The notes beneath the pieces are model-generated. The model had not been told where the DNA came from and made no database searches. It saw only the letters and a program-made list of their open reading frames with translations. Shown here piece after piece: positions 1 to 35,058 of a DNA stretch of 35,058 nt (the stretch's first letter is position 1; the number at the start of each line of letters is the position of its first letter). Position numbers and translations under genes: made by a program. Origin of the DNA: Jiangella ureilytica (GTDB lineage Bacteria; Actinomycetota; Actinomycetes; Jiangellales; Jiangellaceae); NCBI RefSeq assembly GCF_004348545.1, contig NZ_SMKL01000064.1, positions 1 to 35,058 on the forward strand. The letters run 5' to 3'.

Positions 1-38
1 GTCGGCATCGGGCACTCCCGGGCGGACGACGATGTCAC
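1..38 (-). CDS. 5' end of a divergent gene, possibly a LacI-type regulator (partial)
   Basis: A reading frame enters the window edge on the minus strand, starting either at GTG 38 or at ATG 8; only up to a dozen codons are visible. The support is indirect. A well-formed promoter on the same strand (TTGCAA, 17 bp, TAGCGT) ends ten bases before the GTG. A cluster of CTTGCAAG and CTTGC-A-GCAAG palindromes of the kind bound by LacI-family sugar regulators of actinobacteria overlaps its -35 box. An autoregulated LacI-family gene would fit, but no protein domain can be seen. Confidence 0.3.
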   Translation of the reverse strand, partial: MTSSSARECPMP

Positions 39-48
39 GGTGCCCGAG

Positions 49-77
49 ACGCTAACGAGGTCCAGCCGCTCTTGCAA
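49..77 (-). promoter_or_regulatory. Promoter of the divergent left-edge gene
   Basis: Read on the minus strand, TTGCAA (77-72) and TAGCGT (54-49) are separated by 17 bp, a good sigma-70-type pair for an actinomycete. The -35 box lies inside the palindrome cluster at 71-90, so a bound repressor would cover it. Confidence 0.45.
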
Positions 78-93
78 GACTTGCAGCAAGCTT
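71..93. promoter_or_regulatory. Clustered palindromes, LacI-type operator candidate
   Basis: CTTGCAAG (71-78, perfect palindrome) is followed by CTTGC-A-GCAAG (80-90, perfect inverted repeat) and AAGCTT (88-93). CTTGCAG/CTTGCAAG half-sites are known operators for maltose and alpha-glucoside LacI-family regulators of actinobacteria. The cluster overlaps the -35 of the minus-strand gene and lies about 70-80 bp upstream of the lipoprotein start. The regulator identity is inferred. Confidence 0.45.
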
Positions 94-119
94 CCATCGG
101 GACACTTCGGACGCCCGGG

Positions 120-147
120 TTGCCTTGTCGTGAGGCATCGTTATGAT
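120..147 (+). promoter_or_regulatory. Promoter of the lipoprotein gene, leaderless transcript
   Basis: TTGCCT (120-125), a 16-bp spacer and TATGAT (142-147) place the transcript start at about 154-155, on the ATG at 155. This implies a leaderless mRNA. It also argues against the upstream in-frame ATG at 143, which lies inside the -10 box. Confidence 0.55.
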
Positions 148-154
148 CCGTGCC

Positions 155-712
155 ATGACGCCCCGTCGCGCCACCGCGCCAGTCCTGACCGCGGCGGTGC
201 TCATGCTCGCCGCGTGCGGCGGCGGCGGCGAAGAGCCCCAGGGCCTCGAGACCACCACGGCGCCGGCCACCTCCGCCGAGCCCACGCCCACCGAGGATCC
301 CGACGCCGCGGCCGTCGCCGCCATCGAGGCGCAGTACCAGGCCTACTGGGACACCGTCATCGCCATGGAGAACGTGCAGGACGAGGCCGCCTCCTATGCG
401 GCGCTGCAGCAGGTGGCCATCGAGCTCATCGCGCAGACGCAGATCGCCAACCTCCGCGGTCTCGTCGACGCGAACGTCACGCGCGACGGCGCACCGGTCG
501 TCGGCCCGCCTCAGGTCACGGTCGACGGCGACACCGCCCGCGCCGAGGGCTGTGTCGACGAGGATCCCTGGAACGTGTACTACAACGGCGAGTTGGTCGA
601 GGACCGCGAGCTCGGCGGCTCACAGCCACGCGTCTTCGACCTCGAGCAGGTCGAGGGCCGCTGGCTGATCAGCGAGCTGGTCGATCAGACAGAGGCGACG
701 ATCACATGCTGA
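155..712 (+). CDS. Putative secreted lipoprotein
   Basis: A 185-residue protein with an N-terminal basic stretch, a hydrophobic core and a lipobox LAAC at about residues 17-20, so it should be lipidated and anchored outside the membrane. A Thr/Pro/Glu-rich linker follows, then a globular region of about 140 residues with two cysteines near residues 130 and 185. No catalytic motif is recognised; small actinobacterial lipoproteins of this layout often carry an NTF2-like fold, which I only suspect. The start at 155 is chosen because ATG 143 lies in the -10 box. Its stop overlaps the start of the next gene (ATG at 706, TGA at 710-712), so the two are probably translationally coupled. Confidence 0.75.
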   Translation: MTPRRATAPVLTAAVLMLAACGGGGEEPQGLETTTAPATSAEPTPTEDPDAAAVAAIEAQYQAYWDTVIAMENVQDEAASYAALQQVAIELIAQTQIANLRGLVDANVTRDGAPVVGPPQVTVDGDTARAEGCVDEDPWNVYYNGELVEDRELGGSQPRVFDLEQVEGRWLISELVDQTEATITC

Positions 713-1611
713 CCATGACACGCACCTTCCTGCGGCTGCTCCTGGGCGCTGCCGTCGTCGCCGCGTCACTGCTCGTGACGGTGTCCACGGCGTCGGCCGA
801 CTGCGAACTCGTCCAGGTGCCCGCTCCCGGCGGCGGCTACAGCTGGGTCGAGGACTGCAGCGACTCCGGGGGCGACGACGGCGACGACAACGGCGGCGAC
901 AACGGCGGTGGCGGCGACACCGAGCCCACGTGCGACCTCAGCCAGGTCGAGGGCGAGGGCCCGCCCACGGCCGTGCAGTGGTGCATGGGCACCGAGGCCT
1001 GCTGGGGCAACATCCCGTCGCTGAACCCGCCCGAGGACTGGGAGCAGCTCGCCGGCGAGCCGTCGCCGGGCGAGGGCTGGATCGTCACCTACGTCACGTG
1101 CTACCCGAGCAACCCCATCGGGACCTGGCAGTGGATCGAGCCGCCGGAGGAGCAGGGGCCGAGCCTCTGGGACCTCGCCTGGCAGGCGTTCGGCAACATC
1201 GCCACGCCCGACTTCACGCTGGCCTTCTCGCCGCCCACTCAGTCCTACGTCAACCTCCCCACCTGGTACTGGGCCGACGGCCCGAGCGACGGCGAGATCC
1301 TCGGCGAGTCCACCGGCGCGGTCAACGCCATCGCCACCCCTGACCGCATCGAGGTCGACCCCGGCGACGGCAGCGGCGTCATGGAGTGCCCGTTCGCGGT
1401 CGACGAGGGCGACGAGTGCCTGCACACCTACGTGCGGGCGTCCGTCGACCACGCCGACGGCTACCCGGCCCGCATGCGGCTGGTCTACGACATCGCGTTC
1501 ACCAACAACGGCGAGCCGCTCGAGCTCGACGGCCTGCCGACCACGCTCGAGAGCCCCTGGGTGGACGGACCGCTCCCGGTCGCCGAGGTCGCCGCCATCG
1601 TCATCGAGTGA
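706..1611 (+). CDS. Secreted protein of unknown function with a PKD-like C-terminal region
   Basis: A 301-residue exported protein. Residues 1-30 form a signal peptide with a hydrophobic core and a likely Ala-Ser-Ala cleavage site before an Asp-Cys. A low-complexity Asp/Gly/Asn linker covers about residues 47-70. The rest is rich in Trp, Pro and Cys. Around residues 205-285 there is a GDGS motif, a later Cys-x-His-Thr-Tyr and alternating hydrophobic strands, resembling a PKD-like beta-sandwich, with Cys pairs that could form disulfides. Function is unknown. The start at 706 overlaps the upstream lipoprotein stop; ATG 715 is a possible alternative. The two genes probably make partner envelope proteins. 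Confidence 0.7.
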   Translation: MLTMTRTFLRLLLGAAVVAASLLVTVSTASADCELVQVPAPGGGYSWVEDCSDSGGDDGDDNGGDNGGGGDTEPTCDLSQVEGEGPPTAVQWCMGTEACWGNIPSLNPPEDWEQLAGEPSPGEGWIVTYVTCYPSNPIGTWQWIEPPEEQGPSLWDLAWQAFGNIATPDFTLAFSPPTQSYVNLPTWYWADGPSDGEILGESTGAVNAIATPDRIEVDPGDGSGVMECPFAVDEGDECLHTYVRASVDHADGYPARMRLVYDIAFTNNGEPLELDGLPTTLESPWVDGPLPVAEVAAIVIE

Positions 1612-1635
1612 CGGCGGCCGCCGGGTCCGCGGTGC

Positions 1636-2787
1636 TCAGGCGGCGGGCACCGGAACGGGCGGCGGCGGGCCGACGTAGCGGGCGGCGGGCCGGATGATCT
1701 TGCTGTCGGCGGCCTGCTCGAGGATGTTCGCCGCCCAGCCGACCACGCGGGCGTCGGCGAACGTGGGCGTGAACATCTCGCGCGGCAGGCCGCACTGCTC
1801 CATGACGACGCCGGCGAAGAACTCGACGTTGGTGTGCAGCTCGCGGCCGGGCTTGAGCTCGGCCAGGATCGCCTCGACCTGCCGTTCCACCTCGACCGCG
1901 AACTCGACGAGCGGCCCGCCGAAGCCCAGGGCGATCTCCTTGAGCATCCGCGACCTCGGGTCCTCGGTGCGGTAGACCGGGTGGCCGAAGCCCATGATCC
2001 GGTCGCCCGCGAGCACCCGCTCGCGCACCCACGGCTCGATGCGGTCCGGCGTGCCGATCTCGTCCAGCGTGTCCAGCGCGCGGCTCGGGGCGCCGCCGTG
2101 CAGCGGGCCGGAGAGCGCGGCGACGCCTCCGACCAGGCAGGCGGCGAGGTCGGCCCCCGTCGACGCGATGACGCGTGCGGTGAAGGTCGACGCGTTGAAG
2201 CCGTGGTCGACGGTCGAGATGAGGTAGCGCTCGACGGCGCGGGCGTGCTCCGGCGCGGGCTCCTGCCCGGTCAGCATGTAGAGGTAGTTGGCCGCGTGCC
2301 CCAGGTCGTCGCGCGGCTCGACCGGCGCGTACCCCTGCCCGAGCCGGTACAGCCCGGCGAGCAGGGTCGGCACGACGGCGCAGGCGAGCAGCGCGTCGTC
2401 GCGACGCTGGTCGGCGGTGAGATCGTAGAGCGGGCCGAACCCGGCCGCGGCGCCGGTCAGCGAGAGCGCGCTGCGCAGCCCGGCCATGGGCCCCGACGAC
2501 GCGCCGGCCCGGGCGACGGCCGGCAGCGCCGCGGCCACCTCGGCGGGCAGGCGGCGCAGCCCGGCGACGCGGCGGGCGAACGCGGCCCCGTCGGCCGCCG
2601 AGGGCAGGCCGCCGACCAGCATGAGATGCCAGACGTCCTCGAACGTGCGAGTGGCGGCGAGCTCGACGGCGGAGTACTCGCGGTAGTGGTAGAAGCCCTC
2701 GCGACCACGGACGTCGCCGAGCGCGGTCTCGGTGACGACGACCCCGGCCAGCCCGCGCGGCACCTCCACCGGACCCTGTGCAGCCAT
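1636..2787 (-). CDS. Citrate synthase 2-type protein (citrate or 2-methylcitrate synthase)
   Basis: A 383-residue member of the citrate synthase family, which condenses acetyl-CoA or propionyl-CoA with oxaloacetate. Family signatures are clear: DHGFNAS near 194-200, SGPLHGG with His230, GFGHPVYR with His269 and Arg273, and a C-terminal block ending in IIRPAARYVG. The usual catalytic Asp of the NVD motif is Glu322 here (TNVEFF); I recall Glu in some actinobacterial paralogues but cannot confirm it. The start is fixed by a strong GGAGGAG ribosome-binding site just upstream; the frame stays open far beyond it without coding sense. It is divergent from a second, helix-turn-helix-fused citrate synthase across an 81-bp operator-rich gap. 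Whether citrate or methylcitrate is made cannot be told. Confidence 0.9.
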   Translation of the reverse strand: MAAQGPVEVPRGLAGVVVTETALGDVRGREGFYHYREYSAVELAATRTFEDVWHLMLVGGLPSAADGAAFARRVAGLRRLPAEVAAALPAVARAGASSGPMAGLRSALSLTGAAAGFGPLYDLTADQRRDDALLACAVVPTLLAGLYRLGQGYAPVEPRDDLGHAANYLYMLTGQEPAPEHARAVERYLISTVDHGFNASTFTARVIASTGADLAACLVGGVAALSGPLHGGAPSRALDTLDEIGTPDRIEPWVRERVLAGDRIMGFGHPVYRTEDPRSRMLKEIALGFGGPLVEFAVEVERQVEAILAELKPGRELHTNVEFFAGVVMEQCGLPREMFTPTFADARVVGWAANILEQAADSKIIRPAARYVGPPPPVPVPAA

Positions 2788-2806
2788 GATCTCCTCCTCC
2801 GCTCCA

Positions 2807-2848
2807 TCAATATTGACGACAATGATAGATATATTGATTTCCATCAAT
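2807..2848. promoter_or_regulatory. AT-rich operator region between the divergent citrate synthases
   Basis: In otherwise GC-rich DNA this stretch is AT-rich and full of ATTG/CAAT arms. TCAATATTGA (2807-2816) is a perfect 10-bp palindrome, ATTG-N4-CAAT lies at 2812-2823, and ATTGAT-TTCC-ATCAAT (2833-2848) is a perfect inverted repeat. It must contain both divergent promoters. The obvious candidate ligand is the helix-turn-helix domain of the plus-strand citrate synthase; this is inference. Confidence 0.6.
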
Positions 2849-2868
2849 GTCGACCGTGAGGACGCGCG

Positions 2869-4305
2869 ATGGCCCAGAAGCGCCGGCTGACGACGCAGCA
2901 GGTCGCCGCCCGTCTGGGCGTGAAGCCCGAGACGGTGTACGCGTACGTCAGCCGCGGCCTGCTCGGCAGCCGCCGCGGGCCGGGCGGCCGGGCCAGCACC
3001 TTCGACCCCGACGAGGTGGAGCGGCTCGCGCACCGGCGACGGGGTCAGCCCGGCGGCCCGGCGCCGAGCGCGCAGGACGCGGCCGGGCCGGTGTACAGCT
3101 CGGTCACGCTCATCGAGGGCGACGCCTACCACTACCGCGGGGTCGACGCGATCGCGCTGTCGCGGCGGTACGGCTTCGACGAGGTCGCCTGGTGGTTGTG
3201 GACCGGCGTCCTCGTGCCCGGTGTCGTCTTCACCGCGCCGGACAGCGCACTGGCCGCCGCCCGCGCCGCCGGCGCCGCACTCCCGCCGCAGGCCGGGCTG
3301 GTCGACCGGCTCCGCGTGGCGGCCGTCGCGGCCGCGACGGTCGACCCGGTCCGGTTCGACCTGCGCCCGCACACGGTGGCAGCCACCGCTCGCGGCCTCA
3401 TCGCCACCTTCGTCGACTCCCTTCCCCGCGACGATCCCCGCACGATCGGCGCCGGTGCCTTCGACCGCGGCGCCTCCCGCGCGGACGGCGGGCGCCTCGG
3501 GGACCGGGGCGGAACCGGTGCCCCCGGCAGCGCGGGCGACGCGGGCAGCGCGGGCGACGCGGGCAGCGCGGGCGACGCGGGCAGCGCGGGCAGCGCGAAC
3601 CTCGCCACACTCGGGAGCGAGCGCCGTACGCCACTGACCAGCGAGAGCATCGCCGCGCGGCTGTGGGCGCGGCTGACCGCCCGCCCGGCCGATGCGGACA
3701 CCGTCGCGATCCTCGACACGGCGCTGGTCCTGCTCGCCGACCACGGGCTGGCCGCGTCGACCGTCACCGCGCGGACGGCGGCGTCGGCGCGGGCACATCC
3801 GTACGCCGTCGTGTCGGCGGCGCTCGGGACGCTCGAGGGGCCGCTGCACGGGGCCGCGAGCGGCCTGGCCCACCGCATGCTCACCGACGTACTCGAGCGG
3901 GGCGCGGGGCCGGTCGTCGCCGAGCATCTGCGGGCGGGGCGGCGGCTGCCCGGCCTGGGGCACCGGCTCTACCGCGAGTCCGACCCGCGGGCACAGGTCC
4001 TGCTCGGCCTGCTGGCGGGCGTCCCCGAGGCGGCGCCCGTGCTGGCCGCCGCGCACGCGGTCACCGAGACGGCGGCCACCCACCTGCCGCTGCCGGCGAA
4101 CATCGACCTCGCACTGGCGACGCTGTCCGTGGCGACCGGGATGCCGCCGGATGCCGGCGAGACGATCTTCGCGGTCGCGCGGACCGCGGGCTGGATCGCG
4201 CATGCGCTCGAGGAGTACGACGAGCGGGCGTTGCGGGTCCGGGTCACCGGACGGTACGAGGGGCCGCCGCCGCCCCAGCCACTGCCGGAGCCGTCAGCCG
4301 GCTGA
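2869..4305 (+). CDS. Citrate synthase with N-terminal MerR-like helix-turn-helix
   Basis: A 478-residue fusion. Residues 1-50 read as a MerR/excisionase-type helix-turn-helix (TTQQVAARLGVKPETVYAYV, then a basic wing). Residues from about 70 onward are a citrate synthase with His327 (GPLHGA), His365 (PGLGHRLYR) and Asp413 (NIDLAL) all present, so it may be enzymatically active. A low-complexity insert at about 205-245 contains tandem GSAGDA units. The start follows a GAGGA site about 8 bases upstream. Its position next to an AT-rich palindromic region shared with the other citrate synthase gene suggests a regulator or regulator-enzyme that senses acyl-CoA or oxaloacetate; this is inferred. The stop lies in an 18-bp palindrome shared with the convergent HxlR gene. 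Confidence 0.85.
   Translation: MAQKRRLTTQQVAARLGVKPETVYAYVSRGLLGSRRGPGGRASTFDPDEVERLAHRRRGQPGGPAPSAQDAAGPVYSSVTLIEGDAYHYRGVDAIALSRRYGFDEVAWWLWTGVLVPGVVFTAPDSALAAARAAGAALPPQAGLVDRLRVAAVAAATVDPVRFDLRPHTVAATARGLIATFVDSLPRDDPRTIGAGAFDRGASRADGGRLGDRGGTGAPGSAGDAGSAGDAGSAGDAGSAGSANLATLGSERRTPLTSESIAARLWARLTARPADADTVAILDTALVLLADHGLAASTVTARTAASARAHPYAVVSAALGTLEGPLHGAASGLAHRMLTDVLERGAGPVVAEHLRAGRRLPGLGHRLYRESDPRAQVLLGLLAGVPEAAPVLAAAHAVTETAATHLPLPANIDLALATLSVATGMPPDAGETIFAVARTAGWIAHALEEYDERALRVRVTGRYEGPPPPQPLPEPSAG
3523..3594 (+). repeat. 18-bp tandem repeat, four copies, within the citrate synthase fusion
   Basis: Unit GCGGGCAGCGCGGGCGAC is exact at 3541-3558 and 3559-3576, with slightly degenerate copies at 3523-3540 and 3577-3594. 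It encodes a Gly-Ser-Ala-Gly-Asp-Ala linker. The 18-bp unit keeps frame, so copy number could vary without breaking the gene. Confidence 0.9.
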
Positions 4306-4308
4306 CGG
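4291..4308. terminator. Shared palindrome containing both convergent stop codons
   Basis: CCGTCAGCCGGCTGACGG is a perfect 18-bp palindrome (7-bp stem with a CCGG loop as RNA). It contains the TGA of the plus-strand citrate synthase (4303-4305) and the TGA of the minus-strand HxlR gene (4296-4294). It probably acts as a compact bidirectional terminator; no U-tract is present. Confidence 0.5.
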
Positions 4309-4668
4309 CGACGCCGCCGGCTCGGGCGGCAGGTGCTTCACGGCCCAGGCGGAGATCTCGTCGAGGGCGGGCATCAGGGCCTCGCCGCGCTCGGTGAGCG
4401 CGTAGGAGACCGAGACCGGCGGCCCCGCGTCGACGCTGCGGCGCACGAGGTCGTTCTGGGTGAGCTCGGCCAGCCGGTCGGCCAGGACGGAGTCGCTGAC
4501 GCCGTCGATGGCGCGGGACAGCTCGCGGAACCCGGCGGGACCACCCCGCAGGCTGCCCAGGACCAGTGCGTTCCAGCGCTTGCCGAGGATGTGGAACGCC
4601 CGGCTGAGCGCCTCGTCGACGCGCAGGCAGCCGTCCATGTCGGGCGTGGTGCGAACGCTGCCTGCCAT
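4294..4668 (-). CDS. HxlR-family transcriptional regulator
   Basis: A 124-residue winged-helix protein of the HxlR family (YodB/HypR-like regulators, often thiol- or quinone-responsive). Visible features are an N-terminal Cys (DGCLRVDEAL), the family block ILGKRWNALVLGSLRGGPAGFRELSR with variations, VSDSVLADRLAEL as the recognition region, and a wing VSVSYALTERGEAL. The Cys near residue 13 is the one that acts as redox sensor in several family members. The start at 4668 is supported by a TAGTAT -10 box ending seven bases before the ATG, which implies a leaderless transcript. It is divergent from an FAD oxidoreductase, the usual arrangement for local control of a redox enzyme. Its end overlaps the convergent citrate synthase by 12 bp. 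Confidence 0.85.
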   Translation of the reverse strand: MAGSVRTTPDMDGCLRVDEALSRAFHILGKRWNALVLGSLRGGPAGFRELSRAIDGVSDSVLADRLAELTQNDLVRRSVDAGPPVSVSYALTERGEALMPALDEISAWAVKHLPPEPAASPSAG

Positions 4669-4695
4669 GCCCGGAATACTAGCGCGACCGTTGTT

Positions 4696-4712
4696 GCTTC
4701 GTTTTTCGAAGC
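4696..4712. promoter_or_regulatory. Inverted repeat, candidate HxlR operator
   Basis: GCTTCG-TTTTT-CGAAGC is a perfect 6-5-6 inverted repeat in the 89-bp gap between the divergent HxlR and oxidoreductase genes. It lies between a TTGTTG (4691-4696) and a TATGAG (4716-4721) that could form the oxidoreductase promoter with a 19-bp spacer, so binding would block it. Confidence 0.5.
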
Positions 4713-4757
4713 CGCTATGAGACAGCTCGTAGCTTCTACTCTCCAAGGAGAACGTCA

Positions 4758-5867
4758 GTGTCCGAGAACAACGGCTCGCGGCCCTCCGTCGTCATCGTCG
4801 GCGGCGGGTTCGCCGGCATCAATGCCGCCAAGGCGCTCGACGACGTGGCCGATGTGACCCTGGTCGACCCGTCCGACACGTTCCTGCACAACCTCGCGTC
4901 CTGGCGGGCGCTGGTGGCGCCGGAGTGGCTGGACCGGATCTTCCTGCCGTACGACCGGCTGCTCCGGCACGGCCGGTTCGTCCGCGACCGCGCCGTGGAC
5001 GTCGACGGCGCCGCCGTCACGCTGGCCTCGGGCGAGCGGCTGGAGTCCGACTACATCGTGCTCGCGACCGGCTCGTCCTACCCGTTCCCCGCCAAGACCG
5101 ACGAGCCCGACGTCACCGTCGCGCGGGCGAAGTTCCTCGACGCGCACCACGCGCTGCGCGAGGCCGGCAGCGCACTGGTCGTCGGCGCCGGCCCGGCCGG
5201 GTTGGAGCTGGCGGGCGAGATCAAGACGTCCTTCCCCGAAAAGCAGGTCACCCTCGTCGACATGGCCGACGACATCCTGCCCGGCCCGTTCGACCAGGAG
5301 CTGCGCGAGGAGCTGCGCCGCCAGCTGGACAAGCTCTCCGTCCAGCTGGTCCTCGGCAGCCCGCTGCGGTCGCTGCCCGACGCCCCGGCCGCGACGGCGA
5401 CACCGGTCACCGTCACCACGGAGGCCGGCGAGGAGCTGAGCGCCGACATCTGGTTCCGCGCGTTCGGCGTGGTGCCGGCGACGAGCTTCCTGACCGGCTC
5501 GCTGGCGGCCGCCCGCGACCCGCAGGGTTTCCTCCGTGTCGACGACCACCTGCGCGTGGCCGGCCACGAGAACGTCTTCGCCGTCGGCGACATCGCCGAC
5601 GCCGACCGCAGCACCGCCGCGGTGGCCAGCACGCAGGCCAAGCTGCTCGCGGCGAACCTGCGGGCGCGGATCACCGGCGAGGGCGAGGTCACCGCCTACG
5701 AGACGATGCCGCCCGCCATCGCCGTCCCGCTCGGCCCCGAGGGTGGCGCCGGCCAGTTCCCCGGCGTCGACGGCGTGGTCGGCCCGGAGACGATCGCGGA
5801 GGTCAAGGGCCGCGCCATGCTCATGGATGCCTACGGCGAGCTCTTCGACGTCGAGCCCGCGGTCTGA
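4758..5867 (+). CDS. NAD(P)/FAD-dependent oxidoreductase (NDH-2/AIF-like)
   Basis: A 369-residue two-dinucleotide-binding flavoprotein. An N-terminal Rossmann motif VIVGGGFAG (about residues 11-19) with an acidic strand end (VDPSD) binds FAD. A central second motif VVGAGPAGLELAGEI (about 139-153) should bind NAD(P)H, and a C-terminal AVGDIADAD (about 275-283) closes the FAD site. There is no CxxC redox pair, so it is not a thioredoxin-reductase type; it most resembles the NDH-2/AIF/FSP1-like group that reduces quinones or other small acceptors. The GTG start at 4758 has AAGGAG seven bases upstream. The divergent HxlR gene suggests induction by quinones, aldehydes or electrophiles, which is inference. 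Confidence 0.88.
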   Translation: MSENNGSRPSVVIVGGGFAGINAAKALDDVADVTLVDPSDTFLHNLASWRALVAPEWLDRIFLPYDRLLRHGRFVRDRAVDVDGAAVTLASGERLESDYIVLATGSSYPFPAKTDEPDVTVARAKFLDAHHALREAGSALVVGAGPAGLELAGEIKTSFPEKQVTLVDMADDILPGPFDQELREELRRQLDKLSVQLVLGSPLRSLPDAPAATATPVTVTTEAGEELSADIWFRAFGVVPATSFLTGSLAAARDPQGFLRVDDHLRVAGHENVFAVGDIADADRSTAAVASTQAKLLAANLRARITGEGEVTAYETMPPAIAVPLGPEGGAGQFPGVDGVVGPETIAEVKGRAMLMDAYGELFDVEPAV

Positions 5868-5909
5868 CGGGGATCGGCTCCGGTCCGCCCTCGCCGGCGG
5901 GTCGGAGCC

Positions 5910-5945
5910 TCGACCCGTGCATGCAGATTGGTAGCAGTGCATGCA
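5910..5945 (+). promoter_or_regulatory. Toxin-antitoxin promoter with two TGCATGCA palindromes
   Basis: TGCATGCA occurs at 5918-5925 and 5938-5945, exactly 20 bp apart (two helical turns). Between them lies TAGCAG (5932-5937), a -10 candidate with TCGACC (5910-5915) 16 bp upstream. Transcription would begin at the ATG at 5945, giving a leaderless message. The paired palindromes flanking the -10 are typical of autoregulation by a ribbon-helix-helix antitoxin dimer pair. Confidence 0.55.
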
Positions 5946-6190
5946 TGGAGATGGAAACGAAGCCGGTCCGGATCCGGGACGTCCCAGTCGACGCGCTCGA
6001 CGTCATGCGCGTGCGCGCCGCGGCCGAGGGCGAGGGCATGAGCCTGGCGGCCCATCTTCGGCGGATGGTCACCGAGGCGGCCGCACAGCCCACCGTCGCC
6101 GAGGTGCTCGCCCGCGCCGCGCAACGCCCGGCGGCAGGTCTGTCGATGGCCGACTTCGTGGCAGCCACCCGTGCCGGGAGAGGTGAATGA
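5945..6190 (+). CDS. vapB: Ribbon-helix-helix antitoxin (VapB/FitA-like)
   Basis: An 81-residue protein with an N-terminal DNA-binding strand (VRIRDVP), helices DALDVMRVRAAAEG and SLAAHLRRMVTEAA typical of FitA-like ribbon-helix-helix antitoxins, and a C-terminal tail that would neutralise the toxin. The start at 5945 fits the leaderless promoter; ATG 5951 and ATG 5921 are in-frame alternatives. It overlaps the toxin gene by ATGA, the classic VapBC arrangement. It probably represses its own promoter through the two TGCATGCA sites. Confidence 0.8.
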   Translation: MEMETKPVRIRDVPVDALDVMRVRAAAEGEGMSLAAHLRRMVTEAAAQPTVAEVLARAAQRPAAGLSMADFVAATRAGRGE

Positions 6191-6612
6191 GCGCACTGGT
6201 CGTCGACTGCTCGCTGGTTCTCTATGCGCTGAGTGAGACCGAAGAGGACGAGATCTTGCGCCAGCGGTTGTCAGAGCCACGGGTCCTCAACGCGCCACAC
6301 CTCATCGACGTCGAGGTCTCCAACGCGCTGCGCGGTCTCACGCTGGGCGGCAAGCTGACGGAAGCGCGGGCCGATGCCATCCGGGCCGACTTCGCCGACC
6401 TCCACATCGAACGAATGCCGGGCCAGGCGCTGGCCGGGCGCATGTGGGAGCTCCGGCACGACTCCACGGCCTACGACGCCGCGTACATCGCGCTGGCTGA
6501 GCTGCCCGCCTGCCCCCTCCTCACCGGCGACGCCAAAGCTGGTCGGCCCGCATCGGGCACACATCGAGCTGTACCCGAGCCCGTAGTCCCGCGTCAGCGG
6601 GTGAAGACGTAG
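6187..6612 (+). CDS. vapC: PIN-domain toxin (VapC-like), C-terminus probably frameshifted
   Basis: As read, 141 residues. The PIN ribonuclease acidic residues are all present: Asp7, Glu43, Asp97 and Asp115. After Lys117 the frame reads a Pro/Arg-rich tail unlike PIN proteins. The +1 shifted frame instead reads Leu-Val-Gly-Pro-His, then His-Ile-Glu-Leu-Tyr, and stops at 6584-6586. That is the usual last beta-strand of VapC toxins and the usual length of about 132 residues. One extra A in the AAA at 6535-6537 explains this, and removing it also removes the 19-bp overlap with the convergent acetyltransferase. It may be a true mutation that weakens the toxin, or a sequencing error. Confidence 0.8.
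   Translation: MSALVVDCSLVLYALSETEEDEILRQRLSEPRVLNAPHLIDVEVSNALRGLTLGGKLTEARADAIRADFADLHIERMPGQALAGRMWELRHDSTAYDAAYIALAELPACPLLTGDAKAGRPASGTHRAVPEPVVPRQRVKT
6588..6601. terminator. Small hairpin between convergent toxin and acetyltransferase ends
   Basis: CCCGC-GTCA-GCGGG is a 5-bp stem with a 4-base loop. It lies just after the frameshift-corrected toxin stop (6584-6586) and contains the acetyltransferase stop codon. It is weak and without a U-tract. Confidence 0.35.
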
Positions 6613-7448
6613 GCCGTGACGTCGGCGACGGGGCGGTAGCCGAGGGCGGTGTAGACCTTGTTCGAGGTGGGGTTGGCGAGGTCGGTGAAGAGTGCGCAGC
6701 GGTGCGCGCCCGCATCGAGCACGGCCTGGCTGACCGCCGCCACCAGCGCGGACGCATAGCCGCGACGGCGGCGATCGGGCGGGGTGTAGACGGGCGCGAC
6801 CCGGGCGACGCCGGCGACGGTGCGCGAGACGCCCACGAAGCAGGCCGGACCGTCGTCGTCCCACATCCAGGCGCGCTGGTCGGCGATCAGCTGGTCGACG
6901 ACGCGCTCGGCGACACTGGCGCCGGGCGCGGCACTGGACTCCTCCTCGAACGCCAGCGTCCAGGCGACCAGCAGGTCGCGGTCGGCAGGCCCGGCGCGCC
7001 GCGCGGCTCCGGGCGACGGCCGCGGCGGCACGACGGTGTCGAGCTCGAACAGCCGCTGGTCCATCGCGACGCTCACGGTGCCGCCGGTGTGCGCCGCCCA
7101 CACACGGGCGTAGGCCGCCGCCTGGTCGGCCACGCCTGTGACGCCGTCGAGGTCCGGGTACCGGTCGAGCAGTGCCAGGGCGAGCCGCTCGGCGCCGACC
7201 GGCGCGGCGGAGACGTACGCCCGGAACGGCGGCGTCCAGACGGCCACGCCCGCCACGCCGTCTCCGTCTCCGTCTCCGTCGCCGTCCTCATCGCCGAGGA
7301 TCGCGAACACGCCGCCCGACCCGGCGCCGCGGCGCTCGCGGTCGACGCTGGTGAGCAGCACCGAGTGCAGCACCGGCTCACGTTCCAGCCACCCACCCGC
7401 CCGCTGCCGGAACTCCTCGGCGTCGGCGCCGATCCAGATCACCCCCAT
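6594..7448 (-). CDS. GNAT-family N-acetyltransferase
   Basis: A 284-residue protein with a C-terminal GNAT domain. The acetyl-CoA-binding motif A reads VAPVYTPPDRRRRGYASALVAAV (R/Q-x-x-G-x-A/G at about residues 229-238), followed by LFTDLANPTSNKVYTALGYRPV, the classic Asn and Tyr of motif B. The N-terminal half (about 1-150) is degenerate GNAT-like and contains an acidic EDGDGDGDGDG run from a hexameric repeat. The substrate is unknown. Its ATG shares one base with the ABC-F stop (TGATG), so it is translationally coupled to that gene. Pairing with an ABC-F protein suggests a role in ribosome or antibiotic protection, which is inference. Confidence 0.85.
   Translation of the reverse strand: MGVIWIGADAEEFRQRAGGWLEREPVLHSVLLTSVDRERRGAGSGGVFAILGDEDGDGDGDGDGVAGVAVWTPPFRAYVSAAPVGAERLALALLDRYPDLDGVTGVADQAAAYARVWAAHTGGTVSVAMDQRLFELDTVVPPRPSPGAARRAGPADRDLLVAWTLAFEEESSAAPGASVAERVVDQLIADQRAWMWDDDGPACFVGVSRTVAGVARVAPVYTPPDRRRRGYASALVAAVSQAVLDAGAHRCALFTDLANPTSNKVYTALGYRPVADVTAYVFTR
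7259..7285. repeat. Short GTCTCC-type microsatellite in the acetyltransferase gene
   Basis: CGTCTC units repeated in tandem (CGTCTC CGTCTC CGTCTC CGTCGC) encode alternating Gly-Asp on the minus strand. The 6-bp unit keeps frame, so slippage would only vary linker length. Confidence 0.75.
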
Positions 7449-9124
7449 CAGCGCACCCGGGTGACGCGGCCCTCGTCCCAGACCGGCTCCGGCGACTCGT
7501 AGACCGAGCCGTTGGCGCCGAACACGAGGAAGCGGTCGAAGTCGCGGGCGAACCAGCGGTCGTGGGTGACGGCGAGCACCGTCCCGTCGAACGCGTCGAG
7601 CCCTTCCTGCAGCGCCTCGGCCGACACGAGGTCGAGGTTGTCGGTGGGCTCGTCGAGCAGCAGCAGCGTGGCGCCGGAGAGTTCGAGCAGCAGGATCTGC
7701 AGCCGTGCCTGCTGGCCGCCGGACAGCGACTCGAAGGCCTGCTCGCCGGCGTGCGCGAGCTCGTACCGGTCGAGCGCGCGGCTGGCCTCCTCGCGCGGCA
7801 TGCCCGCACGCCGACCGTCGCCGCGGTGCAGGATCTCGAGCAGCGTGCGGCCCACGAGCTCGGGGTGCTCGTGCGTCTGCGCGAACCAGCCCGGCCGCAC
7901 CCGTGCGCCCAGCCGCGCCAGCCCGGTGTGCGCGACCGGCGCGATGGGCACGTCGTCGACGGGCTCGTGCTCGACCTCGGGGTCGGAGCCGCCGGCCGCC
8001 AGCAGCCGCAGGAAGTGCGACTTGCCGGAGCCGTTGGAGCCCAGAACCGCGACCCGCTCGCCGTACCAGACCTCGAGGTCGAACGGCTTCATGAGACCCG
8101 TCAGCTCGAGCGACTCGCACACGACGGCGCGCTTGCCCGTGCGCCCGCCGCGCAGCCGCATGCGCACGTTCTGCTCGCGCGGAATGGCCTGCGGCGGCCC
8201 GGCGTCCTCGAACTTCTGCAGCCGCGTCTGCGCCGCCTGGTACCGCGAGGCGAGGCCGTCGTTGTAGGCCGCCTTCTGCTTGTACATGAGCACGAGCGCC
8301 TTCAGCTTGGCGTGCTCCTCGTCCCAGCGCCGGCCCAGCTCCTCGAGCCGGGCGAACCGCTCGCGCCGCGCCTCGTGGTAGCTGCCGAACCCGCCCGGGT
8401 GCACCCAGGTGGTGTTGCCGGCCGCGCCCAGCTCGACGGTGACGACGCGGGTGGCCGTGCGGTGCAGCAGCTCGCGATCGTGGCTGACGTAGAGCACCGT
8501 CTTGGGCGACTCGAGCAGCCGGTCCTCGAGCCAGCGTTTGGCCGGCACGTCGAGGAAGTTGTCGGGCTCGTCGAGGAGCAGCACCTCGTCGGGACCGCGC
8601 AGCAGCGCCTCGAGCACCAGCCGCTTCTGCTCGCCGCCGGACAGCGACGACACCTCGCGCCAGCGGCAGCGCTCGAACGGGATGCCCAGCGCGGCCGTGG
8701 TGCACACGTCCCACAGCACCTCGGTCTCGTAGCCGCCGGCGTCGGCCCACTCGGCGAGCGCGGTGGCGTACGTCATCTGGGTCGGCTCGTCGTCGCGGTC
8801 CATCATGGCCAGCTCGGCGGCGTCGACGGCGGCAGCCGCGGCCCGTACGCGCGGCGGCGCCACCGAGAGCAGCAGGTCGCGCACGTCCTGGGTGTCGCGG
8901 GCGACGAACTGGCGCATGACGCCGAGCCCGCCGCTGCGGGTGACCGCGCCGCCGTGTGCGGCGAGGTCGCCGGCCACGATGCGCAGCAGCGTCGTCTTGC
9001 CCGACCCGTTGGCCCCGACCAGGGCGACCTTGGCGCCGTCGCCGACCCGGAACGAGACGTCGTCGAGCAGCACCCGCCCGTCGGGCAGGGTGAACGAGAC
9101 GGCGTTGAGGTCGACGTGGCCCAT
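7448..9124 (-). CDS. ABC-F family ATPase
   Basis: A 558-residue soluble protein with two ABC domains and no membrane segments, the ABC-F layout of translation factors and ribosome-protection proteins. Domain 1 has Walker A GANGSGKT (about 38-45), signature LSGGEQ and Walker B LLLLDEPDNFLD. Domain 2 has GSNGSGKS, LSGGQQ and LLLLDEPTDNLD. A charged linker (about 235-320, with RFARLEELGRRWDEEHAKLK) would be the P-site tRNA interaction motif. Whether it is a housekeeping Uup-like factor or an antibiotic-resistance factor cannot be decided from motifs. The start lies behind a GAGGG site that is partly inside a leader hairpin. It follows the receiver gene by 65 bp and is coupled to the acetyltransferase. 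Confidence 0.9.
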   Translation of the reverse strand: MGHVDLNAVSFTLPDGRVLLDDVSFRVGDGAKVALVGANGSGKTTLLRIVAGDLAAHGGAVTRSGGLGVMRQFVARDTQDVRDLLLSVAPPRVRAAAAAVDAAELAMMDRDDEPTQMTYATALAEWADAGGYETEVLWDVCTTAALGIPFERCRWREVSSLSGGEQKRLVLEALLRGPDEVLLLDEPDNFLDVPAKRWLEDRLLESPKTVLYVSHDRELLHRTATRVVTVELGAAGNTTWVHPGGFGSYHEARRERFARLEELGRRWDEEHAKLKALVLMYKQKAAYNDGLASRYQAAQTRLQKFEDAGPPQAIPREQNVRMRLRGGRTGKRAVVCESLELTGLMKPFDLEVWYGERVAVLGSNGSGKSHFLRLLAAGGSDPEVEHEPVDDVPIAPVAHTGLARLGARVRPGWFAQTHEHPELVGRTLLEILHRGDGRRAGMPREEASRALDRYELAHAGEQAFESLSGGQQARLQILLLELSGATLLLLDEPTDNLDLVSAEALQEGLDAFDGTVLAVTHDRWFARDFDRFLVFGANGSVYESPEPVWDEGRVTRVR

Positions 9125-9127
9125 GCC

Positions 9128-9142
9128 CTCAGTCTCACTGAG
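9128..9142 (-). promoter_or_regulatory. Leader hairpin that would mask the ABC-F ribosome-binding site
   Basis: On the minus strand CTCAGT-GAG-ACTGAG forms a perfect 6-bp stem with a 3-base loop ending four bases before the ABC-F ATG. The ribosome-binding bases (GAGGG) overlap the second arm. Several antibiotic-resistance ABC-F genes are controlled by leader structures, so translational control is plausible. Confidence 0.4.
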
Positions 9143-9170
9143 CCGGCCACGCGGGTCGAGATGTTTTCCC

Positions 9171-9202
9171 GGCTCAGAAGCCGGGCGGCTCAGAAGCCGG
9201 GC
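9171..9202 (-). terminator. Tandemly duplicated hairpin at the end of the receiver gene
   Basis: GGCTCAGAAGCCGGGC is present twice in tandem (9171-9186 and 9187-9202). The left copy, with the CCC before it, forms CCCGGCT-CAGA-AGCCGGG, a 7-bp stem. The receiver stop codon and last residues lie in the right copy, so the duplication reproduced the gene end. It may act as an attenuator between the receiver and ABC-F genes; no U-tract. Confidence 0.5.
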
Positions 9203-9609
9203 GGCAGCTCCCCCGTCATGACGGCGACCAGCACGTCGGGCGCGAGGTCCTCCTTGTGCACGTACGCGCGCGCGCCACTGGTGCGGGCGTCCTGCGGCAG
9301 GTCCGACGCGGGGTAGGTCGACATCAGCAGGACGACGGTGCCAGGGTGTGCCGCGACGAGGCGGCGGGTGGCCTCGATGCCGGAGATGCCGGGCAGGTTG
9401 ATGTCCATGAGCACCAGCCCCGGACGCACCGTCGCCGCCTGCGTGACGGCGTCCTCGCCGCTCGTCGCCTCGCCGGCGACCCGGAACCCGGGTGTGGAGC
9501 CGACGACGAACCGGGCGACGGACAGGTACAGCTCCTGGTCGTCGACCACGAGGACGTCGACGACGGCGGGCGGCGCCTCGGTGTGGGGGGTGTGCGGACT
9601 ACCGGCCAT
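9190..9609 (-). CDS. Stand-alone receiver-domain response regulator
   Basis: A 139-residue protein consisting of a CheY-like receiver with no output domain. The acidic pair is Asp23-Asp24, the phosphoacceptor is Asp69 (VLMDINLPGISG), a Ser/Thr switch follows (LLMSTYP) and a conserved Lys is in YVHKED. It could act as a phosphate sink or as a switch on a partner protein. The start at 9609 is chosen because a candidate -10 (GATCAT) ends six bases before it and a GGGGTGC-type palindrome is centred 66.5 bp upstream, the same geometry as two other genes of the locus. It is probably transcribed separately from the large operon ending at 9700 and may read on into the ABC-F gene. Confidence 0.85.
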   Translation of the reverse strand: MAGSPHTPHTEAPPAVVDVLVVDDQELYLSVARFVVGSTPGFRVAGEATSGEDAVTQAATVRPGLVLMDINLPGISGIEATRRLVAAHPGTVVLLMSTYPASDLPQDARTSGARAYVHKEDLAPDVLVAVMTGELPPGF

Positions 9610-9666
9610 GCAACCATGATCGGCCCGCGAGCCGCCGCCGTGCCACCCGGTCACCACCCGTCGCGC

Positions 9667-9684
9667 GGGGGTGCTGGCACCCCC
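9667..9684. promoter_or_regulatory. Regulon palindrome, site C (upstream of the receiver gene)
   Basis: GGGGGTGCTGGCACCCCC is a perfect palindrome. Its centre (9675.5) lies 66.5 bp from the start codon at 9609. Near-identical sites occur at 25881-25896 and 26608-26623 with the same distance to a start codon. As RNA it could also fold and terminate the operon ending at 9700, so it may do both. Confidence 0.65.
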
Positions 9685-9699
9685 GACGGCGACCACGGC

Positions 9700-10416
9700 T
9701 CAGCGCAGCGACGCCAGATAGAGCAGGACGGCGCTGACCCGGCGGTGCACGTCGGGCTCGGCGGTGAGGCCGAGCTTGGCGAACAGCGCGTTGATGTGCT
9801 TCTCGACGGCGCGCTCGGTGAGCACCAGTTCGGCCGCCACCCCGGCGTTGCTCCTGCCCTGGGCGATCTGCTCGAGCACCTCGAGCTCGCGCCGGGTGAG
9901 GCCGGCGAGCGGGTCGCCGGCGGGGCGTGCGCCCGCGACCAGCACCTCGACCACCTTGGGGTCGACGACGCTGCCGCCGCGAGCGACCTCGCGGACGGCC
10001 TCGGCCAGCTGGTCGGGCTCGCTGATGCGCTCCTTGAGCAGGTAGGCGCGCCGTTGCGAGCCGCCGGACAGCAGCTCGAGCGCGTAGGCGGGCGCGGCGT
10101 ACTGCGACAGCACGACGACGCCGGTCTGGGGCGCGGTGCGGCGCAGCTGGGTGGCGGCGCGGATGCCCTCGTCGCTGGAGGTGGGCGGCATGCGGATGTC
10201 GGTGACGACGACGTCGGGCCGGTGCTCGTCGACCGCGGCCAGCAGCTCGTCGAGGTCGCCGGCCACCGCCACCACCTCGAGGTCGGCGTACAGCCCGAGG
10301 ACGCGCTGGACGCCCTCGCGCACCAGCAGGGTGTCGTCGGCGACGACGACCCGGACCCGCCCACCAGTGGTCACGGGCGAGAGCGTACCGGGTGTGCCCA
10401 CCTGGACCGGGGTCAT
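9700..10416 (-). CDS. NarL/LuxR-family response regulator
   Basis: A 238-residue response regulator. The receiver covers about residues 20-140, with Asp27-Asp28, phosphoacceptor Asp73 (VVVTDIRMPP) and a conserved Lys in AYLLKERI. A GerE/LuxR helix-turn-helix follows at about 170-235 (LTRRELEVLEQIAQG, then TERAVEKHINALFAKLGL). Its start overlaps the upstream kinase stop by ATGA; a GTG at 10374 would give a more usual receiver N-terminus. Two DesK-type kinases encoded immediately upstream are its likely phosphodonors. Proteins of this class bind short inverted repeats, so it is the leading candidate to bind the GGGGTGC-CA-GCACCCC sites of the locus. Its receiver closely resembles that of the cyclase fusion. 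Confidence 0.9.
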   Translation of the reverse strand: MTPVQVGTPGTLSPVTTGGRVRVVVADDTLLVREGVQRVLGLYADLEVVAVAGDLDELLAAVDEHRPDVVVTDIRMPPTSSDEGIRAATQLRRTAPQTGVVVLSQYAAPAYALELLSGGSQRRAYLLKERISEPDQLAEAVREVARGGSVVDPKVVEVLVAGARPAGDPLAGLTRRELEVLEQIAQGRSNAGVAAELVLTERAVEKHINALFAKLGLTAEPDVHRRVSAVLLYLASLR

Positions 10417-12464
10417 ACCGGCAGGGTCCCGCGGACGACGGTGCCACGCCCCGGCCCGCTGTCGACGGTGAGCCGGCCGCCCAGCGCGCCCAGCCGGTCG
10501 CGCATGTTGACGAACCCGTGGCTCTCACCGGTCGCCGCGGGGTCGAAGCCGGCGCCGTCGTCGGCCACCTCGAACTCCAGCCCCTCGCCCGTCTCGGCGA
10601 CGCGCACCGTCACCGACGCGCCCAGGCCGGCGTGCTTGCCGGCATTCTGCATGGCCTCGAGGCAGCAGAAGTAGACGGCGGCCTCGGTGTCGGGGCGGAA
10701 CCGGCGGGCGGTGGCGACGTCGACGGTGGTGGGCCGGACGGCGCGGGCGGCGGCCGTGCGCAGCGCCTCGCCCAGGCCGTGCTCGCGCAGCAGCGGCGGG
10801 TAGATGCCATGCGCCAGCTCGCGCAGCTGCGTCAGCGTCTCCTGCACGTCCGTGCGCAGCTCGTCCAGCAGCGCGGCCGAGTCGTCGCCGGCCAGCCGGC
10901 GGGCCAGCCCCAGCTTCACCGCCAGCGCCACCAGGTGCTGCTGGGCGCCGTCGTGCAGGTTCTGCTCGATCTCGCGCCGCGACGCGTCCGCGGCGGACAC
11001 GATGCGCGCCCGCGACTCGCGCACCTCGACCAGCTGCAGCGCGACGGCGGCCCGCAGCCCGGCGTTGTCCAGCTCGGGCCGGGCCTCGGCGACGACGGCG
11101 CGCAGCAGTTCGGGCGGCACGGCGTCGCCGGCGCCGACCCGGGCGATGGTGCGGTCGTGACCGGCCAGCACGACGTCGTCGGCACCGAGCTCGGCGGCCG
11201 GCTGCCCGTCGCCGGAGACCCACTCGCGCCGGTCGTCGACCCAGTACGCCACCCGCAGCGACGGGTAGCCGGTCGCCTGCCGCAGCGCGTCCTCGACGGT
11301 CACGCCCGGCGACGGCGCGCGGACGTGGTCGCGGACCATCCGGACCGCGTCGAACCGGCGCCGGTTGAAGCGGCGGTCGACGGCGTCCTGCAGACGGCTC
11401 CGCAGCGGCCCGGCCACGCTCACCGCGGCGAGGGTGGCGATGACGGCGGACAGCTGCGACTCGCCGGCCGCGGCCCCGGCGGCGACGACCACGACCACGT
11501 ACACGGCGGCCAGGACCACGGTGAGCAGCGCATACGTCAGCGCCCGGCTGAGGATGCGGTCGACGTCGAACAGGTGGTACCGCGTGATCGCCAGCGCCGT
11601 CGCGACCGGCAACAGCACCACGAACAGCCCGGCCACCAGGTTCAGGACCGCCTGCGAGTTCAGGTACGAGGCGACGAACGACGCCGCCACGAGCACCGGG
11701 ATCAGCACGGCCGCCGGCGCCAGCCAGAGCAGCTGCTGCCGGGCCGTGCCCCGCGCCCGCCGGAACCGCACCAGCAGCGACGCGGCGGCGAGCGCCAGGC
11801 CGGCGCCGGTGACGATGACCGCCGTGCTGCGAGCCACGTCGAGCACGTCGCCCACGGAGCCGCCGGCCGCCAGCGGGTTGTCGAGCCCTTCGAGCGGCGG
11901 CTCCGCGTGCGACGGCGTGACGGACACCAGCAGCACGCTGATCAGCCCGGCGACGACGGTGGCCCGCGCGGCCCACGCCCACCGCGGCGACAGCGCCCGT
12001 CCGTCCGGCGTCAGGTGGAACACCAGCGCGATGGCGACGAACCACAGCACGAACACCGAGTCGGCGAACAGCCCCGCCGTCGTCGCCAGCGGCAGCGCAC
12101 CGGGCCGGGCGAGGGCGCCGTACGCGGCATAGCCGGTCAGCGCGGGCCCGACCGCCTGCAGCGCCCCGAGCCCGAGGAACAGCCACCCGACGGGGTGCCG
12201 CGGCCGGCGCAGCGCCAGCCCGGCGCCGACGGCCGACGCGCTGAGCATCGCGAGGACGTAGACCAGCCCGTTGGTCACGCCCTGTGTGAGGTCCGCTCGG
12301 CCGGCGTCGCGCAGCAGCTCGTCGAAGACCAGCACGAGCGCGATGCCCGCAGGCACGATCGCCACCGCCGTCGCGACGGCCGCCCACAGCAGCCGCCGCC
12401 GGCCGGCCGGCCCCAGCCGGACCGGCGGCCGGATCCGCGCCGCCCGCGGCGCCGTCGCCGTCAT
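10413..12464 (-). CDS. Membrane histidine kinase, DesK/NarX (HisKA_3) type, first copy
   Basis: A 683-residue sensor. The N-terminal 350 residues hold about nine or ten hydrophobic segments and the ITRYHLFDVDRILSRALTY region seen in multi-pass actinobacterial kinases. A GAF-like segment (about 375-465) precedes the HisKA_3 helix with phospho-acceptor His504 (NLHDGAQQ). The HATPase domain shows the N-box NAGKHA, G1 DDGAGFDP and G2 GFVNMRDRLGALGG. It overlaps the response regulator downstream (ATGA) and the second kinase upstream (ATGA). The C-terminal third is nearly identical to the second kinase, including silent sites, while the sensor parts differ. The signal is unknown, perhaps membrane or envelope state. 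Confidence 0.9.
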   Translation of the reverse strand: MTATAPRAARIRPPVRLGPAGRRRLLWAAVATAVAIVPAGIALVLVFDELLRDAGRADLTQGVTNGLVYVLAMLSASAVGAGLALRRPRHPVGWLFLGLGALQAVGPALTGYAAYGALARPGALPLATTAGLFADSVFVLWFVAIALVFHLTPDGRALSPRWAWAARATVVAGLISVLLVSVTPSHAEPPLEGLDNPLAAGGSVGDVLDVARSTAVIVTGAGLALAAASLLVRFRRARGTARQQLLWLAPAAVLIPVLVAASFVASYLNSQAVLNLVAGLFVVLLPVATALAITRYHLFDVDRILSRALTYALLTVVLAAVYVVVVVAAGAAAGESQLSAVIATLAAVSVAGPLRSRLQDAVDRRFNRRRFDAVRMVRDHVRAPSPGVTVEDALRQATGYPSLRVAYWVDDRREWVSGDGQPAAELGADDVVLAGHDRTIARVGAGDAVPPELLRAVVAEARPELDNAGLRAAVALQLVEVRESRARIVSAADASRREIEQNLHDGAQQHLVALAVKLGLARRLAGDDSAALLDELRTDVQETLTQLRELAHGIYPPLLREHGLGEALRTAAARAVRPTTVDVATARRFRPDTEAAVYFCCLEAMQNAGKHAGLGASVTVRVAETGEGLEFEVADDGAGFDPAATGESHGFVNMRDRLGALGGRLTVDSGPGRGTVVRGTLPV

Positions 12465-14068
12465 GGCCGGCCGGTCTCCGCCGGTTCGCGCGGCGCCAGC
12501 GCGGCCGCCGGGAGGGTCCCGCGGACGGTCGTGCCGGCGCCCGGGGTGCTGTCGACCGTCAGTTCGCCGCCGAACGCGCCGAGACGGTCGCGCATGTTGA
12601 CGAACCCGTGGCTCTCGCCCACCGCGGCGGGGTCGAAGCCGGCGCCGTCGTCGGCCACCTCGAACTGGACGCCGTCGCCGTCGCCCCGCACCCGGACGGT
12701 CGCCGACGCCCCCGGCCCGGCGTGCTTGCCCGCGTTCTGCAGCGCCTCCAGACAGCAGAAGTAGACCGCGGCCTCGGCCTCCGGCGGGTAGCGACGGTCG
12801 GTGCCGGCCTCGACGCGCGTGGGCACGGGGGCCCGGTTCGCGGCGTTGCGCAGCGCCTCGCCCAGGCCGTGCTCGCGCAGCAGCGGCGGGTAGATGCCGT
12901 GTGCCAGGTCGCGCAGCTCGGTCAGCGTCTCCTGCACGTCCGTGCGCAGCTCGTCCAGCAGCGCAGCGGCGTCGCCCTCGGCCAGCCGGCGGGCCAGCCC
13001 CAGCTTCACCGCCAGCGCCACCAGGTGCTGCTGGGCGCCGTCGTGCAGGTTCCGCTCGATCTCGCGCCGCGACGCGTCGGCCGCCGACACGATGCGGGCC
13101 CGCGACGCCTGCAGCTCGGCGTTGCGCCGGCGCAGCTCCTCCAGCGACGCCTGCAGCGCGGAGTCGAGGCGGACGTTGTGCAGCGCCAGCCCGACCTGCC
13201 GGGCGAGGTCGGCCAGCACGCGGTCGTCGTCGTCGCTGAAGGGCCGGTCGTCGGCGGAGCGCACGACCACGAGCAGGCCGAGCAGCCGGCCCAGGTGGGT
13301 GACCGACGCGATCCGCAGCGACCGCCGGCCGGCGTCGCCGGCGCCGGCCAGCACCGCCGGCACCCACATCGCGGCCCACGCGTTGCCGGAGACCCGGGCC
13401 CGGCTGACGGCGGCCAGCTCGGCTCCGGCGAGCGTCAGCCGGCTGCCGCCGCGCTCGGGCACCGACACCGTGCGCTCCAGGACGCCGTCCTCGCCGGTCC
13501 ACACCTCCGCGCCCGCCGGCCCGAGCGTCGAGCGCAGCGTCTCGGCCAGCTGCAGCAGCAGTTCGTCCATCGGGACGGCGCGGGTCATCCGCGAGCCGAA
13601 CGTCTCGAGCGCCGACGACGCCGGCCGCCGCCGCGGACCGGCCCACTGCTCGGCCAGCTCACGCAGCCGCGCCCGCACCGGCTCGGCCAGCACGACGGCG
13701 GTCAGCGCGGCGAGCATCGAGAACGCCAGGACGCCCTGGCCGTCGTCGTCGACCTCCTCGCCCAGCCCGATGACCACCACGAGATACACGGCCAGCACCA
13801 TGAGCACCAGGCCGCAGAACACGAGGGACGGCCCGGCGACGGCGCCCGCTCGTCGGCGCAGCCCGGGCAGCCCCGACGCCACGACGGCGACGGGCACGGC
13901 GGCCAGCCCGAGCAGCGCCCACGGCAGCAGCGCGCCGGGCACGTCGATCAGCGTCCGCAGCGCCCACACCGCCAGCGCGACGGTGACCGCCACCAGCACC
14001 GCCCAGCCGGCCCAGAGCGCCACGTCGCGCCGGTTCCGCGCCCGCGCCGCGGCGAGAGTCGCGTTCAT
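12461..14068 (-). CDS. Membrane histidine kinase, DesK/NarX type with GAF-like domain, second copy
   Basis: A 535-residue kinase with about four hydrophobic segments in residues 17-130, a GAF-like region at about 150-300, a coiled-coil (DSALQASLEELRRRNAELQ) and then HisKA_3 with His342 in NLHDGAQQ. The HATPase motifs are NAGKHA, DDGAGFDP and GFVNMRDRLGAFGG. The start at 14068 has AGGAGG eight bases upstream; an in-frame GTG at 14077 lies too close to that site. The upstream permease stop is 13 bp away. It shares its catalytic half with the downstream kinase but has a different sensor, so two inputs may converge on the same regulators, possibly as a heterodimer. Confidence 0.9.
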   Translation of the reverse strand: MNATLAAARARNRRDVALWAGWAVLVAVTVALAVWALRTLIDVPGALLPWALLGLAAVPVAVVASGLPGLRRRAGAVAGPSLVFCGLVLMVLAVYLVVVIGLGEEVDDDGQGVLAFSMLAALTAVVLAEPVRARLRELAEQWAGPRRRPASSALETFGSRMTRAVPMDELLLQLAETLRSTLGPAGAEVWTGEDGVLERTVSVPERGGSRLTLAGAELAAVSRARVSGNAWAAMWVPAVLAGAGDAGRRSLRIASVTHLGRLLGLLVVVRSADDRPFSDDDDRVLADLARQVGLALHNVRLDSALQASLEELRRRNAELQASRARIVSAADASRREIERNLHDGAQQHLVALAVKLGLARRLAEGDAAALLDELRTDVQETLTELRDLAHGIYPPLLREHGLGEALRNAANRAPVPTRVEAGTDRRYPPEAEAAVYFCCLEALQNAGKHAGPGASATVRVRGDGDGVQFEVADDGAGFDPAAVGESHGFVNMRDRLGAFGGELTVDSTPGAGTTVRGTLPAAALAPREPAETGRP

Positions 14069-14081
14069 GCCGCCCACCTCC

Positions 14082-16445
14082 TCATTCCGCCCTCAGCACG
14101 GGACCGACCCGCGGCGCCACGGCTCGCTGCGACGGCCACACCGCCAGCAGGTTCGCCACCAGCACGGTCACCGGCACGGCCAGCAGGAGCAGCAGCGTGA
14201 CGTCCGGCGGCACATAGTGGACCATCGTCGCGTCGGCCACGTAGCGCCACACCGTCCGACCCAGCGCAACGCCGAGCGGCAGGCCGATCAGCAGCCCGGC
14301 CACCGCGACCACACTGGACTGCGTCAGCACCACGCCACGGCACTGCGGCCGCGTCATGCCGACGGCACGCAGGACGGCGAAATCGTGCCGGCGCCGGTGC
14401 ACCGCCGAGGCGAGCGCATGGCCGACCGCGCCGACCGCCAGGACCCCGAGGAACCCGGCCAGGAACAGCGGCAGCCGCTGGAGCTGCAGCAGCTCCGGCG
14501 AGCTGTCGCGCTCCAGTCGCTGCCGCACCGCGGCGCCGCCGTCGCCCGCTGCCGGCAGCACCCCGGACAGCCGGTCCGCGACGGCGACCGGGTCGGCCCC
14601 CGCACGCAGCACGAGGTGAGCGACCCGGACCCCGTAGCCCGTGAACAGGTCGTCATAGCCGGCGGCCGTGACCCATGCGCCGACGGCGTAGTAGTTCTCC
14701 TCGCTCTCGGGCAGGAACGTCAGCCCCGTGACCATCAGTTCGCGGCGGTCGCGGGTGCCGGCCAGCTCGATCCGGTCCCCCGGCCCCGCGCCCAGCGCCT
14801 CGGCGGTGTACGGCGCCAGCGCGATCTCGCCGCCGCGCTCCGGCAGCCGGCCCTCGAGCACCACGGGGTCGAAGCGGCCGGCCACGGAGTCCAGCGAGAA
14901 GACCGCCACCGACTCCCCGGCCGCGATCGCGACCGCGACCCGGCTGTCGTTGACGGCCACCACATCGGGATCGGCGGCAGCCGCGGCCAGCACGTCGCCG
15001 GCCGGGACCGTTTCCGCGCCGTCGACGCCCAACGGCGCCTCGAGGTCGTGAACCTGCCCGTAACGCGCCGGGTTGGTCGTGGCGTCGCTGACGGCGGCCG
15101 AGAAGGTCGCCGCTGCCAGGATGCCCAGCACGCCGACCGCCGCGCCGGCCAGCGCCGGGCGCACCGGGACGGCGGCCGGGCCGCGACTGCTCTCCAGCGC
15201 GTACCGGGCGCCGACGACCACCGGTACCGGCAGCCCGTACCGGCTGGCCAGCGCCACCACGGCCGATCGCCGCGACGCCGCGCCCGGACGCCGCGCCGGC
15301 CCGGCCCTCCCGGCGCCGGCCGCATCCGACCACACGCGGCGGGCCGTGAGCAGCGCGCCGGCGACGGCCAGCGCCGGGATCAGCACCAGACCCGAGCCGA
15401 GCACCACCAGGTCCAGGTCGGCACCCGGGTCCGGCTCGACGTAGGCCGCGAAGCCGTACGGGAACCAGCGCGACGCGATGCCCGCGGCCACCACCCCGAG
15501 CAGGGCGCCTGCGGCCGCAGCCAGCCCGGGTGCGGCGGCAGCGGTCCGATGGGCCTGGGCCGGCGTCAGCCCCAGCGCCGCGACCACCCGCAGGTCCGCC
15601 GCCGTCGCAGCGGCGTACCGCGCGAGCGCCTGGCCGACCAGCGCGACGGCGGCCAGGCCCGCGGCACCGGCGAACGCCAGCAGTGCGGCCGACTCGATGC
15701 CCGCGATCCGCCGCACGTACGCCATCGACGCCGCGTGCGGCCAGACGATGATGTCGCTGCGCCCGGTGGCCGCCGCGAGGTCGGTCAGGAACGCCTGCTC
15801 GGTCCACCCCGGCGCCAGCCGTACCAGCCCGCTGAGCTCCACTCCGCCCGGCCCCGCGAAATCCTCGGGGTGCGCGGCGAACAGCCCGGCCGACGGCAGC
15901 AGCCGGCCCGGCTGCTGCGGGCTGTCGCTGAGCAGCGGCGACCGGATCACGCCGACGATCCGGGTCTCGACGGCGCCCGCGGCGGGCAGCCGCAGCGTGA
16001 CGGTGTCGCCGACGCCCAGGCCGTGCTGGTCCACGAACGACGGCGTCACGACCGCCTCGTCGGGGCGGGCCGGGTCGGGCAGCCGGCCGTCGAGCACGAC
16101 GGCGCGTTCGACGGAACGCAGCAGCTCGCCGTCGGCCGGCGATTCGAACGCCTCACCGCCGGCACCGGGCCCGTCGATCGCCCAGGTCGTCGGGGCCGCC
16201 AGAGCCACGGCCTCGACGCCGGGCAGGTCGCGCACCGCGTTCCAGTCGAAGGCGGGGTCCTCGGGCCGCACCTCGACGGTGGCCGGCAGCGTCACGGCAT
16301 CGAGCCGGTCGGCGGCGCTGTCGCCGCGCCGGGCGCCGGCCACCGCCGTCAGCACGGCCGCCGCGGCGAACGCCACCAGCAGCGCCAGCACCAGCAACGA
16401 GCGCCAACGCCGGAGCAGGTCCACCCGCAGCCAGGCCGCCGTCAT
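14082..16445 (-). CDS. FtsX/MacB-type ABC permease 1 of 4
   Basis: A 787-residue membrane protein built as two FtsX-like units: one N-terminal helix (about 14-36), a large extracytoplasmic domain, three helices with VGQALARYAAA (about 265-400), another single helix and extracytoplasmic domain, and a final three-helix unit (about 670-775). It ends in VGPVLRAE, a tail shared by its three neighbours. It is the most divergent of the four. Its ATG shares one base with the stop of permease 2 (TGATG). MacB/FtsX transporters usually use ATP hydrolysis for mechanical work on periplasmic or envelope substrates; the substrate here is unknown. Confidence 0.88.
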   Translation of the reverse strand: MTAAWLRVDLLRRWRSLLVLALLVAFAAAAVLTAVAGARRGDSAADRLDAVTLPATVEVRPEDPAFDWNAVRDLPGVEAVALAAPTTWAIDGPGAGGEAFESPADGELLRSVERAVVLDGRLPDPARPDEAVVTPSFVDQHGLGVGDTVTLRLPAAGAVETRIVGVIRSPLLSDSPQQPGRLLPSAGLFAAHPEDFAGPGGVELSGLVRLAPGWTEQAFLTDLAAATGRSDIIVWPHAASMAYVRRIAGIESAALLAFAGAAGLAAVALVGQALARYAAATAADLRVVAALGLTPAQAHRTAAAAPGLAAAAGALLGVVAAGIASRWFPYGFAAYVEPDPGADLDLVVLGSGLVLIPALAVAGALLTARRVWSDAAGAGRAGPARRPGAASRRSAVVALASRYGLPVPVVVGARYALESSRGPAAVPVRPALAGAAVGVLGILAAATFSAAVSDATTNPARYGQVHDLEAPLGVDGAETVPAGDVLAAAAADPDVVAVNDSRVAVAIAAGESVAVFSLDSVAGRFDPVVLEGRLPERGGEIALAPYTAEALGAGPGDRIELAGTRDRRELMVTGLTFLPESEENYYAVGAWVTAAGYDDLFTGYGVRVAHLVLRAGADPVAVADRLSGVLPAAGDGGAAVRQRLERDSSPELLQLQRLPLFLAGFLGVLAVGAVGHALASAVHRRRHDFAVLRAVGMTRPQCRGVVLTQSSVVAVAGLLIGLPLGVALGRTVWRYVADATMVHYVPPDVTLLLLLAVPVTVLVANLLAVWPSQRAVAPRVGPVLRAE

Positions 16446-18817
16446 CACTCGGCCCTCAGCACGTGGCCGACCCGCATCGACGCCGCCCGCTGCGACGGCC
16501 AGGCCGCCAGCAGGTTCGCGGCCAGCAGCGCCGCCGGCACCACGAGCAGCAGCGCCGTCGCGGCCACCGGCGGCACGTAGAAGATCGGCGTCGTCTCGGC
16601 GACGTAGCGCCACACCACGCGACCGAGCGCGACGCCCAGCGGGATGCCCACCAGCAGCCCGGCCAGCGCCAGCACGCTGGCCTGGGTCACCACGACGCCG
16701 CGCGCCTGCGGCCGGGTGAGCCCGACGGCACGCAGCACGGCCAGCTCGTGCCGGCGCCTGCGCACGGCCGTGGCCAGCGCATGCCCGACGGCGCCCAGCG
16801 CGAGCACCGCGAGGAACGCGGCCAGCACGACCGGCAGGGTCCGGATCTGGCGGATCTCCGCGACCGGCGTGGGCGGCTCGGGCTGCTCCAGCCCCAGCCC
16901 GGTGGTCTCGGCCAGCCGGGCGGCGACGGCGGCCGGGTCGGCGCCCGGGCGCAGCGCGACGTGCACCTCGTGGAACTTGAAGCCGTCGGCGAAGAGCGCC
17001 TCGTAGCCGTCGCGGGTGACCCACGCGCCGGTGGTGTAGTCGTTGTGCGCGCCGTCGGGCACGAAGGCGATGCCGGTGACGGTGACCGCACCGGTCCCGG
17101 CGGGGTCGACCTCGTCGCCGACGGCGGCGCCCGTGCCCTCCGCGGTCGCCGGGGCCAGCGCGATCTCGTCCGGCCGTGCCGGCATCCGCCCCTCGAGCAC
17201 GACGACGTCGAGGGCGGTGTCGCCGACCGGGGCGTAGGAGTAGACCGCGGTGGACACGCCGTCGATGTCGGCCGACCCGATGCGGGAGTCGTTCACCGCC
17301 TCGACGTCGGGGTCGGCGGCGACGGCGGCCATCAGGGCCGGCACCTCCTCCTCCGGCAGGAGGTGCCGGCCGTTCTCGCCGAACCACGCCCCCAGCTGAT
17401 GGGTCTGGCCGAACCGGCGCAGGTCGCCCGCCGCGTCGTCCACCCCGCTGGAGAAGGTGAACGCCGCGAGCACGCCGAGCACTCCGGTGACCGCGCCCAG
17501 CAGCGCCGGGCGCACCGGCACCGCCTGCCGGCCACGGCCGGGCTCCAGCGCGAATCGCGTGCCGACCACGACCGGAACCGGCAACCCGCCGGCGGCGACA
17601 GCGGCCGCGACGACCGAGCGCCCTCGGTGCGCTCCGTCCCGGGTCGCGCGCAGGGCCAGCCCGGCCGACGCGGCGGCCGCCGCCGCCACCAGGACCGGCA
17701 CCGCGACCAGGCCGGCGACCAGCACCGGCCCGTCGGCATCGACGCCGGGCGACGGCTCGAGCGTCGCCGCGAGGCCGATCGGGAACCACCGCGACGCCGC
17801 CACCGAGCCCCCCGCTCCGACGGCGGCTCCGGCGATCGCGGCCAGCACCGGCCCCAGCGCCGCCGCGCGCACCACCTGCCGCGGCAGCATGCCGACGGCC
17901 CGCAGCGCCTGCAGGTCGGCCACCATGGCGGCGGCGTACCGGGCGACCGGCTGCCCGACCAGGAACACCGCGGCGGCGGCCGCGGCCAGCGCGAACACCA
18001 GCAGCGCGTCGGCCTCGAAGCCGGTGACCTCGCGCCCGTGGTGGCGGAACATCTCGACCAGGTCGAACGTGTCGATCGAGCGTCCGGTGACCCGCTCGAC
18101 CTCGGCCAGGAACGCCGGTATCGCGGCCTCGCCGCCGTTCAGCCGGACGATCGCGTTGTGCATCGCGGTCATCGACTCGGGGCCGAGCTCATCCGGGTAC
18201 CGCGCGGTGAGCCCGGGCGAGAGGATCAGCTGCCCCGGCGACCCGAGGGTCTCGCCGTACCAGAACGACTGGATGACGCCGACGATCCGCGCCTCGACCA
18301 CCGGCCCGTCGGGCGGCACCGCCGGGTCGTCGCGGAAGGCGGCGGCCGACTCCTGCTGGAACAGCCGGATCGTGACGGCGTCGCCGACGCCCAGCCCGAA
18401 GCTCTCCTCGAACGACGGGGTGATCACGACCTCGTCGGCCCGCCGCGGGTCCGGGATCCGGCCGGCCAGGACGACCGGCCGCTCCACTGCCCGCATCGCG
18501 TCCTCGCCGCTGATCACCCCGGAGACGGCTTCGGCCGGGACCTCGTCGACGACGTAGGCGGCGCCGCCGAATGTCGACAGCGCCGCCACCTGGGGCAGGT
18601 CGCGCACCACGTCCCAGTCGAAGCCGGGCTCGTTCGGCAGGACGGCGACATCGGCCGGCAGCGTGCGTTCGGCCAGCCGGTCGACGGCGGTCTCGCCACG
18701 CCGCGCCCCCGCGACCGCCGTCATGACCGTCCCCGCCGCCAGCGCCACCAGCAGCGCCAGCACCAGCAGCGAGCGCCACCGGCGCCGGAGCTCCAGCCGC
18801 AGCCAGGCCGCCGTCAT
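16445..18817 (-). CDS. FtsX/MacB-type ABC permease 2 of 4
   Basis: A 790-residue paralogue of permease 1 with the same plan: an RRRWRSLLVLALLVALAAG helix after a short basic N-terminus, a first extracytoplasmic domain with PNEPGFDWDVVRDLPQ, an FtsX unit (VGQPVARYAAAM), a second extracytoplasmic domain and a C-terminal FtsX unit ending MRVGHVLRAE. The ATG shares one base with the stop of permease 3. The junction sequence around its start is almost identical to the junctions of permeases 1 and 3, a trace of tandem duplication. No separate ATPase accompanies it; the single ATPase at 23741-24475 must serve all four. Confidence 0.88.
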   Translation of the reverse strand: MTAAWLRLELRRRWRSLLVLALLVALAAGTVMTAVAGARRGETAVDRLAERTLPADVAVLPNEPGFDWDVVRDLPQVAALSTFGGAAYVVDEVPAEAVSGVISGEDAMRAVERPVVLAGRIPDPRRADEVVITPSFEESFGLGVGDAVTIRLFQQESAAAFRDDPAVPPDGPVVEARIVGVIQSFWYGETLGSPGQLILSPGLTARYPDELGPESMTAMHNAIVRLNGGEAAIPAFLAEVERVTGRSIDTFDLVEMFRHHGREVTGFEADALLVFALAAAAAAVFLVGQPVARYAAAMVADLQALRAVGMLPRQVVRAAALGPVLAAIAGAAVGAGGSVAASRWFPIGLAATLEPSPGVDADGPVLVAGLVAVPVLVAAAAAASAGLALRATRDGAHRGRSVVAAAVAAGGLPVPVVVGTRFALEPGRGRQAVPVRPALLGAVTGVLGVLAAFTFSSGVDDAAGDLRRFGQTHQLGAWFGENGRHLLPEEEVPALMAAVAADPDVEAVNDSRIGSADIDGVSTAVYSYAPVGDTALDVVVLEGRMPARPDEIALAPATAEGTGAAVGDEVDPAGTGAVTVTGIAFVPDGAHNDYTTGAWVTRDGYEALFADGFKFHEVHVALRPGADPAAVAARLAETTGLGLEQPEPPTPVAEIRQIRTLPVVLAAFLAVLALGAVGHALATAVRRRRHELAVLRAVGLTRPQARGVVVTQASVLALAGLLVGIPLGVALGRVVWRYVAETTPIFYVPPVAATALLLVVPAALLAANLLAAWPSQRAASMRVGHVLRAE

Positions 18818-21285
18818 CACTCGGCCCTCAGCACGGACCCGACCCGCATCGACGCGGCCCGGTGCGACGGCCACGCCGCCAGCAGGTTCGCCGCCACCAG
18901 CGCCAGCGGCACCACCAGGGCGAGGGCGAGCGCGGCCACGGGGGCGACGTAGAACAGCGGTGTCGTCTCAGCGACATACCGCCAGAGCGTGCGGCCGAGG
19001 GCCAGCCCGAGCGGCACTCCGATCAGCAGCCCCACCAGTGCGAGCACGGTCGCCTGCGTCAGTACGATGCCCCGCGACTGCCGGCGCGTCATCCCCAGCG
19101 CCCGCAGCACCGCCATGTCGTACCGGCGCCGTCTGACGGCCGTCGCCAGCGCATGGCCCACCGCGCCGAGCGCAAGCACCACCAGGAACCCGGCCAGAAA
19201 GGCCGGGAGGGACCGGATCTGGCGCAGCTCCGCGACGGGGACGGGCGGCTCGGGCGGCGCCAGCACGCCCTCGACGGTCACCTCGGCGGGGTTCGTTCCC
19301 GTGGCCGCCGCGATCACCGGCGCGATGGCCTCCTCGAGCCGGTCCGTCACCGCCCCGGGGTCGGCGCCCGGCCGGAGGACCAGATAGAGCAGGCGGTACT
19401 TGAAGGCCGGCGAGACCTCGTCATGCCGGTCGAACAGCGTGTCGTATCCGGCCGCCGTCACCCAGCCGCCGGTCACGTAGTTGTTGTGTCCTTCTGGAAC
19501 GAAGGCCGTGCCCGTGACGGTGACCTCCCGGGTGCCGGCGGTGCCGGTCATCTCCACGACGTCGCCGACAGCCGCACCCACGGCCGTAGCGCTGTCGGGC
19601 GCCAGGACGACCTCGCCCGGTCCGGCGGGAGCACGGCCCTCGATGACGACGAGCGGCCAGGGATCGCCGGCCGGATCGAGCGTGAACAGCGTGACCGGCA
19701 CCCGTTCGACCTCGCCGACCGCGATCCTGGTGTCGTTCACAGCCACCACGTCCGGGTCGGCCGACAGCACCGGCAGTAGGTCGCCGACCGGAGCGGAGTC
19801 CTCGCCCGAGAAGCCGACGAAGGCTTCGAGCTGGTGCACCTGACCGAACCGGGCCGGATTGCCGGCGGCGTCGTCGACGCCGGCCGAGAAGGTGAACGCG
19901 GCGACCACGCCGACCACGCCGGTCGCAGCGCCTACCAGAGCCGGCCGGACCGGCACCGTCTGGGTGCCGCGACCGGGTTCGAGCGCGAACCTGCTGCCCA
20001 CGACCACCGGGATCGGCGCTCCCAGCCGGGCCGCGGTGCTGGCGACGGCCGAGCGCCGCGGTGAGGTGCCCGAGCGCGCCGACCTGAGTGCCGGTCCGGC
20101 GGCGAGGACGGCGCCGGCGGTCACCAGCACCGGCACCGCGACCGCGCCGGTCAGCAGGACCGGCAGGTCGAGCGCCAGACCCGGATCCGGCTCCAGCAGC
20201 GCCGCGGTGCCTATCGGGAACCAGCGTGACGCCGATGCGGCGGCGGCGATCCCCGCGGCCGTCCCGGCGAGCGCGGCGGCTGCCGGGCCCAGCGCCGCGG
20301 CCATCCGTGCCTGCGGCTCGGTCAACCCCACCGCCCGGAGCGCCTGCAGCGCGGCCACGGTCGACGCCGAGTACCGCGCGACCGACTGGCCGACGAGGAA
20401 CACCGCGGCGACCGTCGCAGCCAGCGCGAAACCCAGCAGCGCCTCGGCCTCGAAATGCGTGGTCGCGCGGACCCGCCGGCCCTCCTCGACGAGGTTCTGC
20501 TGGTCGAGGTCGGTACGTCCGCTGACCCGGGCCAGGCCCGCCTTGAAGTCGGCGAGGCCGGCTTCCCCGTCGTGCAGCCGGACCAGCGCGTTGCGGATGC
20601 CTCCGCCCGATGCGCCCATCAGGTTCGGCTCATAGCGCGTGAAGAGGGCCGGCGACGGCACGACCGTCCCGTGGGTCTCCCCGACCGTGTCCGAGTACCA
20701 CGGCGAGCGGATCACCCCGACGATCCGCGCCGCGACCGTCGGCCCGTCGGGCTCCGGCCCGGCGCCGCCCCCACCGGTGAGCGCCAGCACGTCCTGCGTC
20801 TCGGGCGTGTAGAGCCGCAGCGTGAGTGTGTCGCCCACGCCGAGGCCGGATGCCGCCACGAACGCCGGGGTCACCATCACCTCGTCGGGCCGGTTCGGGT
20901 CCGCGAGCCGGCCCTCGAGCGCGACCGGACGTTCGACGGTGCGCATGTTCTCGTCGTCCGCCGGCGGGAAGGCCCATGGCTCCACCCCCGGCGGGAGCTC
21001 CTCGATCACGAACCCCGTGTAGGTGAGGACGAATGTCGTCAGCGCCTCGACCTCGGGCAGCGCGCGCACCGCGTCCCAGTCGAAGCCCGGCTGGTTCGGC
21101 AGCACCGCCACGGTGGCCGGCAACGTCCGGTCGACGAGGCGATCGACGGCGCTGCCACCGCGCCGGGCGCCCGCCACCACCGTCATGACCGTGCCGGCCG
21201 CGAGCGCCACCAGCAGAGCGAGCACCAGCAACGACCGCCAGCGACGCCGGACGTCGAGCCGGGCCCACGCCAGTAGCGCGCTCAT
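18817..21285 (-). CDS. FtsX/MacB-type ABC permease 3 of 4
   Basis: An 822-residue paralogue, closest to permease 4. It begins with a VRRRWRSLLVLALLVALAAG helix and a first extracytoplasmic domain with PNQPGFDWDAVRALPEVE. The middle FtsX unit has VGQSVARYSAS, and the C-terminal unit carries VGHALATAVRRRRYDMAVLR and ends MRVGSVLRAE. Eight membrane helices are expected in a 1-3-1-3 order. Start and stop are both fused to neighbours by TGATG. The extra length over permease 2 lies mostly in the first extracytoplasmic domain and in a loop before the last FtsX unit. Confidence 0.88.
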   Translation of the reverse strand: MSALLAWARLDVRRRWRSLLVLALLVALAAGTVMTVVAGARRGGSAVDRLVDRTLPATVAVLPNQPGFDWDAVRALPEVEALTTFVLTYTGFVIEELPPGVEPWAFPPADDENMRTVERPVALEGRLADPNRPDEVMVTPAFVAASGLGVGDTLTLRLYTPETQDVLALTGGGGAGPEPDGPTVAARIVGVIRSPWYSDTVGETHGTVVPSPALFTRYEPNLMGASGGGIRNALVRLHDGEAGLADFKAGLARVSGRTDLDQQNLVEEGRRVRATTHFEAEALLGFALAATVAAVFLVGQSVARYSASTVAALQALRAVGLTEPQARMAAALGPAAAALAGTAAGIAAAASASRWFPIGTAALLEPDPGLALDLPVLLTGAVAVPVLVTAGAVLAAGPALRSARSGTSPRRSAVASTAARLGAPIPVVVGSRFALEPGRGTQTVPVRPALVGAATGVVGVVAAFTFSAGVDDAAGNPARFGQVHQLEAFVGFSGEDSAPVGDLLPVLSADPDVVAVNDTRIAVGEVERVPVTLFTLDPAGDPWPLVVIEGRAPAGPGEVVLAPDSATAVGAAVGDVVEMTGTAGTREVTVTGTAFVPEGHNNYVTGGWVTAAGYDTLFDRHDEVSPAFKYRLLYLVLRPGADPGAVTDRLEEAIAPVIAAATGTNPAEVTVEGVLAPPEPPVPVAELRQIRSLPAFLAGFLVVLALGAVGHALATAVRRRRYDMAVLRALGMTRRQSRGIVLTQATVLALVGLLIGVPLGLALGRTLWRYVAETTPLFYVAPVAALALALVVPLALVAANLLAAWPSHRAASMRVGSVLRAE

Positions 21286-23744
21286 CACTCGGCCCTCAGC
21301 ACGGACCCGACGCGCATCGACGCCGCCCGGTGCGACGGCCACGCCGCCAGCAGGTTCGCCGCCACCAGCGCCAGCGGGACGACCAGCAGCAGCGCGAGCG
21401 CGGCGAGCGGGGCGACGTAGAGCAGTGGCGTGGTCTCGGCGACGTAGCGCCAGACGGTGCGGCCCAGGGCCAGGCCGAGCGGCACCCCGACGGTCAGCCC
21501 GATGAGCGCGAGCAGGCTGGCCTGGGTGACCACGACCCAGCGCGACTGCCGGCGCGTCATGCCCAGCGCCCGCAGCACCGCGACCTCGTGCCGGCGCCGG
21601 CGCACCGCCGTCGCCAGCGCGTGCCCGACGGCGCCCAGGGCGAGCACGGCGAGGAACCCGGCCAGGAAGACCGGCAGCGTACGGACCTGGCGGATCTCGG
21701 CCAGCCGGCTCGGCGGGTCGGCCGGCAGCACGACGTCGGTGAGCGACTGCGCCGGTGCCCCGGTGGCCGCGGCGACGACCGGGACGACGGCCGCCTCGAC
21801 CCGCTCGGCCACGGCCGCCCGGTCCGCGCCGGGCTCGAGTCCGAGCAGCACCAGGTGGTACTTGAACGCCGGTGAGACCGTGCTGGCCGGGTCGAAGAGC
21901 GTGTCGAAGCCGTCGCCCGTGACCCAGCCGCCGGTGACGTAGTTGTTGTGCGGTCCCTCGGGTACGAATGCCAGCCCCGTGACGGTGAGCTCACGGACCT
22001 CGCCGCCGGTGCCGGACATCGCCACGACGTCGCCGATGCCGGCGCCCAGGGCGTCGGCGCTGCCGGGCGCGAGGGCGAGCTCGTCCGGCTCCAGCGGCGC
22101 CCGGCCGTCGACCAGCACGGGCCGCAGCGGCTCGCGTCCGGCCTGCGCCAGCGTGAAGAGCGTGACCGGCCGGTCGTCGACGACCGCCACCGCGATCCGG
22201 GTGTCGTTGACGGCCCGCACGTCGGGGTCCGCGGCCATGACCGGCAGCATTTGGTCGACGGGCGCGAAGTCCTGCCCGGCGTCGCCGACGTACGACATCA
22301 GCTGGTACACCTGCCCGAACCGGGCCGGGTTCGCCGCCGCGTCCTCGACGCCGTCGGAGAACGTGAACGCCGCGATGACCCCGAGCACTCCCACGACGGC
22401 GCCGAGCAGCGCCGGACGCACCGGCACCGCCTGCCGGCCGCTGCCGGGCTCGAGCGCGAACCGGGCGCCCACGACCACCGGTACCGGGGCGCCGGCCCGC
22501 CGGGCCGCGGCCGCCAGCGCCGACGAGCGGCCGCGGCGCGCGGTCCGGGCCGAGCGCAGGGCCAGCCGGGCCGCGGCGAGCGCGCCCGCGGCGGCCAGCA
22601 GCGGCGTCAGCGCCCCGATGCCGGCGAGGACGAGGGGGTCGGCGGCCACGCCCGGGTCCGGTTCCAGCAGCGCGGCGGTCCCGATGGGGAACCACTGCGA
22701 CGCGACCACCGCGCCGGCCGCGCCGAGCAGCGAACCGAGCACGGCCGCGGCCACCGGACCGGCCGTCGCGGCCAGGCCGGCCTGCCTCGTGGTCATGCCC
22801 AGGGCCTGTACCACCTGCAGCTCCGTCGCCGACGACGCCGCGAACCGGGCGACCGCCTGGCCGACCAGGAAGATCGCCGCCGCGCCGGCGGCCAGCGCGA
22901 AGGCCTGCAGCGCGTCGGCCTCGAACGACGTGACGTCGCGGGCGTGCCGGCCGTCCTCGGCGAGGTCCATGAAGTCGATGTCGCTGCGGCCGCTGACCTG
23001 CTGCAGCCCGGCCTTGAACGCGGGCAGGCCGGCCTCGCCGTCGCGCAGCCGGACCAGCGCGTTCAGCTCGCCCTGCCCGGAGGCGCCCATGAGGTTGTCG
23101 CGGTACTGCCCGTACAGCCCCGGCGACGGCGACAGCCCGCCCTCCTCGTCGCCGACGAGGTCGCTGAACCAGGGCGACCGGATGATCCCGACGATGGTGG
23201 CCTCGACCACCGGGCCGTCCGGCTCCGGCAGGGTCGTGGCGAACGTCAGGCCGTCCTGCGTCTCGGGCGAGAACAGCCGCAGCGTGACGCCGTCGCCGAC
23301 CCCCAGTCCCCAGGTCCGCTCGAACTGCCGGCTGACGACGACCTCGTCGGCGCGCGCGGGGTCGGGCAGCCGGCCGTCGAGCACGACCGGCCGCTCGATG
23401 GTCCGGAAGACCTCGTCGTCGCCGGGCGGGAACCCGGCGGCGAAGGAGCCCTCCGGCAGCTCCTCGACCACGTACGAGCCGGTCAGCACGAAGGTCGTCA
23501 GCGACTCCACCTCGGGGAGGGCGCGGACGGCGTCCCAGTCGAACCCGGGCTGGTTGGGCAGGACGGCGACGGTGGCCGGCAGCGTCCTCTCCGCCAGCCG
23601 CTCGACGGCGGAGGAGCCGCGGCGCGCGCCGGACAGCGCCGTCATGACCGTGCCGGCGGCCAGCGCGACCAGCAGGGCCATGACCAGCAGCGACCGCCAT
23701 CGGCGCCGGGTGTCCAGGCGCAGCCAGGCGGCGACGGGGGTCAC
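21285..23744 (-). CDS. FtsX/MacB-type ABC permease 4 of 4
   Basis: An 819-residue paralogue directly downstream of the ATPase gene. It uses GTG overlapping the ATPase stop (GTGA), with AAGGAG eight bases upstream inside the ATPase coding region. It has the shared N-terminal RRRWRSLLVMALLVALAAG helix, PNQPGFDWDAVRALPEVE in the first extracytoplasmic domain, VGQAVARFAAS in the middle FtsX unit, and a C-terminal unit ending MRVGSVLRAE. Permeases 3 and 4 are the most alike, even at the DNA level near the 3' ends, pointing to the latest duplication. It is probably the primary partner of the ATPase. Confidence 0.88.
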   Translation of the reverse strand: MTPVAAWLRLDTRRRWRSLLVMALLVALAAGTVMTALSGARRGSSAVERLAERTLPATVAVLPNQPGFDWDAVRALPEVESLTTFVLTGSYVVEELPEGSFAAGFPPGDDEVFRTIERPVVLDGRLPDPARADEVVVSRQFERTWGLGVGDGVTLRLFSPETQDGLTFATTLPEPDGPVVEATIVGIIRSPWFSDLVGDEEGGLSPSPGLYGQYRDNLMGASGQGELNALVRLRDGEAGLPAFKAGLQQVSGRSDIDFMDLAEDGRHARDVTSFEADALQAFALAAGAAAIFLVGQAVARFAASSATELQVVQALGMTTRQAGLAATAGPVAAAVLGSLLGAAGAVVASQWFPIGTAALLEPDPGVAADPLVLAGIGALTPLLAAAGALAAARLALRSARTARRGRSSALAAAARRAGAPVPVVVGARFALEPGSGRQAVPVRPALLGAVVGVLGVIAAFTFSDGVEDAAANPARFGQVYQLMSYVGDAGQDFAPVDQMLPVMAADPDVRAVNDTRIAVAVVDDRPVTLFTLAQAGREPLRPVLVDGRAPLEPDELALAPGSADALGAGIGDVVAMSGTGGEVRELTVTGLAFVPEGPHNNYVTGGWVTGDGFDTLFDPASTVSPAFKYHLVLLGLEPGADRAAVAERVEAAVVPVVAAATGAPAQSLTDVVLPADPPSRLAEIRQVRTLPVFLAGFLAVLALGAVGHALATAVRRRRHEVAVLRALGMTRRQSRWVVVTQASLLALIGLTVGVPLGLALGRTVWRYVAETTPLLYVAPLAALALLLVVPLALVAANLLAAWPSHRAASMRVGSVLRAE

Positions 23745-24475
23745 GGGGCGCGCTCCTTCGTGAGCTCGGCCGCGGCCGGTCCGCCCGAGCCGATGCTGAC
23801 GCCGTCGTCGCCGGCGATGCGGCCGTCGCGCATACGCACGACGCGGGAGGCGCCGGCCGCGACGTCGGCGGAGTGCGTGACCATGAGGATGGTCTGGCCG
23901 TCGCCGTGCAGCCGGCGGAACAGCTCCAGGATCTCCGCGCCGCCCTCGCTGTCGAGGGCGCCGGTGGGCTCGTCGGCCAGCAGCACCGCCGGCTCGTTGA
24001 CCAGTGCGCGGGCGATGGCCAGCCGCTGGCGCTGCCCGCCCGAGAGCACCGACGGCACCTGCTCGGTGCGGTCGCCGAGGCCCAGCAGGTCGAGCAGGTC
24101 GCGGGCGCGCGACTCGGCGGCCTTGCGGCGCAGCCCGCCCAGGATGGCCGGCAGCGCGATGTTGTCCAGCGCCGAGACGCCCTCGAGCAGGTTGAAGAAC
24201 TGGAAGACGATGCCGACGTGGTGCCGGCGGAACCGGGCCAGCCAGTTCTCGTCGCGGCCGCTGACGACGAGGTCGTCGACCACGACCTCGCCCTCGTCGG
24301 CCTGGTCGAGCCCGGCGAAGATGTTCAGCAGAGTCGACTTGCCGCAGCCCGACGGGCCCATGAGCGCGACGAACTCGCCCCGCTCCACCTGTAGATCGAC
24401 GCCGCGCAGGGCGCGGACGGGCGCGAGCTCCGCCTCGAAGGTGCGGCGGACTCCCCGGGCCAGCAGTGCGGTCAT
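23741..24475 (-). CDS. ABC transporter ATPase (MacB/LolD type)
   Basis: A 244-residue nucleotide-binding protein with Walker A GPSGCGKST (40-48), a Q-loop in FQFFNL (about 97), signature LSGGQRQR, Walker B VLLADEPTGALD with catalytic Glu, and H-loop VTHS. The sequence class (DEPTGALD, QFFNLL) is that of MacB/LolD/FtsE-like ATPases that power FtsX-type permeases. Its start overlaps the cyclase stop by ATGA, and its stop overlaps the permease 4 GTG. As the only ATPase in the operon it probably energises all four permeases, possibly as alternative complexes. Confidence 0.92.
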   Translation of the reverse strand: MTALLARGVRRTFEAELAPVRALRGVDLQVERGEFVALMGPSGCGKSTLLNIFAGLDQADEGEVVVDDLVVSGRDENWLARFRRHHVGIVFQFFNLLEGVSALDNIALPAILGGLRRKAAESRARDLLDLLGLGDRTEQVPSVLSGGQRQRLAIARALVNEPAVLLADEPTGALDSEGGAEILELFRRLHGDGQTILMVTHSADVAAGASRVVRMRDGRIAGDDGVSIGSGGPAAAELTKERAP

Positions 24476-25821
24476 CGGCTGTACTCCTCAACCTCGTCGG
24501 GCGCGGGCGCGGGCGCGATCACCCGGCACGCCGTCACGGCGGCGTCGCGGCCCTTGACCCGGACCGGGTCGAGCCGCTGGAACGTCCAGGCCGGCGCGGC
24601 CGCCGCGGTCGCCTCGCTGACCACCGTCGAACCGGCGGGGCGGGCGAGGTCCTGCAGGCGCTGCGCCATGTTCACGGTGTCGCCGACGAGCGTGTACTCC
24701 AGCCGCTCGTCGCTGCCGAGCAGGGCGGCCGCGACCTCGCCCGTGGACAGGCCGATGCCCATGCCGAACGGCTCCAGTCCCTCGGTCGTCCACTGCGCGT
24801 CGACGCCGGTCTGCCGCCGGTGCATGTCGGCGGCGGCACGCAGCGCCCGCTCGGCGTGGTCGGCCTGCGGGAACGGCGCTCCGAAGACGGCCATGACGGC
24901 GTCCCCCACGTACTGCATCACGGTGCCCCCCTGGTCGAGGATGGCACCGTTCATGGCCCGGCGGTGCGCATTCAGCTGTCTCGCCAGGATCGACGGGTCG
25001 GTCCGCTCGGCGATGCCGGAGTAGCCGCGCACGTCCGACATGAGCACCGTGACGACGAGCCGATCGGTGCGGGCGACCGCGCCGGGGTCGTCGCGCAGCT
25101 TCTCCGCCAGCCCCGACGGCAGCAGCCGGGTCAGCGTCTCGCCCTGCTCCTCGCGCTCGAGGATGGCGGTGTGCAGCTTGCGCAGCCGTTCCAGCGCGCC
25201 GCGGACGCCGGAGCTGGCGTCGCGGGCGAGGTGCAGGAACAGGTCCTCGACGGCGTGGTCGACGGCTTCCGGTGTGCTCTGCAGGCTCGCGGCGATGGCC
25301 TTCACGGCGCGCCCTTCGGCGACCATGGTGAGCAGCCGCTCCTCGTCCGCCGACAGTCCGGTGCCGAGCCGCGCCGGGGTCACGAGTGCCTGGACGATCT
25401 CAGGGTCGAGCATGGAACCCCCCGCCGCGACCTCGCGGACCGCCCGGGCCAGCCGGTCGCCGTCCGCCACCCGCTCCTTGAGCAAGTATGCGTAGCCGGC
25501 CGCCCCCTGGGCCAGCAGCGCGACCGCGTACTCCGGGTCGTCGTACTGCGACAGCACCACGACCCCCGTTCCCGGAAGACGCTTGCGGACCTCCTTGGCG
25601 GCCTCGATCCCCTCGTTGGCGAACCGGGGCGGCATCCGGATGTCGGTCACGACGACCTGCGGCCGGTGCTCCTGCGCCTGGGTCACCAGGCTGTCGTAGT
25701 CCTCGGCCATCGCGACGACGTCGAAGTCGCCGGCGATGCGCAGCAACGCCCGCACGCCCTCACGGACGAGCAGGTTGTCGTCCGCGAGGAGCACGGTGAT
25801 GCGTGCGTCGGCCGAGGTCAT
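24472..25821 (-). CDS. Response regulator-class III adenylate/guanylate cyclase fusion
   Basis: A 449-residue three-part protein: receiver (1-140; Asp14-Asp15, phosphoacceptor Asp60, Lys115), a degenerate GerE-like helix-turn-helix (about 156-200) and a class III nucleotide cyclase (about 255-445). Metal-binding Asp263 (LMSDVRGYS) and Asp307 (VGDAVMAVFGAP), transition-state Asn384 and Arg388 (VGDTVNMAQRL) are present. Thr377 occupies the base-recognition Asp position, as known for class IIIb cyclases. The usual Lys before the second metal Asp is Gln303, so activity or substrate may differ. It is the first gene of a nine-gene operon, preceded by a regulon palindrome centred 67.5 bp upstream. 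I infer that phosphorylation by the operon's kinases controls cyclic nucleotide output. Confidence 0.9.
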   Translation of the reverse strand: MTSADARITVLLADDNLLVREGVRALLRIAGDFDVVAMAEDYDSLVTQAQEHRPQVVVTDIRMPPRFANEGIEAAKEVRKRLPGTGVVVLSQYDDPEYAVALLAQGAAGYAYLLKERVADGDRLARAVREVAAGGSMLDPEIVQALVTPARLGTGLSADEERLLTMVAEGRAVKAIAASLQSTPEAVDHAVEDLFLHLARDASSGVRGALERLRKLHTAILEREEQGETLTRLLPSGLAEKLRDDPGAVARTDRLVVTVLMSDVRGYSGIAERTDPSILARQLNAHRRAMNGAILDQGGTVMQYVGDAVMAVFGAPFPQADHAERALRAAADMHRRQTGVDAQWTTEGLEPFGMGIGLSTGEVAAALLGSDERLEYTLVGDTVNMAQRLQDLARPAGSTVVSEATAAAAPAWTFQRLDPVRVKGRDAAVTACRVIAPAPAPDEVEEYSR

Positions 25822-25841
25822 GCGGATATGACACTCCTACC

Positions 25842-25855
25842 GGCGCGATCGCGCC
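25842..25855. promoter_or_regulatory. 14-bp palindrome upstream of the cyclase operon
   Basis: GGCGCGATCGCGCC is a perfect palindrome centred 27.5 bp from the cyclase start, so between the regulon site at 25881 and the probable -10 (TGTCAT, 25833-25828). It could be an operator over the -35 region. Confidence 0.4.
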
Positions 25856-25880
25856 AGTGCGGCAGCCACCCGAATGCGAC

Positions 25881-25896
25881 GGGGTGCCAGCATCCC
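25881..25896. promoter_or_regulatory. Regulon palindrome, site B (upstream of the cyclase operon)
   Basis: GGGGTGC-CA-GCATCCC, one mismatch from a perfect 7-2-7 inverted repeat. Its centre at 25888.5 lies 67.5 bp from the cyclase start at 25821. It matches sites A and C in sequence and spacing. Confidence 0.65.
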
Positions 25897-25939
25897 TGCC
25901 CGTGGGTGTGCCGCCCGCCCCCTCTCCCGCCCACCAGAC

Positions 25940-26011
25940 GTTGATCTTGGAGTAAGTGCCGAATCGCCGCCCCGATTGCCCGATTGATCCCGCACTTACT
26001 CCAAGATCAAC
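25940..26011. repeat. 72-bp extragenic palindromic element with 20-bp perfect arms
   Basis: GTTGATCTTGGAGTAAGTGC (25940-25959) is exactly inverted at 25992-26011, with a 32-bp spacer that itself contains AATCG/CGATT arms. It lies between two same-strand genes. TTGATCTTGGAGT-type palindromes look like a dispersed family in some actinomycetes (recollection, unverified). It might be a REP- or MITE-like element, or act as a terminator. Confidence 0.8.
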
Positions 26012-26032
26012 TTTCAGGCGGCGGACGTGGAA

Positions 26033-26065
26033 GCGCCCCTCACCCGGGGGGCGGGTGAGGGGCGC
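26033..26065 (-). terminator. Strong hairpin after the 161-residue membrane protein gene
   Basis: A 13-bp perfect stem (26033-26045 with 26053-26065; arm GCGCCCCTCACCC) and a 7-base loop, starting 18 bp beyond the stop codon at 26084. There is no U-tract, as usual for actinomycetes. Confidence 0.65.
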
Positions 26066-26083
26066 CGGCTCGGAGAGGCGAGG

Positions 26084-26569
26084 TCAGACCCTGCGGCGGC
26101 CGGGGCTGCCGAAGCTGGCCAGACCGACGATCCAGCCGGTGAACAGCCCGTACGCGGCGCCCGACGCGGCCGCCTCGAACGCGCCCAGCGTCGACGGGTT
26201 GCTCTGGATGATCGCCGTGAGCAGGCCGGCGCTGGCGCCGGCGAAGATGTATGCCGCCCAGCCTGCGAGCAGCTGGCCGGCGGAGTTCCGGGCGGTCTGC
26301 CCGGCGAGGACGGCCAGGAACACCGCGGTGAAGACCACCACGAGGATCGCGCGGAGCATGATCGCGAAGATGTCCCGGACCGGGAGGTCGGCGTCGAAGT
26401 CCCACGACGGCCAGGTGAGGAGGGTGAGGAACCAGTCAAGGGCGCTGGTGCCGCTCGCGTTGTCGCGGGCCCAGTCGCCGTACGGCGGGCTGCCGAACAC
26501 GAGGACCAGAACGAACGCCGCGATGACGCCGGCGGCGGTCGTCGTCCGATGCTTGGTCAAGACTCCCAT
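26084..26569 (-). CDS. Small membrane protein of unknown function
   Basis: A 161-residue protein with about four membrane segments: about 13-28 (GVIAAFVLVLVFG), 68-90 (FAIMLRAILVVVFTAVFLAVLAG), 100-118 (LLAGWAAYIFAGASAGLLTAI) and 130-152 (AAASGAAYGLFTGWIVGLASFG). The first loop is Trp- and Asp-rich and probably external. No family is recognised. It starts 46.5 bp from regulon site A on the opposite side from the cyclic-nucleotide-binding operon, so it may belong to the same regulon. No clear Shine-Dalgarno is seen before ATG 26569. A strong hairpin follows its stop. Confidence 0.7.
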   Translation of the reverse strand: MGVLTKHRTTTAAGVIAAFVLVLVFGSPPYGDWARDNASGTSALDWFLTLLTWPSWDFDADLPVRDIFAIMLRAILVVVFTAVFLAVLAGQTARNSAGQLLAGWAAYIFAGASAGLLTAIIQSNPSTLGAFEAAASGAAYGLFTGWIVGLASFGSPGRRRV

Positions 26570-26607
26570 AACGGACGAAGTACCCCGCGTGATCAAGGTC
26601 AAACCGC

Positions 26608-26623
26608 GGTGTGCCAGCACCCC
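26608..26623. promoter_or_regulatory. Regulon palindrome, site A (divergent gap)
   Basis: GGTGTGC-CA-GCACCCC, one mismatch from perfect. The centre at 26615.5 lies 66.5 bp from the plus-strand start at 26682 and 46.5 bp from the minus-strand start at 26569, two helical turns less. Confidence 0.65.
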
Positions 26624-26669
26624 CTCGACCTCGCCTGCCTGCACCCTGCCCGGCGACGACCGCGCTCCC

Positions 26670-26675
26670 TAGCGT
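26670..26675 (+). promoter_or_regulatory. -10 element of the small-protein/cyclic-nucleotide operon
   Basis: TAGCGT ends six bases before ATG 26682, implying a leaderless transcript. The equivalent positions before the cyclase (TGTCAT) and receiver (GATCAT) genes also end six bases before the ATG. No good -35 is visible, as expected for an activator-dependent promoter. Confidence 0.5.
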
Positions 26676-26681
26676 GATCGT

Positions 26682-26963
26682 ATGCCGAGACGAACGATTC
26701 TCCTGGTGACAGGGCTCAGCGCGGCGCCGGCCGCCACGGGCCACCGCGTCCGCGACGCGACGTTCACCGTCGTCGACGAGACCGGCGAGCCGGCCGAGTC
26801 CTCCGCGTTCACCGACGTCACCGTCACCGGCCGAGCTACCGAGGCGACCGGCGCCGCCGGTTCGCGGCCGCGCGAGACCGTGACGCTCGAGTTCGCCCGC
26901 TTCACCCACACCGTCGGCGCCGCCGGCACCTGCTACGACGTCGCCCGCCAGACCACCTGCTGA
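26682..26963 (+). CDS. Small protein of unknown function
   Basis: A 93-residue protein with strong G/C third-position bias, so very probably coding. The N-terminus (MPRRTILLVTGLSAAPAA) resembles a short signal or membrane segment. The rest alternates Val, Thr and charged residues as in a beta-rich fold, and Cys residues sit near positions 84 and 93. I do not recognise a family. It is the first gene of an apparent three-gene unit (18-bp gap to the next gene) with a leaderless promoter and regulon site A upstream. Confidence 0.6.
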   Translation: MPRRTILLVTGLSAAPAATGHRVRDATFTVVDETGEPAESSAFTDVTVTGRATEATGAAGSRPRETVTLEFARFTHTVGAAGTCYDVARQTTC

Positions 26964-26981
26964 TCCGGGAGGAGGATCATC

Positions 26982-28001
26982 ATGACCCGCATCGAGGCCA
27001 CCGCCACCACGCTGTCGTGGATCCCGTCCGAGGCCGTCACCGGGCTCACCAAGGCCGCCTTCGAGACCGGCTTCACCCACTACGACCCGCCGCCGCCCGA
27101 CGACATCGCCGGCGCCACCGGCCTGGAGCGGCTGCGCGCCGATGACCGGTTCCGGTACGCCAACGTGCTGGCCGGCTGGGCGGAGGTCGAGGACAGCCGC
27201 ATCGTCCGGGCCGGGTACGCCGGCACGTCGGGCGTGCGCATGGGGTCGACGACGGTGCGCATCGGGAGGCTGGGCGCCACGTTCGCCGCGGTCGCTCTGC
27301 CCGACCTGCGCCGCGAACCCGAGTATCTGCCCGACGGCAGCGTGCGGCTGACGCAGACCTGCGGCGGCCGGGCGGCGTTGCCGGCCCCCCGCGCGGTGCC
27401 GCACCCGCCGTTCGTCAAGCTGCAGTCACCGCTGGTGTGGACGACGCTATGCCTCACCATCCACCCCGACGGCCGGACCGAGACGAGCCTGCCCGGCGCC
27501 AGCGCGTTCCCGCGGCACTGGGTGTATGACAACGGCGGCGCGCTTACGCTGAAGAGCGGGCTGACCGACTACTCCGGGTGGGCGGCGCACTCGTTCGGCT
27601 CCCGCACACCGTGGGGCGACGAGGACTCGCCGGCACTGACCGTCGAGGTCGAGAGCGCCGCGGAGCGGGTGCTGTCGCGGCTGCTCATGGGCGGCGAGCA
27701 GAAGCCGCGCATCCGCTCGCTCGCGGCCGACGAGATGCTGACGCTGCAGGGCGAGCCCGGCGACGAGCTCTACCTGCTGCTCGACGGCGTGCTGCGGGTC
27801 GAGGTCGACGGGCGCCGGCTGGCCGAGGTCGGGCCGGGGGCGGTGCTGGGCGAGCGCGCCGTCCTGGAGGGCGGACGGCGCACCTCGACCCTGATCGCCG
27901 CCACTCCGGTGCGGGTCGCGGTGGCGCCGTCGACCGCCGTCGACCGCGAGCGGCTGGCCGCGCTGGCCGGGTCGCACCGCCGGGAGGACGTGACGGCGTG
28001 A
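26982..28001 (+). CDS. Cyclic nucleotide-binding domain protein with uncharacterised N-terminal domain
   Basis: A 339-residue protein. The C-terminal part (about 235-330) is a cNMP-binding domain: GEPGDELYLLLDGVLRVEVDGRRLAEVGPGAVLGE, then a phosphate-binding cassette with Glu291, Arg300, Thr301 and Ser302 (LGERAVLEGGRRTST), the residues expected to contact cAMP or cGMP. No helix-turn-helix follows, so it is not a CRP. The N-terminal 230 residues, rich in Trp, Tyr and His, are unrecognised and may be an effector or enzyme domain gated by the nucleotide. GGAGGAGG precedes the ATG. It overlaps the MBL hydrolase gene by GTGA. A cyclase lies 1.2 kb away on the other strand, so it is a likely receptor for that signal. 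Confidence 0.82.
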   Translation: MTRIEATATTLSWIPSEAVTGLTKAAFETGFTHYDPPPPDDIAGATGLERLRADDRFRYANVLAGWAEVEDSRIVRAGYAGTSGVRMGSTTVRIGRLGATFAAVALPDLRREPEYLPDGSVRLTQTCGGRAALPAPRAVPHPPFVKLQSPLVWTTLCLTIHPDGRTETSLPGASAFPRHWVYDNGGALTLKSGLTDYSGWAAHSFGSRTPWGDEDSPALTVEVESAAERVLSRLLMGGEQKPRIRSLAADEMLTLQGEPGDELYLLLDGVLRVEVDGRRLAEVGPGAVLGERAVLEGGRRTSTLIAATPVRVAVAPSTAVDRERLAALAGSHRREDVTA

Positions 28002-28828
28002 GGGTCACCCTGCATGGCGTCCGGGGCTCGACGCCCGCCCCTGGGGCCGCGTTCGTGCGGACCGGCGGGCACACGTCGTGTGTCTCGGTCGCTGTGCGGG
28101 GCGAGTCCGCACCCGGGCTGGTGCTCGACGCCGGCACCGGGCTGGCCAACCTGACGGCGCTGCTGGGGGGCGCGCCGTACCGCGGCGACCTGGTGCTGAG
28201 CCACCTGCACTGGGACCACGTGCAGGGGCTGCCGTTCTTCCGCTCCGGCGACGTCGACGGCGCCGACGTGCGGCTGTGGCTCCCCGCGCAGGACGGCGCG
28301 GCGCCGGGCGCGGCGGGGTCGGCGGCGGCCCTGCTGCGCCGGGCCATGTCGCCGCCGCACTTCCCGATCGGACCCGAGGGACTGGCCGGACGGTGGCGGT
28401 TCGGCGCCCGCGACGCCGGCTGGCTCACCGCGGGCGGCGCGCGGGTCCGGCTCGCCGACATCCCGCACAAGGGCGGGCGGACGTTCGGGATCCGGGTGGA
28501 GGCCGACGGCGCGAGCTTCGCCTACCTGCCCGACCACGACGCCGCGACCGACGACGGCCCGGCCGCCGACCTGGCCGACGGCGTCGACGTCCTGCTGCAC
28601 GACGCGCAGTTCTCCGGCGGCGAGCGCTACTGGGCCGCGGCGTACGGTCACTCGACCGCCGGCGACGCCGTCGCCCTGGCGACCCGGGCCCGCGTGGGGC
28701 GGCTCGTGCTGATCCACCACGCCCCCGCCCGCTCGGACGACGACGTGGACGAGCTGGCCGCGAAGCACGCCGCGGCCGCGCCGCTGCCCGTGGTGGTCGG
28801 CCGCGAGGGCGACGTGCTGGAGCTCTAG
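27998..28828 (+). CDS. MBL-fold metallohydrolase (PhnP/cyclic phosphodiesterase-like)
   Basis: A 276-residue metallo-beta-lactamase-fold protein. It starts with HGVRGSTPAPG and GGHTSC, typical of the COG1235-like phosphoribosyl cyclic phosphodiesterase group. The metal motif is His69-x-His71-x-Asp73-His74 (SHLHWDH), with further ligands in LLHDAQFSG, YGHSTAGDA and LIHHAPAR. Family members hydrolyse cyclic phosphodiesters, so a cyclic nucleotide is a reasonable substrate, but this is inference. The GTG start overlaps the previous stop and follows GGAGG. Its TAG stop coincides with the CTAG at the edge of an inserted foldback element, which re-created the stop codon. Confidence 0.85.
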   Translation: MRVTLHGVRGSTPAPGAAFVRTGGHTSCVSVAVRGESAPGLVLDAGTGLANLTALLGGAPYRGDLVLSHLHWDHVQGLPFFRSGDVDGADVRLWLPAQDGAAPGAAGSAAALLRRAMSPPHFPIGPEGLAGRWRFGARDAGWLTAGGARVRLADIPHKGGRTFGIRVEADGASFAYLPDHDAATDDGPAADLADGVDVLLHDAQFSGGERYWAAAYGHSTAGDAVALATRARVGRLVLIHHAPARSDDDVDELAAKHAAAAPLPVVVGREGDVLEL

Positions 28829-28991
28829 GGTGTGTCTCCCAAGTCTCGGCCGTAGCGAGCGGCGTCCAGGCGGATGCCTCGCAAGGCCGAGGAGGGAGTC
28901 ATAGCGGGGTTCTATGACGACCGACGAGAACGCAGCGAGGCGCCGCCTGGGCGTCGCGCAGTAGGCCATGGACTTGGGAGACACACCCTAG
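28825..28991. mobile_element. 167-bp foldback MITE at a CTAG target
   Basis: The ends are perfect 21-bp inverted repeats (starting CTAGGGTGTGTCTCCCAAG). The centre is a second perfect repeat GTCATAG-CGGGGTT-CTATGAC (28898-28918) whose midpoint, 28908, is exactly the midpoint of the whole element. The intervening arms are imperfectly complementary (GTCCAGGCGG against its partner near 28944), so the whole sequence folds into one hairpin. TA within CTAG at both edges fits IS630/Tc1-type TA target duplication. It has no coding capacity. It sits between convergent genes, ending 3 bp from the next stop, and may serve as a bidirectional terminator. Confidence 0.85.
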
Positions 28992-28993
28992 GG

Positions 28994-29416
28994 CTACTGG
29001 ATGCCGTGGCGGCGGAGGATGGCCTCGATGTCGTCGAGCTCCGGGTCGCCGCTGGACGCCTGCTGCTGCTTCGTGCCGCGCTTGGGGCCGGCGTCGACCG
29101 CGCCCTTGGGAGCGGGACCGGACTCGCCGACCGCGCCGGGCTTGGCCGAGTCCTTGGGCACCTCGAGCTTCTGGCCCGTGACGAACAGCAGACCGGCCAC
29201 CGCCAGCAGCCCGACCCCGATCCAGGCGACCGGGGAGAAGACCAGGCCCGCGATGAAGCCGACGATGCCGATGGCGGAGGCGCCCATGAGCAGGAACCCG
29301 CCCGCCGCCATCTGCAGCGAGGCCGCCCAGCCCTTGGCCCGTGCCTGACGCACGGACAGCACGACTAGTCCGAGCCCCAGTGCGGCTACAGCAATCTCGA
29401 TCGCGTCGGTGAACAC
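28994..29416 (-). CDS. Conserved-looking small membrane protein next to truA
   Basis: A 140-residue protein with hydrophobic segments at about 5-21 (IEIAVAALGLGLVVLSV), 33-58 and 62-82 and a cytoplasmic tail rich in Lys, Pro, Gly and Gln. It ends in an acidic-amphipathic helix DPELDDIEAILRRHGIQ. The GTG at 29416 is preceded in frame by a TAG four codons upstream, so translation must start there or later. GGAGGA abuts the GTG with unusually short spacing, which makes the exact start uncertain. Function unknown. The stop codon lies 3 bp from the MITE. Confidence 0.7.
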   Translation of the reverse strand: MFTDAIEIAVAALGLGLVVLSVRQARAKGWAASLQMAAGGFLLMGASAIGIVGFIAGLVFSPVAWIGVGLLAVAGLLFVTGQKLEVPKDSAKPGAVGESGPAPKGAVDAGPKRGTKQQQASSGDPELDDIEAILRRHGIQ

Positions 29417-29569
29417 TCCTCCAGGCTACGCGTCCGGGCCGCGTTTGCCCTCAGGGATTTCCCCGACCTTTTGAGGCTGGACGCAGAAGTCGTCGGTCCG
29501 GGCAAGCCCATGGACAGCCACCCGGTCCCGCGCCGCCGGTCGTGCCGGCCCTCCTGGGCGAGGGGTGCC

Positions 29570-30439
29570 TCAGCCCAACGTCCGGACGTTGCGGGCGGCC
29601 CGGGCGCGCGCGGCCAGCTCGTCGTCGGGCGGATAGCCGACGGCCTCGAGCGTCAGCCCGTGCGGCGGGACGACCGTGACACCGGAGTCGCGCCGGCCCC
29701 CGGCGAGCACCGTCGCCGGCCACTCGACCGGGCGCCGGCCGTCGCCGGCCAGCAGCAGCGCGCCGACCATGGCCCGCACCTGATGGTGGCAGAACGCGTC
29801 GGCCTCGACGGTGGCGACCGCCAGCCCGTCGGCCGTCCGCTCCCACGACAGCACCCGCAGCTCGCGGATCGTGGTGGCGCCCTCGCGCGGGCGGCAGTAC
29901 GCGGCGAAGTCGTGCTCGCCGAGCAGCCCGGCGGCCGCGGCGTTCATCGCCGCGACGTCGAGCGGACGGTCGTGCCAGAGCACGAACGCGCGCAGCAACG
30001 GGTCGGGGCCGTACGACGTGTCGGCGACGCGGTAGCGGTAGCGGCGCCAGGTGGCGGAGAAGCGGGCGTCGAACCCGGCCGGCGCCTCGGCGACGCCGTG
30101 CACCCGCACGTCGCCCGGCAGCACCCCGGCCAGCCGCCGCAGCAGGGCGGCCGCCGGCGGCCGGTCCGAGCGGCCCGGCACCGCCGCCCACGCCGTCGCC
30201 GGCAGGTCGGCGTGGCAGACCTGGCCGCGGGCGTGCACCCCTGCGTCGGTGCGCCCGGCGACGGTGAGCCGCGGCGGGTCGATGCGCAGCACCCGGCCCA
30301 GCGCCTCCTCGAGGACGCCCTGGACGGTCCGCAGGCCCGGTTGCGCGGCCCAGCCGGAGAACGCCGTCCCGTCATAGCCGAGGTCGAGCCGGACACGCAG
30401 CAGCCCGCCGACCCCAGGCGTGGGATCGGCGGGCTGCAT
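29570..30439 (-). CDS. truA: tRNA pseudouridine synthase A
   Basis: A 289-residue TruA, which isomerises uridines 38-40 of the tRNA anticodon arm. The N-terminal [16 protein letters not shown] and the catalytic motif [15 protein letters not shown] (Asp about residue 66) are intact, as are the RYRYRV region and the C-terminal [14 protein letters not shown]. It is the last gene of the alpha operon in the usual actinobacterial order, 26 bp after rplQ. The start at ATG 30439 gives a slightly long N-terminus ([12 protein letters not shown]) compared with the conserved core, so a later start is possible. Confidence 0.95.
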
Positions 30440-30465
30440 GACGGTACTGCGGTGCGACGCGGAGG

Positions 30466-31071
30466 TCAGGCCTTCTCGGCCTTGCCCTCGTCGTCGCCCT
30501 TCGCCTCGGCGTCGTCGTCGGCCGTAGCCTCGGGAGCCTCGTCGGCCGTGGCCTCGGTGGTCTCCTCGGCCTCGACGGCCTCCGTCGTCTCCTCGGCCGG
30601 AGCGTCGGCCGTGGCCTCGGCCGCCTCGGCGGCCGGAGCCGCGGCGGCAGCCGGAGCCGCCGTCTGCGCCGCGCGCCGAGTGGCGCTCGTCGCCTCGGTC
30701 ACGACCTGCTCGGCCAGCGGCTCGACCAGCTCGATGACCGCCATCGGAGCGTTGTCACCCTTCCGCGGACCGATCTTGACGATCCGGGTGTAGCCGCCGT
30801 TGCGGTTCTCGTAGCGCGGGCCGATCTCGGCGAACAGCACGTGCACGACGTCCTTGTCGCGGATCGTGCTGAGCACCTGGCGCCGCGCGTGCAGGTCGCC
30901 ACGCTTGGCCTTGCTGATCAGCCGCTCGGCGACCGGACGCAAGCGACGCGCCTTGGCCTCGGTGGTGGTGATGCGGCCGTGCTCGAACAGCGCGGTCGCC
31001 AGGTTGGCGAGGATCGCGCGCTGGTGAGCCGGCGAGCCTCCCAGGCGAGCACCCTTGGTTGGGGTGGGCAT
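30466..31071 (-). CDS. rplQ: 50S ribosomal protein L17 with acidic C-terminal extension
   Basis: 201 residues. The first 120 are a complete L17 ([20 protein letters not shown], then [19 protein letters not shown]), which sits near the peptide exit tunnel. About 75 further residues form a low-complexity Ala/Glu/Asp/Thr tail ending in KAEKA. Long acidic tails are common on actinobacterial L17 but vary in length. Between rpoA and truA as expected. Confidence 0.97.
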
Positions 31072-31117
31072 GGTGATCTACTCCTGTGTGGTGGCGACCG
31101 CTACCGGCCGCGCTCGG

Positions 31118-32131
31118 TCAGTACTGCTCGTCCTCGGCGTAGGACTGGTCGTCGTCGCCGTAGCTGTCGACGGCCGCGGCCGGGTCGAAGCCGGGCGCGC
31201 TGTCCTTCAGGCCGAGGCCCATGGTGGCCAGCTTCGCCTTGACCTCGTCGATCGACTTCTGGCCGAAGTTGCGGATGTCGAGCAGGTCGGCCTCGCTGCG
31301 GGAGACGAGCTCACCCACGGAGTGGATGCCCTCACGCTTGAGGCAGTTGTACGAACGGACGGTCAGCTGCAGGTCCTCGATCGGCAGCGCGAGGTCGGCG
31401 GCCAGCTGGGCGTCGACCGGCGACGGGCCGATCTCGATGCCCTCGGCCTCGATGTTCAGCTCGCGGGCGAGCCCGAACAGCTCGACCAGCGTGCTGCCGG
31501 CCGACGCGAGCGCGTCACGCGGCCGGATCGACTGCTTGGTCTCGACGTCGACGATGAGGCGGTCGAAGTCGGTGCGGCCCTCGACGCGGGTCGCCTCGAC
31601 CTTGTACGTGACCTTCAAGACCGGCGAGTAGATGGAGTCGACCGGGATGCGGCCGATCTCGGCGTCGGCGCGCTTGTTCTGCACGGCCGACACGTAGCCG
31701 CGGCCGCGCTCGACCGTCAGCTCCATCTCGAGCTTGCCCTTGCCGTTCAGCGTCGCGATGTGCAGGTCCGGGTTGTGCACCTCGACCCCGGCGGGCGGCG
31801 CGATGTCGGCGGCGGTGACGGCGCCGGGGCCCTGCTTGCGCAGGTACATCACGACCGGCTCGTCGTGCTCGGAGGAGACGACGAGGCCCTTGAGGTTCAG
31901 GATGACGTCGGTGACGTCCTCCTTGACCCCCGGGATGGTGGTGAACTCGTGCAGCACACCGTCGATGCGGATCGACGTGATCGCCGCGCCGGGGATGGAC
32001 GAGAGCAGGGTCCGGCGCAACGAGTTGCCGAGCGTGTAGCCGAAGCCCGGCTCGAGCGGCTCGATGGTGAACTTGGCCCGGTAGTCGTTCAGCTGCTCTT
32101 CGCTGAGACTGGGACGCTGGGTGATGAGCAC
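31118..32131 (-). CDS. rpoA: DNA-directed RNA polymerase alpha subunit
   Basis: A 337-residue alpha subunit with assembly domain (about 1-230; [25 protein letters not shown]) and C-terminal domain (about 245-315; [38 protein letters not shown] region), which contacts activators and UP elements. The acidic tail ends in [12 protein letters not shown]. It starts at GTG 32131 behind a GAGGAAG site. A strong hairpin lies in the 90-bp gap to rpsD, so its level may be set separately from the upstream ribosomal genes. Confidence 0.98.
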
Positions 32132-32180
32132 TTCTGACTTCCTCTCCGCGACGCCCGCTATATGACTGTCGCGATCAGGG

Positions 32181-32211
32181 CGCCGTGGCCGGCCGGATGC
32201 CGGCCACGGCG
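32181..32211 (-). terminator. Strong hairpin between rpsD and rpoA
   Basis: A 12-bp perfect stem (32181-32192 with 32200-32211; arm CGCCGTGGCCGG) and a 7-base loop, directly after the rpsD stop. On the minus strand it is followed by TCATATAG, which could be part of a -10 element for rpoA. It may be a partial terminator, a processing site or a regulatory structure. Confidence 0.6.
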
Positions 32212-32221
32212 ATGGTGCGGA

Positions 32222-32827
32222 CTACTTCGAGTAGAACTCGACGATGAGCTGCTCCTGCACCGGCGTGTCGATCTGCTGCCGGCTCGGGAGCTGGTGGACC
32301 AGGATGCGCATGGCGTTCGGGATGACCTCGAGCCACGCGGGCACCGGACGGTCGCCGTGGGTCTCACGCGCGATGATGAACGGCGTGGTCTCCTTGGACT
32401 TGTCCTTGACGTCGATGACGTCGTGCAGCGCCACCTGGTAGGACGGCACGTTGACCTTGCGGCCGTTGACCAGGAAGTGGCCGTGCACGACCAGCTGGCG
32501 GGCGTGCCGGCGGGTCCGGGCCAGGCCGGAGCGGTACACGACGTTGTCGAGACGCGACTCCAGCAGCTGGAGCAGGACGTCGCCCGTGCGCCCCTGGCGC
32601 CGGTTGGCCTCTTCGTAGTAGCGGCGGAACTGCTTCTCGAGGACGCCGTAGGTGTAGCGCGCCTTCTGCTTCTCGTGCAGCTGGAGGCGGTACTCGCTCT
32701 CCTTCTGCCGGCCGCGGCCGTGCTGGCCGGGCGGGTACGGACGGCGTTCGTACGCCTTGTCCTCGCCGATCAGGTCGACGCCCAGGCGGCGCGACTTCTT
32801 CGTGATTGGACCGGTGTAACGGGCCAT
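32222..32827 (-). CDS. rpsD: 30S ribosomal protein S4, zinc-free form
   Basis: A 201-residue S4, a primary binder of 16S rRNA and a translational autoregulator in many bacteria. It starts MARYTGPITKKSRRLGVDL with no Cys cluster in the first 40 residues, so it is the C-minus paralogue type. The S4 RNA-binding domain (about 95-155; RLDNVVYRSGLARTRRHARQ region) is intact. Positioned between rpsK and rpoA. Confidence 0.98.
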   Translation of the reverse strand: MARYTGPITKKSRRLGVDLIGEDKAYERRPYPPGQHGRGRQKESEYRLQLHEKQKARYTYGVLEKQFRRYYEEANRRQGRTGDVLLQLLESRLDNVVYRSGLARTRRHARQLVVHGHFLVNGRKVNVPSYQVALHDVIDVKDKSKETTPFIIARETHGDRPVPAWLEVIPNAMRILVHQLPSRQQIDTPVQEQLIVEFYSK

Positions 32828-32859
32828 GGTGGTTCAGGTCTCCTCAGGGTCTCGGGGGG

Positions 32860-33258
32860 TCAGACGCGGCGGCGCTTCGGCGGACGGCAGCCGTTGTGCG
32901 CCTGCGGGGTCACGTCCGAAATCGAACCGACCTCGAGGCCGACGGCCTGCAGCGAGCGAATCGCGGTCTCCCGGCCCGAGCCCGGGCCCTTGACGAACAC
33001 GTCGACCTTGCGCATGCCGTGCTCCTGGGCACGGCGGGCGGCGGCCTCGGCGGCCATCTGCGCGGCGAACGGCGTCGACTTGCGCGAGCCCTTGAAGCCG
33101 ACCTGGCCGGCGCTGGCCCACGCGATCACGTTGCCCTGAGGGTCGGTGATCGAGACGATCGTGTTGTTGAACGTGCTCTTGATGTGCGCGACACCATGAG
33201 CGACGTTCTTCTTCTCCTTGCGGCGCACCTTTGTCTGGCGGCCCTTGGCGGGTGGCAT
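32860..33258 (-). CDS. rpsK: 30S ribosomal protein S11
   Basis: A 132-residue S11 with a Lys/Arg-rich N-terminus, [19 protein letters not shown] and the conserved [14 protein letters not shown] and [18 protein letters not shown] blocks. It shapes the platform of the small subunit. 32 bp upstream of rpsD; an 80-bp gap containing a hairpin separates it from rpsM. Confidence 0.98.
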
Positions 33259-33308
33259 GTGTGCGGTACTCCTGTCCGAAAGCTACGTAGGTCAGCGGTT
33301 CGCTGCGC

Positions 33309-33333
33309 GCGACGGCGACGATCTCGCCGTCGC
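33309..33333 (-). terminator. Hairpin between rpsM and rpsK
   Basis: GCGACGGCGA-CGATC-TCGCCGTCGC is a perfect 10-bp stem with a 5-base loop, immediately after the rpsM stop. It may attenuate, mark a processing site or regulate translation of rpsK. Confidence 0.5.
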
Positions 33334-33338
33334 GGCAC

Positions 33339-33716
33339 TCACTTGCCGGCCTTCTTCTTGCCGGCGACGGTCTTCTTCCGACCCTTGCGGGTACGGGCAT
33401 TCGTGTGAGTGCGCTGACCACGGACGGGGAGCCCGCGGCGGTGCCGGATGCCCTGATAGCTACCGATCTCGATCTTGCGACGGATGTCGCTCTGGACCTC
33501 GCGGCGGAGGTCACCCTCGATCTGGTAGTTCGCCTCGATCCAGTCGCGGAGCTTGACCAGCTCCTCGTCACCGAGGTCCTTGACGCGGATGTCCGGGCTG
33601 ACGCCCGTCTCCTTCAGAGTCTCCAGCGCTCGGGTACGCCCGATGCCGAAGATGTAGGTGAGAGCTACCTCCAGGCGCTTGTCGCGCGGGAGGTCGACGC
33701 CGACGAGGCGTGCCAT
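33339..33716 (-). CDS. rpsM: 30S ribosomal protein S13
   Basis: A 125-residue S13 ([20 protein letters not shown] at the start, [14 protein letters not shown], then [19 protein letters not shown]) with the usual Lys-rich tail that reaches tRNA and S19. It opens the rpsM-rpsK-rpsD-rpoA-rplQ order. A 167-bp gap with two hairpins separates it from rpmJ. Confidence 0.98.
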
Positions 33717-33785
33717 GCGGTGTTCCTCACTGGTTCGTTCGGAGGTGTCTGGCGCACCGCGTCCCGGCGATCCGATGCCGCCGAG

Positions 33786-33827
33786 CCCCGGCCTCCGCCC
33801 GGGGGTGGTCCCTGCCGTGCGGCAGGG
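33786..33827 (-). other. Two hairpins in the rpmJ-rpsM gap
   Basis: CCCCGG-N7-CCGGGG (33786-33804) and CCCTGCC-GTGC-GGCAGGG (33810-33827) lie in the 167-bp gap. Ribosomal operons often have autoregulatory leader structures here; which protein would bind is unknown. Confidence 0.45.
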
Positions 33828-33883
33828 GTGCAGGTGCGTTGTCCTGAGTATTCAGTTGTGTCCAGGCGAGCGGTGCGGCGTGA

Positions 33884-33997
33884 TCAGCCCTGACGCTGCT
33901 TGTGGCGCAGGTTCTCGCAGATCACCATGACCCGGCCGTGACGGCGGATCACCTTGCACTTGTCGCAGATCGGCTTGACGCTCGGCTTGACCTTCAT
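33884..33997 (-). CDS. rpmJ: 50S ribosomal protein L36, zinc-ribbon form
   Basis: A 37-residue L36: [20 protein letters not shown], then [14 protein letters not shown]. Cys11, Cys14, Cys27 and the His after ENLR form the zinc site, so this is the C-plus type. It lies between infA and rpsM as in most actinobacteria. Confidence 0.97.
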
Positions 33998-34062
33998 CGA
34001 GGGACTCTTTCGTGGACGTGAAGAGAGTCGGACGTGCCGCGCCCTCAACAGGTGTCGTCGGG

Positions 34063-34284
34063 TTACTTGTAGCGGTAGACGATGCGACCGCGGGTCAAGT
34101 CGTACGGGCTGAGCTCCACCACCACGCGGTCCTCGGGGAGGATCCGGATGTAGTGCTGGCGCATCTTGCCGGAAATGTGTGCGAGCACCTTGTGACCGTT
34201 CGAGAGCTCTACCCGGAACATCGCGTTCGGGAGAGCCTCGGTCACGGTGCCCTCGATCTCGATGACCCCGTCCTTCTTCGGCAT
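34063..34284 (-). CDS. infA: Translation initiation factor IF-1
   Basis: A 73-residue IF-1 (S1/OB fold): [40 protein letters not shown] and the ending [15 protein letters not shown] are all standard. It blocks the ribosomal A site during initiation. The start at 34284 is behind GGAGG; the frame is open further upstream but without coding sense. It is the first gene of the ribosomal block in this window. Confidence 0.98.
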
Positions 34285-34450
34285 GTCCTCCGCACTTCTT
34301 CGTCGTCGTCTTCCGCCTCGGCACACCGACACCGCCTGGGTCCAGGAGGACGGGCGGCGAGCTGTCACGAATGGCCCTTGTCCTCGATCGAGAACGATCG
34401 CGGACCAGCCGCAGGGCACAACGAAACAGACCACAGTGGGCCGACCCAGA

Positions 34451-34481
34451 ATTGTACGGCAACCGGCCTACCAGAGGCCAA
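34451..34481 (-). promoter_or_regulatory. Candidate promoter of the infA-rpmJ-rpsM operon
   Basis: On the minus strand TACAAT (34456-34451) is a good -10 in the 221-bp gap between infA and the DUF1707 gene. TTGGCC 19 bp upstream is a weak -35. The transcript would have a leader of about 160 bases. Nothing else is seen in this gap. Confidence 0.45.
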
Positions 34482-34505
34482 TCGGCGCGGCAAGGCGACC
34501 CGCGG

Positions 34506-34979
34506 TCAGCGTTGCGGCGGCGTCTCCCCGGAACGGTACGCCAGCTCGAGGCCGCCGAGCAGCACGCCCCACGGCCCGGCCACCCAGATGGGCCAGAAGT
34601 ACTCAGGACCCCCGCCACCCACGCTGACCAGGAACCACACCATGAGGTTGACGGCGACCGCGATGCCGTAGACCCACCACTGGAACGTGAGCAGACCACG
34701 GGCGATGCGCCGCCCGGTCCGCCGCTTCGGCGGGCGCGGCGCGGACAGCGGAGTGGTCAGGGGCCGGGGCACGATGCCGGCGGCCGGCTGGCGGCGCACC
34801 GGCAGGTCGGCGATCAGCCGGTCGAGGTCCTGGTACGTCTTGGCGGTGTAGGTGCCCTCGACCCGGGCGAGGAGCTCGTCCTGACTCAGGCGTCCCTCGC
34901 CGTGCGCGTCGCGCAGGATCTCGGCGACGCGGTCGCGATCGGCGTCGCTGGCGCGCATCTCGAACCGCTCGGCTCCCAT
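34506..34979 (-). CDS. DUF1707 domain membrane protein
   Basis: A 157-residue protein with an N-terminal DUF1707/SHOCT-like helical domain ([29 protein letters not shown] with variants, about 8-60), a Pro/Arg-rich linker and two membrane segments (about 100-120 and 127-146). Function is unknown; these proteins are frequent in actinobacteria, often near stress or signalling genes. The start at 34979 is used; ATG 34958 would begin exactly at the domain and is an alternative. It lies upstream of infA on the same strand but has its own 221-bp gap, so is probably a separate transcript. Confidence 0.85.
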
Positions 34980-35058
34980 GCGTTCCAGTATCCGCCCGGC
35001 TCGGGGAACCGCCTATCGGGGTAACCCCCCAGTTCTTCCCCGGGACCGCCCCCTGATC

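Follow-up and report, generated by a model that had tools for sequence, protein, structure and literature searches.

Why would a citrate synthase begin with a DNA-binding domain and face a second citrate synthase across a short AT-rich gap? We addressed this question for a locus of Jiangella ureilytica, contained in a stretch of 35,058 nucleotides (the window) that is one whole contig (C129, NZ_SMKL01000064.1) of a 6.35 Mb genome, 99.97% complete, with four citrate synthase genes. An earlier note on this DNA had described a plus-strand enzyme with a MerR-like helix-turn-helix (HTH) and all three catalytic residues, separated from a divergent citrate synthase by a strikingly AT-rich gap with at least three ATTG/CAAT inverted repeats, and had read the arrangement as an enzyme that senses its own substrate pool and controls a citrate or methylcitrate branch point. 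The layout is as described. The HTH–citrate synthase fusion (HTH-CS, 478 aa) lies at 2869 to 4305 on the plus strand, the second citrate synthase (383 aa) lies at 1636 to 2787 on the minus strand, and the bounds of the two open reading frames leave a shared intergenic region of 81 bp (2788 to 2868), a putative control region. The 3′ end of an HxlR-type regulator gene (4294 to 4746, minus strand) shares 12 bases with the stop end of HTH-CS, and the window also holds, at 24472 to 25821 on the minus strand, an adenylate/guanylate cyclase domain fused to a response regulator receiver. From the comparisons presented here, we give a probability of about 0.8 to the reading that HTH-CS is a local autoregulator derived from a citrate synthase, which would bind the palindromic element in this gap and control it.

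Both halves of HTH-CS are recognized by Pfam. Residues 7–57 (2887 to 3039, plus strand) match HTH_17 with an E-value of 3.4e-8 (34 bits, cut-off 27) and MerR_1 with 28.5 bits (cut-off 21.6), which places the domain among the MerR-type HTHs, and a narrower MerR model reaches 25.3 bits, below its cut-off of 28.2. Compared with PDB sequences, the HTH alone gave weak matches at most (best E-value 0.11). The Citrate_synt profile (PF00285) matches with 198 bits against a cut-off of 27, and the AF2 model (mean pLDDT 87.2, pTM 0.81) agrees with this family assignment in fold: residues 65–458 superpose on 1a59 (Z 36.9, rmsd 2.7, 328 aligned) and on PrpC, 6s6f (Z 36.5, rmsd 3.0, 326 aligned). The operator of MerR-type regulators sits in a promoter spacer elongated to 19 bp, and these proteins carry a C-terminal coiled coil; in the HTH-CS model, the HTH (helices 9–16 and 20–28, strand 43–45, helix 47–58) is followed by the citrate synthase core (residues 65–460; 3061 to 4248, plus strand). 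The sole longer stretch with a pLDDT below 50 is a low-complexity insert in the core at residues 198–229 (3460 to 3555, plus strand), and a repetitive Gly/Ser/Ala/Asp insert can be followed in the window from 3460 to 3620. The total length of HTH-CS ranges from 415 to 554 aa across the complete genus members. The three catalytic residues, mapped on E. coli GltA, are all present as H327, H365, and D413, and the core also has the ligand arginines R374, R438, and R458. Sequence and model thus combine a DNA-binding domain and an intact active site in one chain.

The divergent citrate synthase matches NF009005 with 332.7 bits, against a cut-off of 332, and resembles B. subtilis CitA. Its nearest solved relative is 2c6x, which we take to be that protein and which shares an Asp-to-Glu change at the catalytic site; both read NVEF, and Glu occupies the catalytic Asp position in 30/30 of the partners that were extracted. 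The earlier note does not mention this substitution.

The gap between the two genes is as AT-rich as the earlier note had claimed, with a GC content of 46.9% vs 74.2% for the window, and its 47-bp core (29.8% GC) is the minimum over all 47-mers of the window. ATTG starts at 2812 and 2833 and CAAT at 2808, 2820, and 2845; together these form three inverted pairs. TCAA/TTGA inverted repeats are found in the same 81 bp. Motif searches resolved a left element, TCAATATTGA, which is a perfect palindrome (2807 to 2816), and a right element, TTGATTTCCATCAA (2834 to 2847). The window has one copy of TTGANNNNNNTCAA (mean of 0.00 in 100 shuffles) and one copy of TCAANNTTGA (shuffle mean 0.04, with one copy reached in 4/100). 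When up to one mismatch was allowed, the right element in the form TTGATTTNNRTCAAT had a single match in the 6.35 Mb genome, namely in this gap. The shorter pattern TCAAYRTTGA occurs at three places in the genome: in the gap, inside a 23S rRNA, and in a repeat-like stretch on contig C86, where reading of the site revealed no clear gene start beside it. A regulon beyond the locus was considered and rejected, as motif searches over the whole genome gave no second convincing element site.

As a check on its reading, the earlier note had named conservation of the repeats upstream of orthologous pairs. We scored the element as TCAA-NN-TTGA or TTGA-N4-9-TCAA within 300 bp upstream of HTH-CS in four sets: 52 loci from 51 class genomes, 12 added later, 80 named ones, and 20 that belong to the class of Devosia. 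The class genomes with HTH-CS number 64, of which 51 were taken first and 13 later, with G163 left out (its match lies at a contig edge, short of the HTH). The named loci, for which the search started from the motif T[LV]Y[AS]YVSRG, are the best 80 of 595 confirmed stretches; their HTH conservation is in part a product of that choice, and some species may occur in both the named and the unnamed sets. We ourselves labelled genus g24 Streptomyces-like and assigned the class of Devosia to the Alphaproteobacteria. The element was found upstream in 157/164 HTH-CS loci, a set that includes the best 80 of 595 motif-seeded stretches, with 51/52, 11/12, 76/80 (the best 80 of 595), and 19/20 in the respective sets; the loci that lack it are L061, L102, L121, L150, L180, L193, and L205. 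Element-bearing loci come from Actinobacteria, Alphaproteobacteria, and single loci of Gemmatimonadetes and Dormibacteraeota, and the named holders of HTH-CS (among the best 80 of 595) include Streptomyces, Kribbella, Actinomycetospora, Nonomuraea, Actinomadura, Devosia, Nitrospirillum, a Gemmatimonadetes bin, and a Dormibacteraeota bin. The outcome of the check is strongly positive, and conservation of the element reaches well past the genus and into several phyla, an observation that the earlier note had understated.

The count holds up when related proteins are clustered, with the element in 71/76 clusters at 70% identity and 33/36 at 50% (144 proteins). In the upstream 250 bp of the first loci, TTGA-N4-8-TCAA occurred in 51/52, against a mean of 0.32 and a maximum of 2 in dinucleotide shuffles, and a coding-region control gave 0/52. 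Eight loci of other citrate synthase genes of the genus, searched over the whole 3.6–4 kb of each, contained 0 elements. The N-terminus of HTH-CS is present in 12/12 genus genomes and in 64/393 class genomes. In the class of Devosia, TCAANNTTGA is found in 19/20 loci and a divergent citrate synthase in 13/20.

Across the relatives, the usual form of the element is TCAA-YR-TTGA-TT-N3/4-TCAA. The central dinucleotide is TA, TG, CG, or CA in 111/115 sites of the two larger sets, which include the best 80 of 595, and the third half-site follows at a spacing of 5 or 6 in 91/101 sites (range 5 to 9, sets again including the best 80 of 595); because this spacing varies, the seat of one dimer on the site is ambiguous. 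Within the genus, TAGATATRTTGAT-N5-TCAA is present in 12/12 gaps and the left element reads TCAA-N3-TTGA in most relatives, and the usual TCAAYRTTGA beside the right element has a degenerate left half (GATATATTGA). As a specific marker, TCAAYRTTGAN{5,8}TCAA was rejected: it matches at least 126 of the 393 class genomes, many of them small ones without HTH-CS, and, among the matches listed, it misses 12/12 genus genomes owing to that degenerate half.

The two genes travel together. With thresholds of E ≤ 1e-8 for HTH-CS and E ≤ 1e-110 for the partner, which leave more distant partners uncounted, 54 of the 393 class genomes have both genes, 10 have HTH-CS alone, and one has the partner alone (Fisher p 7e-55, a value overstated since the genomes are related). 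The two genes lie 70–368 bp apart in 48/50 pairs whose coordinates were compared. Of the 33 HTH-CS loci that have no adjacent divergent citrate synthase, 29 nonetheless carry the element, and at 17 of the 33 (L087, L088, L090, L116–L120, L123–L127, L129, L143, L147, and L160) a divergent open reading frame starts like a DRE-TIM acyltransferase (DVTNRDGVQTARTG or close to it), in genera that include Nonomuraea, Actinomadura, Asanoa, and Dactylosporangium. The DRE-TIM acyltransferase family joins acyl-CoA to a 2-oxoacid. The one such neighbour that was scanned scored best with NifV-type homocitrate synthase, at 232 bits and below the cut-off of 462.9, and by sequence these neighbours might be Re-type citrate or homocitrate synthases. 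At the Gemmatimonadetes locus L179, a citrate synthase is preceded by a leuB-type dehydrogenase.

Exceptions to the pairing were also seen. Two genomes of the Streptomyces-like genus, G039 (L102) and G127 (L061), have neither the element nor a partner at the threshold, and their HTH-CS genes are possibly decaying or rewired copies. G213 has an extra complete copy of the citrate synthase, 19 kb from HTH-CS, which carries an identical 19-bp element and is not adjoined by an HTH-CS. A phage-type integrase (PF00589) is found near this extra copy (L199, G213:C53:671500-678500). The divergent gene is split or rearranged in some Streptomyces-type genomes (L199, and also L100, L106, L175, and L182); G213 and G117 retain only ~37 codons of its start next to HTH-CS, with the remainder more than 100 kb off. 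Integrative elements may use the divergent citrate synthase gene as a site of insertion.

An orthologous pair appears to be present in a model organism. According to the accessible text of PMC12323332, there are four genes for citrate synthases in S. coelicolor, a site for MtrA lies between SCO5831 and SCO5832 (citA3/citA4), and MtrA lowers both genes late in growth, when both are higher in the mtrA mutant. SCO5831 is described there and in the accessible parts of three other papers as a putative citrate synthase or citrate-synthase-like protein, which has been detected, at higher levels under phosphate proficiency (PMC12323332, PMC9739823, PMC7324645, PMC8981147). We found the published MtrA site in 1/392 genomes of the Streptomyces-like genus (L115), at distances of 92 bp to the HTH-CS start and 16 bp to the start of the divergent gene, the same as in the accessible table of PMC12323332. 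From this match, we infer that SCO5831 is HTH-CS and SCO5832 its partner. The accessible parts of the published accounts make no mention of an HTH, of self-control, or of a palindromic element for this pair, and no report of an HTH–citrate synthase fusion or its self-control was found in the literature searched, which covers few subscription journals. The pairing of HTH and citrate synthase domains is probably visible in public domain databases.

The residues of the active site were surveyed in the 144 long enough proteins from the first 152 HTH-CS loci. All three catalytic residues are present in 129/144, and a catalytic His or Asp was scored as missing in 15/144, in one case through truncation at a contig end. 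In genus g67 (L078, L080, L081, and L082), the second catalytic His is gone (GLGM, GLGA, or GVGI), and the arginines and the element are retained. R314, R387, and R407 of E. coli citrate synthase are its carboxylate-binding arginines; in E. coli numbering, R314 and R387 are found in 76/76 and R407 in 75/76 HTH-CS proteins from the best 80 of 595.

These residues bear on the question of whether HTH-CS still makes citrate. It is possible, if rather doubtful, that HTH-CS is a pseudo-enzyme, which binds oxaloacetate or acyl-CoA, makes no citrate, and regulates the true enzyme adjoining it. The near-complete retention of the arginines fits such a protein, as do the replacement of Asn by Ala in the DHEQNAST motif of 48/49 HTH-CS proteins and a score below the NCBIfam citrate and methylcitrate synthase equivalog cut-offs (the best, TIGR01800, gives 143.3 bits against a curated 421.3). 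The element is kept at 10 of the 14 loci that remain altered once the truncation is removed, which suggests that regulation may outlive catalysis. However, the intact triad of the 129 other proteins argues for catalysis, two of the 14 altered proteins (L107 and L205) align poorly at the site, and the element is absent more often with altered (4/14) than with intact (2/129) proteins, a difference with a Fisher p of 0.0008 that is uncorrected for phylogeny.

Two other explanations would leave HTH-CS out of the control of the gap altogether. The right element is an exact TTGAT-N4-ATCAA, the consensus of FNR/ANR, and might simply be a box of the CRP/FNR family with HTH-CS as a mere bystander. We consider this very improbable: a CRP/FNR dimer needs a fixed spacing, but the TTGA–TCAA spacing of 5 to 9 in the relatives corresponds to N3 to N7 in FNR terms, and the many sites expected of a global regulator contrast with the single one in the genome of the window. 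It is likewise improbable, if a shade less so, that the HTH is vestigial, that the gap is run only by global regulators (MtrA, GlnR, DasR, or CRP), and that HTH-CS is an ordinary extra citrate synthase. The effect of MtrA on both S. coelicolor genes is in line with such control, and the accessible part of a review reports negative control of citA and citA4 by GlnR in S. erythraea (PMC10704036). Yet the MtrA site, in another position and of another sequence, is not the source of the palindromes: in L115, the conserved element lies between it and the HTH-CS start, 18 bp from the MtrA site. The HTH is also intact in HTH-CS loci that were found by similarity rather than picked by motif, and the element accompanies HTH-CS across phyla.

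Under the preferred reading of a local autoregulator, HTH-CS, as a citrate synthase oligomer, would place its N-terminal HTHs on the TCAA/TTGA half-sites of the gap and control the divergent citrate-forming enzyme as well as its own gene. The citrate synthase core keeps a pocket for oxaloacetate and acyl-CoA, which is the likely sensor, and binding or turnover of substrate would alter DNA binding. Since the median distance from the centre of the element to the HTH-CS start downstream of it is 38 bp, the most likely sign of control would be repression that is relieved by ligand. We favour, with some reserve, ligand sensing by the citrate synthase pocket, and suppose the core to be an enzyme pocket used as a sensor that is usually still an enzyme. 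The enzyme and sensor half of the earlier reading is plausible, given the catalytic residues in 129/144 proteins and the arginines in nearly all. Control of the gap by HTH-CS, also part of that reading, is strongly supported at the sequence level by the 157/164 loci in several phyla, the unique right element, and the co-occurrence of the pair. The methylcitrate branch found no support: there is no prp-type gene among the open reading frames of the window that were scanned, which are a part of all of them. More tentatively, and at somewhat less than even odds, the locus may represent an ancient, multi-phylum switch, based on a catalytically active citrate synthase whose own pocket would sense oxaloacetate and acyl-CoA and which would adjust how much of a second citrate-forming enzyme is made; either a Si-type citrate synthase or an unrelated DRE-TIM enzyme (homocitrate/isopropylmalate synthase type) could take the place of the partner.

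Trigger enzymes and enzyme-derived regulators include PutA, BirA, NadR, and GabR/MocR. Like these, HTH-CS combines an enzyme, or the fold of one, with a DNA-binding domain and would act on its own locus; unlike these, the fold is citrate synthase, the neighbour is another citrate synthase, and HTH-CS is known from sequence. Caulobacter CitA is also a citrate synthase with a regulatory role, which is independent of catalysis and acts on the cell cycle, but the accessible text mentions no DNA-binding domain of a citrate synthase (PMC7083601). In the same text, citB and citC have adjacent locus tags, and E. coli gltA is complemented by CitB and not by CitC (PMC7083601).

Our results suggest that a metabolic enzyme fold has become a genetic switch that governs the formation of citrate. 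The TCA cycle is entered through citrate synthase, and according to the accessible text of PMC12323332 the division of work among the four genes of S. coelicolor is unclear. If the reading holds, the enzyme itself would have given rise to a transcription factor that senses this entry step directly and in a self-contained way, in a model organism; the citrate synthase fold would join the enzyme folds that have been turned into regulators, and HTH-CS might serve as a biosensor for oxaloacetate or acyl-CoA.
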